Shown in pieces: positions 1 to 64,000 of a DNA stretch of 64,000 nucleotides (position 1 is its first letter; each line of letters starts with the position of its first letter). A program made the position numbers and the translations under genes. Below the pieces are notes generated by a model. The model did no database searches. It was not told where the DNA came from and saw only the letters and a list, made by a program, of their open reading frames with translations. Source of the DNA: Methylocystis hirsuta (lineage in GTDB: Bacteria > Pseudomonadota > Alphaproteobacteria > Rhizobiales > Beijerinckiaceae); contig NZ_QWDD01000003.1 of the NCBI RefSeq assembly GCF_003722355.1, positions 186,001 through 250,000 of the forward strand. Reading direction: 5' to 3'.

Positions 1-1
1 T

Positions 2-82
2 TCGCTGACTCTATCGCTTGCGCAGGCCATTGAAGAACAGATCAACGGATTTCGGCCGCCGCCCTGTGTCCAGGCTATTTGA
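2..82 (+). CDS. Possible 3' end of a gene entering from the left edge
   Basis: A frame open from the window edge encodes 26 residues ending NGFRPPPCVQAI before a TGA. It could be the C-terminus of a protein whose body lies outside the window. The product is not recognised and the frame is too short to be sure it is coding. Confidence 0.2.
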   Translation, partial: SLTLSLAQAIEEQINGFRPPPCVQAI

Positions 83-385
83 GCTGACGCGGTCACTGGC
101 CGCCGCTCAGTGCTCGGAGCAAGCCCTTTCGGAAGCTGACGTTCGTCTCTGAGTTGAGGCCAAGTTCGCCCAAATGATTGCCCCCCTGCGACGGGTCCAA
201 TATCAATGGAAAGTGGTTCCCGATCTAGCGCGGGCGGCGGGCAGGGGCCGCCCAACCCACGCCGCCAAAATCGTTTGCGAATTGCGGACGAACGAACAAC
301 CGCGGCGAAGCTCTTGGTGTGGTAAGGAATTCAAGACGCCGCTCTGCGGGAACAGCGCATCTGTCGCAGCGAAGGAAAAGCAGCA
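83..385. other. Intergenic stretch with no gene seen
   Basis: About 300 bases before the DsrE-like gene. Open frames here overlap each other on both strands and none has a convincing start or a recognisable product. The last 20 bases carry a purine-rich ribosome binding site for the next gene. Confidence 0.4.
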
Positions 386-739
386 ATGCATTTCGTCATC
401 TCCGCTACTTACGGTCCAACTGACCCAACCAGGGCTATGCTGCCTTTTATCTTTGCGGCTTCGGCGCTGCAGGATAATGACCAGGTGACGATCATGTTGT
501 TTGCCGACTCGGTATTTGCCGCGGTCGAGGGCGCAGCCGCTAAGCTCGTGCCGGTTGGGCCGCCCAATAGATACGAAGAGGTTGCTGGCCACCGCAACGT
601 CGCCCCATTAGCTTGCAAGCCTTGTCTTGAAGCGCGAGGTCTGAGCCCCTCAGTGCTGGATAAACGCGTTAAGCTCGGCGGCATGAATGATTTTCATGCG
701 GCAGCGAAAGAGCCAAATGCGCGGGTGGTGAACTTCTAG
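386..739 (+). CDS. DsrE/DsrF-like family protein
   Basis: A 117-residue cytosolic protein resembling the DsrE/DsrF-like fold. Family members take part in sulfur relay or bind small ligands, but many have no assigned role. The N-terminus (MHFVISATYGPTDPTRA) matches the family's first strand and phosphate-loop region, followed by an LPFIFAASALQ helix and a TIMLFADSVF strand. The CKPCLEARGL segment around residues 78-87 is typical of the branch with a conserved cysteine pair. The start is supported by a purine-rich site (AAGGAAAAG) about 6-12 bases upstream. The specific substrate is not known. Confidence 0.7.
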   Translation: MHFVISATYGPTDPTRAMLPFIFAASALQDNDQVTIMLFADSVFAAVEGAAAKLVPVGPPNRYEEVAGHRNVAPLACKPCLEARGLSPSVLDKRVKLGGMNDFHAAAKEPNARVVNF

Positions 740-830
740 TCTCTGACTTGAAAGATACTGCCTGAATAAGCATCTTGGGCGACAAAATGGCGAGGACTTC
801 CGCTTCAAAATCTTCAGCGCATTTTCCAGA

Positions 831-852
831 CCTACCGGAAACTTCCGGTAGG
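831..852. repeat. Perfect inverted repeat in an intergenic region
   Basis: Two 10-base arms (CCTACCGGAA and TTCCGGTAGG) are separated by two bases. No T-run follows on either strand, so it is not a classical intrinsic terminator. The length and symmetry resemble operators of MerR-type metal regulators, but no matching -35/-10 pair with a 19-base spacer is obvious. It lies between the DsrE-like gene and the hydrolase gene. An operator role is only inferred. Confidence 0.5.
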
Positions 853-1020
853 CCGGGTGTCGACAGCTTTAACATGCTGAACTCGCGTGAAGCTGCGACA
901 AATTCCTGCGTTTTTTATCCACGATCCAGTCATCTCGCAGCCCCCCGCGAAGCAGCGAGCTTTCTTCCATTTATATTTCTTCGAATCACCCTCGCCGCCG
1001 ATTCAACCAGGCCGTGAGCC

Positions 1021-2031
1021 GTGCCGCGCCACTTCGATCCGACCCTCGTCAATGACCCCTTCGATGATCCCGGCCTGTACGTGGATCTCGTTTTTGAACG
1101 ACGCGCGCTGCTTTTCGATCTGGGCGACATTGCGCGACTGTCGCCTCGTAAAATTCTGCGCATCAGCGACGTCTTTGTCACGCATCGGCATATGGATCAC
1201 TTTGCTGGCTTCGATCAGTTGCTGCGACGCGTTCTCGGCCGGGAGAAAATGCTCGGGCTTTACGGCCCTGCAGGCACGATCGATGCGGTGGAGCACAAGC
1301 TTAAAGCGCATACTTGGAATCTCATCGACGAATATGGCGGCAACCTCGTCTGTAGCGTGACGGAGATTGACGAGGCGGGACGCCAGACGTCGGCGAAGTT
1401 CTGCGGACGCACCCGATTCGAGCGCTCCAACGTGGAAACGCAGCAAGCCGACGACGGCCTTCTGCATAAAGAACCGGGCTTTCAGGTCCGCGCGACGACG
1501 CTCGACCATGGAGTGCCGGTGCTGGCCCTCGCGCTCGAAGAGCGGGCTCAGATCGACGTGTGGCGTAACAAGGTCGATGCCATGGGGCTCGCGGTCGGGC
1601 CGTGGTTGCGGAGGTTCAAAGAGGCGATACTTCGCGGCGTGGACGACGACGTTCTTGTCGACATCGGATGGGCTGTCGGGCAGCTTGGAAGGCCTACAGC
1701 TCTTCCCCTTGGGTTGCTCAAGCGGGAGATTATGCAAATCACCTCTGGACGCAAGATTGTCTATGTGGTCGATTGCTCTTTCAGCGATGCTAACCGTGAA
1801 AAAATCATTCGGCTTGCCCGAGATGCAGACATCCTTTTCATCGAAGCGACTTTCCTTGACGCCGATGCCGCGATCGCTCAACAGCGTCACCATTTGACCG
1901 CATGCCAAGCGGGAACGCTTGCTCGCCTGGCCGGAGCTAAGCGGTTCGTAACCTTTCACTATTCTCCTCGCTATAAAGGGCAGGGTCAGCGACCTATCTT
2001 AGAAGCGCAAAAGGCTTTCCTGAATGGCTGA
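1021..2031 (+). CDS. Metallo-beta-lactamase-fold hydrolase, RNase Z-like
   Basis: A 336-residue protein of the metallo-beta-lactamase superfamily, closest in organisation to ribonuclease Z and related hydrolases that bind two zinc ions. The zinc-binding motif THRHMDHFAG lies at about residues 58-67. Further conserved positions are TLDHGVPVLAL (about 160-170), VVDCSFSD (about 250) and the terminal FHYSPRYKG. The length fits the family. The start is GTG; no upstream ATG is in frame near the conserved region. Whether it processes tRNA 3' ends or acts on another phosphodiester cannot be decided from sequence, and a second chromosomal RNase Z would be expected. Confidence 0.75.
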   Translation: MPRHFDPTLVNDPFDDPGLYVDLVFERRALLFDLGDIARLSPRKILRISDVFVTHRHMDHFAGFDQLLRRVLGREKMLGLYGPAGTIDAVEHKLKAHTWNLIDEYGGNLVCSVTEIDEAGRQTSAKFCGRTRFERSNVETQQADDGLLHKEPGFQVRATTLDHGVPVLALALEERAQIDVWRNKVDAMGLAVGPWLRRFKEAILRGVDDDVLVDIGWAVGQLGRPTALPLGLLKREIMQITSGRKIVYVVDCSFSDANREKIIRLARDADILFIEATFLDADAAIAQQRHHLTACQAGTLARLAGAKRFVTFHYSPRYKGQGQRPILEAQKAFLNG

Positions 2032-2040
2032 ACCTTCAGT

Positions 2041-2700
2041 ATGGCCCTCGAGGCGAAGCAAAGGCGCGCGCCTTTTAATTGGGTGGCGGTTGGAACATAT
2101 GGAACTCTGTTTCGAGAAGATCCTCCGCCCCATCAACTTGAGAGCGAAATTCGGACGACAGATAGTGTAGATTGCGAATCTCGCACTGACGCGATTTCAC
2201 ACTCACACGCAACAAGGCCCGCGGACCTGCACGACGATTCATGGAGGAAGCAGCTCGTGGAGATGATCGCATTTGTTGCGCCAGCGACTCTGGTGCTCGG
2301 CGCCGGTCTCTTCGCTGCAGGCGTACTGTCCTTCCTGGATATACATTTCTTCAAAACGAGGCTGGCCGAGAGAGCGGCGCTTGCGGGAGGCTTGGCGCTC
2401 ATCCTCTTGGCCGAACTGGTTTTCGCCTCGAGCGACATGAGCATGCGCTTTCTTAATGGTCAGCGAAGTGATGTTCTTGAATGCCGACTGGATGCAGAGA
2501 CGGCTTTGCCGGACGAACGGCATAAAGATAGTCCCGTGATGCAGAACAGAATCGTCGAGTGTATGAAAGGGTTCGGCTATGAGTGGACGCCTAATCACGC
2601 GCGCTGCAAAGAGGCGGCGGTCGCATCCAATCCGTTTTGCTATCTTCCCACCCGCGGCTTCGATCGCGTCGTGACCGAGCTCTTGATGATGCTCGAATAA
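2041..2700 (+). CDS. Hypothetical membrane protein with two helices
   Basis: Up to 219 residues, beginning nine bases after the hydrolase stop, so the two may be co-transcribed. Two hydrophobic segments are visible at about residues 79-100 (FVAPATLVLGAGLF...) and 112-128 (LAGGLALILLAELVFA). The C-terminal part is soluble and contains four cysteines with the local pattern HARCKEAAVASNPFCYLPTRG. The first 70 residues are low in coding character, so the true start may be an internal Met just before the first helix. Not recognised as a named family. Confidence 0.5.
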   Translation: MALEAKQRRAPFNWVAVGTYGTLFREDPPPHQLESEIRTTDSVDCESRTDAISHSHATRPADLHDDSWRKQLVEMIAFVAPATLVLGAGLFAAGVLSFLDIHFFKTRLAERAALAGGLALILLAELVFASSDMSMRFLNGQRSDVLECRLDAETALPDERHKDSPVMQNRIVECMKGFGYEWTPNHARCKEAAVASNPFCYLPTRGFDRVVTELLMMLE

Positions 2701-2930
2701 GGGGCTGAAGAGAACAGCACGAATTGGAGACCAAGCCTGACTCGCCGCGGTAGCAGAAGGAAAATGCCGAGAACACCTTAGCTAGGCGGTGTGGACGGAT
2801 TTAGGGAAGCGTTGGTCTTGGGGATTGAACGAAGCCGCTGATCGCGGCGGGTGCGGCGATGTCTGGTGATTGGCCTCCTGTCTGAGAGGATTTGGGTGTT
2901 GCAGCCCACTCTCAAACAGGAGGTTTCCAG

Positions 2931-2974
2931 ATGGCCGAGATGAGCCCTCTGCGCCGTCGCATGCTCGAGGACAT
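2931..2974 (+). pseudogene. 5' fragment of a tyrosine recombinase gene
   Basis: An ATG preceded by AGGAGG encodes MAEMSPLRRRMLEDI. This matches from memory the N-terminus of phage-type tyrosine recombinases that accompany IS91-like elements in alphaproteobacteria. The match stops at base 2974, where the terminal repeat of the Tni transposon begins. The frame runs on to a stop at 3041 with unrelated sequence. The gene has therefore been truncated by the transposon insertion; the rest of it is not in the window. Confidence 0.6.
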
Positions 2975-2983
2975 TGTCAGGAC

Positions 2984-3103
2984 ACATCAGAAATTGAGAA
3001 ATCGGCTTGTTGAATTTCAAGGCGCTACGAAACGCTGCTGATTTACGCATATACATTTGAATTGAGAAAATGCCCGGATGATGTACAGTTGAATTGAGAA
3101 TTT
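2984..3103. repeat. Left-end transposase-binding repeats
   Basis: Three spaced copies of a motif approximating ACAnnTGAATTGAGAA occur at about 2984-3000, 3051-3070 and 3085-3103, in the same orientation. Multiple repeats at each end are what TnsB/TniA-class transposases bind. Their position just upstream of tniA means transposase binding could also repress its own promoter (inferred). Confidence 0.6.
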
Positions 3104-3138
3104 GCGGCTCAACCATTTCTCATGGACGCGGCCGAAAA

Positions 3139-4800
3139 ATGAACAGCAAAAATGAGAACGCGCCCTGCCCTGATGACGCCGACGCGACGGGGTCCGACGA
3201 CCCGCAGTGGTTAGAGGCATGTCGGCGCGAGGAGGCCATCAGAGAATTGTTAGGCCGCTCCGCGGGTGACCGGCTACGAACAAGCGACGTCGAAGATGTT
3301 GCTTTGGACCTCGGTATCAGTCGCGCGACACTTTATCGCCTCGTCGCTATCTATCGCGAAACACCCACCGTTGAGGCGCTTCAGCCGAAGCCGCGAGGCC
3401 GATCGAAAGGGGCGCTCGCTCTCGACAAATCGCGTCATAAGTTGATCCGCCGGACGATCCGGGAAGTCTATCTGAAGCCGCAGCGTCCTACGCTGACCCA
3501 CCTCGTCGAACAAGTCCATTTGCGATTCGTCCAGCACGGATGGCCATTGCCAGATCGTCGAACGATCAAGACGCGGGTCGATGACATCGAGAGGCGATTG
3601 GTCGCACGTAAACGGAAAGACAAACGCGCGATCAAAGCGACAACGCCAGTTCCGGGCGAATACAAAGCCTCACGACCGCTCGAGGTGGTTCAGATCGATC
3701 ACACGCTCGTCGATCTCATCGTCGTTCACGAAGAGACGCGCGAACCGCTCGCGCGCCCTTGGCTGACGCTGGCGATCGATGTGTTTACGCGAATGATAAC
3801 GGGCTTTCATCTTTCGATGGATCCCCCTTCCCGGCTTTCCGTGAGCCTCTGCGTTCTCCATGGAGTTTACGACAAGACAGCCTGGTTGCAGGAACGTGAG
3901 ATCGACGCGACATGGCCGGTCGCCGGCTTGCCAGAGGCCTTTCACGTCGACAATGGCGCAGATTTCAGAAGCAAGGCTTTCATTCGCGGTTGTCGCAACG
4001 AAGGCGTTGATATCATTTGGCGCCCGCCTGGCGACCCGCATTACGGCGGTCATATCGAACGGCTGATCGGAACGATGATGGGTCAGATGCATCTTCTGCC
4101 CGGCACATCATTTGGAAATCCAATCGAACGAGGCGCTTACGATTCGAAAAAGAATTCAGCCATGTCGTTGCGAGAGCTCGAATGCTTTCTTGGCTGGGAG
4201 ATTGCGGGCGGCTATCACGACCGAATTCACAGCACCTTGATGCGCTCACCATTGGCGGTCTGGCGCGAACACGAGGCGCGGATTAATCTGCGCATGCCTC
4301 ATGATCGAATGGCCTTCTGGGTTTCCTTATTGCCCGAGGCGCATCGAACACTCAGGCCAGACGGCGTCTGGTTGCATGGATTGCCATACTGGTCGAACGT
4401 TTTAAGCGCCGATCTCGGAGGCACCAAACGTGAGCTTTTAGTCAAATATGATCCCCGAGATATTTCAAGAATTTTTGTTCAGCGTCCTTCCGGGCGTTTC
4501 ATCGAAGCCCGGAGCCGCGATCTTACGTGCCCATCAATAAGTCTCCGCGAATGGAAACTACGTCGGCGCGAAACGCGAGCGCAAGCGCGCGCGGAACGCG
4601 ACCCGAACCAATGGATCACTACTGCAAAAGCCAAGCGTCGCATTGTTGATGAGGCAATAAGGAAGACGGCGCAGGCCCGCCGCCACCCGCAGCCCAAAAG
4701 CAAGATTTCGGTGGATGACGAAGGATTCGGCTCGCTCAAGGGCATCGACTCGCGCACTCCTTCCATTCTGGAAATCGCGGAGAAGCAGCGTGATCGATAG
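3139..4800 (+). CDS. tniA: TniA transposase (DDE, Mu/TnsB family)
   Basis: A 553-residue DDE transposase that cuts and joins transposon ends. An N-terminal helix-turn-helix region (LGISRATLYRLVAIYRE) is followed by a catalytic integrase core: first Asp in VVQIDHTLVDLIVVHE, second in AFHVDNGADFRS, and Glu in HYGGHIERLIGTMMGQ. The C-terminal beta-barrel part follows (LLVKYDPRDISRIFVQRPSG). The start at 3139 is chosen because it follows the left-end repeats; an in-frame ATG at 3094 lies inside them. Its 3' end overlaps tniB by 11 bases. Length and motifs are complete, so it is probably functional. Confidence 0.9.
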   Translation: MNSKNENAPCPDDADATGSDDPQWLEACRREEAIRELLGRSAGDRLRTSDVEDVALDLGISRATLYRLVAIYRETPTVEALQPKPRGRSKGALALDKSRHKLIRRTIREVYLKPQRPTLTHLVEQVHLRFVQHGWPLPDRRTIKTRVDDIERRLVARKRKDKRAIKATTPVPGEYKASRPLEVVQIDHTLVDLIVVHEETREPLARPWLTLAIDVFTRMITGFHLSMDPPSRLSVSLCVLHGVYDKTAWLQEREIDATWPVAGLPEAFHVDNGADFRSKAFIRGCRNEGVDIIWRPPGDPHYGGHIERLIGTMMGQMHLLPGTSFGNPIERGAYDSKKNSAMSLRELECFLGWEIAGGYHDRIHSTLMRSPLAVWREHEARINLRMPHDRMAFWVSLLPEAHRTLRPDGVWLHGLPYWSNVLSADLGGTKRELLVKYDPRDISRIFVQRPSGRFIEARSRDLTCPSISLREWKLRRRETRAQARAERDPNQWITTAKAKRRIVDEAIRKTAQARRHPQPKSKISVDDEGFGSLKGIDSRTPSILEIAEKQRDR

Positions 4801-5671
4801 GGCCGCCCACGTCACGGACGAAGTTGCGAGTCTTCTCGACGCGTCTAATGACGCGCGGATCCAATTCATTCGATCAAAGCCGTGGGTCCACTATCCGAAA
4901 GCAAAACATATCGTCGATTTGATTCAGGGTCTCCCGACTCACCCACGCACGACGCGAATGCCGTCAATCGCCGTCTATGGCGACAGCGGCATGGGAAAAT
5001 CGATGATCGTCGGGCGCTTCAAGCACGACCAGATGCTCGCTTTCGATACAGCAACAGCCGACGCACGACGTAAATTTCTCGTTGTGGAGTTGGCGGGCGG
5101 GCCGGGCGAGCGGCGCCTTTATGCACAAATTCTCTCTGCACTTGGCGCCCCTTCCAATCCGCGCGCGACAATTGTCGCATTAGAGCAGACGACAATTCGA
5201 CTATTGCGAGCCGTGGGCGTTCAAGTCCTGCTGATAGATGAAATTCATAATATCATCGCCGGTTCATGGCGCGAGCAGCGTGTCGTTCTGAACACGCTTC
5301 GTTTCTTGAGTAACGAGCTTCAGCTTTCACTTGTCTGCTTCGGCATCATGGAAGCACGTGAGGCGATCAACGGCGACGTACAGCTTGCCAGACGCTTTGA
5401 TGTTGTCACGTTGCCGCGCTGGAAAGCCGATGACGAGTTTCAGCAACTCCTACTTGCCATTCTCCGCAATCTCCCGCTTCGTCAGCCGAGCATTCTGACG
5501 GCGCGCGGTCTCAAACGAATTCTTCGAGTGACTGAAGGCGTAACGTCAAAAATATTCCGCCTTGTGAATGAAGTCGCGATCCAGGCTATCGAGACAGGAA
5601 CGGAACGACTAACCGACGAAGCCATCGATGATTGGAGGCCTATCAGCGAGGAGGAAGCCGCGTTCCAATGA
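4790..5671 (+). CDS. tniB: TniB, AAA+ ATPase of the transposon
   Basis: A 293-residue AAA+ ATPase of the TniB/TnsC class, which polymerises on target DNA and activates the transposase. Walker A is VYGDSGMGKSMIVGRF and Walker B is VQVLLIDEIHNII. A sensor-1-like segment follows at LSLVCFGIMEARE. The GTG start at 4790 lies inside the last codons of tniA. An in-frame start upstream would overlap tniA much more. The stop overlaps the tniQ start as ATGA. This coupling indicates a single operon. Confidence 0.9.
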   Translation: MIDRAAHVTDEVASLLDASNDARIQFIRSKPWVHYPKAKHIVDLIQGLPTHPRTTRMPSIAVYGDSGMGKSMIVGRFKHDQMLAFDTATADARRKFLVVELAGGPGERRLYAQILSALGAPSNPRATIVALEQTTIRLLRAVGVQVLLIDEIHNIIAGSWREQRVVLNTLRFLSNELQLSLVCFGIMEAREAINGDVQLARRFDVVTLPRWKADDEFQQLLLAILRNLPLRQPSILTARGLKRILRVTEGVTSKIFRLVNEVAIQAIETGTERLTDEAIDDWRPISEEEAAFQ

Positions 5672-6552
5672 CGATGCTGATCAACGCCGCTCGGCGGCCC
5701 TTGCCGGTCGTCCTCGACCCGACGCCCGACGAACTTCTTTCATCGTGGCTTCATCGTCATGCAGCTTTCTATGGGCTCACGGAGCCCATGCTCATCTCGT
5801 GGCTAAAGCTCGAAACGAAAAAGCTGCGTAGCCTCGACTTCCGCCCAGGTCTCGGCCAGATCGCACGCATAGTAGATTCGTTTCGCACTGATCCAATGGA
5901 TGTTGTCGCCATGACGCATACAGCGCTTCCAATCGAGATCGCGGCACTGGTTGGAAGAGGCAAGCCGATTCAATTCTGTCGGACGTGCTGCGAACGACAT
6001 CGCGCTGCTGACACTCCGGGAGCGGTTCTAAAAAGCTGGCTTGAGGCGTGGCGCGTTACTTGTCCTCTATGCGGTTCGCCGCTCTCAGAAATCGAGGGAC
6101 CTCGTAGCGGCGGCGATACCGTCCGCGACACTAGCCCATTTGCGGACCATTGGGACGCCGCCAAAGTCGGAGAGGAGTTTGTCAATCGCCATTTGCGAGG
6201 CGAGCCGACGCCGCTAGCATCCCCTATTGCGATGATGCGGCTATTGCTGATCTTGAATCGCCCGCAGACGGCGCAGCCCCCCGAAGGCTACAATAAAAGC
6301 TGGTTGCTCAACGAGATCGTTCCCGGATTTGACGCCGAAGCATTGCGCGTAACGCCGTCCATCAGCAAAGGCGCAAACGCTATGGTGCCGCTTTATTTGC
6401 GCGTCGCGCTCCTCGCCGGTCTCGCCATCGCTGCGAAAAACGCGGTGGATACGATTCAGCGCCTTCGCCCCTTCTGTCGACCCGTCTATCGCAAGCGATT
6501 TGACGAGCTCGCCTACGCCGCGCTCGGGGCGCCGCTGGAGTTCTCAATTTAG
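5668..6552 (+). CDS. tniQ: TniQ target-selection protein
   Basis: A 294-residue TniQ-family protein that links target recognition to TniB. The N-terminal TniQ segment PDELLSSWLHRHAAFYG is typical. A zinc-finger pattern follows, with CRTCCERH and later CPLCGSPLSE providing the paired cysteines. The start at 5668 gives ATGA overlap with tniB. The stop codon lies within the first right-end repeat, so the gene runs to the transposon end. No Cas genes or CRISPR repeats are nearby, so this is not an RNA-guided transposon. Confidence 0.85.
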   Translation: MTMLINAARRPLPVVLDPTPDELLSSWLHRHAAFYGLTEPMLISWLKLETKKLRSLDFRPGLGQIARIVDSFRTDPMDVVAMTHTALPIEIAALVGRGKPIQFCRTCCERHRAADTPGAVLKSWLEAWRVTCPLCGSPLSEIEGPRSGGDTVRDTSPFADHWDAAKVGEEFVNRHLRGEPTPLASPIAMMRLLLILNRPQTAQPPEGYNKSWLLNEIVPGFDAEALRVTPSISKGANAMVPLYLRVALLAGLAIAAKNAVDTIQRLRPFCRPVYRKRFDELAYAALGAPLEFSI

Positions 6553-6647
6553 ATGTCTGAGCTCGAAAACGCGCGCCGAAATTCTCAAATATGATGTCAA
6601 CGCGCGGCGCGAACACGGATATTCTAACCAAAGGATGTATCCTGACA
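6540..6647. repeat. Right-end transposase-binding repeats
   Basis: Three motifs in inverted orientation to the left end occur at about 6540-6557 (TTCTCAATTTAGATGT), 6579-6597 (AATTCTCAAATATGATGT) and 6620-6647. The last includes the terminal TGTCAGG complement. They mirror the left-end spacing of roughly 35-60 bases. Confidence 0.6.
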
Positions 6648-6961
6648 GCCGAAACGCCGCTCGCATTGTCGTTGGCGCCGGGACTGCCCATGACCGTGTC
6701 GCAGTGCGCGCCCATCAGAAGGATTTCTCGCTGCCGCGCGCCGCCGCTACGCGTTATCTCAAGATTGAGACAGCGAACTCCCGAAACTTCGTACGCCAAT
6801 CGCTCGACAACATAGCCCCACTGTTCCCATTGACGCTCGATATATGACGCAACCGCCTGCAGCGCTCGGGGATGATAAATGTTGCGCTCGCCGATCTCGC
6901 CAGCCAGCTGTTCGACGTGAGCTCGGAGGTTCTGCATCGAGGCTTGCGCTTCGGTCTCCAT
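6648..6961 (-). pseudogene. N-terminal fragment of an M28-family peptidase
   Basis: Read on the minus strand from an internal ATG (METEAQASMQNL), the frame gives a zinc-peptidase N-terminal region: VASYIERQWEQWGY, then LLMGAHCDTV, then GANDNASGVSA. The last two correspond to the metal-binding HxD and the Asp-containing GANDNxSG motif of M28 aminopeptidases. Homology stops exactly at the transposon terminal repeat (base 6648), so the C-terminal two thirds are missing. The start at 6961 is preferred over an in-frame ATG at 7039, because residues before it lack family similarity. Confidence 0.7.
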
Positions 6962-7324
6962 TGATCGACCCCAGAAGCTTGGGACACAGTCGCTGGCAGC
7001 TTGAGACACTACCGTAAGCTCCTGCGGCAGAAGAGACAATTGACGCGATTGAGGCGCGATTGGGCTATTGGCGTTGGCGGTAAGCCGGCGCGAACGAGTG
7101 TGGCTCGTCAGGCGCCTCGGCCGCGTAAACGCCGTTGCGAATGGCCTGCATATGCTGATCGGTCACGATCCCGCCAATCGCGGCGAGCTTCACGTCCAGT
7201 TCCTAAAGGCCGAGGCCGTCGCAGTTCGGCGTGGGCAGGCGTGAGGCACGGCTCGCACCAAAAAAGAAGGACGGCCCATGAGCAAGCCGCCGCATGAGTT
7301 GGAGCGAGGAAAAATGTACCGACG
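6962..7324. other. Region with possible gene debris
   Basis: No intact gene. On the minus strand about 7080-7200 encodes a coding-like run (LDVKLAAIGGIVTDQHMQA...) that ends in TAG after AYRQRQ and is preceded by an in-frame stop. It may be the tail of a decayed gene. On the plus strand a 30-residue frame at 7278-7370 overlaps the end of merR and is probably chance. Confidence 0.3.
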
Positions 7325-7804
7325 CTACCGCCGCCTCATGACTGAGGTTGCCGTCGGCATTGGCGGTTGACGCCCGGAGGATTCAACGGCTGGCGGCCGC
7401 GTATCGAAAAGAGCGTCGATGACCGCGCATTCAGGCACCCGGTCCCCGCTGCACTGAGCCGCCATTTCCGCCATCACCCTTTCGAGCCGCTTCAAATCCG
7501 CGATCTTGCGGCGAATCTCCGCCAGGTGATCCAATGTCAGCTTGCGAACTTGCGCACAGGTGTAAGCGTCGCCGTCAACAAGACGAAGCAGGCCTCGGAT
7601 TTCATCGAGGCTGAAACCAAGTTGCCGGCTGCGCCGCACGAAGCTCAAGCGCTTGAGATGGTCCGCGCCGTAGAGCCGGTACCCACTCGCACTACGATCA
7701 GGCACCGGCATGACTCCGATCTTCTCGTAGTAGCGGATGGTATCGATGTTCACGCCGCTCTGCTTCGACGATTCGCCAATCGAGAGCCCATTTTTTTGCT
7801 TCAT
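7325..7804 (-). CDS. merR: MerR-family mercury-responsive regulator
   Basis: A 159-residue MerR regulator, divergent from the mer structural genes. The N-terminal winged helix-turn-helix reads LSIGESSKQSGVNIDTIRYY and is followed by a dimerisation coil. Three cysteines at residues 83, 118 and 126 match the Hg(II)-binding triad of MerR (82, 117 and 126 in the Tn501 protein, from memory), though the last gap is one residue shorter. The start at 7804 is the ATG directly before the DNA-binding domain; an in-frame ATG at 7954 would run through the mer promoter. It is expected to repress and, with Hg(II), activate the promoter at 7837-7867. Confidence 0.9.
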   Translation of the reverse strand: MKQKNGLSIGESSKQSGVNIDTIRYYEKIGVMPVPDRSASGYRLYGADHLKRLSFVRRSRQLGFSLDEIRGLLRLVDGDAYTCAQVRKLTLDHLAEIRRKIADLKRLERVMAEMAAQCSGDRVPECAVIDALFDTRPPAVESSGRQPPMPTATSVMRRR

Positions 7805-7836
7805 GTCCGGCCTCTTGGCGCTCGTGAAAAATCCTC

Positions 7837-7867
7837 TTGACCCTGTAGCGGCTACAGGCCCTAGGGT
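7837..7867 (+). promoter_or_regulatory. mer operon promoter with MerR operator
   Basis: The -35 box TTGACC (7837-7842) and the -10 box TAGGGT (7862-7867) are separated by 19 bases. That over-long spacing is the hallmark of MerR-controlled promoters. Between them lies the perfect dyad CTGTAGC-G-GCTACAG (7843-7857). It points toward the small ORF and merT; merR starts 33 bases to the left on the other strand. Confidence 0.88.
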
Positions 7868-7921
7868 CTGATTATTCCGGCCGGACGGCGCTGGCAAGCA
7901 GCACGATGGGAGGGTGCGACG

Positions 7922-8038
7922 ATGTGTGACGGCGAAGGTCTTGGTCTCATCCAAATGGCGATGACGCCGATCGGGTTAGCGGTGACGGCTGGGATTGCCG
8001 CGCTGCTTTTCCTTGTCATGCGTTGGATTCGCGCCTGA
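7922..8038 (+). CDS. Small one-helix membrane protein leading the mer operon
   Basis: A 38-residue frame starting 55 bases after the mer -10 box, preceded by GGGAGGG. It begins MCDGEGLG and then forms one hydrophobic segment (LAVTAGIAALLFLVM) ending in WIRA. It is the first frame in the operon, ahead of merT. I do not recognise it as MerC, MerE, MerF or another named mer protein. Its position and its single N-terminal cysteine suggest a small accessory membrane protein (inferred). It could also be an untranslated leader. Confidence 0.5.
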   Translation: MCDGEGLGLIQMAMTPIGLAVTAGIAALLFLVMRWIRA

Positions 8039-8092
8039 GGTTGGCGCGGACCGATTCCGACGGCTCTTTGGAAAGAAGCGAGGAAAACCTCC

Positions 8093-8497
8093 ATGTCCGA
8101 ACAGATACTGTCCGAGAAAGCGTCCGACCGATTATCTGACCAACCGGCGGCGGACCGAGCGTCCGGCCGCAAGGCTCTCGCCGCCGGCGGCGTCGCCGCG
8201 ATCCTCGCATCCGCGTGTTGTCTCGGTCCGCTCGTGCTGGTGAGCCTCGGGTTCAGCGGGGCCTGGCTCGGCAATTTCAAGGCGTTCGAGCCATTTCGGC
8301 CGCTTTTCCTCAGCGCCGCCTTCGTTGCGCTGTTCTTCGCCTGGCGTCGCATCTATCGCCCGGCCATGGTCTGCAAACCGGAAGAGGCCTGCGCCGCGCC
8401 GCAGGTGAGGTCGGCCTACAAAGTGACCTTCTGGGGCGTCGCGGCGCTGGTCGGAGGGTCGACCGTTTTTCCCTACGTGCTTCCGCTTTTCTACTGA
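8093..8497 (+). CDS. merT: MerT mercuric ion transporter
   Basis: A 134-residue inner-membrane protein that takes Hg(II) from MerP and passes it to MerA. Three hydrophobic segments are visible. The first contains the vicinal cysteine pair at residues 42-43 (ASACCLGPLVLVSLG). The cytoplasmic loop holds the second pair at residues 94 and 100 (MVCKPEEACAAP). The N-terminal 25 residues before the first helix are longer than in the Tn501 protein. It is co-transcribed with merP, which follows after 17 bases. Confidence 0.9.
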   Translation: MSEQILSEKASDRLSDQPAADRASGRKALAAGGVAAILASACCLGPLVLVSLGFSGAWLGNFKAFEPFRPLFLSAAFVALFFAWRRIYRPAMVCKPEEACAAPQVRSAYKVTFWGVAALVGGSTVFPYVLPLFY

Positions 8498-8514
8498 AAG
8501 AGGACCCCCCAATC

Positions 8515-8793
8515 ATGAAAAAACTCGCCGCGATGATCGCTTTGTCCGCCGTTTTCAGCGCGCCGGCCTGGGCCGCCAGCCAAACGATCACCCTGTCGGT
8601 CTCCGGCATGACCTGCGCCGCCTGCCCAATCACCGTCAAGAAGGCGTTGAGCAAGGTTGAGGGCGTGCAAGCAACCGAGGTGAGCTACGAGAAGAAGGAA
8701 GCTATGGTGACCTATGACGACGCGAAAACAAACGTCGAAGCGCTCACCAAGGCGACCGAAGGGGCCGGTTATCCTTCCGAACTGAAGAAGTGA
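8515..8793 (+). CDS. merP: MerP periplasmic mercury-binding protein
   Basis: A 92-residue periplasmic carrier. A signal peptide (about residues 1-20, ending APAWAA) precedes one heavy-metal-associated domain with the GMTCAAC metal site. The fold and length match MerP. The start has an AGGAC site nine bases upstream. It hands Hg(II) to MerT. Confidence 0.92.
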   Translation: MKKLAAMIALSAVFSAPAWAASQTITLSVSGMTCAACPITVKKALSKVEGVQATEVSYEKKEAMVTYDDAKTNVEALTKATEGAGYPSELKK

Positions 8794-10635
<1,842 letters not shown>

Positions 10636-10638
10636 GCG

Positions 10639-10962
10639 ATGAAAGAACGCATGGCGCCCTGTTGCGTCGACAGCTCTGCCGACTGGCGTCCGCTGAACGC
10701 CGCGCAGCGCTGGGCGCGATTGATCGTTGGCGTCGCGCTACTCTCGCTGGCATTGGCGCTACCGTCGTCAGCCGCCGTTTGGATCGCGCTGGCTATCGTC
10801 GCAGGTTGGCTCGGCGCGACCCATGTCCTCGCGGCGGCGATGGCCTATCCGGGCTGCCCAGAACTGGGGGCGGCGCCCAGTCTTCTGCTCGGCCGCTGGG
10901 TGAAGATCAGCTGCAGCCCTTGGCGATGGTTGGATGCGCGATTTCGCTTGACGGCGCGATGA
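10639..10962 (+). CDS. DUF2892/YgaP-like membrane protein of the mer operon
   Basis: A 107-residue inner-membrane protein three bases downstream of merA. Two hydrophobic helices span about residues 29-72. Cysteines lie in APCCVD near the start, in YPGCPELGA after the helices, and in KISCSPWRW near the end. This layout matches the DUF2892 (YgaP transmembrane domain) family often found near mer and sulfur-transfer genes. The three cysteine sites suggest metal or thiol handling, but no function is proven. Confidence 0.65.
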   Translation: MKERMAPCCVDSSADWRPLNAAQRWARLIVGVALLSLALALPSSAAVWIALAIVAGWLGATHVLAAAMAYPGCPELGAAPSLLLGRWVKISCSPWRWLDARFRLTAR

Positions 10963-11126
10963 GCGCGGACGCAAGTGTTCGGCGCCTTGATGTTCCCCTC
11001 TTTGATGGTCAAGCGGCTTGGTTAGGATCCTCGTCGCGAAACGCGCCGGGCGCGCTAAATGGGGGAGACCGTCATCGAACTCTCCAGAGAGTTCGACGCT
11101 CAGAGATGGCTGAGACAGCACAGGCG

Positions 11127-11742
11127 CATCCGATGGTCCTCATCCACTACGACACGCTAAAGGACGAAGATGCCAAGAGCGCCATCCGGCTCCCGTGATT
11201 GTGCGGATGAGCGACTTTAAAACCAACGAATACGCCAATCTGATCGGCGGCGCCGAGTTCGAGCCTAAGGAAGAAAATCCGATGCTCGGCTTTCGCGGCG
11301 CCGCCCGCTATTATTCTCCGCGCTACCGGGAGGGGTTCGCGCTCGAATGCCGCGCCATCCGCCGCGTGCGGGAGCAGATGGGATTCAAGAATGTCATCGT
11401 CATGATCCCCCTTTCTGCCGTTCAACCAAGGAGGCCGACCGCGTCCTCGAGGTCATGGCAGCCGATGGTTTGAAGCGTGGCGACGACGGCCTTCAGGTCT
11501 ATGTGATATGTGGAATCCCTTCCAACGTGATTTTGGCGAAAGCCTTCGCCGAGCGTTTCGACGACTTCTCGATCGGCAGCAACGACCTGACCCAGCTCAC
11601 GCTCGGCGTCGACCGCGATTCGACAGATTTGGCGAATCTCTTCGACGAACAGGATGAGGCGAGTGAAATGGATGATTCGAACGGTCATCGCCGAAGCCCG
11701 CAAGGCCGGCGCAAAGGTCGGGCTATGCGGACAAGCGCCCAG
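11127..11742 (+). pseudogene. Decayed phosphoenolpyruvate synthase (ppsA) C-terminal part
   Basis: Recognisable pieces of the C-terminal domain of PEP synthase appear in successive frames. They are [15 protein letters not shown] (11127-11198), [16 protein letters not shown] and [14 protein letters not shown] (11196-11411), DDFSIGSNDLTQLTLGVDRD (11412-11660) and KAGAKVGLCGQAPS (to 11742). At least three frameshifts and the missing N-terminal two thirds make it non-functional. It is fused end to end with a dehydrogenase fragment. Confidence 0.8.
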
Positions 11743-11751
11743 TCTGCAATC

Positions 11752-11945
11752 AGCACGACCTGCGCGATCTCGTGGCGGATCATGTGCTGCTTCGAATGCC
11801 GAATGTAATCGTCACGCCGCACAGCGCTTTCAATACAAAGGAAGCCGTAGATCGAATCGTCGAGACCACGGTCGCAAACATCCACGCTTTCCTCGAGGGC
11901 CATCCGCAGAACATCATTAGCAGATCACCATCGCGCATGAATTAA
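11752..11945 (+). pseudogene. C-terminal fragment of a D-2-hydroxyacid dehydrogenase
   Basis: The frame reads HDLRDLVADHVLLRMPNV, then IVTPHSAFNTKEAVDRI, and ends NIISRSPSRMN before TAA. The PHSAFNT segment contains the catalytic His region of D-lactate/2-hydroxyacid dehydrogenases. The N-terminal and NAD-binding parts are missing. It directly follows the ppsA remnant, indicating deletion of the intervening genes. Confidence 0.65.
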
Positions 11946-12673
11946 GCGTCAAGATCTGGATCATCGAGGTCCGCCGGGCTGATGTTGTGGCGAAAGCGGG
12001 AGGCTTTGAGTCTTGCGGATGCTGATCGAGCTCGAGGGTGTTGATGCGCGCCAGCGGGAGACTGGTTGTTGTCTCGCTCGGAATTTTTCGTGGTCCGTGA
12101 TGATCGTATGCGCCCGACAAGGACCGCTTTCCGAAGCCCCTGGATGTAGGACATTGTGACAATTCCTAAGGATAGTCACAGTACCATGAAGCGGATCGAC
12201 GCCTTCACATCTGTTGAGCGACACCGCCGTTGGCGCGCCGCTGAATTCCGGGTCGCCGCCGACACGATCGGCGGCTTGATGGATGCGACAAGCGCCAGCG
12301 CCCGGCTGCTTCTTCCTCACCGGAGGGTTACCTTTGTACTTGCCGACGCCCTGCAATGTAACTCCATACTCAAGACAAAACGCGCGCATCTGGCAGATCA
12401 CGCGTGTGCGCTGGGCGACGAGTCGATCCCGCCCCCGGTGCAGCGCTTGGAGGTTGATCTGATCGGGGGTGTGCGCTTGGACAAAACGCAGCCACGCACA
12501 TCATGAGGCGATGCGCGGCCTCGATTGCGTTCTCGTCTTCCAGGTGTTCAAGGCGTGACGCTACAAATGGGGGGTCCTAATAGCGCCTTTCACGATGTCG
12601 TTGTGAGCTCGTCACAACGACATGAGCCGCCATTCACTCTCTTCGCGCAAGCGGCGCCTTCGACGAGTCGATC
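11946..12673. other. Rearranged region with insertion-sequence debris
   Basis: No intact gene. The plus strand at about 12187-12240 encodes KRIDAFTSVERHRRW, reminiscent of the start of an IS66-type helper protein (weak). An IS110 piece lies on the minus strand (listed separately). The remaining sequence has only short overlapping frames. Confidence 0.4.
12330..12495 (-). pseudogene. Internal fragment of an IS110-family transposase
   Basis: The minus-strand frame encodes WLRFVQAHTPDQINLQALHR and GRDRLVAQRTRVICQMRAF. This matches the middle of IS110/IS1111 transposases, between the N-terminal RuvC-like domain and the C-terminal domain. Homology fades after CLEYGVTLQG. No start, ends or inverted repeats are recognisable. 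Confidence 0.55.
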
Positions 12674-13540
12674 TCAATCGGTTGACTTGGCAGGCGTTTC
12701 CACAGAGGCGATGGACGACAGCGGCTTCATTGCCCGCCAAAGGGTTAACGACTTCCGCCACCGCCCCTCGACTGTCACAGGTTCAAACCCAGCCTCGCGC
12801 AGATAGATCGGTAGCTTCCCTTCAAAGGCGTCGGCCGAGGTCCCCACGTACGACAGCAGCCACAGGACGATCCGCCACAGCACGCTGTCGGAGCGGTCTA
12901 AGTCGACTATGATCAACCGCCCGCCCGGCCGAAGGACACGGCCGATTTCCTTTAGGCCGCTTCGCTTCACTTCGGCGGGCAGGTGATGGAGGACCAAGCT
13001 CAACAGCGCCAAGTCGAAGCTGGCGTCCTCGAAAGGAAGCTTCTCGACAGCGGCCAACTCGAAGGCCGCCCCGCTTCCATCCCGGGCAGCATTACGGCGG
13101 GCGATCCCTATCATCCTGGGACCAGGGTCGAAGCCGATGACTTGACCCGAAGAGCCGACCGCCTCGGCGGCAAGACGGGTCCATACGCCGGTTCCGCAAC
13201 CGGCGTCGAGGACGCGCTCGCCGGCCTTTAGGGCAGCCACCTCGAGAATTTGCCTCCGGAAGGCGCGACCCAACCCGAGCAACGTGCACAAACGGTCGTA
13301 GAAGGGCGCGATCCACTCGATGGTCATGCCATCGGTCTCCGGCGCTAGCTCACTTCCGGCCTCCGGTTGGGACCAACTGAAAATCAAACCCCATAATATG
13401 ACGAGCGGACATCCAAGCAGCGCCGTAACAGCCAATGCATGCCACCAGGTGAGTCCGAAAGCGAGCAGAATGCCGACGGCGAGCGCCAAGGATAGTATCG
13501 GGTAGAGCCAGGCGTGGTCGCGTCTCGATGTTCTCCGCAT
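12674..13540 (-). CDS. Membrane-anchored class I SAM-dependent methyltransferase
   Basis: 288 residues. Two N-terminal hydrophobic helices (about residues 13-54) are followed by a soluble Rossmann methyltransferase domain. Motif I is VLDAGCGTGVWTRLA, the acidic loop follows in IGFDPGPRMIG, and later motifs are FEDASFDLALLSLVLHHLP and LKEIGRVLRPGGRLIIVDL. The resemblance is to UbiE/Methyltransf_11 enzymes. The substrate is unknown; the anchor suggests a lipid or membrane-associated target. The gene stands alone among remnants and appears intact. Confidence 0.8.
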   Translation of the reverse strand: MRRTSRRDHAWLYPILSLALAVGILLAFGLTWWHALAVTALLGCPLVILWGLIFSWSQPEAGSELAPETDGMTIEWIAPFYDRLCTLLGLGRAFRRQILEVAALKAGERVLDAGCGTGVWTRLAAEAVGSSGQVIGFDPGPRMIGIARRNAARDGSGAAFELAAVEKLPFEDASFDLALLSLVLHHLPAEVKRSGLKEIGRVLRPGGRLIIVDLDRSDSVLWRIVLWLLSYVGTSADAFEGKLPIYLREAGFEPVTVEGRWRKSLTLWRAMKPLSSIASVETPAKSTD

Positions 13541-13894
13541 GTCGTTTGCCCCATCACGTTTTGAAAACCTGCTCCAGTTTCAGCGGCCCAATCTCGCTAT
13601 CATACAACAGGGGCTTGATGAATGCCGGCAGCGACGATCGGGTTTCGGGACAATCGGGGCTACACGCCCTCTCGCGGCAGCCTGCTTATCGATGGCTTTC
13701 ATGGTCGAACCGGCCATCCATTCCCCGAGGCCGGCGTGTGCGCCCGCACCATGGCCATGAACATGTCCCGCGATCGAGAAGCGCTTCGAAGAGCCTTCCT
13801 CTGAATAGTGGTTCGATCGATGTAGCCGCGAGCGCCTCGGGCGGCGTGGCGAGCATATAAGCCAAAACAGTCCGGTTTTGCTGCGAAACCGGAA
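13541..13894. other. Uncertain region, probably decayed coding sequence
   Basis: The minus strand is open over 13686-14057 and includes a coding-like run (NRTVLAYMLATPPEALAATS). I cannot assign it to a family. It continues the region downstream of the GH15 fragment and may be a rearranged gene. Confidence 0.3.
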
Positions 13895-14086
13895 TCAATG
13901 CCCCTCTACCGATTGTTTCGGCGAAGCGAAAGTAAAACTGTGCCGCTCCGCTGGCCGAATGGTCCGCCCAAAATGGCGGTGAACTTTGACGAGTTCGATT
14001 GCTGAAACCGCCCTGAGCATGGCGGCGGCGGAGAGCAGATATTGCCGCTTCATCCATTCCAAAAGCGTGTCCGCATTATCGCTCAT
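13895..14086 (-). pseudogene. N-terminal remnant of a GH15-type glucoamylase gene
   Basis: The 63-residue frame reads ADTLLEWMKRQYLLSAAAML and ELVKVHRHFGRTIRPAE. It parallels the corresponding start at 42.6 kb (ADTLLDWMTRQRQFSAATML). Similarity is lost after GRTIRPA, where the other copy continues into the catalytic region. It follows the truncated glycoamylase as in the other locus, so this is a degraded duplicate of the same gene pair. Confidence 0.6.
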
Positions 14087-14130
14087 CGCATTTTCTTTGA
14101 CCGCCGGCTTTTATGGCTCCCTGCGGGGTC

Positions 14131-14823
14131 CTATTTGAGATGCGGGCTTTGAAATCCGAGCCGACGCAATCCGACCTGCACATCGGGATCCTTCATGAAA
14201 AGATTCCACAGCAGACCCGTGCGGTGATTTTCGATCATCGCGACGATAGGTCCCTGGTCGATTGCAAGATAGGTATGGGAGAACCAATCGGCGTCCTCGC
14301 TGAACGCATCGGTAAAACCAAAACGACCCCAAAGCCTGTCGCCGAGTCTATCGTAAAAATGCCGCATGGCGCGAAGCGCCGCTTCCGGCGCATATGGGAA
14401 GCTCGACAATGCCGCGGTCGGCGCAATCACGCCATTGTCCTCATCCGGCGCACGCCGCTTGCAACATTGCACACTGACGTGCCCGCTCCCGCACGCGTGA
14501 GCGCATTTATCGTCTCCCGGCGCGTGAACGTAGTAACCCCCGGGATCGTCGCTCGCCGTGAGGCCCCAGCAGGACGGTCCATAACCCTTGTGATTCCCGG
14601 GATTGCGGACACAATGTTCAATATTGATCCGCACATGATGCGTATTCTGTCGCCAGTAGTTGGCGTAGACATCCTCAAGCCCACGCGGATCAAGGCCACA
14701 GAAGGAATAATGGCAAAAGAACCAGGGCCCGCCGTAAGGAGGGCCGAGCGGCAGTTCGATACCGTAATAAGAATGGCCGTTCAAAAAGCTCCGGCTCATT
14801 GGCGACGCGAACGATAGCGCCAT
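14131..14823 (-). pseudogene. C-terminal half of a glycoamylase-like protein, duplicate of the 42.6 kb gene
   Basis: From SRSFLNGHSYY onward this 230-residue frame is nearly identical to the C-terminal part of the gene at 42625-44067. Shared segments include ELPLGPPYGGP, SFCGLDPRGL, LTASDDPGGYYVHAPG and PTAALSSFPYAPEAAL. About 250 N-terminal residues present in the full-length copy are missing. The first dozen residues (ALSFASPM) belong to unrelated sequence. The family (glycoamylase-like domain) acts on polysaccharides, but this copy is presumably inactive. Confidence 0.75.
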
Positions 14824-14937
14824 CGTTTGATGGTTGCGCGAATACAGAAGCCCATGTCAGCCCTCTGGCCGAATGAGCGCGCCAAAATCGCCATGTCGCG
14901 CGAGATGCGCGACGACAGCCAGGCGGCCGGAGTTATC

Positions 14938-15714
14938 TCAGGATATAATCACGCCTTTTGTCAGGAGAAGCTCATCGAAGAGAAAGACTTGATTGGGATC
15001 AGGAAATTCGCCATGGCCGCCTTTGCCGGCGTATTCACAGCGCGATAAGAGATCGCGAATGATATTAAGACGCGCGGATTTTTTGTCGTCGGCTTTCACA
15101 AGCGTCCAAGGGGCGAACACGCTGTGCGTTCTCAGGAGCATCTCGTTGCGCGCTTGCGAATAATCCTTCCAGTGGCTTAGCGCCTTTTCATCGACGGGAC
15201 TAATTTTCCACTGGCGCAACGGGTCTTCTCGTCGGCGCTTGAGCCGCCTTTCCTGTTCGTCACGGCTGATGTCGAGATAATATTTGATGATCGTGACGCC
15301 GCAATGGACGAGCAATTGCTCATATATCGGCACTGCGTGCACGAACTGCTCATATTCTTCATTCGTGCAGAAGCCCATGACACGTTCGACGCCAGCACGA
15401 TTGTACCAGCTGCGGTTGAAGATCACGATCTCGCCGCTACTCGGCAAATGTGGCACATAGCGTTGAAAATACCAGGATCTTCGATCCTGGTCTGAGAGCT
15501 TGCCGAGCGCGACGATTCGCGATTCGCGCGGACTGAGATGCTCGGTGATGCGCTTGGCCGTCCCGTCTTTGCCGGCCGCGTCCCGGCCTTCCAAAATGAC
15601 CAGTATCTTGCGATCGTTTTCGATAACGTGCTTGTGGAATTTGGCGAGCTCCACCTGCGCCTTGTGCAACGCCTTTCGGTATGCGTCGTTTTCCGAAGTA
15701 TTATTCTCAGTCAT
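14938..15714 (-). CDS. ppk2: Polyphosphate kinase 2
   Basis: 258 residues from the internal ATG (MTENNTSEN); an in-frame ATG at 15753 would add 13 residues. PPK2 moves phosphate between polyphosphate and nucleotides. The Walker A motif is LEGRDAAGKDGTAKRI, the lid region is YVPHLPSSGEIVIFNRSWYN, and the Walker B-like Asp lies in IIKYYLDISRDEQERR. C-terminal conserved segments (WKDYSQARNEML, APWTLVKADDKKSARLN) are present. Length and motifs are those of a single-domain PPK2. It appears intact and stands alone. Confidence 0.92.
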   Translation of the reverse strand: MTENNTSENDAYRKALHKAQVELAKFHKHVIENDRKILVILEGRDAAGKDGTAKRITEHLSPRESRIVALGKLSDQDRRSWYFQRYVPHLPSSGEIVIFNRSWYNRAGVERVMGFCTNEEYEQFVHAVPIYEQLLVHCGVTIIKYYLDISRDEQERRLKRRREDPLRQWKISPVDEKALSHWKDYSQARNEMLLRTHSVFAPWTLVKADDKKSARLNIIRDLLSRCEYAGKGGHGEFPDPNQVFLFDELLLTKGVIIS

Positions 15715-15892
15715 GCGAATTGTCACTTTGGCCGAGCCAAACGAGGAGCGCAACAGGAACGCGCCTAAAATTTAAGCGATGATCCTCAAATTTCACCGGG
15801 CCTACAAATTCGAGTCGACAATGGGCGACGCGGCAAGAACGATGGCTCGGATTGAATCGGGACGCGACTGCAATTATATTGCTAAAAACTCT

Positions 15893-16249
15893 ATGAGTTT
15901 GGCGAACATGTCTCGTTGGGCACAATCATTTGTCGTCCTCCTCACCTTGCTGGTCGTATTGACTAGCGGCTTGAGCGGCGCTTGGGGGTCCAAAGCCCAC
16001 CAGTGTGATGGCATGGTTGGCATAATGAATATGAATATGGATGATTGCCTCGAAAGCATGAATGATGACGACGCCGGCGCTCTCGGCTGCGCGACGCTGA
16101 CGTGCGGGCTGACGCAAACCATCCTGCCGCCGCACGAAACCGTTATTACTTCGATAATTGCGACGTGTGCATCGCTGTTGACGCCGCGCGACGACCATGA
16201 ACGCTGCGGCCTTTCTGGCCCGCCGGACCTTCGGCCTCCAATCGCCTAA
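15893..16249 (+). CDS. Exported Met/Cys-containing hypothetical protein
   Basis: 118 residues from ATG 15893; in-frame ATGs upstream (15779) give a less signal-like N-terminus. A hydrophobic stretch (FVVLLTLLVVLTSGLSGAWG) serves as a signal peptide. The mature part contains a methionine-rich stretch (GIMNMNMDDCLESMND) and several cysteines (GCATLTCG). Met and Cys clusters in an exported protein next to copper efflux genes suggest metal binding (inferred). Not recognised as a named family. Confidence 0.45.
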   Translation: MSLANMSRWAQSFVVLLTLLVVLTSGLSGAWGSKAHQCDGMVGIMNMNMDDCLESMNDDDAGALGCATLTCGLTQTILPPHETVITSIIATCASLLTPRDDHERCGLSGPPDLRPPIA

Positions 16250-16647
16250 CGCCGCAATAGTCGGCCGCAGTAGCGCGACGCCGGACGTCGGACGCACCCG
16301 TGGGCGCGTCCCGCCAAAGCGGCGCGCGAGCTGGGACGCTGCGGGACAGCCCTGAACCAAAGATCACAAGCCGCCTTATTCATGCTTTCTGCGCAATAAT
16401 ACGCGTCAGGAGAATGAGTATCTGTGCGAGATGTGCTCTACATACTACTTTGTAATTATTTTTGTTTGACGGCATTGACTCGTTTCATACTCGACTTTAC
16501 TATGTATTATTGGCGGCGTCGGCTATTATCAGCGCCCACTATTGGAGGAGACATGGGTCCCTACGTTCCGCCCACGCACGCTCTCGCCTTCACACGGGAT
16601 GCCGGGGCGTCGAGAGACAGGCGCCTTCCCCCCGGCTGGTCCAATTG
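16250..16647. other. Intergenic region with an AT-rich patch
   Basis: Bases 16420-16545 are clearly richer in A and T than the surroundings and may hold a promoter. A 31-residue frame at 16553-16648 has a strong GGAGGAG site (MGPYVPPTHALAF...) but no recognisable product. It could be the displaced start of the channel gene that follows. Confidence 0.35.
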
Positions 16648-16959
16648 ACCAGGGCCGGCGCCGCGCAGATGCAATACGACGCCATTCGAATCCGGCTCGA
16701 TAGCGACGTCGCGGAAGCGTGGTTGGGACTTGGAGCCGTGCGCAAGACGATCCGCATCGTCGAACAGCGTCAGGTTCCGCCGGCTTGTTTGTCAGTCGAG
16801 ACCGCCGCAAGCAGCTTTCAAACCGGCACAACCGATCTCGCCGCAGTCTTAAATGCAGAATGTCAGCTCCGTGCGGTCAAATTCGAACTGTTGAAGCTCA
16901 AGGTGGATGTACAGGCGAGATATGCCGAACTCGAACGTCTGGCAGGAGGCTCGCTATGA
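16648..16959 (+). pseudogene. C-terminal remnant of a CusC/TolC-type outer-membrane channel
   Basis: The frame over about 100 residues (AGAAQMQYDAIRIRLDSDVA, then QFGTGTT-like SFQTGTTDLAAVLNAE, then QARYAELERLAGGSL) matches the last part of CusC/TolC-family channels. The remaining three quarters of the protein are absent upstream. Its stop overlaps the cusB start as ATGA, so an ancestral cusCBA operon lost most of cusC. Confidence 0.75.
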
Positions 16960-18374
16960 CGCGGCGTTACGTCATTCTTCTCCTGGGCATTGCGGTCTTC
17001 GCGGCGGTCTTCGCGCGCTTGGTCGAAGGGCGTTTTCCATGGTCTGCCCCTTCGGAGACGCCTCGCGCGATTCCGAATGTCTCGGACGGTGCGCCTGCAT
17101 CGACAGGGCCGATCATTTACTACCGCGACCCTGATGGTCGTCCGGCTTATTCGCTCGCGCCTAAAAAGACATCGGCCGGGAAGGATTATCTGCCGGAGCG
17201 CGCGAGCGAAGAAGTAAGCTTCGAAGACAAGCCGCCACTCGTACCTGCCGCGAGGGGAGAGCGGCGCGTGCGCTTCTATCGCAATCCGATGGGCCTGCCC
17301 GACACCTCGTCCGTTCCAAAGAAGGATTCGATGGGAATGGATTACATTCCCGTCTATGAGGACGAGTCACAGGACGCATCAACTGTCACGATTAGCCCTG
17401 GCAAACTGCAAAAGACGGGCGTTCGCTCAGAGCCCGTCGAGCGCCGGACGCTGAGCGTCCCTGTTCGAGCGACGGGCAGGATCGAGTTCGACCCGCGCCG
17501 TATCTCGATCGTCTCCTTGCGCTTCGAGGGCTTCATCGAATCGGTCGAGAAGTTCGTGGAAGGCGATTACGTCCGCAAGGGCCAGCCGCTCATGCGCATC
17601 TATGGCCCCAATGTTTCAAGCGCGGCGGCCGAATATGTCGCCGTCCTCAAAACGCGACGGGGCGAAGCAATCGAGGCGGCGGGCATTGAGGCTGCGAGGC
17701 TGCGACTCCGCAACCTCGGTCTTGATGACGACGCTATTGCAGCGATAGCGCGCGCGCGTAGCGTCCCGCATCATATTCTCTGGCGGGCGCCGCAGGACGG
17801 ACACATCCTCGAGCGGACTGCGCTCAACGGCATGCGCGCAGCACCCGGCGACATGCTGTTTCGTATCGTCGACCATTCCGTGGTCTGGGTGCTGGCTGAC
17901 ATCGCCGAGCGGGACATCGCCTTGATCGCGCCCGGACAAAAGGTCGACGTAAGACCAAGGGCTTACCCCGATCGAGCCTTCAAGGGGCAGGTCGCGCTGA
18001 TTTATCCCCATCTCAACATGGAGACGCGCACGGCGCGTGTCAGGATCGAACTGCCAAACCCCGACGGACTGCTGCGGGGAGATATGTATGCCGACGTCGA
18101 CATCGCCGCCGGCGGCAACGAGAAGGCGCTTACTGTCCCCGAAAGCGCGGTCATCGACACGGGCAAGCGGCAAGTGGCGATTGTCGACAAGGGCGAAGGG
18201 CGTTTCGAGCCGCGCGAAGTCAAAATCGGCCGACGCGGCGAAGGCTTCGTCGAAATCAAGAGCGGCGTAAACGAAAACGAACGCGTCGTCACGGCCGCAA
18301 ACTTCCTTATCGACGCCGAAAGCAACCTGAAGGCGGCGTTGCGAGCTCTCGATCAAGGGGAGGCTGGCAAGTGA
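16956..18374 (+). CDS. cusB: CusB-type periplasmic adaptor with two metal-binding repeats
   Basis: 472 residues. It bridges an inner-membrane RND pump and an outer-membrane channel. An N-terminal anchor or signal (YVILLLGIAVFAAVFA) is followed by two heavy-metal-binding repeats: IIYYRDPDGRPAYSLAPKK and VRFYRNPMGLPDTSSVPKKD with SMGMDYIPVYED. The HlyD-type barrel-sandwich and beta-barrel domains follow (RIEFDPRRISIVSLRFEG, GHILERTALNGMRAAPGD). The first repeat differs from the second in lacking the MGMDYIP methionines. ATGA overlaps join it to the channel remnant upstream and cusA downstream. Confidence 0.88.
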   Translation: MTRRYVILLLGIAVFAAVFARLVEGRFPWSAPSETPRAIPNVSDGAPASTGPIIYYRDPDGRPAYSLAPKKTSAGKDYLPERASEEVSFEDKPPLVPAARGERRVRFYRNPMGLPDTSSVPKKDSMGMDYIPVYEDESQDASTVTISPGKLQKTGVRSEPVERRTLSVPVRATGRIEFDPRRISIVSLRFEGFIESVEKFVEGDYVRKGQPLMRIYGPNVSSAAAEYVAVLKTRRGEAIEAAGIEAARLRLRNLGLDDDAIAAIARARSVPHHILWRAPQDGHILERTALNGMRAAPGDMLFRIVDHSVVWVLADIAERDIALIAPGQKVDVRPRAYPDRAFKGQVALIYPHLNMETRTARVRIELPNPDGLLRGDMYADVDIAAGGNEKALTVPESAVIDTGKRQVAIVDKGEGRFEPREVKIGRRGEGFVEIKSGVNENERVVTAANFLIDAESNLKAALRALDQGEAGK

Positions 18375-21300
18375 TCGCCCGCCTCATCGCTTGGTCGGCG
18401 CGCAACCTTGTTCTCATTTTCGTCGGCACAGCCTTCGTCGTCGCAGCGGGGTTCTATGCCTTGCGCACGCTGCCACTCGACGCCATTCCCGATCTCTCCG
18501 ATGTGCAAGCGATCGTCTATACGGAATATCCGGGCCAGGCACCGCAAGTCGTCGAGGACCAAGTCACTTATCCGCTCACCAGTTCGATGTTGACGGTTCC
18601 GCGTTCCAAAGTAGTCCGCGGGTTTTCGTTTTTTGGCGTATCCTTCGTCTACGTCATCTTCGACGATGGCGTCGATATTTATTGGGCGCGCTCGCGCGTC
18701 CTCGAATATTTGAGCGCGGCGAGTAAGAGATTGCCGGCGGGCGTGACGCCTGTTCTTGGTCCCGATGCGACCGGCGTTGGCTGGGTCTATCAATATGCGC
18801 TCATCGCCAAGGAAATGACGCTCGCCGAATTGCGCTCGATCCAGGACTGGACGATCCGCTACGGCCTCGCGAAGGCCGAAGGCGTCGCCGAGATCGCGAG
18901 CGTCGGCGGCTTTGTCAAGCAGTATAATGTCGTTGTCGATCCTAATCGACTGCGCGCGCTCGGCATTCCGCTGTCGAAAGTGCGCGAGGTCATTCGTGCG
19001 AGCAACGCCGATGTCGGCGGCCGCACGGTTGAGTTGTCCGAATTCGAATTTGTCGTTCGTGGACGCGGCTATCTGCGCGGGACAGCGGATCTTGAAAGCA
19101 TCGTTCTGCGCGTCGAAAGTGGTACGCCGCTTCTTCTAAGGGACGTCGCACGCATCGAACTTGGTCCAGACGAACGGCGTGGCATCACGGAACTCAATGG
19201 CGAAGGCGAGGTCGCGAGCGGCATCGCGCTGCAACGATATGGGGCCAATGCGCTCACCGTGATCGATAACATCAAGTCCACACTCGCGCAAATGGCGACA
19301 AGCTTGCCGAAGGGCGTCGAGATCGTCTCGGTTTACGATCGCTCCCAGCTTATTCACGCAGCCATCGAGACCCTCAAAAGCACACTCGTGGAGGAAGGCG
19401 TCATTGTCGCTCTCGTCTGCGTCGTCTTTCTGATGCATATGCGTAGCGCGCTCGTCGCCATCATCATGCTGCCCGTTGGCGTATTAATGGCGTTCGCTGC
19501 GATGAAGGCGCTGGGACTCGGCTCCAACATCATGAGTTTGGGCGGCATCGCAATCGCAATCGGCGCAATGGTGGACGCCGCCATCGTCATGATCGAGAAC
19601 GCCCACAAACATCTAGAGCGGGCACAGCCCGACGAGCGGCGCATCGAGATTTTGATCGACGCTGCGACCGAGGTTGGCCCCGCGCTGTTCTTCAGCCTGT
19701 TGATCATTACGGTTTCGTTTTTGCCCATCTTCACGCTCGAAGCGCAAGAAGGACGCCTGTTCAGCCCGCTTGCCTTCACGAAGACTTTTGCGATGGCGGC
19801 GGCGGCGCTTCTTTCCGTGACGCTCGTGCCGGCGCTGATGGTCATTTTCGTGCGCGGCAAAATCGTTCCCGAGGCGAGAAACCCAATTAATCGCGCGCTC
19901 ATCTGGCTCTATCAGCCGATCATACGTCTGGTGCTCAAAGCGAAGATCGCCACGATACTGCTGGCGTTGGGAGCGCTCGCGCTTACCATCATTCCGGCGC
20001 GCCAGCTTGGTAGCGAATTCATGCCCGCTCTCAATGAGGGGGCGCTCCTTTACATGCCGACAACTCTGCCGGGGCTCTCCGTCACCAAGGCCGCCGAGCT
20101 CCTGCAAACGCAAGACCGCATCATCAAATCATTTCCCGAGGTTCAGTCCGCCTATGGCAAGGCCGGGCGCGCCTCCACTGCGACCGATCCAGCGCCGCTC
20201 GAAATGTTCGAGACCGTCATCCAGTTGAAGCCAAAGGATCAATGGCGTCCTGGAATGACGATCGACAAGCTCACTGCGGAATTGGATGCGGCGTTACAAT
20301 TCCCTGGCGTGTCAAACGCCTGGACCATGCCGATCCGAAACAGGATCGACATGCTGGCGACCGGCATCAGGACGCCAATCGGTGTCAAGATTTTCGGCCG
20401 CGATCTTGCGCAAATCGAGAATTTGGCGCGGCAGGTTGAAACTGTGGTGAAACGCGTTCCCGGCGCTACTTCCGCCTACGCCGAACGCGTCATGGGCGGC
20501 TATTACCTCGACATCGCGCCGGATCGCGCTGCGCTCGCGCGCTACGGCCTCATGATCGGCGACATGCAAGCGATAATCGCCACGGCGCTCGGCGGCGAGA
20601 CCGTCACAACGACGGTTGAAGGACGCGAACGCTACGGCGTCAACATCCGCTATCCGCGCGACTTCCGTTCTGATCCGAGAGCGATCGCTGGAGAAGTGCT
20701 GATTCCCCTACCCGGCGGCGGCACGGTTCCGCTCGGCGAGGTGGCGAGGGTCGAACTCGTTCGCGGCCCAACTTCGATCCGCACCGAGAACGGCCAGCTC
20801 GCCGTCTACATCTTCGTTGATATCCGCGACCGCGATCTCGGCGGTTTTGTCGAAGAAGCGCGCCAGGCGGTCGTCGATGCGATCGAGTTCCCGCCCGGTT
20901 CTTATGTCGTCTGGAGCGGTCAGTTCGAATATCTGGAGCGCGCACGAGGGCGCATGCAGATCGTGGTACCGGTGACGCTGCTCATCATCTTCCTGCTGCT
21001 CTACCTGAATTTCCGCCGCTTGACTGAGACGTTGATTGTCATGCTGTCGCTGCCCTTCGCGCTGGTGGGCGGCGTATGGCTAATGTGGCTCCTGAACTTC
21101 AACATGTCCGTTGCCGTCGGGGTCGGCTTCATCGCGCTCGCCGGTGTCGCCGCGGAGACCGGCGTCGTGATGCTGATTTATCTCGATGCGGCGATGCGCG
21201 AGGTCGCGGCCAAGCGCGCAGCCGGAGGGAAGAACTTCACACGTGCCGATTTGCGGGAAGCGATCATGCTCGGCGCGGTCGAGCGCGTGCGGCCGAAGAT

Positions 21301-21532
21301 GATGACGGTCGTTGCGATCATGGCGGGGCTTGTGCCGATCCTCTGGAGCACGGGCGCAGGATCAGAAGTTATGCAGCGCATCGCCGTTCCGATGATTGGC
21401 GGGATGGTGTCTTCGACGGCTCTGACGCTCGTCGTCATTCCGGCGATCTATGCGCTGATCAAGGGGTTTGGCCTGTCTGAAAAAGGCGAGGTCAAACAGG
21501 AGCTGGAAGGAACTATCCATGCAGTTCCATAA
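18371..21532 (+). CDS. cusA: CusA-type Cu(I)/Ag(I) RND efflux pump
   Basis: 1053 residues of the heavy-metal RND family, a trimeric proton-driven exporter. Twelve membrane segments flank two large periplasmic loops. The metal-relay methionines of E. coli CusA are conserved in context (LLYMPTTLPG, APLEMFETVIQLKP, NRIDMLATGIRTPIGVKI), pointing to monovalent copper or silver rather than zinc or cobalt. The membrane proton-relay Asp lies in IGAMVDAAIVMIENAHK. The GTG start overlaps the cusB stop. With the local channel gene lost, the pump must borrow another channel, such as the one at 40.8-42.2 kb (inferred). Confidence 0.92.
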   Translation: MIARLIAWSARNLVLIFVGTAFVVAAGFYALRTLPLDAIPDLSDVQAIVYTEYPGQAPQVVEDQVTYPLTSSMLTVPRSKVVRGFSFFGVSFVYVIFDDGVDIYWARSRVLEYLSAASKRLPAGVTPVLGPDATGVGWVYQYALIAKEMTLAELRSIQDWTIRYGLAKAEGVAEIASVGGFVKQYNVVVDPNRLRALGIPLSKVREVIRASNADVGGRTVELSEFEFVVRGRGYLRGTADLESIVLRVESGTPLLLRDVARIELGPDERRGITELNGEGEVASGIALQRYGANALTVIDNIKSTLAQMATSLPKGVEIVSVYDRSQLIHAAIETLKSTLVEEGVIVALVCVVFLMHMRSALVAIIMLPVGVLMAFAAMKALGLGSNIMSLGGIAIAIGAMVDAAIVMIENAHKHLERAQPDERRIEILIDAATEVGPALFFSLLIITVSFLPIFTLEAQEGRLFSPLAFTKTFAMAAAALLSVTLVPALMVIFVRGKIVPEARNPINRALIWLYQPIIRLVLKAKIATILLALGALALTIIPARQLGSEFMPALNEGALLYMPTTLPGLSVTKAAELLQTQDRIIKSFPEVQSAYGKAGRASTATDPAPLEMFETVIQLKPKDQWRPGMTIDKLTAELDAALQFPGVSNAWTMPIRNRIDMLATGIRTPIGVKIFGRDLAQIENLARQVETVVKRVPGATSAYAERVMGGYYLDIAPDRAALARYGLMIGDMQAIIATALGGETVTTTVEGRERYGVNIRYPRDFRSDPRAIAGEVLIPLPGGGTVPLGEVARVELVRGPTSIRTENGQLAVYIFVDIRDRDLGGFVEEARQAVVDAIEFPPGSYVVWSGQFEYLERARGRMQIVVPVTLLIIFLLLYLNFRRLTETLIVMLSLPFALVGGVWLMWLLNFNMSVAVGVGFIALAGVAAETGVVMLIYLDAAMREVAAKRAAGGKNFTRADLREAIMLGAVERVRPKMMTVVAIMAGLVPILWSTGAGSEVMQRIAVPMIGGMVSSTALTLVVIPAIYALIKGFGLSEKGEVKQELEGTIHAVP

Positions 21533-21568
21533 GACAGTACACAGCAATCTTCAGAGGAGAAAAGACCA

Positions 21569-21781
21569 ATGCTTAGACTCTCTATTGCCTTAGCGACGAT
21601 GCTGGCCCTATCCGTCCCCACAATGGCCCAAGAGATGCAGGAGCAAGATCCGCAGATTCACGGAATGGTCCCCGGCGGGCATAGCCGTCACGGGCATCGC
21701 GATTGGAGCACTCCGGGTCAACACAGGCATAATGTGTGCTGGCATCTCCATAACGGACAATGGGTGTGGGTCTGCCGCTGA
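21569..21781 (+). CDS. Small secreted His-rich protein with CW...WVWVCR tail
   Basis: 70 residues with a strong AGAGGAG site upstream. The signal peptide (to about residue 20, PTMAQ) is followed by a His-rich stretch (HSRHGHRDWS) and ends CWHLHNGQWVWVCR. The tail has two cysteines 11 residues apart. A relative at 30804-31031 shares HRDWS and the same cysteine spacing. Both sit in the copper cluster, so periplasmic metal binding is a reasonable guess. No named family recognised. Confidence 0.65.
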   Translation: MLRLSIALATMLALSVPTMAQEMQEQDPQIHGMVPGGHSRHGHRDWSTPGQHRHNVCWHLHNGQWVWVCR

Positions 21782-21957
21782 CGGGGGGAGGCCTCGTGAT
21801 TGAATGCATGTTCAACATGAAGCCGCGCATATCGTAATCCCTTTCAGCTATATAGGAACGACCCGACTGGGGCTTTGTTCTGGGGCCGTTTCTTATAGGA
21901 AAGCGGCCCTGCGCCAAGAAGGTCTCAGAGCGCCGTTATATATGTGCCGAAACGGTC

Positions 21958-22115
21958 GGCGTCAGCATGACGGGCCTCGTGCCGATCCTCTTGGGCGCAG
22001 GCGCCGGATCAGAAATCATGCAGCGTGTCGCCGTTCCGATGATTGGCGGGATGGCGCCTTCGACGATTCTGATGCTTGTCGTCAACCCTCGATCTATGCG
22101 CTGATTAAGCGCTTT
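21958..22115 (+). pseudogene. Duplicated tail of cusA
   Basis: The frame VSMTGLVPILLGAGAGSEIM, then QRVAVPMIGGMAPSTILML repeats the end of the nearby CusA (MAGLVPILWSTGAGSEVM). Homology then shifts frame into IYALIK. It is about 160 bases long and cannot encode a product. It shows that a second cusA copy, or a duplication, once occupied this place. Confidence 0.7.
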
Positions 22116-22214
22116 GTCTCGCCGCGCGACGATGAAACAGCATGGTTGTCGAAGACGCTGGCCATTCGATCCGCGTTTCAAAGCGCGGAATGATGTTCAC
22201 CAAGGAGAGAAATA

Positions 22215-22577
22215 ATGCAGAACCTTCCTCATCACCGCGTCAAACTCGTTGCGGTTCTCGCTGCTTCGGCGATCGCCCCCACGCTCTGCGCGACAAAAGT
22301 CGGCGCGGTCGAATCCGCGCAACGGCTCGTCGTCGCCCAAGCCGCAGACAAGGCGTCTGGCGACGGCGTCATCAAGGGCGTCAATGCAACCGAGCGCAAG
22401 CTCCTGATCACGCACGGGCCGATCGCCGCGTTGAATTGGCCCGGCATGACGATGGCTTTCGGCATCGCGCCCGGCATCGACCTCACGGGCTTGGCGCCGG
22501 GAGCCAAAGTGACGTTCACCCTGAGCCGCGATGCAAAAGGCCTCTATGTCATCGACGAAATTCGCAGCGTGGAGTGA
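22215..22577 (+). CDS. cusF: CusF-like periplasmic copper-binding protein
   Basis: 120 residues with an AAGGAGA site eight bases upstream. A signal peptide covers about residues 1-30. The CusF domain follows: GVIKGVNATERKLLITHGPI and ALNWPGMTMAFGI. In E. coli CusF, Cu(I)/Ag(I) is held by one His, two Met and a capping Trp, and all are present here in order (ITH, NW, GMTM). It delivers metal to the Cus pump. Confidence 0.85.
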   Translation: MQNLPHHRVKLVAVLAASAIAPTLCATKVGAVESAQRLVVAQAADKASGDGVIKGVNATERKLLITHGPIAALNWPGMTMAFGIAPGIDLTGLAPGAKVTFTLSRDAKGLYVIDEIRSVE

Positions 22578-22606
22578 GCGGAAGATTGCAAAACGGAAAA
22601 TTACCC

Positions 22607-22729
22607 ATGATGGAATCGGACGGGATGATGAGCGGTTGGGGCATGTCGAGCATGGGACTCTTCTGGATTTTGATCCTGATAGCTCTCATTCTCGCGATAG
22701 TAGCGCTCATCAAATATCTGTTCCGGTGA
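22607..22729 (+). CDS. Small Met-rich single-helix membrane protein
   Basis: 40 residues, starting 29 bases after cusF. The N-terminus is methionine-rich (MMESDGMMSGWGMSSMG) and is followed by one transmembrane helix (LFWILILIALILAIVALIKY) ending in basic residues. The placement between cusF and a DUF411 gene suggests a membrane-tethered Cu(I)-binding peptide (inferred). The start could also be TTG at 22587. Confidence 0.55.
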   Translation: MMESDGMMSGWGMSSMGLFWILILIALILAIVALIKYLFR

Positions 22730-22782
22730 ACCGACGAGCGCAGGTCCACGCGGCCTGCTTGTCCTCCTTCCGGGAGACCGAC

Positions 22783-23223
22783 ATGTCAAAATCGAAAACA
22801 AGTTTGGCCATCGTCTTCGCCCTTGGCCTTATTGCGCCGCTTGCGGCCCTTGCCCAAGACGTCACCGCATGGCGCTCGCCATCCTGTGGATGTTGTCACC
22901 TATGGGCGAAGCGTCTCGAAGATGCCGGCATGAAGGTCACGATGATCGATACGAGGGATGTCTCCAAGATCAAGAAGGAGCACGGCATAACGCCCGAACT
23001 CGCCTCTTGCCACACCGCCATTGTGGAAGGCTACACGATCGAGGGTCACGTGCCGGCGAGCGAAATAAAGCGGCTGCTGGCGGAGCGGCCCGACGCGATC
23101 GGGCTGAGCGTTCCTGGAATGCCTACGGGTTCGCCAGGCATGGAGCATGGTGCGGCCGAATCTTACAACGTGCTGCTCCTGAAACGCGACGGTTCGACTG
23201 AGGTGTTCGCGCACTATCCATGA
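22783..23223 (+). CDS. DUF411 periplasmic metal-binding protein
   Basis: 146 residues with a signal peptide (GLIAPLAALAQ). The mature part begins VTAWRSPSCGCCHLWAKRLE, the CxCC signature of DUF411 proteins found in copper-resistance clusters. The segments GITPELASCHTAIVEGYTIE and GHVPASEIKRLLAE complete the domain. It probably binds copper in the periplasm. It lies between cusF and copA on the same strand. Confidence 0.85.
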   Translation: MSKSKTSLAIVFALGLIAPLAALAQDVTAWRSPSCGCCHLWAKRLEDAGMKVTMIDTRDVSKIKKEHGITPELASCHTAIVEGYTIEGHVPASEIKRLLAERPDAIGLSVPGMPTGSPGMEHGAAESYNVLLLKRDGSTEVFAHYP

Positions 23224-23278
23224 GGACTGCGCGAGCGCAAGAGGAAGACACCCGGGGATATAGACGACGGGGTTGGCC

Positions 23279-25813
23279 ATGATCGACACCACGCTACCGA
23301 CAACTGGCGCATTGTCCACGGCTGCTCGACGTGAGCACATAGAATTGACTGTGGGCGGCATGACCTGCGCCCACTGCCCTCCCGCGATCGAAAAGGCGCT
23401 CAAGGAAATAAAGGGAGTCGTATCGGCGCGAGTGAACCTCGCGAACCAGATCGCCGCGATCAATTATGACGCGGATCGCGTAAATATCGCCGATCTCGCA
23501 AGGGCCATCCGCGTCGCCGGCTACGTTGCGGGCGCCGCGAAAATTCGCGTTTCTGTAGCGCAAATGCATTGCGCCTCCTGCGTGACCCGCGTCGAGTCCG
23601 CCCTGAAGGGAACGCCGGGCGTCATCGCCGCTACAGCCAATCTCGGCACAAGCGCCGTTGATATCGAATATGACCCGCAAAAGACCGATTTCAGCGCGAT
23701 CCGCGCGGCGATCGAATCTTCCGGCCACAGGATCGCGGAGCAACGGCCCCAAGAGATAAAGGTCGCCGTTGAAGCCGGTGCTGATCCCGATCAGATTGCG
23801 CGCGAAAGTGAATATAAAACGCTCATGCACAAGTTCTGGTTCGCGGCGATCGTATCGGCGCCAGTCATGGCGCTGAGCTATCCCGATCTGATTCCCGGGT
23901 TGCGCGACTGGATGCCGGCGGGCAGCGACACTCGGCGTATCGTCTGGGCGCTGCTTGGCGTGGCATCGGTTCCCGTGCTCGTCTGGTCGGGCTCGCAATT
24001 CTTTGTCGGCATGTGGGACGCGTTGAAGCACCGCGCCGCCAATATGCACACCTTGATCTCGATTGGCGTCTCGGCGGCTTTCCTTTATTCGGTAATCGCA
24101 GTCGCCTTCCCCCATCTCTTCCCGAGCATGGCGCTCGCCGAAGTCTTCTGGGATGTGACCGATGTGGTGATCGCCCTCGTCACGCTGGGGCTGGCCTTAG
24201 AGCTAAAGGCCAAGGGCCGCACCTCGGAAGCGATCAAAAAGCTCATCGGGCTACAAGCCAAGACCGCACGGGTGCTGCGTGACGGCGAGGAAATCGACTT
24301 GGCCGTAGAAGAGGTCGTTGCCGGCGACATAGTCGTGATCCGTCCAGGCGACAAGATCCCTGTGGACGGCGAAGTGACCGAAGGGTCCAGCGCCGTCGAT
24401 GAGTCGATGATCACCGGGGAGTCGATTCCCGTCGAGAAACACGTCGGCGACGAGGCGATTGGCGGCACGCTCAACAAGATGGGCAGTTTTAAGTTCCGCG
24501 CGACCAAGGTCGGCAAGGACACAGCTCTCGCCAACATCATCCGGATGGTCAAGGACGCGCAAGGCTCGAAAGCGCCAATCCAGCGCGTCGTGGATGCGGT
24601 GTCGGGCTTTTTCGTTCCGACCGTGATGATTTTGAGCGTTCTCGCCTTCATGATCTGGTATGCCTTCGGCCCAGAGCCGCGCGTCATCTACGCGACCATC
24701 GTTCTGGTCACGACACTGATCATCGCCTGCCCTTGTGCGCTGGGGCTCGCCACGCCGACTTCGTTAACGGTAGGTATCGGCAAGGGCGCCGAGAATGGAA
24801 TCCTCATCCGCTCCGGCGATGCGCTTCAAAGCTCGGAGAAACTCCAGGCGATCATTCTCGATAAGACCGGAACGATCACACGCGGCGAGCCTTCGTTGAC
24901 GGACGTGGTTCCCGTCGACGGTCAACGCGAAGAGACCGTGCTGCGGCTCGCGGTGGCTCTCGAACGCGGCTCCGAGCACCCGCTTGGCGAAGCCATCGTT
25001 AAGGGTGCGGAGGCGCGCGGCCTTCCGCCCGTTGAAGCGAGGGGATTCGTGGCGATACCGGGTCATGGCGTGAGCGGCGAGGTCGATGGCCGTCAGGTCC
25101 TCCTCGGCAACACAAAGCTGATGGGTGATCGTGGCGTAGCAATCGACGCACTCACGGCAGCTTGGGAGCGCCTAGCCAATGAAGGAAAGACGCCAATGTA
25201 TGTGGCTGCCGATGGGCAGTGCCTCGGTCTCGTCGCCGTCGCCGACACAGTGAAGTCCGATTCGAAAGCGGCGATCGAAGCCCTCCTTCGCTTGGGGCTC
25301 GAAGTGGTCATGCTGACAGGCGACAACGAACGAACGGCCAAGGCGATTGCAAGTCAAGTAGGCGTCGGTCGCGTGCTCGCAGAAGTGCTGCCCGACGCCA
25401 AGGCGCATGAGGTTCAAAAACTCCAGCTTGAAGGAAAGACCGTCGGCATGGTGGGCGACGGCGTCAATGACGCGCCGGCGCTTGCGCAAGCCGATGTCGG
25501 CTTCGCCATCGGCACGGGCACGGATGTCGCGATCGAAGCAAGCGACGTGACGCTCATCAGGGGCAGCTTACAGGGCGTTGTCACGGCGATCGAGATCAGC
25601 CGCGCCACCATGCGTAACGTGCGCCAAAACTTGGTCGGCGCCTTCGGTTACAACGTTCTCGGCATACCTGTGGCGATGGGCGCGCTTTATCCGGCCCTAG
25701 GCATCCTGCTGTCGCCGCTTATCGCCTCGGCGGCGATGGCCTTCAGTTCCGTCACGGTTGTCAGTAACGCCAATCGCCTGCGCTTCTTTCAGCCGAGGAG
25801 GACCGCGTCATGA
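23279..25813 (+). CDS. copA: CopA-type Cu(I) P1B-ATPase
   Basis: 844 residues from ATG 23279; a TTG two codons upstream is possible. It exports Cu(I) to the periplasm. Two N-terminal heavy-metal-associated domains carry CAHC (Cys30, Cys33) and CASC (Cys98, Cys101). The membrane metal site is Cys484-Pro-Cys486 ([13 protein letters not shown]), the phosphorylated Asp528 sits in [11 protein letters not shown], and the hinge is [12 protein letters not shown]. The actuator TGES is also present ([12 protein letters not shown]). The next gene starts inside its stop codon. Confidence 0.95.
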
Positions 25814-26874
25814 TCTCACGCCCGCTCCGCCTTGCGCTCGCCGGGTTCCTTTTGGTTTTGCTCGGGGCGACGGCGTCGGCGCAGAGCGATCGCTGGGGGC
25901 GGTGTCGAAGCGCCGAACCGGACGCTCGGATCGCGGGCTGTACGGAGGTCATCGACCGTCTAAAACGCCAGAGTAGGCGTGATCAGTTCTCAGCCTATTT
26001 TAATCGTGGCGGCGCCTATCGAGCGAAGGGCGATCTTGATCGCGCCCTCGCCGATTTGGACAAGGCGCTGAAACTCTATCCCAAGGCGGCGTCCGCGCTT
26101 GCAGAACGCGCATCCATCTTCAAAGCGAAGGGCGATTCCGACAAGGCGATCGCCGATTACGACGCGTCCATCGCGGAGCGACCGAACCCCGCCGCTTTCC
26201 TTGGCCGAGGCGAGGTCTATCGAGCGAAAAACGAGTTCGACCCCGCCATCGCGGACTACAACGAGGCGATCGCTCTCGATCCCCAATTGGCGGACGCCTT
26301 CCTCTCCCGGGCCAAGGCCTATCTCGGTAAGGAAGATCTCGAGCGCGCCAAACAGGATCTCGAAGCAGCGTTGAAACTCGATCCCCGGCTCGCCTCAGCC
26401 AAAGCGGCGCTCGACGAGGTGACGAAGCGTGTCGCCGAGCGCGTTGCGGCTTCGGGCGCTCCGACGACGTCGGGACCGACCGCGGAGGCGGACTATGCCT
26501 CGCCGGATCGTTTGATCGTCGTCGCCACCGGATTCGTCCTTATCGCCTTCATCGTCTGGTTCTTCTGGCTCAAGCGCGCAACAGGCGTGCGCGCGGCCGA
26601 AACCAGCGGCGGCTATCAGGAGGCGATGATTCTGGTGAAAGGCGGTTACACGCCCGACACCATCATCGTGCGGCGAGGCAAGCCCGTGCGGCTCAACTTT
26701 CGCCGCGAAGAGACGGCGTCGTGTTCCGACAAGGTGATTTTCTCCGAATTTCAAAAGAGCGCCGAACTGCCCACCGGCGAAACCGTCGCGGTCGAGTTCC
26801 TCCCGACGGAGTCTGGCGAATTCAATTTCGCATGCCCCATGGGCATGTTCCGCGGCAGGCTGGTTGTCGAATAG
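25810..26874 (+). CDS. TPR-cupredoxin fusion protein
   Basis: 354 residues, coupled to copA by ATGA overlap. An N-terminal signal ([19 protein letters not shown]) precedes about four to five tetratricopeptide repeats (residues 55-210; [18 protein letters not shown] is one). A transmembrane helix follows at about 233-253 ([20 protein letters not shown]), then a cupredoxin domain at about 265-354 ([35 protein letters not shown]). Membrane-cupredoxin proteins next to copA are known as separate short proteins; here a TPR domain is fused in front. The Cys and Met residues in SCSDK and CPMGM are likely ligands. Confidence 0.8.
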
Positions 26875-26911
26875 AACGCCTGTCGGCCGGCGTAACGTCG
26901 AAGGAGCCGCG

Positions 26912-27124
26912 ATGCGACACGAACACTATACACAGAATGGCGGTTCTGACAGTCCGAAGCGCGGCCTCCTCGCGTCACGGGAAAACTGGGTTCTGATCGG
27001 GTTCCTGGCGATCGCGGGGTTCTATCTCGTGACGGAACACACCGCGCATCTCTTCGGAGCGCTTCCTTACTTGCTACTCCTAGCCTGCCCCCTCATGCAC
27101 ATTTTCATGCATCGCGATCATGGG
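26912..27124 (+). pseudogene. DUF2933-type small membrane protein, 5' part, split by IS21
   Basis: The frame MRHEHYTQNGGSDSP... holds one hydrophobic region (VLIGFLAIAGFYLVTEHTA) and ends MHIFMHRDHG where the IS element enters. DUF2933 proteins are small His-rich membrane proteins of copper clusters. The matching 3' part lies at 29787-29849. Joining both halves, with one copy of the direct repeat removed, restores an open frame of about 91 residues. Confidence 0.75.
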
Positions 27125-27222
27125 TGTCAACGGCGGCGACAAATTGTGCCAGATGGCGGCGTAAAAGTGTACCGTTCTGGTTGAGAGAAAAGGGCCGTGA
27201 AGCCCTTGTGAGTTGGGTTGTC

Positions 27223-27271
27223 GCGCGCATTGAGGCGCGCGGAGCGTAGCGAAGCGCGCTTCAATGCGCGC
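27223..27271. terminator. Long GC-rich inverted repeat after istB
   Basis: The arms around GCGCGCATTGA...GCGCGC and their complement flank a ten-base loop (AGCGTAGCGA). It lies 9 bases beyond the istB stop, inside the IS21 element, and probably ends its transcript. No clear T-run follows. Confidence 0.4.
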
Positions 27272-27279
27272 GGCGGCGG

Positions 27280-28122
27280 TTAAATGTCTGCGTCGGCTTC
27301 TCCCTTGGTTCTTGGGCTTACGCTAGGCTCGTCGGCATTGCGCCGTTGCGCCTTCCTGGCTGTCGCGAGACGATAGCTGTCGCCGTTCATCTCCAGAATG
27401 TGGACATGATGGGTGAGCCGATCGAGCAGTGCGCCGGTGAGCCGTTCCGACCCGAACACCGACGTCCATTCATCGAATGGCAGATTGCTGGTCACCAGCG
27501 TGGCGCCACGTTCATAGCGCTGGCTGAAGACCTCGAAGAGCAGTTCAGAACCAACCGCCGTGAACGGCACGTAGCCCAGCTCATCGACGATCAGCAATTT
27601 GACGGTGTTGAGATGCTTTTGCAGCGCCCGCAGGCGGCGCTCGTCGCGCGCTTCCATGAGTTCGTGCACGAGAGCGGCGGCCGAGGTGAAGGCGACGCTG
27701 AAGCCCTTTTGGCAAGCGGCGAGCCCAAGGGCGAGCGCGACGTGAGTCTTGCCGGTTCCGGATGGACCCAGCGCGATGCAGTTCTGTCGCTTCTCTATCC
27801 ATTCGCACCGCGCCAGCTCCAGAACCAGCGGCTTGTTGAGTGACGGCTGCGCGGCGAAGTCGAATGTGTCGAGGCTCTTGATCTGCGTAAAGCGCGCCAG
27901 GCGAATGCGACGCTCGACATTGCGCCGCTCGCGATCGATGCGCTCCAGTTCGCACAGGCGCAGCAAATAGCGCGGATAATCGGCGCGATCTTGCGCCGAT
28001 TCCAGCGCCACTTTCTCATATTCGCGCGCGAAGGTGGGAAGCTTCAACGCCTTGAGGTGATTGCCCAGTAGCACCTGCGGCGCGACGATCGTTTGGGAGG
28101 TCGACTCCTGCGAGGCGCTCAT
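27280..28122 (-). CDS. istB: IstB AAA+ helper ATPase of IS21
   Basis: 280 residues. Walker A is LGPSGTGKTHVALALG and Walker B is VKLLIVDELGYVPF. IstB remodels target DNA and stimulates the IstA transposase. It overlaps istA by ATGA. Length and motifs are complete. Confidence 0.92.
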   Translation of the reverse strand: MSASQESTSQTIVAPQVLLGNHLKALKLPTFAREYEKVALESAQDRADYPRYLLRLCELERIDRERRNVERRIRLARFTQIKSLDTFDFAAQPSLNKPLVLELARCEWIEKRQNCIALGPSGTGKTHVALALGLAACQKGFSVAFTSAAALVHELMEARDERRLRALQKHLNTVKLLIVDELGYVPFTAVGSELLFEVFSQRYERGATLVTSNLPFDEWTSVFGSERLTGALLDRLTHHVHILEMNGDSYRLATARKAQRRNADEPSVSPRTKGEADADI

Positions 28123-29645
28123 GCCGAAACTCGTGCACTTGGCTCGATAGCGGCTGCGTTGGCGACGAGCCCGAGATAGGCGCGCGGGTCTGTCGCGCCG
28201 ACTGTCGCCACTGGCAGATAGGGATAGAATGTCAGATCGAGCCGGGCTGGCCGGTTCTCCAATTTGGCGAGCAGGAGCATCTTCACCGCGTCAAAACTGA
28301 TTGCGCCAAGACGCAGCGCCTCCGCGATGGCCTGTTCGACGAGATGTTGATGGAAGTCCTCCATCAGCCGCAGCACCTGGATGAACTCGCGGCGCCCGCT
28401 GTTCCCCATGCGCGCCTCCATCAGCCGCCGCAGACGATAGACGCAATCGGCGAGGCGCCAGTCGTCGAGCGGCGCGGCCTGATCGAGCGCCTGGCTCTTG
28501 TGTTCGAGCAAGGCGAGATAATGCAGCGGATTATAAATGAACTCGGCCTTGTCGTAGCTGCGCGCATGCACGGCGACCGTCTCACCGCGACAGACAATCT
28601 CGACTCTGTCGACGTAACCCTTCGCCAACACCTCTTGATGGCCATAGCGGGTTGGAACCGAGTAATCGTTGTTGCGGTAGCGCACCAACGACATGGACGA
28701 GACGCGCGTCGCAATCTTGTGACAGGCGTCATAAGGGGTCGGCGGCAACGGCATGAACGCGGATATGTCCGACTGCATGCGTTCGCTGATCGTCATCGAC
28801 TGGCCGCGCAATATTGCCTGTCGTCGCTTCGTGCAGGCGTCGAGGAGCCTTACGTTGAGCGCGTCGAAACTCTCCGCGACAGGCAGAGGCGTCATGAAGT
28901 TGCGCCGGACATAGCCGACCAGCCCCTCGACCTTGCCCTTGTCATTGCCTTTGCCCGGTCTGCCGAAGCGATCCTCAAACAGATAATGGCTTTGGAGTTC
29001 GGCAAACATTTGCGAACGCAGGCGCCTGCCGCCCTTCACGATCTTTGCAACGGCGAGCCGAGTGTTGTCGTATAAAATCGACTGCGGCACGCCGCCGAAA
29101 AAATCGAACGCCGCCACATGACCATCGCAAAAGGCTTCCGCTGTCTCGGCGGGATAGGCCTTGACGAAGCAACTGTCCGAGTGCGGCAGGTCCACGCAAA
29201 AGTAATGAAAGCGGACCTTCTTGCCGGCGATGTAGCCGTCCGCCTCGCCAAAATCCGCCTGCGCCTGTCCGGGGCAATGGCTCAACGGAATAAACATCTC
29301 GCGCGACCGCAACAGCGCCCGCGCCACATACTCGCGAACGATCGTGTAGCCGCCGGAAAACCCCTCTTCGTCCCGTAACCGTTCAAAAATCCGCTGCGCC
29401 GTATGCCGCTGCTTTTTGTGAACGCTCCGGTCGCCCTCCAGAATATTGTCGATCCAGGCCATATACGGCCCCAGCTTCTTCGATGCCGGCCGCTCGCGCC
29501 GCCGATAGCCCGGCGGAATCGAATATTGGAGCATCTTCGTGATCGTGTTGCGATGAACGCCAAAGCGCTTAGCCGCCTCCCGCCGGCTCAGCCCGTCCGC
29601 CATCACTGCGCGTCGTATCGCGGCATAGAGTTCCACTGTGAACAT
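28119..29645 (-). CDS. istA: IstA transposase of IS21
   Basis: 508 residues. An N-terminal helix-turn-helix (LSRREAAKRFGVHRNTITKM) precedes the DDE integrase core. The first Asp is in AQADFGEADGYIAG and the second in SILYDNTRLAVAK. The catalytic Glu follows in KGKVEGLVGYVRRNF. The length and order fit IS21 transposases. It appears intact, so the element may be active. Confidence 0.92.
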   Translation of the reverse strand: MFTVELYAAIRRAVMADGLSRREAAKRFGVHRNTITKMLQYSIPPGYRRRERPASKKLGPYMAWIDNILEGDRSVHKKQRHTAQRIFERLRDEEGFSGGYTIVREYVARALLRSREMFIPLSHCPGQAQADFGEADGYIAGKKVRFHYFCVDLPHSDSCFVKAYPAETAEAFCDGHVAAFDFFGGVPQSILYDNTRLAVAKIVKGGRRLRSQMFAELQSHYLFEDRFGRPGKGNDKGKVEGLVGYVRRNFMTPLPVAESFDALNVRLLDACTKRRQAILRGQSMTISERMQSDISAFMPLPPTPYDACHKIATRVSSMSLVRYRNNDYSVPTRYGHQEVLAKGYVDRVEIVCRGETVAVHARSYDKAEFIYNPLHYLALLEHKSQALDQAAPLDDWRLADCVYRLRRLMEARMGNSGRREFIQVLRLMEDFHQHLVEQAIAEALRLGAISFDAVKMLLLAKLENRPARLDLTFYPYLPVATVGATDPRAYLGLVANAAAIEPSARVSA

Positions 29646-29786
29646 CCTTTCGGCCTCTCCATGCCTTTCAAAGACATCGATTCGGCCTATCAGGACCGGT
29701 ACACTTTTGTCCCGCCATCAAAGCGGCAGATCAAAGCCGGTTCAGTGGTACACTTTGCGCCCGCGCTTTATAATGGGCGACATGGG

Positions 29787-29849
29787 TCGAACCAAGGCGC
29801 GAACAAGAGCCCTTCCGAGGGCCAGAGCGACCTCCCGCGCCAACACTGA
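29787..29849 (+). pseudogene. DUF2933-type gene, 3' part
   Basis: Directly after the IS21 right junction the frame reads SNQGANKSPSEGQSDLPRQH and a stop. In frame with the 5' part (ending MHRDHG), it completes the small membrane protein interrupted by the IS. Confidence 0.6.
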
Positions 29850-29876
29850 TAATCTTGATGAGAGCGGAGGTTCCCT

Positions 29877-30542
29877 ATGCACAATGACATTCCGGCCTAT
29901 GGCCTGTGGTCGCTCGTCATTCTCAATTCGGCGATCTTCATCTTTTTCGCCTTTACCTTCTTCAAACCGCAGATGAAACGCGACTGGCGTTCCTTTGGCG
30001 CCTTCAGCGCGTTTCTCGTAGCGTTATTCGCTGAAATGTACGGCTTTCCGCTCACGATCTATGTGCTGTCTGGCTGGCTGCAAAGCCGTTGGCCTGACGT
30101 GAACTGGTTCACGCATGATGCCGGACATCTGCTCGAGATGATATTCGGCTGGAAAGCCAATCCGCATTGGGGCCCATTCCACGTGGCAAGCATAGCGCTC
30201 ATAGGCGGCGGCTTTATTTTGATTTCAGCGGGCTGGAGCGTCCTCTATGAGGCGCAGCGCCGACGCGAGCTTGCAACCACTGGAGTGTACGCGTATGTGC
30301 GTCATCCCCAATACGTCGGTTTCATACTCGTCATGCTCGGCTTCCTTCTGCAATGGCCGACATTGCTGACGCTGGCGATGTTTCCGGTCCTCGTCGTCAT
30401 GTACATGCGCCTCGCCCGGGCAGAAGAAAACGAGGCGCTCGCTGAATTCGGCGCGACATACCGACAGTACATGGCCGAGGTTCCTGCTTTCATTCCGCGA
30501 ATCGTAGCCGCAAGTCGGCGTCGTAATCACAGCCAAGGCTGA
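29877..30542 (+). CDS. Isoprenylcysteine carboxyl methyltransferase-like membrane protein
   Basis: 221 residues with about five membrane helices. The C-terminal catalytic signature of ICMT/PEMT-type methyltransferases is present (GVYAYVRHPQYVGFILVMLG, then EENEALAEFGATYRQYM, then VPAFIPR). Such proteins often accompany bacterial copper clusters with an unknown substrate. It was probably co-transcribed with the DUF2933 gene before the IS insertion. Confidence 0.8.
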   Translation: MHNDIPAYGLWSLVILNSAIFIFFAFTFFKPQMKRDWRSFGAFSAFLVALFAEMYGFPLTIYVLSGWLQSRWPDVNWFTHDAGHLLEMIFGWKANPHWGPFHVASIALIGGGFILISAGWSVLYEAQRRRELATTGVYAYVRHPQYVGFILVMLGFLLQWPTLLTLAMFPVLVVMYMRLARAEENEALAEFGATYRQYMAEVPAFIPRIVAASRRRNHSQG

Positions 30543-30803
30543 CAGAGCAATCTTTGAAACGCCGATCCTCGGGATGATGAGAGCCCCTCTGCTAATTTGT
30601 GCTGACAGCTCGTTCGGCCACATGGAGACCTGAAGAACTGAAGGGGGCGCGCCGCATAGTTGTTGTTGAACGATGCAATAACTTCAATGGCATTAGAAGC
30701 GTCGAACTGAGCGCTTGATCCAAAATCTTGATTGATGGGTCTGCGCCCTTGTATTCGACCCCAAGCGTCATAGTTCTCCATCAGAAAAATAGGGAGGAAC
30801 CCT

Positions 30804-31031
30804 ATGCGCAAAATGCTAACTTCTGGCGCAGTTCTAGCAGCCGCAATGTTGTGGGCGTCATTGGCGCAAGCCGGCACATTTCACCACGGCCGGTATCTGC
30901 CGGACTACGGAGGGCACTACCGCTATCAGCACAGGGATTGGAGCGGCTACTATGGCTACGGTGGAGGCATGCCCTTCCGCGGTCCTTGTTGGGTATGGGA
31001 TCAAGGCCACTGGGTTTGGGTTTGCCGGTGA
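30804..31031 (+). CDS. Small secreted His/Tyr-rich protein with CW...WVWVCR tail
   Basis: 75 residues with an AGGGAGGAA site. The signal peptide ends near SLAQA. The mature part is His/Tyr/Gly-rich (GHYRYQHRDWSGYYGYGGG) and ends CWVWDQGHWVWVCR. It is a relative of the protein at 21569-21781, with the same cysteine spacing and the HRDWS motif. Function unknown. Confidence 0.65.
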   Translation: MRKMLTSGAVLAAAMLWASLAQAGTFHHGRYLPDYGGHYRYQHRDWSGYYGYGGGMPFRGPCWVWDQGHWVWVCR

Positions 31032-31053
31032 CGCCCAGGCTGTTCGCATCAAA

Positions 31054-31079
31054 GACGCCCGCCATGTTTGGCGGGCGTC
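31054..31079. terminator. Strong hairpin after the small secreted protein
   Basis: A perfect ten-base-pair stem (GACGCCCGCC / GGCGGGCGTC) with a six-base loop starts 22 bases after the stop. The tail contains only short T-runs, so it may be a weak or bidirectional terminator. Confidence 0.55.
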
Positions 31080-31164
31080 GGATTCTTGCGACGCAGATCT
31101 CACCCGCCCTCAAACCAATTTGAAAGCAATTGCAAGCTGAAAGCGCTGCTGCGCACGAACCGTT

Positions 31165-31260
31165 GACGGTCTCTGGGACAGGATCGGTGCCGTGTTCCAA
31201 GAGTTCACGCCGCAAGAATGCAAAAATTCTTCGCCTGCCGCTGGATACGAGCCGGGTTAA
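31165..31260 (+). pseudogene. C-terminal remnant of an IS630-type transposase
   Basis: The frame encodes DGLWDRIGAVFQEFTPQECK and ends AGYEPG before TAA. The FTPQEC...AGY ending is characteristic of IS630-like transposases. Nothing else of the element is recognisable. Confidence 0.5.
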
Positions 31261-31887
31261 GACGAATTCGCTCTACGAGCTTGACCAATTGAGGTAGCGC
31301 AACGTCATGATCGTTTACCCACGCCAGCGACGTCACCGAATGCAGTTTGTAAGCTCGCCATAACTTCTTTCGCAAGCTCGCGCTCGGCGTCTTCTACCAC
31401 GTTTGACGTGGCCCGCCGTCGCTTTAATCATCCCCCGCAGCCGGCTTTGATCGCACTACTTCTTATCCTGGACACTATCGAGTTGCCGACGATGACGTTC
31501 ATGAAAAACGCTTGCAGATGTTGAGCGAAACACTACCGCCACCGTTTGTCTGAAGGTGGAACCCTTGCCTATGCTGGGCGCCGATGAACTTCTCGCTCGA
31601 GCGGGCAGCCAAGTGGTCACATCCAGCACGCCGCAGCGGACAAATGACAGCGACCTTGCGAACATTTTTGGCGGACGCAGTTCGAACTGCTAACTTACGA
31701 ATTAAGATCGCCGTGTGGCTCTCAGGCGCCGGTCTCGTGAGAACAAGCCATCGATAGCGTCGCGCTCAATGGGATAAATTGGCTGCTTGTCACATGCAAT
31801 TTTGCAGAGATGTCACGGGCCTGAACCCTGCAACAGAACCGAACAGAACCAGAGTCCGATCGCGAGGCAAATACCGGGCAGCGTGAG
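31261..31887. other. Intergenic region without a recognised gene
   Basis: Short frames only. A plus-strand run at about 31570-31690 (PMLGADELLARAGSQVVTSS) looks coding-like but has no convincing start and I cannot assign it. The region separates the copper cluster from the ATPase-adaptor gene. Confidence 0.35.
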
Positions 31888-34800
31888 ATGGAATCGGTTG
31901 ACAAGCCCTGGCATTGCTTGACCGGCGATGAAGCGCTGCAGCGCCTCGGCGCGCCCGCGAACGGCCTGAGCTCAGCGGAGGCCAAGAACAGACGCGCCGT
32001 AATCGGGCCGAATGCGATCGCGGAGACAAAGCCGGTTAGCCCCTGGGCGATCTTTTTCGCCCAGTTCAAGAGCATTCTCATCTGGCTCTTGATCGGCGCC
32101 AGCGTCGTCTCGGGCGCGCTCGGCGAGGCGACAGATTCGTTTGTCATTCTCGCGATCGTGTTCCTGAACGCAGTTGTGGGCTTTTATCAGGAATACAGCG
32201 CAGAAAAATCGATTGCGGCCTTGAAGCAAATGACCGCGCCGCGGGCGAAGGTTTGGCGTGACGGCGCGGTGACAACCAGTGCCTCGGCCGACGTGGTTCC
32301 TGGCGACCTGCTGGAACTCGAGTCCGGCGATCTCGTCGCGGCCGATGCGCGCTTGCTGTCCGCGGCGTCGCTCACCTGCGTCGAGGCCGCCCTGACGGGC
32401 GAGTCCGAGCCCGTCGGGAAGAGCATCGAGGCCCTGGACAACCCGGAGTTCGCCATCGGCGACCGGACCAACATGGTGTTCATGGGAACGAGCGTCGCGA
32501 CCGGCTCCGGCCGCGCCGTCGTCGTCGCCACCGGGATGCGAACCGAAATGGGCCACATCGCTTCGCTGATCAGCGAGGCGGGCGCTGAAGCGGAGACGCC
32601 CCTTCAGCAGAAACTCGAGCGGTTCGGCCACGTGCTCCTGTGGGCCACGCTTGGAACCGTGACATTACTCTTCGGCCTCGGCTTCTTGCGCAAAGAGCCG
32701 ATCCTCGACCTGTTCATGACGTCGGTCAGCCTCGCCGTCGCGGCGATACCCGAAGGCCTGCCGGCCGTGGCGACGGCGGCTCTGTCGCTCGGCGTGCTGC
32801 GCATGTCGCGACGCCGCGCCCTCGTGCGCCGGCTAGCGTCCGTAGAGACGCTGGGCTCGACCAATGTCATCTGCACCGACAAGACCGGAACTTTGACAGT
32901 TGGTCAGATGACCGTCCGCGCCATGGTCGTCGCCGACCGGACCTACGAGGTCTCCGGCGAGGGCTACAGTCCCGAAGGCGATGTGCGATTGAGCGGCGCG
33001 GCCGTCGACCCCAGTCGCGACAGCGCGCTGCGCCAAATGGCGCAAATCCTTGTCGGTTGCAACAACGCTCAATTCGAGCGATCGAAAGACAATGCGTGGA
33101 GCGTTATTGGCGACCCGACCGAAGGCGCGCTGCTCTCCGCGGGTCAAAAAGCAGGCGCCGACCGGAGCGCGTTGGACCGGGACGATCCGAGGGTTCACGA
33201 AATCCCCTTTGATTCCGACCGCAAGCTGCATTCGATTGTTCGGCGCTTGCCCGATGGGCGTCTGCGCGTTCTCACAAACGGCGCCCCAGAGATGCTGTCG
33301 GCCAAATGCTCACACATTTGGCGCGAGGACGGCGTTCATCCGCTGACCGACGCGGATCGCGAAGAACTCGCCCGGCAAAACGCCAATCTGGCCGGCAAGG
33401 CGCTGCGCGTGCTCGGCGCGGCTTATCGCGATTTCGATGGATTGTCGCTCGATCAACTTACCCCGGAAACCGTCGAGCGTGATCTGGTTTTCGTGGGACT
33501 CGCCGGCTTATACGACCCCCCGAGGGCCGAGGCGAAAGAGGCCGTCGCAAAATGCCAAGCCGCCGGCATCCGGGTTGTGATGATAACCGGCGATCATCCG
33601 CGCACCGCCATCGCCATCGGCAGGGAGTTGGGGCTCGCTGAAGAAGGTCAGGTAGCGACGGGCGTCGAACTCGACCGGCTGACCGATGACGCTCTGCAGC
33701 AACGCGTCCCCAGAATCGCCGTCTATGCGCGCGTCAGCGCCGCGCACAAATTGCGCATCGTCAGGGCGTGGCAGGCGAACGGCGCCGTCGTCGCCATGAC
33801 CGGCGATGGCGTGAATGACGCGCCGGCAATCAAGGGCGCCGATATCGGGGTAGCGATGGGCCGAATCGGCACGGAAGTGACGAAGCAGGCGTCCGACATG
33901 ATCGTCACCGACGACAATTTCGCGACCATCGTCGACGCGGTGGAGGTAGGCCGCGGCATCTATGAGAACATTCGCAAGACCCTGCTATACCTTCTCGGCT
34001 GCAACGCCAGCGAACTGCTGCTTATCACGATTTGCATCGTCAGCGGTCTCCCGACGCCTCTCCTGCCCATTCATCTGCTCTGGATCAATCTCGTCACCGA
34101 CGGGCCGCCGGCGCTATGTCTCGCGGCGGACCGCGTCGATCCAGGACTAATGAGCCAGCGTCCGCGCGCGCGGGGAGAGCAGCTCGCGGATGCGCGATTT
34201 TTCTGGGCGATGTTGTTGACCGGATCGCTCATCGCTGGCGTGACTTTCCTCGCCTTTTTATGGGGGCTGCAATCGGGGGGCCTCGAGGTCGCGCGCACTT
34301 ACGCATTCTGCGGGATGGTCTTCGCGCAACTGCTGATTTCGCTGGGCGCGCGCAGCCAGACGACGCCGATCTGGCGCCTGGACCTTATGTCGAACCTCAA
34401 TTTGCTCCTCGTCGTGAGCGTGTCCATCACGATCCAGATGTGGACTCACATCAGCGCCACGCTCTCGCGTTTCTTGTCGACGTCACAACTTCCTTACCAG
34501 GATGGCTTCGTCTTGCTGGCCGCCGGCGCCGTGCCATTGCTGGCGCTCGAATTCGTCAAGCTCGCGCCTGCCGCAGCAAAAGAAGAGCGCGGGGCGATCC
34601 CCTCGACAAGATGGATTGGGTCGATAACGGCGGTCGTCATTGTGGCGACCTTCGCTGCAAGTTGGCTCTATTGGCCGCAGCCGCGGGAAACCGCCGCGCA
34701 ATTTTTGACCCACGCGATCGAACGAGGCGACGTGATCCGCGCCGTCACGGCGACCGGCGTCGTCCGTCCGCGGCTGACGACCGAGGTTTTCGCGCCCCTG

Positions 34801-35691
34801 ACGGGCGTCGTGCGATTTCCCGATTGCGAGGTCGGCGCTACGGTTACGAAAGGCCAGCTTTGCGCAACGATTGATCAGCAGCATTATCGTCTACTCGTCG
34901 AACGCCGAAGAGCCAATTTATCCGCCGCCCAAACGCAATTGGACAAGGACAAGAAGGAACTCGCGCGTGCGAAATCGACCTTGGAGCGCGCTCGTGCCTC
35001 GGCGAAGCGGAGCTTGATCGACAAAGCGACAAGCGCACATGAGCGGGCGCTCGCAAGAACGAAGCGTAGCGAGAACCTGACCGCACAGCGTGAAGCTGCG
35101 TTGCGCGTGGCCGAAACGGCTTTCCGACGAACGGAAGTCCGGGCGCCCATGGACGGGGCCGTGACTTTCCGGCGGCTCGAGACTGGCCAGACGGTCGAAG
35201 CGGGAAGGTCGATGCTCTTCATCATCACGGATCACGCCGACGCGCAGATCGAGGTTGTGGCGGCGCCGGGCGAGGTTGGCAAGGTCAAGATCGACGATCG
35301 GGCTTCAATCAAGATGGACGCGGCGCCGGGGCGGGCGTTAGACGGGCGGGCGACAGAGATACGCAAGCTGCAGAATGTTATCGTCCTGTCCGTCCCGGAC
35401 GCCGAAAGCGTGCTTGAATCGGGCATGACAGCGACTGCGCGGATTGTAATCGATGAGCGCGTTAACGTGCTCCGCGCGCCGAACGAGGCGCTGCGCTATT
35501 CGCGGAGGCGCGATGCGGCGCAAGTCCCCGCCAGAGGCGAAAAATCTGACATCATGTCAATTTGGGTGCTGCGCAAAGAGAAGCCGACGCCTGTCCCTGT
35601 CCGACTTGGTCTGGACGACGGCGCGTATACGGAAATCGTCGAAGGCGATTTCGAACCCGGCGACGAGTTGATCGTCGGCGAGAAGGTTTGA
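31888..35691 (+). CDS. P-type (P2-like) ATPase fused to an HlyD/MacA-type adaptor domain
   Basis: 1267 residues in one uninterrupted frame. Residues 1 to about 895 form a complete P2-like ATPase: actuator TGES (170-173), membrane motif PEGLP (288-292), phosphorylated Asp331 in CTDKTGTLT, hinge [10 protein letters not shown] (from 638), and a C-terminal six-helix block. An additional helix at about 906-927 (ITAVVIVATFAASWLYWP) leads into a membrane-fusion domain. This has a lipoyl-like half (VFAPLTGVVRFPDCEVGATV), a long alpha-hairpin (about 1001-1085), the second half (VRAPMDGAVTFRRLETGQTV) and a beta-barrel (MTATARIVIDERVNVLRAP). Ten ATPase helices plus one put the adaptor in the periplasm. 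The ion is not known; PEGLP suggests Ca2+, Mn2+ or another divalent ion, but the setting is copper. Confidence 0.9.
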   Translation: MESVDKPWHCLTGDEALQRLGAPANGLSSAEAKNRRAVIGPNAIAETKPVSPWAIFFAQFKSILIWLLIGASVVSGALGEATDSFVILAIVFLNAVVGFYQEYSAEKSIAALKQMTAPRAKVWRDGAVTTSASADVVPGDLLELESGDLVAADARLLSAASLTCVEAALTGESEPVGKSIEALDNPEFAIGDRTNMVFMGTSVATGSGRAVVVATGMRTEMGHIASLISEAGAEAETPLQQKLERFGHVLLWATLGTVTLLFGLGFLRKEPILDLFMTSVSLAVAAIPEGLPAVATAALSLGVLRMSRRRALVRRLASVETLGSTNVICTDKTGTLTVGQMTVRAMVVADRTYEVSGEGYSPEGDVRLSGAAVDPSRDSALRQMAQILVGCNNAQFERSKDNAWSVIGDPTEGALLSAGQKAGADRSALDRDDPRVHEIPFDSDRKLHSIVRRLPDGRLRVLTNGAPEMLSAKCSHIWREDGVHPLTDADREELARQNANLAGKALRVLGAAYRDFDGLSLDQLTPETVERDLVFVGLAGLYDPPRAEAKEAVAKCQAAGIRVVMITGDHPRTAIAIGRELGLAEEGQVATGVELDRLTDDALQQRVPRIAVYARVSAAHKLRIVRAWQANGAVVAMTGDGVNDAPAIKGADIGVAMGRIGTEVTKQASDMIVTDDNFATIVDAVEVGRGIYENIRKTLLYLLGCNASELLLITICIVSGLPTPLLPIHLLWINLVTDGPPALCLAADRVDPGLMSQRPRARGEQLADARFFWAMLLTGSLIAGVTFLAFLWGLQSGGLEVARTYAFCGMVFAQLLISLGARSQTTPIWRLDLMSNLNLLLVVSVSITIQMWTHISATLSRFLSTSQLPYQDGFVLLAAGAVPLLALEFVKLAPAAAKEERGAIPSTRWIGSITAVVIVATFAASWLYWPQPRETAAQFLTHAIERGDVIRAVTATGVVRPRLTTEVFAPLTGVVRFPDCEVGATVTKGQLCATIDQQHYRLLVERRRANLSAAQTQLDKDKKELARAKSTLERARASAKRSLIDKATSAHERALARTKRSENLTAQREAALRVAETAFRRTEVRAPMDGAVTFRRLETGQTVEAGRSMLFIITDHADAQIEVVAAPGEVGKVKIDDRASIKMDAAPGRALDGRATEIRKLQNVIVLSVPDAESVLESGMTATARIVIDERVNVLRAPNEALRYSRRRDAAQVPARGEKSDIMSIWVLRKEKPTPVPVRLGLDDGAYTEIVEGDFEPGDELIVGEKV

Positions 35692-35819
35692 TACCGGCGA
35701 GGATTTGTCGCCGAATTTTGATCGGACACAGGCCGGGAAGCGCGGGCGCATGGAAAATCGGCGCTGATGCACGAATAGAATTCTGACGCTATGGGACACC
35801 GCTCGTCGTGTACGGTCTA

Positions 35820-36161
35820 TTACTTCTGCTCTTTGTAGAGATAACGATGGCTCGTCGGATGCTGAAATTCCGGCAGGTCGAGGAAAGCGCGAATTACATT
35901 TACGTGCAACAACGATTCATGATCCTTGCCTTCTTCGCAAAGGCTCCTAGCCTGATGCAGATGATAACGCATGGATGTGACGGCCGCCTGAATATGCTCA
36001 TGGCCGCGAACGCCTTTGGAGATTGAGCTCGGCTTGCTTCCTGGCTCGAGGCGGAGAGCGGCCCAGTCACTCTTGGTCTTCTCAATTTCCGACTTGCAGT
36101 CCGCATGAGCAGTCCCAACGCCAACCGCGAGCATGCATGCAAGTGACATGAAATTTCTCAT
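35820..36161 (-). CDS. Exported hypothetical protein
   Basis: 113 residues from ATG 36161; an in-frame start at 36185 is possible. A signal peptide (MSLACMLAVGVGTAHA) precedes a soluble helical region with HEHIQAAVTSMRYHLHQARS. The mature part has two cysteines. It lies between the ATPase-adaptor gene and the second cus operon, on the strand of the latter. Not recognised. Confidence 0.55.
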   Translation of the reverse strand: MRNFMSLACMLAVGVGTAHADCKSEIEKTKSDWAALRLEPGSKPSSISKGVRGHEHIQAAVTSMRYHLHQARSLCEEGKDHESLLHVNVIRAFLDLPEFQHPTSHRYLYKEQK

Positions 36162-36319
36162 CCTCGTCGTCCCCTTGGCGAGCACGCTAAAACGAAACTC
36201 TAGTGTCGCTCTAGCGCATAAGCTAACACACTAAAGCTTGTCAGCAAGCCGCTTGAGCAGATATTCATCTGCTGCAGTTTTAAACTGAATTATGAATGAG
36301 TATTTTCTTTCGGCGAGGC

Positions 36320-39300
36320 TCACGATTGTCCATCAATCGAGTCCGAAGCCAATTTCCGCTGCGACGAGCCAGTAATGTGGCGCACTTCGCTCCAATCCTT
36401 CCAGATAAAATAGATGGCTGGATAGATCAGCAGCTCTACGAGGAAACTGAACACGATCCCGCCGGCCATCGGCGCGGCGATCCGCTTCATGAGGTCGGCG
36501 CCGGTCCCGGTGGCGAACATGATCGGCGAAAGGCTCAGCAGCACCGACCAGAATGTCATCATTTTGGGCCGCACGCGCTGAACGGTGGCCTCAGTGACCG
36601 CCCCTTCCAGGTCGACGAGGTTCGTCATCCGTCCTTCCCGCTTCCAACGGTCATACGCCACGTCCAAATAGAGGAGCGTCACCATCCCGGTCTCGGCGTC
36701 GACGCCTGCGAGCCCGAGAATTCCGACCCACACCGCAACGCTGAGATTGTAGCCCATCAGCAACAGCGCCGTGAACGCGCCGGCGACGGCGACGGGCACC
36801 GCCAGGACCACCATCAACACTCGGACGAGCGATGGGTTGTTGAGATAGAGCAACAGGAAGATGGCAGCGAGGGTAATCGGAATGAAATACACGAGCAGGC
36901 GGCGCGCCCGCTCCATTCCCTCGTACGCCCCGCTCCATTCAAGCCTGTAGCCCGCGGGCAGCTTGACCTTCTCGCCGACGATCCTGCGAGCGTCGTCCAT
37001 ATAGCTCCCGGTGTCGCGGCCGGCTATGTCGACATAAGCGTAGCCCACAAGCTGCGCCGCTTCGCTCTTAATGAGCCCAGGACCATCGACGAAGCGAAGC
37101 TCGCCCAATTCCTCCAAAGGGACCTGAGCCCCCGTCGGCGTCGCGATCAACACGCGCTTGAGCTTCGCTAGATCGTCCCGCAGTTCGCGCCCGTAGCGGA
37201 CGTTCACGGGAAAGCGCTGGCGGCCCTCGATCGTTTGCGTGAGATTGGCGCCGCCCACCGCCGCCTGGATCACTTCCTGCACGTCCATCACCGACAGACC
37301 GTAGCGGGCGATAGCGTCGCGGTTGATGTCGATGTCGAGATAGCGACCTTCCGCCACGCGTTCGGCGAAAACGTTTCTTGTTCCCGGGACCATGGCGACG
37401 GCGGTTTCGACCTGCGAAAGGATGCTTTCGATTTGCGCAAGGTCCGGCCCAAAAACCTTCACGCCGATCGGCGTCCTGACGCCGGTCGAAAGCATATCGA
37501 TCCTGGCCTTGATCGGCATGGTCCAACTGCTGACGAATCCCGGGATGTCGATTTTCAGCGCGTCATTCATTTCCCCGATCAGTTTTTCGGGGGTCATGCC
37601 GGCGCGCCACTCGCCTTCGGGCTTGAGGTTGATGACTGTTTCGATCATCTCGAGCGGCGCCGGGTCGGTGGCGGTGTTGGCCCGCCCCGCCTTGGCGAAA
37701 ACGCTCGTCACTTCCGGAAACGTCATTAAGATTTTGTCTTGTTCTTGGATGGCCCGCTGCATCGTCTGGATAGACGCCGCCGGCAGGGTCGTGGGCATGA
37801 AGAGCGCCGTTTCTTCCCACAATGGCGGCATGAACTCGCGGCCAAGGCTAAAATAAAGAGGGACGACCGAGGCGATGGCGAGAAATCCGAGCGCGACCAT
37901 CCCGTAACGAAATTTCAGCGACAGCCTGATGATGGGCCGATGGATCCAGATAAAGAATCGATTGATCGGGTTCGCCTCTTCGGCCGGAATTTTGCCCCGG
38001 ATAAGGACTCTCAAGAGGAAAGGCGTGACGGCGATGGACAAGATCGCCGCAGAGAACATGCTGAACACATTGGTATAGGCGAGCGGCTTGAACAACCGGC
38101 CCTCCTGCTCCTGAAGCGCGAATATCGGCAACAGGCTCAAAGTCATGATCAGGAGCGAGAAGAACAGCGACGGACCCACCTCCTTGCTGGCTTCGATCAG
38201 GACCTCGAGGCGCGGACGGCGCTCTTCGACGGGTTTTCTCTCCTCATATTCGATGTGCTTGTGGGCGTTCTCGACCATCACAGTGGCGGCGTCCTCCATC
38301 GACCCGATCGCGATGGCGATGCCGCCGAGGCTCATGATGTTGCTGGTGAGCCCGAACCATCGCATCGCCAGCAGCGCCATCAGGATCGCCAAGGGGAAGG
38401 TGACGATCACGACCAAACCGCTGCGGACGTGGAACAGAAACACCAAGCATACCAGGCCGACGAGGACGCTTTCTTCAACGAGCGCCTCCCTCAACGTCGC
38501 CACCGAATGGTCGATGAGCGTCGATCGATCATAGGTGACGACGAGCTCGACGCCTTCCGGCAAGGCGGGCGCGACCTTCTCGGCGATCGTCTTCTTGACG
38601 CGCGCCAACACGTCATAAACACTCTCGCCGAATCGGACGACGACGATGCCGGCGGCGGCGGCGCCCATCCCGTTGTAGTCCACGGTCCCCCGACGGATGT
38701 CGGGACCGATCTGCACGAAACCAACGTCCCGCACGAGAATGGGCGTGCCGTCGGGCCGCGCTCCGACCGCGACCTTCTCGATGTCGGAAGGGCTTTGAAT
38801 GTACCCCCTCCCGCGCACCATGTATTCCGCGCCGGTGAACTCCAGCACGCGGCCGCCGACTTCCTGATTGGAGCGGCGGACCTGGTCGACTACCTTGTTG
38901 ATCGGGATTTGGTAGGCGAGCAGCTTATCGGGATCGAGCGTGACTTGATATTGCTTTACGAAGCCGCCGACGCTCGCCACTTCCGCGACGCCCGGCACGG
39001 ATCGAAGCTGATATTTCACTTGCCAGTCCTGCAAGCTGCGAAGCTCGGAGAGCGAGTGTTTCCCCGTCTTGTCGATCAGGACGTATTCAAGTCCCCAACC
39101 GACGCCGGTGGCGTCTGGCCCGAGTTGCGGAGACACGCCCGGCGGCAACCTCCCCGCCATGCCGCTCAAATACTCCAGCACGCGGCTGCGCGCCCAATAG
39201 AGGTCGGTACCGTCCTCGAAGATGACGTAAACGAGAGACTGGCCGTAGAAGCTGCTCGCTCGCACCGCCTTAACTTTGGAGGTGGACAAGAGCTGCGTGA

Positions 39301-39508
39301 CGATAGGATATGTAATCTGGTCTTCGATGATGTTGGGACTGCGATCCTCCCAGTCCGTGGCGACGATCACCTGCGCGTCGGAAAGGTCGGGGAGCGCGTC
39401 AAGGGGCGTGTTGTATGCGGCCCAAAGGCCTGCGCCGACGATGACAACGATCGCCGATATGACGGGAAACGCGTTGCGGGCGCTGAATTCGATGATGCGG
39501 CCGATCAT
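36320..39508 (-). CDS. cusA: CusA-type RND efflux pump, second copy
   Basis: 1062 residues, third gene of a cusCBA operon on the minus strand. The Cu(I)/Ag(I) relay methionines are conserved (ALFMPTTLPA, APLEMIETVINLKP, ARIDMLSTGVRTPIGVKV). The TM4 proton-relay segment reads IGSMEDAATVMVENAHK, with Glu replacing the hydrophobic residue found in the first copy (IGAMVDAA). It is clearly divergent from the 18-21 kb pump, so the two are not recent duplicates. The operon also supplies a complete channel and adaptor. Confidence 0.92.
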   Translation of the reverse strand: MIGRIIEFSARNAFPVISAIVVIVGAGLWAAYNTPLDALPDLSDAQVIVATDWEDRSPNIIEDQITYPIVTQLLSTSKVKAVRASSFYGQSLVYVIFEDGTDLYWARSRVLEYLSGMAGRLPPGVSPQLGPDATGVGWGLEYVLIDKTGKHSLSELRSLQDWQVKYQLRSVPGVAEVASVGGFVKQYQVTLDPDKLLAYQIPINKVVDQVRRSNQEVGGRVLEFTGAEYMVRGRGYIQSPSDIEKVAVGARPDGTPILVRDVGFVQIGPDIRRGTVDYNGMGAAAAGIVVVRFGESVYDVLARVKKTIAEKVAPALPEGVELVVTYDRSTLIDHSVATLREALVEESVLVGLVCLVFLFHVRSGLVVIVTFPLAILMALLAMRWFGLTSNIMSLGGIAIAIGSMEDAATVMVENAHKHIEYEERKPVEERRPRLEVLIEASKEVGPSLFFSLLIMTLSLLPIFALQEQEGRLFKPLAYTNVFSMFSAAILSIAVTPFLLRVLIRGKIPAEEANPINRFFIWIHRPIIRLSLKFRYGMVALGFLAIASVVPLYFSLGREFMPPLWEETALFMPTTLPAASIQTMQRAIQEQDKILMTFPEVTSVFAKAGRANTATDPAPLEMIETVINLKPEGEWRAGMTPEKLIGEMNDALKIDIPGFVSSWTMPIKARIDMLSTGVRTPIGVKVFGPDLAQIESILSQVETAVAMVPGTRNVFAERVAEGRYLDIDINRDAIARYGLSVMDVQEVIQAAVGGANLTQTIEGRQRFPVNVRYGRELRDDLAKLKRVLIATPTGAQVPLEELGELRFVDGPGLIKSEAAQLVGYAYVDIAGRDTGSYMDDARRIVGEKVKLPAGYRLEWSGAYEGMERARRLLVYFIPITLAAIFLLLYLNNPSLVRVLMVVLAVPVAVAGAFTALLLMGYNLSVAVWVGILGLAGVDAETGMVTLLYLDVAYDRWKREGRMTNLVDLEGAVTEATVQRVRPKMMTFWSVLLSLSPIMFATGTGADLMKRIAAPMAGGIVFSFLVELLIYPAIYFIWKDWSEVRHITGSSQRKLASDSIDGQS

Positions 39509-39548
39509 GGGCTACCCTCGATCGAGAGGCGGAGGACGCGGAGGCGAC

Positions 39549-40778
39549 CTAGTGCGTCGTCTTTGGATGAGCGGCGTCCTTCTTTTCTTTTTGCTCGACG
39601 CCCATCCCGGGCATGCCCGTCATGTCGCCGCCGCCAGCGCGCAGCCGGCTTTCCGAATCGATGAGGAAGTTGGCGGAGGTCACAACCTCGTCGCCGGCCT
39701 TAAGCCCCTCGAGAATCTGGAAGCGGTCATCGAACCGCAAGGGACTGATTCTTACCTCGACCGGCGCGAAGCGGTCGGGGGCGACCGCACGAAAGGCGAT
39801 GTCACGCTCGCCGGTGCGCAGGACGGCGGATGTCGGAACGGTCAAGCCGCTTCCCATTGCGTGAGCGATCAAAACATTAGCGAACATGCCGGGCTTAATT
39901 AGGCCGTCAGGATTGGGCAGCTCGACGCGAACCTGCACCGTCCTGCTCGGCTCGTCGATCACCGGATCGATGAAGACAATTCTGCCGACGAAGGATCGCG
40001 CCGCCAGTGATGGAAACGTCACCGTCGCTGGCATTCCGAGAGCAACATGCGGCAATTCATACGCGAAAACCTTCCCCTGCACCCATACCGTCGAGAGGTC
40101 GGCGACCGTATACAATTCGGCCTGCGGCATCACATATTGGCCTTCGAACGTCTTCTTTTCCAGGATGACCCCCGAAATGGGGCTCCGCAAAATAAGCGAT
40201 TTGCTAGGTTTCCCCGTCTTTTCCAACGCCTCGATCGTGCTCATTGGCACGTCCCACAACGCCAGTCGTTGCCGAGCCGTGTCGACCACGTTTCGCTGAC
40301 CGGGCGAGGGTGCGGCCCTGCTGTACTGTAGCGCAATCAGGAACTCCCGCTGTGCCGCAAAGAATGCGGGACTGTAGATCGAGAGCATGGGATCGCCGGC
40401 TTTGACTTTCTGGCCGGTGAAGGAGACGAACAGCTTTTCGACCCAGCCTTCCGTTTTCAAGTGGATGTGTCTGACTTTGGTTTCGTCAGGACGCACGATG
40501 CCGACGGTACGAATCGTCATCGTCAACGGCGTCCGCCGCACGGTTCCTAACGTCACGCCGATGCGTTGTTGCACTTCCGGCGCAATGCGGACCTCGGCGA
40601 ATCCTGACGGCGGCGCGGCGCGTGTCTTAGGGGCGTCGCTCGATCCCGGCATTTCCATGCCGGACATGGTCTTGTCTGGAGTTGATTTTCGCTCATCGCC
40701 AACACTGGGAGTGACGGTTAAAATCAGCAGCGCCGTTAGCGCCAGTCTGCCGAGATATCCGCACCGCTTCATCGACAT
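39549..40778 (-). CDS. cusB: CusB-type periplasmic adaptor, second copy
   Basis: 409 residues, 40 bases upstream of the pump gene. A signal peptide is followed by a Met-rich stretch (TMSGMEMPGSSDA). The HlyD domains follow (HIHLKTEGWVEKLFVSFTGQ, SPISGVILEKKTFEGQYVMP). The C-terminus is again Met/His-rich (GDMTGMPGMGVEQ). It lacks the two N-terminal metal-binding repeats of the first CusB. The start could be ATG 40778 or the ATG two codons later. Confidence 0.88.
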   Translation of the reverse strand: MSMKRCGYLGRLALTALLILTVTPSVGDERKSTPDKTMSGMEMPGSSDAPKTRAAPPSGFAEVRIAPEVQQRIGVTLGTVRRTPLTMTIRTVGIVRPDETKVRHIHLKTEGWVEKLFVSFTGQKVKAGDPMLSIYSPAFFAAQREFLIALQYSRAAPSPGQRNVVDTARQRLALWDVPMSTIEALEKTGKPSKSLILRSPISGVILEKKTFEGQYVMPQAELYTVADLSTVWVQGKVFAYELPHVALGMPATVTFPSLAARSFVGRIVFIDPVIDEPSRTVQVRVELPNPDGLIKPGMFANVLIAHAMGSGLTVPTSAVLRTGERDIAFRAVAPDRFAPVEVRISPLRFDDRFQILEGLKAGDEVVTSANFLIDSESRLRAGGGDMTGMPGMGVEQKEKKDAAHPKTTH

Positions 40779-40822
40779 GCCATTCTCCGCTATAGCCGTG
40801 TCGCCGCTCCGGCCAGTCCAGG

Positions 40823-42226
40823 CTATTGCAGAGAGGCTTGTTCCGGCGGCTCCGGCGGCGACATCTCTGGCCGACCGAGCGTTTCTATGTCCACGCCCGC
40901 AAGAGCTTCGAGTTCCGCTAGCCGCTTTTCTCGCTCGATCCTGGCTTCGGCGACCAAGACCCGGACTGAAATATAAGTCCGCTGGCTGTCGATGAGATCC
41001 GCGAACTGCACGCTTCCAGCTGCGTAGGCTTCCCGCGAACTGTTGATCAGTTGCTCGACGATAGGGACCACCCGCCGCCGGTAAAAACTCGTTTGTCGCT
41101 CTGCGTTGCGCATAAAGTAAAGGTTGGCGACGAAGCTCGCAGCGCGGTCTTTCTCGGTTTGCCGCAGGACTGCTTCCGATGACCGCGCCATCGCCTCCGT
41201 GTCCTGGATCATCGCGAGAATCGCCGGGATCCTCGTCGGCACCATCACAAACATTTCGGCCGTTCTTTCAATATTGCCGGTGATGCTCCCGGCAGGCACG
41301 AGATCCGGCAGAAATTCCAGCCTGGCGAGCTCTATGGCGTCCTTGCGTCCGGCCACTTGGCGGGCGAGAGCGGCCAATTCCGGGTTTTGATCGACGGCGA
41401 CCTCGATGATGCGAGCATCCTTACCGATCACGGGACGCGCGGCGGGCAAAGTCGGGGGAAGGTCCAGCGGCGCCTCGGCGTCGCGAGCAAGAAGACCGTT
41501 GAGCTTACTGCGCGCCGAGCGGACCTCGGCTTCCAAGTTCAGCAGGTTGTTCTTCGCCAGCTCCCAGTTGGTCTGGGCCTTCAACATGTCTTGCAGGGGA
41601 GCCCCAGCCTGGCTCCGAGCGGCGGCCGAGCTCGTCAAGAGCTTGAGAAGGTTTACGTTGTCGCGCTCGATGCGGACTTTTTCCCTGGCCAGCGCCAAAT
41701 CCAAATAAGCGATGAGAACCTTACGCTGAAGCTCGAACTTGACAGTGCGAAATCTCTCGCTGGCCGCTCTGGCCGCCTCCAGCGCTACTTTTCCAGCGGT
41801 CCACGTTTTGATCGGCAACTGCAGAGTCGTCGACGGCATGAAGGTGCCGCTGAGCGTCATGCGGTCCCATGTCTTCATCTGATCACGCGAAAACATGTAG
41901 CGGTAACCGAACATCAAATTGGTGTTGGGCCAGCTCGCATCCCGGTCGACCCGGGCCAAAGCCGCCTTCCACTCGAAATAGGCCGATTCTAATTCCCCAT
42001 TGGCTAGGAACGCTCTGTGCAGCACGTCGCGCCAGCTGGCAACCGCAGGCAGAGCCGGCAACTCCCGAGCCTCAATCGGCGGCTCGAAGTGCTCGGAAAC
42101 TTCGCTCAGCTTGGCTTGCTCCTCCGTCGTGCCAGGTGGCGTGAGAGCACAGCCGCTAAGCCCCAAGGCTGTCGCCATGCTCAACCATGCCCTCAGGATG
42201 AGGTCGCGCGGTCGTTTGCTGAGCAT
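40823..42226 (-). CDS. cusC: CusC/TolC-type outer-membrane channel lipoprotein
   Basis: 467 residues from ATG 42226. The lipoprotein signal ends LGLSGC, with the cysteine as the acylation site. The two OEP repeats with long helices follow (RTVKFELQRKVLIAYLDLAL, AEVRSARSKLNGLLARDAEA; second half TSFYRRRVVPIVEQLINSSR). It forms the outer-membrane exit of the second Cus system. It is the only complete channel gene in the window, so it may also serve the first pump. Confidence 0.88.
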   Translation of the reverse strand: MLSKRPRDLILRAWLSMATALGLSGCALTPPGTTEEQAKLSEVSEHFEPPIEARELPALPAVASWRDVLHRAFLANGELESAYFEWKAALARVDRDASWPNTNLMFGYRYMFSRDQMKTWDRMTLSGTFMPSTTLQLPIKTWTAGKVALEAARAASERFRTVKFELQRKVLIAYLDLALAREKVRIERDNVNLLKLLTSSAAARSQAGAPLQDMLKAQTNWELAKNNLLNLEAEVRSARSKLNGLLARDAEAPLDLPPTLPAARPVIGKDARIIEVAVDQNPELAALARQVAGRKDAIELARLEFLPDLVPAGSITGNIERTAEMFVMVPTRIPAILAMIQDTEAMARSSEAVLRQTEKDRAASFVANLYFMRNAERQTSFYRRRVVPIVEQLINSSREAYAAGSVQFADLIDSQRTYISVRVLVAEARIEREKRLAELEALAGVDIETLGRPEMSPPEPPEQASLQ

Positions 42227-42393
42227 CAAGCATTCGGTCCTAGAAAGGGGCTGCAAAGTCTCGCGAAGACAACACAATAAGCGCTGGAGTTATCAAATCA
42301 ACCTGTTCCCAGTCGGCGCGTCGCCTCGGAACGCCCTTCAAATATCCGCGCGACGGCACACGCAGGCGTGGCGCGCAGTGCGCAGTGCGGGCG

Positions 42394-42683
42394 TCAAACA
42401 AGAGCGGCTATGATCGCCGAATCGCGCAACCAATGGAAAAAATAGTCTGGTTTGAATCGTAAGGCGCGATCTCGGGCGACGCTAAGATGGACCCCGGCGC
42501 TGGCCGAATGGTTTGACCAAGGTCAGGCGGTTGCTTGACGAGTTCCGTCGCCGAAATGGCTGGGAGCATGGTTGCGGCAGAGAATTGGCGTTGCCGGGTC
42601 ATCCAATCGAGAAGCGTGTCAGCCTCACCTCTCGTCGCATTGTCGTTGGCCACAGGATCTATCGCTCCCATGCTCGGTTCCAT
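42394..42683 (-). pseudogene. GH15-type glucoamylase gene, frameshifted and truncated
   Basis: Starting inside the glycoamylase 3' end, the frame reads ADTLLDWMTRQRQFSAATML, then GSILASPEIAPYDSN. At about 42438 a one-base deletion shifts the frame. In the other frame the sequence continues PDYFFHWLRDSAIIAALV, the hallmark start of the GH15 catalytic barrel, and then hits a stop. The remaining gene is absent. A parallel fragment lies at 13895-14086. Confidence 0.7.
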
Positions 42684-44067
42684 TCAAATACGGGCTTTGA
42701 AACCCTAGCCGACGCAAGCCCACTTGCACGTCTGGATCTTTCATAAACAAATTCCACAGTAGGCTCGAACGATGATTTTCGATCATGATTACGATAGGCC
42801 CCTGGTCGATTGCGGCGTAGGCTTTCGAATACCAATCAGCGCCCTCGCTGAATGCATCCACAAAGCCGAAACGACCCCACAGTCTATCGCCGAGTCCATC
42901 GTAGAAATGTCGCAAGGCGCGAAGCGCAGCTTCTGGCGCATACGGAAAGCTCGATAAAGCCGCGGTGGGAGCAATCACCCCGTTGTCTTCATCGGGCGCA
43001 TGCCGTTTGCAACATCGCATCCCGACGTGCCCGGTACCACAGACGCGAGCGCAAATGTCTTCGCCCGGCGCATGCACGTAATAACCTCCGGGATCATCGC
43101 TCGCGGTAAGGCCCCAACTGGATGGTCCGTAACCCTTATGATTCCATGGATTGCGAAGGCAATGCTCAAGATTGATCAGGACATGGCGCGTATTTTGACG
43201 CCAGTAATCGGCGTAAACATCCTTGAGCCCCCGCGGATCAAGACCGCAAAAGGAGTAATGGCTAAAGAATAAAGGCCCGCCATAAGGGGGGCCCAGCGGC
43301 AGTTCGATGTCATAATAAGAATGTCCGTTCAAGAAGCTGCGGCTCTGTGCCCACCCCTCATGGTAAACTGAGCGGTCAATTGCGAAACGCGGCGAAGCGG
43401 CCGCCAGGACATAGCTAATCAGACATTCGTTCCAACCACGGACCTCATGGCCAAGACTGAAGCCATTATTAGGGCTCCAATGCCAAGTCAGCACGCTGCG
43501 TCCATCACGATTGTGCCAGTTCCACTCGACGTCGAGCCACAGGCAGGTGATGCGCTCGCGCAGGCTCTTTTCGGCGGACGCATCGCGATCGAAATATCGC
43601 CGGGCGCACAGGAGGCCTTGAAAAAGAAACGAGGTCTCGACGATATCGCCGCCATCGTCCTTTCGGCTGAACGGCACGGTGGCGCCAGTGCGACCATTCA
43701 TAAAGTGCGGAAAATGTCCATGGTAGCAAGTCGCGCTCTCAAGGAGATCGAGCATGAGCGCAAGACGCGCTACGGCGTCCTCCCGCGTGATCCATCCTCT
43801 TTCCGTTGCGACGATGATGGCCATGACGCCAAAGCCCGAACCGCCGACCGCGACCACATCATCCTTCGGATCCGAATGGAGCCCGATGCTATCGCGCGCA
43901 AGACCGCTCGATGGATGCGCCCCGTCCCAAAAATAAAGGAACGTCTGCCGCTGCACGAGATCGAGTAGCTCCGCGTCCGACAGCGCCGGCTTTTGGCTGG
44001 GGATGACGCGGCGTATCTGATTGGCTGTCATCGTCGACGGATCCTGCTTATCTTTGGCGCTCGTCAT
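42625..44067 (-). CDS. Glycoamylase-like protein
   Basis: 480 residues from ATG 44067. This start overlaps the ABC gene stop as ATGA; in-frame ATGs upstream lie inside the ABC gene. The family's (alpha/alpha)-barrel is recognisable from LVQRQTFLYFWDGAHPSSGL, VGGSGFGVMAIIVATERGWI and ELPLGPPYGGPLFFSHYSFC to LTASDDPGGYYVHAPGED. This family is linked to cyclic or linear glucan processing. The gene next to it is a broken GH15. A truncated near-copy lies at 14131-14823. Confidence 0.8.
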   Translation of the reverse strand: MTSAKDKQDPSTMTANQIRRVIPSQKPALSDAELLDLVQRQTFLYFWDGAHPSSGLARDSIGLHSDPKDDVVAVGGSGFGVMAIIVATERGWITREDAVARLALMLDLLESATCYHGHFPHFMNGRTGATVPFSRKDDGGDIVETSFLFQGLLCARRYFDRDASAEKSLRERITCLWLDVEWNWHNRDGRSVLTWHWSPNNGFSLGHEVRGWNECLISYVLAAASPRFAIDRSVYHEGWAQSRSFLNGHSYYDIELPLGPPYGGPLFFSHYSFCGLDPRGLKDVYADYWRQNTRHVLINLEHCLRNPWNHKGYGPSSWGLTASDDPGGYYVHAPGEDICARVCGTGHVGMRCCKRHAPDEDNGVIAPTAALSSFPYAPEAALRALRHFYDGLGDRLWGRFGFVDAFSEGADWYSKAYAAIDQGPIVIMIENHRSSLLWNLFMKDPDVQVGLRRLGFQSPYLNGTEHGSDRSCGQRQCDER

Positions 44068-45991
44068 GCCAAACTGGAATTTAGCCGTGGCGGGCGAATG
44101 GCGCTCGATATTCTCGTTCTGTAACATTTCCGACGGCGAAGCTGCTTGCTTCGCCTGGATATGTTTTGGCGTGAGTTCGCAGAAACGACTTCCTCCTCTT
44201 TCGGAGCCGTAGCACAAGGCAGGCAAGGGACCGCGAGACGCTGACCTTGCTGATTCATCGTGAGGTGCAGAACACGTGTGTAGAACTTGTCCTGCGCCTG
44301 CGGTCCGCTGATACAAACGAGGGTCGTCGTCGCCAATTCTTTTTCGAGGATGTGAAAAAGTGTTTTGCGCGCCTCGGGCGCAAGCGACCCGATCGCTTCA
44401 TCGACAATGACCCAGCGCGGATTGTGCAGCAGCATGCGCGCGAAAGCGAGGCCTTGTTGTTCGAAGTCGATCAGTTCCTTATCCCACCGCGCAACCCGAT
44501 CGAGCTGCCGCGTTAGGTGTAAGAGCCCCATTCGCGTTAGAACGGAGATGAGCTTCTGTTCCGTGAACCCATCTGGCGAAGCCGGATAGGCGAGCACGTC
44601 GCGCAAGGCGCCGTCGGAAATGTAGGGCCGCTTCGGCATAAACATGAATTGTTCCGCCGCTGGCAAGCCAATCCTGCCGCTTCCCCAAGGCCATAACCCC
44701 GCGATGGCGCGAAAGAGACTCGTTTTACCCGAACCCGGCGCGCCGACGATCAGGACATGCTCTCCCGGCGCCATCTCGACATGGGCCTCGTTCAAACTGG
44801 TGCACCCGGATGGCGACGTAACGCCCAAATCGTCAAAGACGAGTTTATCCTCCGCCGTCGCGACAAGTTCGATGTGGCTTGCTTCGTCGCCAATCTTGTC
44901 GATTTCGGGCAACGCCTGACGAAAGTCGCCCACACGGGCGAGCGTCGCGCGCCAATCCGCGATCGCGCCGGCATTGTCGACGAACCAACGCAAGGATTGC
45001 TGCACCTGGGTGATGGCGCCAACGGCCATGAGCAGTCCGCCAAAGGAAAGATTTCCCCCAAAGTAGGCGGGCGCGGCGACGATGATCGGCGCGACGATCG
45101 TGAACCATCCATATCCGGCCGTGACCCAGGTCAATCTCGTCGTCGCGCCAATGAGACGACGCAGAACCACGAGGAGGCGATCGAATTCCTCGCGCAGTCG
45201 ACCTTCTTCTTCCGCCTCTCCACGATAAACGGCGATCGCCTCGCGTTGCTCGTTGACGTGCACGAGCGCGAAGCGAAGGTCGGATTCGCGCGCGTAACGT
45301 TCGGCGCCGAGATGAAGGAGAGGTCGGCCCACGCGCCAACTCGCTAAAGACGCAGCGCCCGCATAAGCGAGTGAACACCAGACCATATAACCGGGAATAA
45401 CAAAACTCCTTCCTTCTATTTCGAACACGACACCCGCCGACAGCGTCCATAGGACGCCGATAAAGCTCACAAGAAGGACCGTGGCTTGAAGGAGGCCGAC
45501 GCTGAGATCGATCGAAAGTTCGGCCAGATGCTGGGCGTCCGCATGAATACGCTGATCTGGATTGGCGCCGATTTCGCCGGCGGCCGCGAGGAGAAAAGCG
45601 CGCTTCGGCATGAGCCATTGCGTAAATAAGTCCCGTGTCAGACCTTCGCGCAATTTAAGCTTCGCCATCTGGTTGAGCCAAGTCTGGGCGACGTTGAGAA
45701 TCAACAAAGCCCGGCGATGAGTGCGAAGACGAGAAGCTGATGACCAAATGCAGAAATATCCTTGCGAGCGAGAGCGTCGTAAAATGGGCGGTTCCACGCA
45801 TTGAGCTTGATTTGTCCGTAAGCGGTCGCACTGATCACCACGACGAGACCAATGCCGAGCCAATACAGTACGGTCCGCTCACGCGAAACGTACAAAGCGC
45901 ACAGAATCAGTCTCACATGCGGCGCAAGTTCACCGACGGTCGCGCGTTGTTCGGCGAAGTTTCTGCGCCCAGTGTCGCATTGATCCATCAT
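44064..45991 (-). pseudogene. ABC transporter (SbmA/BacA-YddA type) with one frameshift
   Basis: The first part (45991-45701, ending FALIAGLC and a stop) and the second (from LLILNVAQTWLNQMAKLKL down to 44064) join if one G is restored in a GGG run near 45713. The whole is a permease-ATPase of the ABCD/SbmA-like group. Walker A is LIVGAPGSGKTSLFRA and Walker B is RWVIVDEAIGS. The signature is degenerate (DFEQQGLAFARML instead of LSxGEQQ). The frameshift is a single base and could be a sequencing error. It is coupled to the glycoamylase gene by ATGA. Confidence 0.75.
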
Positions 45992-46004
45992 TGATCCTCG
46001 AGAC

Positions 46005-46371
46005 CCGTTTTTTGCATCGCTCCTTGGTCGGCACGAAGCGCATGGAGGGGCGCGTCAGCGCCTCGCAGATCGCTTCGGCGTCGGCGGCGTCGTTCTTGTT
46101 CCGCTTGACGTAGGCCTCACATGGGCGAGCAGCATGAGCTTGACCTCGTACCCGAAGGCGATCAACTCGCGCTCCCAGTGCTGGGCTGTCGCGCAGGATT
46201 CCATGCCAGTGAGGCAAGAGGAGCCACCCCTTTGAAAAACTCGAACACCTCCGACGTTCGCAGCCGTCGCCGGACGACGATTTTCCCGGCTGCGTCGACA
46301 CCGTGGATCCGAAACCAGTGCTTGCCGAGGTCGTTCCGCTTCTGTTTGGCCTCGACGTGCTGCGCGGGCAT
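46005..46371 (-). pseudogene. N-terminal fragment of an IS110-family transposase
   Basis: From ATG 46371 the frame encodes DLGKHWFRIHGVDAAGKIVV and RRRLRTSEVFEFFKG, then shifts frame into AYVKRNKNDAADAEAICEAL and TRPSMRFVPTKE. This is the RuvC-like N-terminal domain of IS110 transposases. It ends where the next part would begin. An IS110 middle fragment lies at 12330-12495 in another part of the window. Confidence 0.7.
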
Positions 46372-46633
46372 CTGACGATCTTCCCTATTCCGCTTGCCGA
46401 GGCTGGCTTGTTCGATCTCCCATGGAAGCGCACGGTAGGCGCGGCGGCCACAGAAGCCGTAAGCGATGGAACCGCCCTGACTGTCCTGGGGGCAGACGAT
46501 TGACGCCATCGGTTTCGCAGGGAAAGCATCGCTGCCGCGCCCTGGGCGCGGGCATATGGGAGGGCTGGCCGGCCATTGACCGGCGCGCTCTCGGGCACGA
46601 AAGCAGCCGCGATGCTCGATGCGCGCACAAGCG

Positions 46634-46915
46634 CTAAAAGGTAGGAGCCCCCAGCCCGACACCGCCCTCGCCCTGTTCGCTGTCGTAACGGCCTGGCGCC
46701 GCGCAGCCATAGGCCGGACCGACCATGTCCATACTGTACCCGAAAGCGTAGGTTGTGGGCCCCATGTATTCGTAAAGGGTGCCCCCCCGGTGAGAATGCC
46801 AGCCGTAGTGCCGCTTCGTCTGGTAACGGGCATCAGCCACACTTGAGTAACCAACTCCCGCGCAAGTCACGACGGCAGCCGCCAGAGCCAAGGTCTTGAT
46901 GCGCTTCGAGGCCAT
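46634..46915 (-). CDS. Small exported protein
   Basis: 93 residues. The signal peptide reads LALAAAVVTCAGVGYSSVADA. The mature part is Gly/Tyr/His-rich (HYGWHSHRGGTLYEYMG) with one cysteine. An AGGAAGG site precedes the ATG. Not recognised. It does not share the CW...WVWVCR tail of the two copper-cluster proteins. Confidence 0.5.
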   Translation of the reverse strand: MASKRIKTLALAAAVVTCAGVGYSSVADARYQTKRHYGWHSHRGGTLYEYMGPTTYAFGYSMDMVGPAYGCAAPGRYDSEQGEGGVGLGAPTF

Positions 46916-47299
46916 GCCTTCCTCCTAATAAGAATATCTCGCGATGGGCGCAGTGCCGAAAGCCGGCGATTCCCCTCTCTTGGGCGCTACAGTCGGGGAT
47001 TCGACGTTAATGTCGAGAAGGGGAGGTAACTTGGAGTGAAAGCAACTTTGTCAAGCGAGGCGACAGGAAGCCCTGAGCCCCGCGCAACCCCATATGCGGC
47101 TGCGGTCGGCGAGCGACCGGCGACATCCCACGGCTTCCGAGAGGACCGTCAAATTAAGCTGACCTTGAGGTGAGAAGTTCGCGGGCTGACTCTGCGCTCA
47201 CAGGCGACGCGCCAAGATCGAGCGAAGCGCAAGCGTCTACGACGACTATTTTGCGGGTCGCCGACACGCCCTCAGAATGCTCGTTTCGCCGAACCAACC
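46916..47299. other. Intergenic region, no gene seen
   Basis: No frame of useful length with a start site. An 8-base arm pair around 46973-46999 is weak. Likely promoter sequence for the small exported protein on the minus strand. Confidence 0.35.
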
Positions 47300-48277
47300 T
47301 CAACCCCTGGAACCATCGTCGAGATAGGCGGGGATGATCGCTGCGATTGGCTGCGGCGCGACTCCAAGTCCTTCCAGCGTCATTCCCGCCGCTTTCGCTT
47401 CATCCGAAACGACGTTGTCACGGCGGAGCAATCCGACCTGATCAGTCGTCATGGATAGCATTTTCGGGAACAGTCCGAGGGACAACTTACCCGCGATTTG
47501 CGTGACACCGGCCATGAGCTTCCCGGTCTCGAAGCCGAGCGAGATGATATAGCGACGTCGCCTCGTAACATCACAGACATACTGAACCAGTTCGCGAAAT
47601 GTCTTCACCTCGGGTCCACCCAGTTCGTAGGTTGCTCCAGGCGTCGCCTTTCCATCCAAGGCGTGAACTATCGCCTGCGCGATGTCGTCCACGAAAACAG
47701 GTTGGAATCGCGTGCTTGCGCCGACCAAAGGCAGGATCGGCATAAGGCGCGCCATGGCCGCGAAACGGTTGAAAAAATCGTCCTCCGGACCGAATACGAT
47801 CGACGGCCGAAAGATAATGGCTTGCGGCACGAGTTCATGCACCGCCGCCTCACCCTCGGGCTTGCTGCGGGCGTAACCGGAAGGAGAGTTCTTACGTGCG
47901 CCGATCGCCGATATGTGAATGAAGCGCGTTATGCCTGCTTCTTTGACTGCTTCGGCGACGGCGCGCGCCCCCCGCGACTGAATATCGGCGAATGTCTGAT
48001 CGTCACTTTCGGTCAGGATGCCAACGAGATTGACTGCGGCGTCGACGCCCTCGAGCGCGGCGGCGATTGTTCGCGCATCGCGCAAATTAGCCTGAATTAA
48101 CTCGATCTGGCCCGGCTTCCCGTCCGACTGCAGATGAACGGCGAGTTCGGGTCGCCGGCATGCGATCTTGACGCGCCAACCGTTGTGGATCAGCGCCCGG
48201 ACGACATGTCGTCCGATAAAGCCGGATCCGCCAAACACGGTCACCAGTCCCTTTCGCGTTTGATTATCATTCATCAT
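47300..48277 (-). CDS. NDUFA9-like NAD(P)H-binding protein
   Basis: 325 residues from ATG 48277, preceded by GCGAGG. An N-terminal Rossmann motif (VTVFGGSGFIGRHVVRALI) and an atypical short-chain-dehydrogenase fold follow, with ALEGVDAAVNLVGIL and FIHISAIGARKNSPSGYARS. This is the alphaproteobacterial relative of the complex I accessory subunit NDUFA9. The protein is normally chromosomal and may assist complex I or quinone metabolism. The gene appears intact. Confidence 0.82.
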   Translation of the reverse strand: MMNDNQTRKGLVTVFGGSGFIGRHVVRALIHNGWRVKIACRRPELAVHLQSDGKPGQIELIQANLRDARTIAAALEGVDAAVNLVGILTESDDQTFADIQSRGARAVAEAVKEAGITRFIHISAIGARKNSPSGYARSKPEGEAAVHELVPQAIIFRPSIVFGPEDDFFNRFAAMARLMPILPLVGASTRFQPVFVDDIAQAIVHALDGKATPGATYELGGPEVKTFRELVQYVCDVTRRRRYIISLGFETGKLMAGVTQIAGKLSLGLFPKMLSMTTDQVGLLRRDNVVSDEAKAAGMTLEGLGVAPQPIAAIIPAYLDDGSRG

Positions 48278-48909
48278 GAGCCTCGCAATTGCGATGGAAG
48301 CAGGCGTCGTGTGAGAACCCAAATCGCTGCTCGAGGCGATTGCGCCCGATAGCAAAACTCTTATTCGCCTGCGTGGCCGTCACAATGTCAGATAGGGGAG
48401 CGGTGGCGCGCGTCGTGGTCCCTTGAGGTTCCAGTGAGCCTGCTTTGTCAAAAACGCGAGATCAATCGCGTCCGCCAAGCCGGCGTTGAGAACTTCGATG
48501 GACGCCTTCTTCGCATTTGCCGACATGTCGTACTTGCTACGATGCGCTTTCATGTGGATGCTCGTCGGTGCTCTTACCTCATAACGCTAAGCTCGCAGAC
48601 GCGAAGCGCAAGCTGCTCGATGCCACTTATGACCACGCGCCGCACCATCTCCGAGTTCGACGCTTGGCAAATCGTCATCTTGGAAAACCGCATTGCCCTT
48701 GTGCAAGCCGCGCCCACGCGAACGGATCGCCGTTCTCGGCGCAACACAACGCTGAGCGCCGCAACCGGACCTGACGCGCTGATCGACCATTCTGTAACAA
48801 CCTCGTTAGCCGCCGACGACTATACCTTTGGTGGTGTCGCTGAAGGAATATATATATATACGCTAGCTGGTGGGGATATCACTCGAGCTTCCGCCTGGTC
48901 TAGAGACAG
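48278..48909. other. Region without a recognised gene
   Basis: A plus-strand frame over 48434-49051 contains a coding-like run (RTISEFDAWQIVILENRIAL) but shows no family match and no ribosome binding site. A run of TATA repeats at 48850-48861 (TATATATATA) stands out as AT-rich, probably promoter-like. Confidence 0.3.
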
Positions 48910-49128
48910 TCAGGCGGAGGCAAGCAATAGACTGGTCTCGCTTCTCGCGACTCCCTCGATTGTCCTGACGCTCGAAAGCAGCCGATCGAATTCCACCAAG
49001 TTTGCGACCTCGATTTCCGCGATCAGATCGAAAGCGGCATCGGTGCTGTGATGCGCATGAATCTGCGGCAGTTCGTGGAGCGTTTGTCGCGCCATCATGT
49101 CGGGCGCCAGTTTAGTCAGAGTGCTCAC
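48910..49128 (-). CDS. Lrp/AsnC-type ligand-binding (RAM) domain protein
   Basis: 72 residues. The sequence LPQIHAHHSTDAAFDLIAEI, then VANLVEFDRLLSSVRTIEGV, then ARSETSLLLASA is the C-terminal effector domain of Lrp/AsnC regulators. No helix-turn-helix precedes it. It could be a stand-alone RAM protein, which exist, or a truncated regulator. It is followed on the same strand by nothing obviously co-transcribed. Confidence 0.6.
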   Translation of the reverse strand: MSTLTKLAPDMMARQTLHELPQIHAHHSTDAAFDLIAEIEVANLVEFDRLLSSVRTIEGVARSETSLLLASA

Positions 49129-49234
49129 CGCTACTCTCTCCTAACGCGGACAGGAAAGTGATTGGATGGAGACGCACTCCTGCAGGTCAGAAGCTCCCTC
49201 GGCCGAATACGCTGGCGGCCTGAGAATAGGCTGA

Positions 49235-49708
49235 TCAATGACCGGAGAAAACGGAGACGTCCCCAGGCTTTCGCAGCATCTTGTTGACCTCGCCCTGATG
49301 CAGCTCCTCTGTATAGATCATCGTGCGCGCATATTCTTCCAACATCACCGACACACCTTCCACTTCCTTGAGTAGGTCACGGTAAAGCTGCAGCGCAGCT
49401 CCTTCGTGATCCAGGGACTCGCGCAGGATATCGCCGATATCATGTTTGTGGGTTTCCAACAGCGGGCCAATTGCAAGCGATGGATGCCCGCCGAGGTGGG
49501 TGATCAACTCGCCGGCCTTGTGTGCATGAGCGAGAGATTCGTCTGCTTGTCCCCGCAACCAGGAAATGATGGGAAGCCGATTGTAGCCGAACACCATGAG
49601 GGAATAGTGCGTATAGCGCACCACTCCGGCCAGCTCACTTTCCATGATATGGTTGAGCATGGCGATGACCTTATCGTTTCCTTTCAACGCATTTTCTTTC
49701 TTGGTCAT
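49235..49708 (-). CDS. Ferritin-like/bacterioferritin-type protein
   Basis: 157 residues forming a four-helix bundle. Di-iron-type ligands are suggested by MESELAGVVRYTHYSLMVFG, ADESLAHAHKAGELITHLGG, SLDHEGAALQLYRDLL and TMIYTEELHQGEVNKMLRKP. The length matches bacterioferritin, though the haem-binding Met context of the classical protein is not clear. The function is probably iron storage or peroxide protection. The start has a GGAGAG site. Confidence 0.78.
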   Translation of the reverse strand: MTKKENALKGNDKVIAMLNHIMESELAGVVRYTHYSLMVFGYNRLPIISWLRGQADESLAHAHKAGELITHLGGHPSLAIGPLLETHKHDIGDILRESLDHEGAALQLYRDLLKEVEGVSVMLEEYARTMIYTEELHQGEVNKMLRKPGDVSVFSGH

Positions 49709-50161
49709 GCCTCTCTCCTGATTTTAAAATCGCGAAGTATGCCGCCTGAGGTTACTCACTATGGCTGACCCCTTAACGAAACGAACCGGGGGCTCCGCTC
49801 GAAGAGCAGCTTAGCACCGACCTACCGATTCCGGCGAGCCTAGGCGCAGCGAATAGCTTGCAGCAAATGGGCCGCGGCACACCACGAGTTTCCATCGGTC
49901 TTGTTCTCAGCGCCTGCGCGAGAGCCGATAGGCGCGACTGAGCCAGGGGGGCGCGCCGCTTCGCCCCGTCGTTATGGCGACCTCACCGCATCGCCAATCG
50001 TGGCGCTTTGCAGCGCGCCGCTGGTGCGGGTCGCCTCTTACGTTCCAGTTGGTCGGAGGCCCGATAACGGTCGCGTTGACGTGATTGAGAATAAGGTCGC
50101 CCGCGGTTGGCCCGCTTAGTCTGAAATTAGGTAGCCATGACGCAGGCTTCGCATCTTAAAG
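49709..50161. other. Intergenic region, no gene seen
   Basis: Short overlapping frames only. The region lies between the ferritin-like gene start and the end of the truncated rhodanese-ChrB gene. Confidence 0.35.
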
Positions 50162-50827
50162 TTAGCTCCTATATGTTTGTTTGGCGGGAAACAGAGGATT
50201 GGTCACGCGAGCGATTCTAAGGCTCACGATACCGACGGCGGATGGTAACCGCGCGACAAAAGACGGGCCCAATGCGGAAGTTGAGCTACTGCCTGTCGCG
50301 AATTCCGAATATCCCCAAAAGGGGTCTAAGCACCGCAATGCAGGCAATGTGATGAGCGAAATAGAGAAATTGCTTCGAGATATCCATACGCTCAGAGAGT
50401 CGATCCAAATTAGCCAGGGACAAGCGATGCGATCAACCTTTGGGCGCGCGCGGGTAACCCAAACGGTGCGCCCCAACGCGTCGCGCGTCGGCAGTTTAGC
50501 CGCCGGCACGAGCGGCCCATTCGATTGCGCCCAGGCGATATGGCCTCCGATCAACACATCGGCGGAGTCGACGCCAGCGTGTCGCAGCCACGCGGCGACG
50601 GCTTCGCCGAGATCGTCGCCTTTCTGGTCAATGACGACGGCAGCGCGGCCGGCGAATTCGCTGGCCCATTCAGCAATGGAAGCGTGAGGGCGTCGCACTG
50701 CGCCGGGAACGAAGCGTGGATCGCTTTCCCATTCCTCGTCAGTCCGTACATCGATGAGCGCGGGACAATGCGGGACGCCGATCAGGCGCACGAGCTTATC
50801 AGGAGAGATGGCGTTGATTGACGACAT
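50162..50827 (-). pseudogene. Rhodanese-ChrB fusion, truncated
   Basis: The N-terminal rhodanese domain (CPALIDVRTDEEWESDP, VPGAVRRPHASIAEW) has Asp in place of the catalytic Cys (VVIDQKGDDLGEAVAAWLRH). It is followed by the start of a ChrB-type chromate-resistance domain (LGRTVWVTRARPKVDRIACP). Homology stops after CPWLI. The rest of the frame (from WIDSLSVWISR) is unrelated sequence reaching a stop at 50162. A normal ChrB domain would continue for over 100 residues. The promoter and leader at 50850-50934 precede the gene. Confidence 0.65.
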
Positions 50828-50849
50828 GATGCGCCCTTGGTGAAAAACC

Positions 50850-50897
50850 GGACGCGATTCTTGGGCATGTCGCCTCGTGGGGAGATCGCTTCCCCAT
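50850..50897 (-). ncRNA. Candidate structured leader RNA, copy 1
   Basis: A 48-base block identical to 52271-52318, transcribed leftward. The 5' hairpin has stem TGGGGA/TCCCCA and a seven-base loop AGCGATC. The downstream segment contains ATCGC, which can pair with GCGAT in the loop to form a pseudoknot. It begins about nine bases after a -10 box and lies just upstream of the rhodanese-ChrB start. RNAs called chrB motifs have been proposed upstream of chromate genes in Alphaproteobacteria; whether this is one cannot be checked here. Confidence 0.6.
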
Positions 50898-50905
50898 GCG
50901 CGAAG

Positions 50906-50934
50906 GTTACATCAGACCCGCACACGCGTGTCAA
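50906..50934 (-). promoter_or_regulatory. Promoter of leader copy 1
   Basis: On the minus strand the -35 box TTGACA (50934-50929) and the -10 box TGTAAC (50911-50906) are separated by 17 bases. The predicted start of transcription falls near 50899, directly before the hairpin. Confidence 0.65.
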
Positions 50935-51069
50935 TAAGGGCTCGCCCAGAGCGAATATCGTGGCCGACACACGCGCGACTGACCCTTTGCGAGACGGCCC
51001 ATTTTCCGACAGAGCGAACCGCACCGGGTTTGCGCGGTCGCGCCTTGAGCAACCCGCCCGAAAGCCAAC

Positions 51070-52050
51070 TCAACGCTTCACGGCGACGCCCTCGGGCGCC
51101 TTGGGAACGGAAATTGTCTTGGCCACTTCGTCCGTCGCCGTGTCGATGATCGAAAGCGTATTGGCTCCCGTGTTTGTTATGAGCAGCCAACGCCCTTCCC
51201 CGGCGAAACCGACGCCGTGACTGCCGGCGTCCGGGGCGATGGAAATTGTCTTGACGATCTGGTTTGTCACGAGATCGATCTTCTGCACCGTGCCTGCGCC
51301 GTCGTTGGCGACATAGGCGAATAACTGGTTTGGCGTCACCGTCACCTGCACGGGGCCAGCGCCGGTGGGGATGTCGGCGATGCGCTTTAAGGTCTCGCCG
51401 TCGATCACGGCGACGTGGTTGGCGGAATGGCATGCGAAATAGATGCGCTTGCCGTCTTTGGTCGCGCCGGCGCCGAGCGGGCCTGCGCCGATGGCGATCC
51501 TGGCGATCGTCTTTCGTTTCGATCGCGAGAACACACTCGCGTCGCCGGAGCCGTAATTCGTAACGAAAACCTTGTCGCCCGAGACGAGGGCGAAATGCGG
51601 CATCGAACCGACCTTGACGATGCCGAAGGACTTCGCTGTCTCTGCATCGAAAATCTCAACCCGATCGTCGAATTCGTTCGTCACAAACGCCTCTTTCCCG
51701 TCGGGGCTGAAATAGGCGTGTCGAGGCCCCTTTCCGGTTTGGATCGTTTTGGCGACACTGTTTGATTCCGAGTCGATGATCGAGATGGTCCCCGCATTAT
51801 TATTCGTCACCCAGGCCTGTTTCTGATCGGGCCGCAGCGCCACGTTGTGATTGTGGACTCCGACGGGGATCGTTCTTGCTGACGAGCCGGAGGCGAGGTC
51901 GATCGCCGTGACGACGCCGCCAAACCAGGAGGTGACATAGGCCGTTCCTTTCAAGGATGCGGGAGCTTGCGCCAACGCTGGCGACGCGCCGCAAGAGGCG
52001 AGAAGGATGAACACGGGTATCGCATTATTTAGGAAGGTCGCGCGGGTCAT
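51070..52050 (-). CDS. Periplasmic YVTN/YncE-type beta-propeller protein
   Basis: 326 residues from ATG 52050. This start is chosen because AGGAGG lies seven bases upstream of it but only one base from the ATG at 52056. A signal peptide (VFILLASCGASPALAQA) precedes about seven beta-propeller repeats of the YVTN type. Examples are QAWVTNNNAGTISIIDSESN, EAFVTNEFDDRVEIFDAETA and LFAYVANDGAGTVQKIDLVT. Function is unknown; such proteins are found near redox and metal genes. The gene follows a small ORF by a few bases. Confidence 0.85.
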   Translation of the reverse strand: MTRATFLNNAIPVFILLASCGASPALAQAPASLKGTAYVTSWFGGVVTAIDLASGSSARTIPVGVHNHNVALRPDQKQAWVTNNNAGTISIIDSESNSVAKTIQTGKGPRHAYFSPDGKEAFVTNEFDDRVEIFDAETAKSFGIVKVGSMPHFALVSGDKVFVTNYGSGDASVFSRSKRKTIARIAIGAGPLGAGATKDGKRIYFACHSANHVAVIDGETLKRIADIPTGAGPVQVTVTPNQLFAYVANDGAGTVQKIDLVTNQIVKTISIAPDAGSHGVGFAGEGRWLLITNTGANTLSIIDTATDEVAKTISVPKAPEGVAVKR

Positions 52051-52065
52051 GGGCATTCCTCCTTC

Positions 52066-52245
52066 TCAGCGTGCGTGACGAAGCGGGAATTGTGATCGGA
52101 AGATCGACAAGGCAATCGCCCGGAAAGGCGATGAGGCGCCGGCCGAGAAATTTCTGGCAGCACGGCAGGCGGCAAGGATCAGGCTCTCGAAGAACCATCT
52201 CCGCCGGGCGCACTCGCGAGGAAAGATTGAGGCATATATGGACAT
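52066..52245 (-). CDS. Possible small gene behind leader copy 2
   Basis: A 59-residue frame (MSIYASIFPRECARRRWFFE...), rich in Arg and Ala. It lies between leader copy 2 and the beta-propeller gene and ends before that gene's ribosome binding site. No family recognised. It is placed like the rhodanese-ChrB start after copy 1, which is why it is listed, but coding is not certain. Confidence 0.35.
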   Translation of the reverse strand: MSIYASIFPRECARRRWFFESLILAACRAARNFSAGASSPFRAIALSIFRSQFPLRHAR

Positions 52246-52270
52246 GCGGCGTCCCTCGCTTTGAAAAGCT

Positions 52271-52318
52271 GGACGCGATTCTTGGGCATGTCGCCTCGTG
52301 GGGAGATCGCTTCCCCAT
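52271..52318 (-). ncRNA. Candidate structured leader RNA, copy 2
   Basis: Identical over 48 bases to copy 1, with the same hairpin, loop and possible pseudoknot. It lies upstream of the small ORF and the beta-propeller gene. The sequence outside the block differs between copies, so the block itself seems to be conserved. Confidence 0.6.
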
Positions 52319-52326
52319 CTGAAAAA

Positions 52327-52355
52327 CTTACACCGAAAGGTCCCCCACGAGTCAA
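52327..52355 (-). promoter_or_regulatory. Promoter of leader copy 2
   Basis: On the minus strand TTGACT (52355-52350) and TGTAAG (52332-52327) are separated by 17 bases, the same geometry as for copy 1. The spacer sequences differ. Confidence 0.62.
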
Positions 52356-53008
52356 GGTAACTGTAAAACAAAAAGCGGCGGAAGCCTGCGTTTTCCGTTT
52401 GTGAACGTTCCAGGCCGGGATTTGCAACGCCACCGCGCTCAAGTAGTCGGACATGCCCCGCCAAAGCTCGGCACGCCACGCTGTAGCCTGTCGCATTGAG
52501 CGCGGCAGATGCCCGACGCGGCCTCCATAACGGGAAATCCCCGGAAGATCCTTCTTCAACGCTGAAGAGTGTGGAGAGAACACGATGACCCGAAGCTTCT
52601 GGGTGTGGCTGCATCGCTAGGCTGGTCCGAGCATGGCGGAATTTTTGATCCCCGTCGGACTAACCGGTAGGGGCAACGCACATGCCTGTCGCGATAGCAT
52701 GCAAAACGCTATTTGGATTGCCGACCGGTGATCGTGCGGCGCTGCCGGTGAGTTGGGACACAGCGGAACGACGCGGCGATCGTCTTTATCAACCGGTGAT
52801 GACGCCCACAAGAGCGACGCCCGGAGGAAACCAAAGGACCGTACTCGGGTCGTGAGCCCCGCAGCAATCGGAACGCGTGGGAAACCGGTGGCGGCCGCGA
52901 AAGAAAGCAGCGAATCCCTCAGCTTGCTGTCTCCGAGTGGCGCTGCTTGCGACTCGTTCCGGCCGATGAAGCGAGCGCAGCTACTTCTCTCGCTTGCCCT
53001 TCTCAGAA
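52356..53008. other. Region without a recognised gene
   Basis: About 650 bases upstream of leader copy 2 and downstream of the peroxidase gene. Frames on both strands are short and overlapping; none has a family match. Confidence 0.35.
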
Positions 53009-54085
53009 TTAAGGCGTAGGCGCGGAGAACGCCCGCGACGTCAACACCGGCTCGGTGGCAAAATCTTTCGGCAAGTCGCCCGTCAAGCTGTTCAGAAGGG
53101 AAACCAGATCGCTAACTTCCCGATCCGTGAGTTCTTTGCCGAGTTGTACCTTGCCCATCACGTGCACCGCCTGCGGCAAGGTGGCGACGGAACCGTCATG
53201 AAAATACGGTGGGGTCATGGCCACGTTGCGCAGGCTTGGCGCCTTGAAGACGTACTTATCGGCGGGAGCCTTTGTTTCATTGAAACGCCCCTCGTCGATC
53301 GACTGGCTGCGGGTTTCCTTCCCGTAATCTTCGAAAATTCCAAACTTTTGAAAGGCGGAGCCGCCGACCGCCACGCCGTTGTGACAAGATACGCATCCAA
53401 TGTTGATGAACGTCTCTAACCCCCGCTGCGCCTGGGAGGAAAGAGCCTTGAGATCGCCATTGAGGTAAGCGTCGAATGGCGATGGAGTTGCGAGCGTGCG
53501 CTCGTAGGCGCCAATCGCCTTGCCCCAGTTCTCTGGCTTCACCGGATCCCGGTCATCCGGAAAAGTTTGCGCAAACTCGCCCGCATAGCCCAGCGTTTTG
53601 ATCTTTCGAATTACCACTCCATAGTCGGGATTACCGAAACTGGCGTGTCCCACGAGCGACTTCATCGCCTGCTCCTCCACGTTTGCGCGATCGCCGATCC
53701 AGTGTTGCTTGAACTGGAGCGCGGCGTTGAGGACGGTTGGGGCGTTGCGGGCGTTCAGGCGATGTTCGGCGCCAATCGATTTGGCCAGGGCGTCGGTACC
53801 GTAGAGGCCCGGGCGATGGCAGGTCGAGCAACTCACGGTCCCGTCAACGGAAAGCCTTGGATCGAAAAACATCTTCCTGCCCAGCGCCACGCGAGCGGGA
53901 GTGGTCGGAAACTCCTTTGTCGCCATATCTTGCGGGAGCGCTTCGAATAGCTGCCTGGCTCTTTGCCTCAAGCCCTGCCTCGCCTCTTGGGCCTCGGCCG
54001 TCATCGCGAGCAGAGCCGCCGCCACGGCGATGAGCCGCGCCAGCCCGGGCAATACATTTCTTGCTAGAGATCCGTGCGCGGGCAT
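53009..54085 (-). CDS. Di-haem cytochrome c peroxidase/MauG-family protein
   Basis: 358 residues with a signal peptide (LIAVAAALLAMTAEAQ). Two c-type haem sites are present: CSTCH at 86-90 and CVSCH at 231-235. The peroxidase core follows (PARVALGRKMFFDPRLSVDG, NARNAPTVLNAALQFKQHW, ETKAPADKYVFKAPSLRNVA, TPPYFHDGSVATL). It reduces peroxide or modifies other proteins in the periplasm. It is the last gene of a minus-strand series with the ATPase-OmpA and oxidase genes, starting 99 bases after the ATPase gene ends. Confidence 0.9.
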   Translation of the reverse strand: MPAHGSLARNVLPGLARLIAVAAALLAMTAEAQEARQGLRQRARQLFEALPQDMATKEFPTTPARVALGRKMFFDPRLSVDGTVSCSTCHRPGLYGTDALAKSIGAEHRLNARNAPTVLNAALQFKQHWIGDRANVEEQAMKSLVGHASFGNPDYGVVIRKIKTLGYAGEFAQTFPDDRDPVKPENWGKAIGAYERTLATPSPFDAYLNGDLKALSSQAQRGLETFINIGCVSCHNGVAVGGSAFQKFGIFEDYGKETRSQSIDEGRFNETKAPADKYVFKAPSLRNVAMTPPYFHDGSVATLPQAVHVMGKVQLGKELTDREVSDLVSLLNSLTGDLPKDFATEPVLTSRAFSAPTP

Positions 54086-54184
54086 TTTTGCATCCTAACG
54101 TCAGAGCCCAAGCAGAGCGATTTCTCTGCTCGCCGGCCTTTCTGTTTACGCCACCAGACACGAACGGTAGCCCATGTCCGCGTG

Positions 54185-57100
54185 TCATTCTCGGATCACG
54201 CCGAGAGAAATACGTCGATTTTTTGCGCGTCCCTCTTCGGTGTCATTGCCCGCGATCGGACGGTCTTCGCCATAGCCCTTCGCCTCCAAGCGCGAAGGGG
54301 CGACCCCCATTTGTGTCAGTTCACGGGTTACAATATCGGCGCGCGCTTTCGAGAGCCTCTTATTCGCGATTGCATTGCCGAGGCTATCGGTGTGGCCGCC
54401 AATGACCACCTTGACCTCGGCGTAGGCGGAAAGAATCCGAGCGATATTTTGCAGTTGCTCCCGCGACGACATCTGCGGAGCCTTTTTGCCCTTGCCGAAC
54501 GAGACGCGATCGAAATCGAACCAGACAATTTTGGCTGCGGACTTAGGCGTGCTCTCGAGGAACGCAAGCAACTTTCTTTCGACACCCGCGCTGGAAACGT
54601 CTAACTCGACGCCATTCGGGAGGCTTATTCTGGCATATGCGTGTGGCCCCTCGCCCACCGTTTTCGCCTCGCGTTCTCCGGTCTCTGTTTGGGTTTGCTT
54701 CTCGATTGTCGAGCCCACCCCTTTCCGGACGGTAAGCGTGGCCGGTGGCGGAGCAGGCGTCACTTGTTGCGTCGGCGCCGGCGTCGGTTTCTCTATCGAA
54801 CTCGGTTCCGTTTCTTGCGAGCCGAAAAACTTCGGCCCATAGCCGATGAGGATCACACCGAAGGAGATCGTCAACAACGCCGCCAATACAGCCCACGCAA
54901 CGCCCTTTCGACCCCGAACGGACGAATAAGGTTGATCGCTTGCAGACTGTTCTCCCTTGACCACTTTTGCGACCTCGATCCAAAACGTAGTCAAAATTGT
55001 CACGGCGATAATTGCAATCCATAAGTCAGGTCCAAGCGCAGCAGTCTTAAAGTAAATGTTGAGCGTCGGCGTGGAGGTTATCGCAACGGAGAAAATAATC
55101 ATCCCGACGAGCCACGAGGCGCCAAACCGATTGGAAAACAATCCTTGTTTGAAGAGCGACAGTTTTTCTTGCTTCAGGTTGAGCGCCAAGGCGATATGCC
55201 CAAGAAGCCAGGTGACGAACGCCGCGGTTTGGGCGAGCACAAGATCGCCAGTTTGGAAATAGATCGACAGGTAGAGTGCGGTGATCCCGACAGCTAAGGC
55301 CGCTCCATTGCGAATGATTTCGAATACCAGTTCTCGGCCCAAAAACTCGTCGAGTCTTGGCGCTCTCTTCTTCATCACATCCGGCTCTGCCGCTTCCGTG
55401 ACAAAGATCGTGGAAGACGCCAAATCCATAAGCAGTTCGGTCAGGATGATGTGGATCGGCGCAAAAGGAAATGGAACTCCGAGGGCTAACGGCACAAGAA
55501 AGATCGCCAGCAGAATGCCTTTGGCGGTCAGATAGTAAGTCAAACCCTTGCGGAAGTTATCGAGAGCCGAGCGTGCGACGCCAATCGCATCGGCGACATG
55601 CGTGTAATTATCATCGGTGAGGACGAGATCTGCGGTTTCCTTGGCGAGATCGGCGCCGATCTCGCCCATTGCGATTCCAACATCAGCGGCTTTTAGCGCG
55701 GGCGCGTCGTTAATCCCGTCGCCGATAACTGCAACAATTTGTCCTTCTTGCCTGAGCGCCTGGACAAGGCGCAGTTTCTGCGCCGGTGAAATACGGGCGA
55801 ACGCCTTCGTCTTCTCGAGCGCGGACTCGAGCTCGCTTTCGCTCATGTTCTCGAGATTGCCACCCGTTAATACCTCTGCGTCTAGGCCGATTTCTCTTGC
55901 GATCGTCGCCGCGGTCGCCGGGTGGTCGCCGGTCACCATGATCGTTTCCACCTTGGCGGCTTCAAGCTCTGTGATGGTTTGGGCGACGCCCTGTCTCACA
56001 GGATCGGAGAGGACAGCAAGCGCAAGAAGTTCGGCTTTGTTCGGATCATCGGAATTTTGCAACTGCCCGTATGCGACGACGCGCTTGCCTTCTCCAACTT
56101 TTACCTCAAGCGCCCGGCGCAGCCGTTCCTTCCGGGAGGAATCGGAGACGCTTTCGATCAGCCGTTCGGCCTTACCGGCGGCATATCCGAGACGCTTGCC
56201 CCCGATGTCGTAGCCGATGATTCTCAAAGGCCTGTCTTCGCCAAATCCAGAGAAGCTCGCCTGCCGAGGAACATCAATTGAGTCTTGAACAACAGAGCGC
56301 ACTGCAAGGTCGGTGGGGTCATTGGAGTACATCGGAAGCGCCAGCAAGATGGCTCGCTTATTATCAGCGGAGAGACTTGCAGGCGTTCGTTCTTCGCCAT
56401 TCAGCAATATGAATGTTTCGACGCGCATTCTGTTTTCGGTGATCGTGCCGGTCTTGTCCGTGACAACCGCCGTAATTTGCGCCAGCACCTCGACGCCTCT
56501 GAGGCGCTTTACGACGAGCTTGATGTTCGCCAGCCGAAAGGAGGCCAACGCCAGCGCCATGGTGATGATGATCGGCGGCTGGCCCGGTATCATGAGGAAC
56601 GTAAGGGCAAGCCAGGTGACAATCATTTCTTGAAGATTGAGGCCTCGTAAAAATCCGACTGCCGGAATGAGGGCGCTGACCGCCAGTGCGAAAATCGCCA
56701 AGACCTTGGCAAGCCGCGTCATCGTCTCCTGTAAGAGGGTCTTTTCCTTCGCAGCGACAGCAACCTCATGCGCGGTCTCGCCGAATTCGCTCTCGCGGCC
56801 GACCGCGCAGGCAAGCGCCTTGCCTTCGCCGCTCATCACCACCGTCCCTGAAAATACCGAGTTCTTGCGTTCGGCAAGGGGAGCGTCTGCGGACACGATC
56901 GTCTTTGCGTCTTTCTCGACCGGCAGCGATTCTCCAGTTAGCGCCGCTTCGTTCACGACGAGACCGTAGGCTTCCAATAGGCGGCCATCGGCGGGTACGC
57001 GAACGCCTTCAGTGAGAACCAAGACATCGCCGACGACAACATCGGTCGTCGGTATCTCCTGCGCCTGACCGTCGCGAATCGCCTTCGTTGTCGGCGACGT

Positions 57101-57460
57101 GAGCTGGCGGAGCGCCGCCATAGTGCGGTCCGTGCGATATTTGTTGACGAATTCAACCGCGATGTACGCCGCCACCACGAAAACCATCACGATCGCTTCG
57201 TTGGTCTTGCCAAAAACAAAGGACAAAACGGCAATGGCAAGCAAGACGAGCATCATCGGCTCGCGTATGCCATCGAGAACGAGTTTGAACGCGCTCGTGG
57301 GCTTGACTTCGTCGATCGTGTTGGCGCCGAACCGCTCGCGAGATTTGCTCACGCCATCGGCGGAAAGACCGTCCCTTTCGTTGGAGCCGAATTCGGCGAG
57401 AAGGGACGGCGGCGGAACCGACCACCATGCGTCTTTCTTTCGAAGGGCATTTCCAGCCAT
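54185..57460 (-). CDS. P-type ATPase fused to an OmpA peptidoglycan-binding domain
   Basis: 1091 residues in one uninterrupted frame. Residues 1 to about 840 are a P-type ATPase: TGES at 175-178, phosphorylated Asp335 in VVTDKTGTIT, IMVTGDHPATA and VIGDGINDAPAL. The TM4 motif is IPGQPPIII (292-296 PGQPP) instead of PEGLP. An extra helix at about 849-870 (AVLAALLTISFGVILIGYG) leads to a Pro-rich linker (EKPTPAPTQQVTPAPPP) and then a C-terminal OmpA domain (IVWFDFDRVSFGKGK, VVIGGHTDSLGNAIANKRLS, RAKNRRISLGVIRE). Ten helices plus one place the OmpA domain in the periplasm, where it could hold the cell wall. The transported ion is unknown. Confidence 0.9.
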   Translation of the reverse strand: MAGNALRKKDAWWSVPPPSLLAEFGSNERDGLSADGVSKSRERFGANTIDEVKPTSAFKLVLDGIREPMMLVLLAIAVLSFVFGKTNEAIVMVFVVAAYIAVEFVNKYRTDRTMAALRQLTSPTTKAIRDGQAQEIPTTDVVVGDVLVLTEGVRVPADGRLLEAYGLVVNEAALTGESLPVEKDAKTIVSADAPLAERKNSVFSGTVVMSGEGKALACAVGRESEFGETAHEVAVAAKEKTLLQETMTRLAKVLAIFALAVSALIPAVGFLRGLNLQEMIVTWLALTFLMIPGQPPIIITMALALASFRLANIKLVVKRLRGVEVLAQITAVVTDKTGTITENRMRVETFILLNGEERTPASLSADNKRAILLALPMYSNDPTDLAVRSVVQDSIDVPRQASFSGFGEDRPLRIIGYDIGGKRLGYAAGKAERLIESVSDSSRKERLRRALEVKVGEGKRVVAYGQLQNSDDPNKAELLALAVLSDPVRQGVAQTITELEAAKVETIMVTGDHPATAATIAREIGLDAEVLTGGNLENMSESELESALEKTKAFARISPAQKLRLVQALRQEGQIVAVIGDGINDAPALKAADVGIAMGEIGADLAKETADLVLTDDNYTHVADAIGVARSALDNFRKGLTYYLTAKGILLAIFLVPLALGVPFPFAPIHIILTELLMDLASSTIFVTEAAEPDVMKKRAPRLDEFLGRELVFEIIRNGAALAVGITALYLSIYFQTGDLVLAQTAAFVTWLLGHIALALNLKQEKLSLFKQGLFSNRFGASWLVGMIIFSVAITSTPTLNIYFKTAALGPDLWIAIIAVTILTTFWIEVAKVVKGEQSASDQPYSSVRGRKGVAWAVLAALLTISFGVILIGYGPKFFGSQETEPSSIEKPTPAPTQQVTPAPPPATLTVRKGVGSTIEKQTQTETGEREAKTVGEGPHAYARISLPNGVELDVSSAGVERKLLAFLESTPKSAAKIVWFDFDRVSFGKGKKAPQMSSREQLQNIARILSAYAEVKVVIGGHTDSLGNAIANKRLSKARADIVTRELTQMGVAPSRLEAKGYGEDRPIAGNDTEEGRAKNRRISLGVIRE

Positions 57461-57513
57461 GGGTCTGACCCGGTTGGCGAGCGCCCACCGACCTTATCGG
57501 TCGGGAGCCGCCT

Positions 57514-58986
57514 TCATACGACGTCGAACAGCTGCATGAAGCCGTAATCCATGTGCAGCTGATGATGACAATGAAACAGGGAAAGGCCCGGCTGGTCGGC
57601 GGTGAAGTCAACATCGACGCGGCCGAAGCCCCTAATGACGACGACGTCCTTCATGACTCCCGCCGTCGGCCTGCCGTCGACGCTGGTCAGCTCGAAGACG
57701 TTGCGGTGCAAATGTAAGGGATGCGCGTCATCCGTTCGGTTGTCGAAAGCGAGCCGGTAGCGCAGTCCCTTCTGCAATTTCATCGGCTCGCCCTGATCTT
57801 CGTACGTCTTGCCGTTGATTGTCCAACGATTGAACCCGCCCTTGCCGCCGTTGATCTTTCCGAACACCATCGGGATCACTTGGTCGGGCTTCGGCGCCGG
57901 TCGACCGCCGCCGAAAATCGTGTAATCCCACTTGGATTTCCGCGGCGGCGCCACCCACTGCGGATCCCCGCGGCTGCCGGCGTATTCGACGATGACGCCC
58001 AAGCCGTTTTTGCGGTCATCGTCCCTGGGCGTGCCGAGCACCCACGCGCCGGGATGGTTCATCTCGACTATCGCATCGATCCGTTCGGCGGCGCCGAGCC
58101 GCAGCACGTCGACGAGCTTCGGCGTGGGAACTGGATTGCCGTCGAGCGCCACGACGAGGAAGCGGTGCCCCGGCAAGGCGAGCTTGATGTTTTCGGTGGC
58201 GCTGGCGTTGAGAATACGAAAGAGGACGCGCGCGCCTTGGCGCACGCGGATAGGTTCGCCATGGCCCAGCGCTCGGCCGTTGATGGAGAACAGTCGGTAG
58301 CCGACCTCCCAGCCATTCGGTTTTTCCTCGCCTGCCTCCGTCTTCTCCTTTTCTTCCTTCTGTTCCTCGTGCTCTTCTCCTTCTTCCATTTCTTGGCCGG
58401 TGAAGAACGGCTCCCATTCATGAGTGGTGAGGAAGACTTCCTGGTCATAGCGGCCCGGATCGTTGGCGGGCTCGATGTAAACGGGCGCGTGCTGGCCCGT
58501 GTAGCCGCCGCGGTGAAGATCGGCTCCCGCCACGACATGGCTGTGGACGAAGCGCAGCCCCGCCGGTTGCGGCGTGAGCCGATAACGGAGTTTGCCGCGC
58601 GCCGGGACAACAAGACTGTTCTCTTCGGCCGCGCCATCCACAGCTGCGGCGACGAGCTGGCCGTGCCAATGCACGAATTCAGGCGCATCGGTCTCGTTGA
58701 TGAGCTCGACCGTGACTGTCTTGCCTTCTTTCAAGCGGATGAGCGGACCAGGAGAAGCGCCGTTGTAGCCGATCGTGCTGATTGTGTGGTCATCAGCGAC
58801 ATCGACAAGGACGGGGCCGATGCGCAGCGTCACGTCCGCAGGTCCCTCAAAAGGCGCTTCCACGTTCGGATCGATTGTTGGCGTTGCGGCGGTCGCAGCG
58901 CGAACCGAAGGGGCGTCCAGCAATAGGCCGCTTCCTGCCATTGCTCCGAAACGGAGCAAGTCGCGGCGACGGAGAGAACGAATCAT
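57514..58986 (-). CDS. Multicopper oxidase with Tat signal
   Basis: 490 residues. A twin-arginine signal (RRRDLLRFGAMAGSGLLL) exports the folded enzyme. All copper motifs are present: EFVHWHGQ, FVHSHVVAG, HPLHLHRNVFEL and FHCHHQLHMDYGFM, giving type 1, 2 and 3 sites. An acidic insert of about 25 residues (EMEEGEEHEEQKEEKEK...) at about 197-222 is unusual. It probably oxidises Cu(I) or an organic substrate with O2. It lies 53 bases upstream of the ATPase-OmpA gene. Confidence 0.9.
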   Translation of the reverse strand: MIRSLRRRDLLRFGAMAGSGLLLDAPSVRAATAATPTIDPNVEAPFEGPADVTLRIGPVLVDVADDHTISTIGYNGASPGPLIRLKEGKTVTVELINETDAPEFVHWHGQLVAAAVDGAAEENSLVVPARGKLRYRLTPQPAGLRFVHSHVVAGADLHRGGYTGQHAPVYIEPANDPGRYDQEVFLTTHEWEPFFTGQEMEEGEEHEEQKEEKEKTEAGEEKPNGWEVGYRLFSINGRALGHGEPIRVRQGARVLFRILNASATENIKLALPGHRFLVVALDGNPVPTPKLVDVLRLGAAERIDAIVEMNHPGAWVLGTPRDDDRKNGLGVIVEYAGSRGDPQWVAPPRKSKWDYTIFGGGRPAPKPDQVIPMVFGKINGGKGGFNRWTINGKTYEDQGEPMKLQKGLRYRLAFDNRTDDAHPLHLHRNVFELTSVDGRPTAGVMKDVVVIRGFGRVDVDFTADQPGLSLFHCHHQLHMDYGFMQLFDVV

Positions 58987-59054
58987 CGCTTATCCTCGTA
59001 GTGAGTGTGACGGCCTCTCGGGTTCAACAGGTGCCCGGATCCGGGGCAGCGAGA

Positions 59055-59567
59055 TTACTTTCCCGCCGGCTTGTCGCGTTTGTTTCGAAGTCCGCGCGCC
59101 TCTCGCTCGTGCTTGAAGGGGAACTCGATGCGCGCCGGCTCGGCCGACGAGGGCGTCCTCACGGTCACGCGAATGCGATAATTCGTGTTGGGCGCCAGAG
59201 TGAAATAATTGCCGTAAGTGACGGCGCCGGCCACGGCCATACTTTCGAGCTTTTTTTCTTGGCCCGCGAGGCCGACCTCCGTGACCTTCGCGGTCACCTC
59301 CGCATCGGTGATGCGGCGCGAAGTTGCAGCGTCGAAGAGCGCGACCATCAGATGGTAGGCATGGCGGGAGCGGGGCGGGCCACCGTGCATGGTCGCTTCC
59401 GGCTCCTGCTGCTCGCGCCCGCGGATCATCTCGGCCGGAAACAGCGCGTAATAAAAGGCGACGCCGCGATCCGTCAGATAACCAGCGCTTTCGGCGCTTG
59501 CTTGCGCAGGCAAGAGCGACGCCAGCGCTGCGGCAATGAACAGGAAGGATCGTTTGCGTTGTCGCAT
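59055..59567 (-). CDS. Small periplasmic protein upstream of the oxidase
   Basis: 170 residues from ATG 59567; an in-frame ATG at 59636 lacks a signal. The signal peptide reads FLFIAAALASLLPAQASA. The mature domain (RHAYHLMVALFDAATSRRIT, DAEVTAKVTEVGLAGQEKKL, VTYGNYFTLAPNTNYRIRVT) resembles the Ig-like FixH/YtkA-type periplasmic domains. It is the first gene of the minus-strand series with oxidase, ATPase-OmpA and peroxidase. The role is not known. Confidence 0.65.
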   Translation of the reverse strand: MRQRKRSFLFIAAALASLLPAQASAESAGYLTDRGVAFYYALFPAEMIRGREQQEPEATMHGGPPRSRHAYHLMVALFDAATSRRITDAEVTAKVTEVGLAGQEKKLESMAVAGAVTYGNYFTLAPNTNYRIRVTVRTPSSAEPARIEFPFKHEREARGLRNKRDKPAGK

Positions 59568-59714
59568 TCCCGGCTCCCTTGCGCCTTTTCGGTCTCGCGC
59601 CCATCGCCAAGCCGCCTTTTGCCCCTCAGGCGTCAAAGCCGCAGGCGCTTGACGCGGTAATGAAGAAAAGCAATTATCGGCTACCGATTACGAAACTCGA
59701 TATTAGGGCGCAAT

Positions 59715-60035
59715 ATGGCCGCCGACAAGAGCGAGCACCAGGAATTCCTGGCCGGCCTGATCCGGCTGCACATCCTCCATCACGCGGTGCATGGGGAACT
59801 CTATGGCCAGTGGTTGATCGAGGAGCTGCAACGACATGGCTACCGGATCAGCCCCGGCACGCTCTACCCCATGCTGCATGCGCTCGAACGCAAGGGGTAC
59901 TTGAAGTCCAGCATGCAAGGCGTTGGCCGGCGTGCGCGCCGTGTCTATCACGCGACCAAGAAGGGGCGCGAGGCTCTTCACGTGCTGAAAGACAAAGTGC
60001 GCGAGTTGTTCTCCGAATTGATCGAGGGCCGATAA
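59715..60035 (+). CDS. PadR-family transcriptional regulator
   Basis: 106 residues. The winged helix-turn-helix of PadR is clear (LAGLIRLHILHHAVHGELYG, ISPGTLYPMLHALERKGYL, RRVYHATKKGREALHVLKDK). It is divergent from the oxidase/ATPase series 147 bases away, so it may repress that operon (inferred). Imperfect dyads such as ATCGG-CTA-CCGAT lie in the interval. Its effector is unknown. The ISKra4 element begins seven bases after its stop. Confidence 0.85.
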   Translation: MAADKSEHQEFLAGLIRLHILHHAVHGELYGQWLIEELQRHGYRISPGTLYPMLHALERKGYLKSSMQGVGRRARRVYHATKKGREALHVLKDKVRELFSELIEGR

Positions 60036-60041
60036 TGAGGA

Positions 60042-61528
60042 GAGCATGCAAGGTTGTGGGGAGTATGCATATTTTCGAGGGTTAAGATCGCCTCTTTGGG
60101 AAAGGCGAGCCTATGCAAAAGCTGGTTTGGCGGGTGAAGCTTGTCGCGGACCTCGGGGACGAAGCGGCGGAAACCGAGGTCGAGGTGGCGCGGATCGAAA
60201 GAGACGAGTTCACTGTCCCGGAAACGCTTGGTCTGTCGCTTGGCGAAGGGAAACGCCTTACCGCTGCTATTCAAACGGAAATGGTCCGCGCGCAGGCGGC
60301 GACGATGGGCGAGCGCTTCCGGTGCTGCGCGCATTGTGGTTCGACCTTGTCCAGCAAAGGCTACAGATTGGTCACCTTTCGATCCCTCTTCGGCGACGTG
60401 CCGCTTCGAGTTCGTCGGTTCGCGAACTGCCAATGCTGCCGTGAAGTCGCGGACGAACCGAGAAGTTTTTCGGCGTTGACGCTTGAACGTGGCATAGCGC
60501 CCGAACTCGCCTACGTCACCGCCAAATTCGCCGCGCTCGCGCCGTTTGCTAAGGTGGCTGATCTGCTCGCCGAGTTGCTGCCCGTTGGCGGCGCTGTTAA
60601 TGCCGGCACGGTGCGCAATCGAACCCGCCGTGTCGGCGAGCATATCGCGCGACTGCGTCCCGAGGGAGTGGCGGATCCCGATATTGACGCAGTGAATCCC
60701 GCAGTCGTGATCGGCCTTGATGGAGGCTATCTGCGCAGCCGGCATCGTCGCCCCGAACGGAATTTCGAAGTGCTGGCGGGCAAGGTGCTCAATATCGATG
60801 GATCGCAGCATCGCTTCGCCTTTGCTCGCAACGGCAATTCTGCGAGCGAATTTGCCGATGCGGTTGTGAGCGCGGGCGTCCGTCTCGGCACGCCGGCGAC
60901 GGTGCTTTGCGACGGCGACCCTGGACTGTGGAAGTTGCAGCGTCAGGTCATGCCAGAGGCGGCTCTCGTCCTCGACTGGTTCCATATCGCCATGCGATTT
61001 GAACACGCTTTGCAGGCGGCGCGCGGCCTTGGCGCCGGCACTTTCAGCGACTGCCTCCAAGGCCATCCAATCCGCGAACTCGAGAGCGCCAAGTGGAGAC
61101 TCTGGCACGGCCGCTCCAGCGCATGTCTTGGGCGCTTGGCGCGACTGATGCATTGGTTTGACGCCGCTCATGTCAGAGACGTCAAAGGCGCCGCCGCGGT
61201 CCGGCGACACATCAACGATCTGATTGAATATCTCTACGCCAATGAACTTACGCTCGTGAACTACGGACGGCGACGCCGCGATCGGCTGCCGATTTCAACC
61301 GCATTTGTGGAAAGCGCAGTCAACGAAATCCTATCAAAGCGCATGATCAAGAAGCAGCAGATGCGATGGAATAGGTGGACTGTGCAGCCCTTTCTTGACG
61401 TGCGTGTTGCCGTTCTCAACAACACGCTCGCCGGCTCGTTCAGGCGGCTCTATCCAGACTTCCAACCAGACAATGAAAATCACCCAAAGCAGCTCGCAGC
61501 GTGACAAACCCCACGACTTTGCATGCTC
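60042..61528 (+). mobile_element. ISKra4-family insertion sequence
   Basis: About 1.49 kb, bounded by an inverted repeat with core GAGCATGCAAGGTTGTGGGG (left) and GAGCATGCAAAGTCGTGGGG (right, complement), two mismatches. It holds a single transposase gene. No clear target duplication is visible at these limits, so the outer bases are uncertain. It sits directly behind the PadR gene and may have separated it from a following gene. Confidence 0.75.
60113..61504 (+). CDS. ISKra4-family transposase
   Basis: 463 residues. The N-terminal zinc-ribbon region is FRCCAHCGSTLSSKGY and FANCQCCREVADE. The catalytic core segments are NPAVVIGLDGGYLRSRHR, LCDGDPGLWKLQR and VLDWFHIAMRFEHALQAA. The C-terminal part (LPISTAFVESAVNEILSKRM, KKQQMRWNRWTVQPFLDVR) is typical of this family. 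It appears intact. Confidence 0.85.
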   Translation: MQKLVWRVKLVADLGDEAAETEVEVARIERDEFTVPETLGLSLGEGKRLTAAIQTEMVRAQAATMGERFRCCAHCGSTLSSKGYRLVTFRSLFGDVPLRVRRFANCQCCREVADEPRSFSALTLERGIAPELAYVTAKFAALAPFAKVADLLAELLPVGGAVNAGTVRNRTRRVGEHIARLRPEGVADPDIDAVNPAVVIGLDGGYLRSRHRRPERNFEVLAGKVLNIDGSQHRFAFARNGNSASEFADAVVSAGVRLGTPATVLCDGDPGLWKLQRQVMPEAALVLDWFHIAMRFEHALQAARGLGAGTFSDCLQGHPIRELESAKWRLWHGRSSACLGRLARLMHWFDAAHVRDVKGAAAVRRHINDLIEYLYANELTLVNYGRRRRDRLPISTAFVESAVNEILSKRMIKKQQMRWNRWTVQPFLDVRVAVLNNTLAGSFRRLYPDFQPDNENHPKQLAA

Positions 61529-61683
61529 CCGATCTCGTCGACGCGGACTTCAAAGGGACATTCGACGAGCTTTGTCGGCGTTAATGCGTTCATGAGCGTC
61601 GATAGAAATACCCCTCACCCGCCGGAGAATTTGAGTTTCATAGGTGTAACAGGGTCAGCAGCGATCAGTCTGGATCGTCAGGC

Positions 61684-62253
61684 CTATGCCGCCAGCCTAT
61701 GAACATGCACGTCGTGGCCTCCATTGTTCTGCATGGCAGACATGGCGGCGCGTTCATGTTCTTCGGTCCGGGTTCGCGCCCACAGCAACAGCCCGCCGCG
61801 CGCTAATTGCGCCTGCACCCAATTGCGCTGACGACGTCGAATGAATGCGCCGACGCCCACGCCAACCAGGCTGGCGGCCATACCAGCGCCAATGCCCGCA
61901 ACGATCGCCTCGGCGAAACTGCCGTAGATGGTCCAAACGGCGATCGCGCCAGCAATGGCGCCAACATAGAAGAGCAGGCCGATGAGCGCAGCTTTGCCTT
62001 CATTAAGCGACTCGGCTTCGATGTAGGAAATGCGAGGAGCTTCATCGCTGTCCTCGATTTCGACCGAGCGTTTCGATCCAATCTTTTCGCGCGTCTTCGC
62101 GTCTTCGGTGAGCAGGCTGATTTCGGATCTGTCGAATCCGTGAGTCATCAAATAGTCAATGGCGGACTGCAGCTTATCAAGCGAGTCGAACAGGCCTACG
62201 ACTTCGGTAAATTCGCGAGACTGTTCGAGCGCAGTCGTTTCATTCGATTCCAT
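61684..62253 (-). CDS. Membrane protein with stress-protein-like N-terminus
   Basis: 189 residues. The N-terminal part (VVGLFDSLDKLQSAIDYLMT, GFDRSEISLL) resembles the domain of YflT-type general stress proteins. Two glycine-rich hydrophobic segments follow (AALIGLLFYVGAIAGAIAVW, AIVAGIGAGMAASLVGVGVG), reminiscent of glycine zippers. A His-rich C-terminus (GGHDVHVHRLAA) ends it. A GGAGGAAC site precedes the start. The role is unknown. Confidence 0.7.
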   Translation of the reverse strand: MESNETTALEQSREFTEVVGLFDSLDKLQSAIDYLMTHGFDRSEISLLTEDAKTREKIGSKRSVEIEDSDEAPRISYIEAESLNEGKAALIGLLFYVGAIAGAIAVWTIYGSFAEAIVAGIGAGMAASLVGVGVGAFIRRRQRNWVQAQLARGGLLLWARTRTEEHERAAMSAMQNNGGHDVHVHRLAA

Positions 62254-62791
62254 GGAGTTCCTCCCGAAGCTCAGTACTCTTGAATCGAAGCCGGCCTCTG
62301 TGTGCGCCCTTGCCCATCTGAGCGGTCATTTGCCCTGTGGTCGGCGTATCAAATATCAGCATGCCCCCGCTTGAAGCCTTCGACAAGGCCAAGCGCTAAC
62401 GGAGCCCCGGAGAAAAGCTCTTCCCAGGACAGATGCTGCGTGAAGCGTCCGCACGTAGGCGGGACGATAGCGCCAAGGCCACGTAAAGCCAAAAAAGCCT
62501 CGCAAGCGCACGTCCGAACGGCGACGCTCCATTTGCAAGGTCTGAGCAGCGGGACCCTGGGCGTGAACCTGAAAAAAGGCCCGCGGCTTTGAACCGCGGG
62601 CGAGGTCACTGCAAACGTCGCTATGATGCGACGCCGGCCATATAGTTCTGAAGCGCGCCGAGGCAAACGGGGCTGCGAGCTGCGTCACGACGGCTTATTC
62701 CCGGATGTCATGAGGTTGCTTACCATTGCCGCCCGCCTATGATCTGGAATTGTGACAACTGCGCCCTTTTTATTAACCGGGAGAATGACCG
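62254..62791. other. Intergenic region with a terminator and no clear gene
   Basis: Only short frames of no family. It contains the minus-strand terminator at 62572-62601 (listed separately), so a small untranslated transcript from the right is possible. Confidence 0.35.
62572..62601 (-). terminator. Rho-independent terminator on the minus strand
   Basis: A perfect 8-base-pair stem (GCCCGCGG/CCGCGGGC) with a 7-base loop, followed on the minus strand by six T residues (AAAAAA at 62572-62577 on the plus strand). No gene close upstream on this strand is evident, so it may end a small RNA or a read-through transcript. Confidence 0.75.
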
Positions 62792-62956
62792 ATGACAGCC
62801 CGCACCGAGAGCGAGATTTCCGCCATTTCCGGGGCCGCAGTCGGCGCAACGGTTGGCGCCTTGGTTGGTTCACTGTTCGGCGTGATCGGAAGCGCAGTGG
62901 GAGCATTCTTGGGGGCAACGATTGGCGCCGCCGCCCGTCTCGCGAAACACGCCTGA
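62792..62956 (+). CDS. Small glycine-zipper protein
   Basis: 54 residues with a GGGAGA site nearby. Almost the whole sequence is a pair of glycine-zipper helices (GAAVGATVGALVGSLFGVIG, SAVGAFLGATIGAAARLAKH). Such small proteins insert in membranes; function unknown. Confidence 0.6.
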   Translation: MTARTESEISAISGAAVGATVGALVGSLFGVIGSAVGAFLGATIGAAARLAKHA

Positions 62957-63005
62957 TGAACCGCCGGCTCGCAGCGGCGTCGCCGCCAAGGTCCCGCGCA
63001 GCGCG

Positions 63006-63284
63006 CTATTGAGCATTCGACGTCGCCGTCGCGTCCTTGACGCACTTCTTCGTGAAGCTCGTCTTGGCGGCGCCCGCCAACTTTTTCTCGACGGCGGCGG
63101 CTTCGCAGGAAGCAGCGGCGGTGTCCCTTTCGCACCTTTTCATGAAGCTGTTCAGCGCCGCGCCATGCAGTTTCTTCTCGGTAGCCCGGGCGGCGCAGTC
63201 CGGAGCGGGAGGCGGCGTTTGAGCGGAAGCCGCAGCGGAAACGCCAGCGGCGAAGATCGCGGCGGCCAAAATCCTTTTCAACAT
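63006..63284 (-). CDS. PsiF-repeat periplasmic protein
   Basis: 92 residues from ATG 63284, with a signal peptide (ILAAAIFAAGVSAAASAQ). Two PsiF repeats follow: CAARATEKKLHGAALNSFMK and CEAAAVEKKLAGAAKTSFTK, each with paired cysteines. PsiF proteins are associated with phosphate starvation in enterobacteria. The role here is unknown. Confidence 0.8.
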   Translation of the reverse strand: MLKRILAAAIFAAGVSAAASAQTPPPAPDCAARATEKKLHGAALNSFMKRCERDTAAASCEAAAVEKKLAGAAKTSFTKKCVKDATATSNAQ

Positions 63285-63316
63285 GTTGTCTTCCTCAAAG
63301 GTGCGCGTTTTCACTG

Positions 63317-63481
63317 CTAGAACAACCAAAGAAGGGCGACCAGAGAAGCCATCCCAAGGGCGTCAAACACTATCCCTTCCCAAGTCGGGCCGATCCATAT
63401 TCCGAGCGTGAGCAGGCCGACTCCCGCGACGAGTGCTATGAACGATGACCCTATTCCAGGGCGGGTCGGACGCTCGGCCAT
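63317..63481 (-). CDS. Small membrane protein
   Basis: 54 residues beginning MAERPTRPGIGSSFIALVAG. Two hydrophobic segments (FIALVAGVGLLTLGIWIG and GIVFDALGMASLVALLWLF). It lies 32 bases upstream of the PsiF-type gene on the same strand and may share a transcript. Not recognised. Confidence 0.5.
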   Translation of the reverse strand: MAERPTRPGIGSSFIALVAGVGLLTLGIWIGPTWEGIVFDALGMASLVALLWLF

Positions 63482-63807
63482 GACTTCCTTCTCCATCCTT
63501 GCATCTTGCCGAGACGTCGATTGGCGCTCCCCCGATGTCGTTGTCGTAAATTCGCAGACACCTCACTCTTAAGAAAACCGCGACCCTTATCCGCGCCGCG
63601 GGCAAGGGCCAAAGACAGAACGGCCTGCCGCCGCCGAGGACGGAAAACGACAGGCGCAGGCTTACTTAGGAGCACGTCGAAATACGGCAAGCGTCGACGT
63701 CGCGGGGCGCGGGCTGCGCCAACAGTCACGCTTGGCAATCGATGGTGCGACTCCATATTTTTGCGGGGGCATATCGCTTGCGCACAAATGCGCACACAGG
63801 AGCGCAT

Positions 63808-64000
63808 ATGCTGAATCACTCCGAATTTCTCCAGTCTTCCCGAAAGCGCGGCGTGACGTCGATGCCGCAGCGAACCGAGCGCGAACCACGTATTGAAGTA
63901 CAAGAGACCCGCACCGCACTGCTTCGCTCAGGAATGGCGTCCGAAGCGACAACGCTGGAGTTACTTGTCGAACTGGATCGGATCGGGCGAATTGTGCGCG
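63808..64000 (+). CDS. Partial gene running off the right edge
   Basis: An ATG with CAGGAG six bases upstream opens a frame of 64 residues that stays open to the window end (MLNHSEFLQSSRKRGVTSMP...TLELLVELDRIGRIVR). The product is not recognised. The length is unknown because the end lies outside. Confidence 0.5.
   Translation, partial: MLNHSEFLQSSRKRGVTSMPQRTEREPRIEVQETRTALLRSGMASEATTLELLVELDRIGRIVR

Follow-up and report, generated by a model that had tools for sequence, protein, structure and literature searches.

A type IIA P-type ATPase fused in frame to a MacA-type adaptor domain in Methylocystis hirsuta, with fused relatives in alphaproteobacterial methanotrophs

Periplasmic adaptors are familiar components of exporters of the ABC, RND and MFS types. 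A gene of Methylocystis hirsuta appears to place such an adaptor behind a P-type ATPase in one chain, which raises the question if this is a genuine single protein and what an adaptor could do on an ion pump. The gene lies in the window, the whole stretch of 64,000 nucleotides that was analysed (contig NZ_QWDD01000003.1, positions 186,001 to 250,000), and comprises the following features:

31888-35691, forward strand: fused gene, type IIA P-type ATPase, TM11 and MacA-type membrane fusion (adaptor) domain (MFP), 1267 aa
31888-34602, forward strand: ATPase part, residues 1-905 (Pfam/NCBIfam, PDB sequence search)
32752-32754, forward strand: E289 of IPEGLP in TM4, invariant in the 27-row alignment A1
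34003-34014, forward strand: N706 and E709 in TM5, both invariant in A1
34087-34101, forward strand: N734, T737 and D738 in TM6; N734 and D738 invariant in A1, T737 replaced by S in three rows
34612-34668, forward strand: TM11, residues 909-927, joining ATPase to adaptor
34825-34863, forward strand: cysteine pair C980 and C992 (C-x11-C) of the lipoyl domain, both invariant in A1
34879-35127, forward strand: alpha-hairpin, residues 998-1080 (helices 104-144 and 147-186 in the model of residues 895-1267)
35134-35688, forward strand: second lipoyl half, beta-barrel and membrane-proximal-like domain, residues 1083-1267 (model strands, MacA-type matches)

The 1267 codons form a single open frame with no internal stops, and in 13 of 13 blocks of 100 codons G+C was lowest at codon position 2, a pattern as in coding sequence. 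The uninterrupted frame claimed by the first-pass annotation thus holds, the adaptor being in frame in relatives as well. On the ATPase side, Pfam recognised Cation_ATPase_N (residues 8-75), E1-E2 (115-309), Cation_ATPase (390-477) and Cation_ATPase_C (722-892). The motifs TGES (170), PEGLP (288), DKTGT (331) and GDGVNDAP (639) are present, which agrees with the earlier description of a complete P2-like ATPase, here assigned to type IIA. The nearest solved relative found by PDB sequence search was Listeria lmo0841 (E 1.2e-163). We take E289 to occupy the position of SERCA E309, N706 and E709 those of N768 and E771, and N734, T737 and D738 those of N796, T799 and D800. At the ligand position in TM8, presumably the site where SERCA carries E908, the window protein has Q814, and Methylocapsa-like rows have E. 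Catalytic motifs and, apparently, most Ca2+ ligand positions are shared with the type IIA Ca2+-ATPases (lmo0841, SPCA/PMR1, SERCA); unlike these, the window protein bears TM11 and an adaptor, has Q814 and scores below the curated cut-offs of the three Ca2+ equivalogs listed (TIGR01522 673.8 against 798.3, TIGR01116 592.6 against 703.4, TIGR01517 444 against 507). Taken jointly with the tethered adaptor proposed below, the protein may tentatively be regarded as a P2A (Ca2+-type) pump that uses ATP to export cations, with a putative ion identity.

The extra helix postulated between ATPase and adaptor was recovered as TM11 (hydropathy 1.83). NCBIfam RND_mfp matched residues 944-1260 above its cut-off (110.7 against 94.9), and Pfam recognised HlyD_D23 (1023-1158) and HlyD_3 (1084-1159). 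When residues 895-1267 were modelled (pLDDT 85, pTM 0.55), a helix at about 911-927, lipoyl strands, a helical hairpin with arms of 41 and 40 residues and then further beta domains were obtained. The top Foldseek matches in the PDB were to MacAB-TolC entries, in chains presumed to be MacA (E 8e-23 and 3e-18; TM-scores 0.56-0.61), and an AcrA model and the MacA crystal structure 4dk0 (2e-17) were matched as well. The full HlyD/MacA-type domain described earlier is therefore retained. As in MacA, a membrane helix is followed by a lipoyl, hairpin, barrel and membrane-proximal-like fold; unlike MacA, the adaptor is covalently attached to a P-type ATPase, has no ABC transporter partner and lacks the RLS tip. 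A model of the full-length protein (pLDDT 72, pTM 0.40) was uninformative on domain arrangement and was left unused for that.

Since ten membrane helices are usual for type IIA ATPases and one is added, and given the MacA-like anchor and the cysteine pair, the adaptor is expected to lie in the periplasm; the C-x11-C pair was counted toward this topology because it suits an oxidising compartment. The pair was present in 91 of 91 fusions scanned, rows preselected as fusions with P0039, P0041, P0260 and P0275 left out, and in 41 of the 43 best-scoring relatives as against 15 of the 120 matches listed in an adaptor-only search. The two nearest free C-x11-C adaptors among those examined adjoin MacB-like genes. 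Hydropathy of the joining helix was at least 1.2 in 83 of the 91 fusions. Charge bias around this helix was weak (52 of 91 more positive before the helix, 14 equal, 25 reversed), and positive-inside charge was therefore set aside as proof of topology.

The search for other single chains joining a P-type ATPase to an adaptor, proposed in the first-pass annotation, returned numerous relatives, and fusions of several further pump types besides; the fusion in the window is no lone oddity. The adaptor cysteine motif followed the ATPase in 41 of the 43 best-scoring proteins (P0001-P0043, query included, the best 43 of 120 listed); of the two exceptions, P0041 stops at the junction, and P0039 ceases to resemble the family at that point. 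The remaining 77 of the 120 (P0044-P0120) are ATPases without adaptor, judged by length and Pfam. In five pairs of relatives dN/dS was 0.31-0.53 for adaptor codons against 0.08-0.23 for ATPase codons, with synonymous sites near saturation in the pair that includes the window gene. Adaptor codons are under purifying selection, and the adaptor parts change faster than the ATPase. The fusion is no accident, as indicated by the adaptor being in frame in these 41 proteins and by the selection on its codons. When genome contigs were scanned with the window protein, the matches, judged by the query residues covered, were to ATPase parts lacking the adaptor, none extending past query residue 938. A free adaptor hidden behind an internal start was also considered, and ten fusion genes were inspected for in-frame ATG, GTG and TTG codons in the neighbourhood of TM11. 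Upstream GAGG or GGAG was found in four of the ten (window gene, L118, L120, L116), in the window gene at residue 949 within the adaptor; the sites lie at non-corresponding places, so a conserved internal start is unsupported and this candidate was rejected.

In alphaproteobacterial methanotrophs the C-x11-C adaptor type is fused to separate ATPase lineages. Among them are type IIA and other type II groups, one P3A-like pump and P1B pumps that bear hemerythrin; in a single case the partner is an alternate (N-type) F1-ATPase alpha subunit. An AHSA1 domain and a DUF202 protein also occur as partners and are not pumps. Across the fused classes the TM helix, the lipoyl domain with C-x11-C and the hairpin are retained, and the L115 and L118 fusions have lost the barrel and membrane-proximal parts. 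A single ancient fusion of the type II ATPases was rejected (all fused rows as one clade, p-AU 9.9e-12; B1, B2 and B3 as one clade, p-AU 2.7e-11; LG+G4, 40 rows hand-picked after a 125-row ATPase tree from which a length filter had left out P0035 and P0291). On the adaptor side, with 32 of 33 rows entered (P0129 left out), one-clade tests gave p 0.001 for A modules, 0.0001 for B modules and 0.042 for all fused modules, and the adaptor and ATPase trees are in conflict. Judged from these trees, fusion has recurred on separate pump lineages, with adaptor modules of one kind being either joined on or swapped. Among the family-sample genomes, a P-type fusion was found in 9 of 11 with methane monooxygenase, representing two genera, and in none of the other 137, both counts at limited search depth.

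What the adaptor does can be approached from its hairpin and its surroundings. In a trans-envelope pump, a ring or funnel of fused adaptors would sit on the ATPase and make contact with an outer-membrane factor (OMF) by docking, so that the ion leaves the cell in one step. The MacA-like hairpin length and full fold speak for this, as does the tip motif R-x3-L-x6-[ST] in five of the 43 best-scoring rows (P0010, P0012, P0018, P0025, P0042). By pattern scan, however, R-x3-L-x6-S is absent from the hairpin tip of the window protein (P0001), a tip that falls 5 residues short of its counterpart in motif-bearing relatives, and the other A-type rows among the 43 likewise lack the motif; TolC-binding adaptors without an RLS tip do exist, according to the review PMC4446572. 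Some fusions have RND or OMF genes at a distance of no more than about 8 kb (the window, L115, L118 and M. rosea pGW6_1, and by eye L190 and L117), but an RND gene was recognised in three of ten listed loci (L115, L117, L118), from ORF starts only. In the window, the genes next after the fusion are on the other strand and no OMF gene follows its transcription direction. The TolC-type gene at 40823-42277 is on the opposite strand, where it follows genes for a CusA/CzcA-type RND pump and a CusB-like adaptor. With the tip lacking the motif and the channel gene beside its own RND pump and adaptor, the docking to the TolC-type protein at 40.8-42.3 kb suggested earlier is unsupported, and the module of the window protein is probably no conduit to such a channel. 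Moreover, porins already give small ions such as Ca2+ a way across the outer membrane, and a monomeric pump has no simple match to a hexameric adaptor. We consider this trans-envelope route unlikely.

A non-adaptive accretion, with a macA-like gene prone to fuse to upstream genes and leaving a tail of little role, would explain the AHSA1, DUF202 and F1-alpha partners, the reduced modules of L115 and L118 and the faster change of the module. Against it stand the adaptor dN/dS of 0.31-0.53, the cysteine pair in every fusion of the preselected scan and the preponderance of ATP-driven cation pumps among the partners seen, which make it rather improbable. Least probable is a hand-off, in which the ATPase frees the ion into the periplasm and the fused adaptor relays it to an RND pump encoded nearby: a precedent exists in CopA and the Cus system, the CusA/CzcA-type operon is convergent to the fusion in a metal-related region, and the B1 fusion of L115 has an RND gene immediately upstream, while in L118 a single ORF on the opposite strand lies in between, but the ATPase ligand set resembles that for Ca2+ and not Cu, the window operon already has its own adaptor, the pumps of L115 and L118 score best as drug-type (below cut-off), and no RND gene was recognised at seven of ten listed loci.

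We tentatively favour a tethered, built-in periplasmic module that may cluster or activate the pump. The C-terminus of a P2A-type exporter would, past the added membrane helix, hold a MacA-type adaptor in the periplasm, and its TM anchor, disulfide-stabilised lipoyl domain and hairpin could self-associate as MacA does, gathering pumps in rings or arrays. The module might also stimulate the pump; Tikhonova and colleagues reportedly found in 2007 that MacA stimulates the MacB ATPase. Counted for this explanation were the full motif set and most presumed Ca2+ ligand positions of the ATPase part, the MacA-like fold, the parts retained across the fused classes, the separate fusions, the MacB-like neighbours of the free C-x11-C adaptors and the selection on adaptor codons; counted against it were the faster evolution of the adaptor, the non-pump partners, the low pTM of the full-length model and the weak charge bias at TM11.

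More broadly, and with about even confidence, we propose that in alphaproteobacterial methanotrophs the TM-lipoyl-hairpin module of MacA-type adaptors may serve cation pumps driven by ATP as a portable subunit in the periplasm, with separate joining events to type IIA, several other type II, P3A-like and P1B ATPases and to alternate (N-type) F1-alpha. If true, this would define a class of adaptor-bearing primary ion pumps, set apart from tripartite systems of the ABC, RND and MFS kinds. The recurrence of the fusion on unrelated pumps within a single group of methane-oxidisers suggests a shared need, perhaps tied to their metal economy or internal membranes. The pattern hints that ion export may be organised in a way not described so far, and the several fused pump types are natural experiments on the contribution of an adaptor to a pump.

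The architecture would be new if a primary ion pump carries an adaptor of its own. Tripartite efflux pumps use ABC, RND or MFS transporters, as stated in PMC8277102; the window protein shares their adaptor fold, but its energised component is a P-type ATPase. In a term search of two adaptor reviews, P-type is absent from the first 300,000 of the 747,799 characters of PMC8277102 and from the main text of PMC4446572, and a literature search of openly licensed PMC papers found no P-type ATPase-adaptor fusion described in the titles and abstracts returned. P1B-5 ATPases with a C-terminal hemerythrin domain are known (PMC9388753); in these too a P-type pump has gained a further domain at its C-terminus. 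The P1B-hemerythrin combination occurs in related methanotroph proteins; unlike P1B-5 ATPases, the window protein and the P1B relatives L186, L189 and L190 add an MFP on a further helix. In public records the fusions are named P-type ATPase, Ca2+ or Mg2+ ATPase, or RND adaptor, and P0245, among those listed, carries a double name as ATPase and multidrug efflux pump.

The frame that the first-pass annotation had read as an ATPase joined to an adaptor was recovered as a single open reading frame:

31888-35691, plus strand: 1267 codons, uninterrupted, encoding a type II P-type ATPase, an added helix and an adaptor (membrane fusion protein)

Residues 1-905 form a complete type II P-type ATPase, in which Pfam found the N-terminal, E1-E2, cation-ATPase and C-terminal domains. 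The extra helix predicted between the two parts was confirmed as a hydrophobic stretch at residues 909-927 (TM11), behind which lies a complete adaptor. The predicted structure of residues 895-1267 (pLDDT 85, pTM 0.55) contains lipoyl strands and beta domains together with a helical hairpin whose arms count 41 and 40 residues, and its best PDB matches were adaptor chains of the MacA/AcrA/MexA type, headed by a MacAB-TolC entry (E 8e-23; TM-scores 0.56 and 0.61), in agreement with the HlyD/MacA-type domain initially proposed. The full-length model was too uncertain for mutual placement of the parts. Along the frame, codon position 2 was lowest in G+C in 13 of 13 blocks.

A search for other single chains of this kind, as had been suggested, retrieved an adaptor with a cysteine pair in 41 of the 43 best-scoring proteins (P0001-P0043, query included), and further examples in other pump types. 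P0039 diverges from the other members at the junction, where P0041 ends; the other 77 of the 120 matches listed (best 120 of 7774) are apparently ATPases without adaptor. The available text of PMC8277102 names ABC, RND or MFS transporters as the partners in tripartite systems, and a term search of the available text of this and a second adaptor review (PMC4446572) found no mention of P-type. Among openly licensed PMC papers, no title or displayed abstract describing a P-type ATPase-adaptor fusion was found; an earlier mention in subscription papers or transporter databases is possible. One retrieved protein, P0245, already has a JGI source name that mentions both an ATPase and an efflux pump.

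Among solved proteins, a PDB sequence search placed the Ca2+-ATPase lmo0841 closest to the ATPase part, followed by Ca2+-ATPase type 2C member 1 and SERCA. In an alignment of 27 rows, E289 (TM4), N706 and E709 (TM5) and N734 and D738 (TM6) were invariant; by SERCA numbering we take these to be Ca2+ ligands. At the TM8 position the window protein has Q814 and Methylocapsa-like rows have E, and the consensus has PESLP in place of the PEGLP of the window protein. Because the window protein scores below the cut-offs of all three Ca2+ equivalog models listed, we infer, rather than assign, a Ca2+-type ion from these sequence features.

The fused proteins do not form one group. On a tree built from 125 chosen ATPase rows they occur in at least five places, namely A (the window type), B1 (loci L115 and L118), B2 (the chromosomal fusion of the window genome, P0241 and others), B3 (L120, L121 and P0290) and C (L116, L119 and L122). 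Unfused neighbours stand beside A, B1, B2 and B3, and none beside C in the chosen set, so that a separate origin of the C fusions is less sure. A tree of 40 rows required seven changes between the fused and unfused states, six of them forced by starred branches. A single clade of fused ATPases was rejected on this tree by the AU test (p 9.9e-12). The tail (TM11 plus adaptor) was further found on carriers other than type II ATPases:

L188, 6824-10477 (genome G135): an ATPase that reads as P3A-like, followed by the tail; domains confirmed by Pfam
L189 (G042), L190 (G078) and L186 (G089): P1B ATPase, hemerythrin, TM and adaptor; domains confirmed by Pfam for L189, architecture of L186 and L190 read from sequence
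L194, 6233-8746 (G089, Methylocystis heyeri): alternate F1-ATPase alpha subunit (TIGR03324 over cut-off), membrane helix and cysteine-pair adaptor, adjoining a gamma subunit gene; domains confirmed by Pfam

A hemerythrin domain on P1B-5 ATPases is already described in the available text of PMC9388753, whereas L186, L189 and L190 add a TM and an adaptor. In other family genomes, e.g. G144 and G016, the match to the P1B fusion was limited to the ATPase-hemerythrin part. Two non-pump partners of the tail were found, AHSA1 (L187, P0132) and DUF202 (P0130). In the A-type ATPases P0062 and P0066, one of them named Methylobacter svalbardensis, a PF03631 domain takes the adaptor's place behind the ATPase in the alignment.

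The tails are more alike than their carriers. Of the 43 A rows, 41 have a C-x11-C pair in their first lipoyl half, as do all 10 fusion frames taken from fetched loci (L114 among them is A-type); the pair is present in just 15 of the 120 listed matches of an adaptor-only search, several of these being fusion fragments. Both cysteines would occupy core positions of the lipoyl fold; this placement suggests a disulfide and hence a periplasmic site of the tail. Adaptors and ATPases give conflicting trees: P0014 (A) and P0274 (B2) are paired by their tails in two analyses, and one starred group of the adaptor tree holds the tails of both P0012 (A) and P0276 (B2). The L188 adaptor groups with free MacA-type proteins. 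Single clades of A tails (p 0.001) and of B tails (p 0.0001) were rejected. The fused module probably derived from a MacA, since free cysteine-pair adaptors of G017 and G089 directly adjoin ABC genes for which MacB is the best model, with a score below cut-off.

In the window genome two fusions are present, that of the window on contig C3 and a second, 39% identical, on the large contig C1. Methylocystis rosea has one on a plasmid, annotated as HAD-IC family P-type ATPase, and Methylocapsa proteins are among the relatives listed. Scoring the best four candidates per genome in 149 genomes of the family (E 1e-100) revealed P-type fusions in G000 (the window genome), G017, G078, G089, G114, G128 (Methylosinus sp. 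Ce-a6) and G146, and scoring the best eight in 148 genomes (E 1e-30) added G042 and G135. The AMO/pMMO family PF02461 was found in 11 of the 148 genomes, nine of which have a P-type fusion (G105 and G126 are without); at the same settings none was found in the other 137, including G057 of the window's genus. Since the nine genomes represent two genera, the tie to methane monooxygenase amounts to a lineage association, not an independent correlation. Scoring all candidates in the 11 pMMO genomes gave 15 P-type fusion frames (in one case what follows the break in an interrupted gene) and a single F1-alpha fusion. In overlapping wider samples, with two to three candidates scored per genome and settings that diverged fusions could escape, no match outside the family passed query residue 913 (order, 397 genomes, E 1e-170), and the fusion profile matched beyond the ATPase part in G000 only (class, 385 genomes, E 1e-60) and in G000 and G017 only (phylum, 398 genomes, E 1e-75).

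L115 and L118 are missing the barrel and membrane-proximal parts, and common to the fused classes are an anchor, a lipoyl domain with the cysteine pair, and the hairpin. MacA packs side by side through these parts, and because they are the ones kept we tentatively favour a reading in which the tail would be a periplasmic self-assembly and activation module of the pump. Ranked below it, and rather unlikely, is a conduit in which the adaptor links the pump to an outer-membrane channel, so that the hairpin tip must meet this channel. For docking, MexA uses the motif R119-L123-S130 according to the available text of PMC4446572. This motif is present at the tip in P0010, P0012, P0018, P0025 and P0042, but the tip of the window protein is without it and five residues shorter. 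The docking to a TolC-type channel originally suggested was thus not borne out for this protein, although some TolC-binding adaptors do without the motif (same source, available text). Accretion without much function appears improbable; in five pairs of related fusion genes, of which the window pair is close to synonymous saturation, dN/dS was 0.08-0.23 for the ATPase and 0.31-0.53 for TM11 plus adaptor, and the tail codons are constrained, less strongly than the ATPase codons. Least probable is a hand-off to an RND pump, a gene for which was recognised from ORF starts at three of ten fetched fusion loci.

An AI-2E family permease domain (PF01594) lies within the same chain in eight of the 120 listed relatives, which are chains of ~1600 residues with ATPase and adaptor (P0010, P0021, P0025, P0027, P0030, P0031, P0034 and P0037); it is N-terminal in P0010, the one checked. 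M. heyeri has AI-2E as a gene of its own, immediately downstream of the fusion. This occurrence in one chain or as adjacent gene points to a working link between fused pump and permease. No AI-2E gene was seen adjoining the window fusion, as read from ORF starts. The window neighbourhood looks like a metal region, with two CusA/CzcA-type RND pumps, a CopA-type P1B ATPase and an RND-type adaptor (with a weaker CusB match) over their cut-offs, and a TolC-family protein, an MbnH-like di-heme enzyme and a multicopper oxidase below.

At other loci, a SulP-like gene, recognised by eye, lies upstream of the C-type fusions L117 and L122, the former (7575-11287 on a G114 contig) being broken into two frames, and an NRAMP-like gene (below cut-off) stands next to L120 (B3) and close to L190 (P1B). 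The window encodes a second fused pump (54185-57460, minus strand), in which a P-type ATPase is continued by a hydrophobic stretch and the chain ends in an OmpA domain; its OmpA part was unreached by any match in the other 10 pMMO genomes (E 1e-40). A copy on contig C4, 79-87% identical, is split into two frames. The same contig carries a type II ATPase without adaptor (L003), whose N-terminal stretch reads as TPR-like, and by eye the start of a 354-residue window ORF (25810-26874, plus strand) resembles it.
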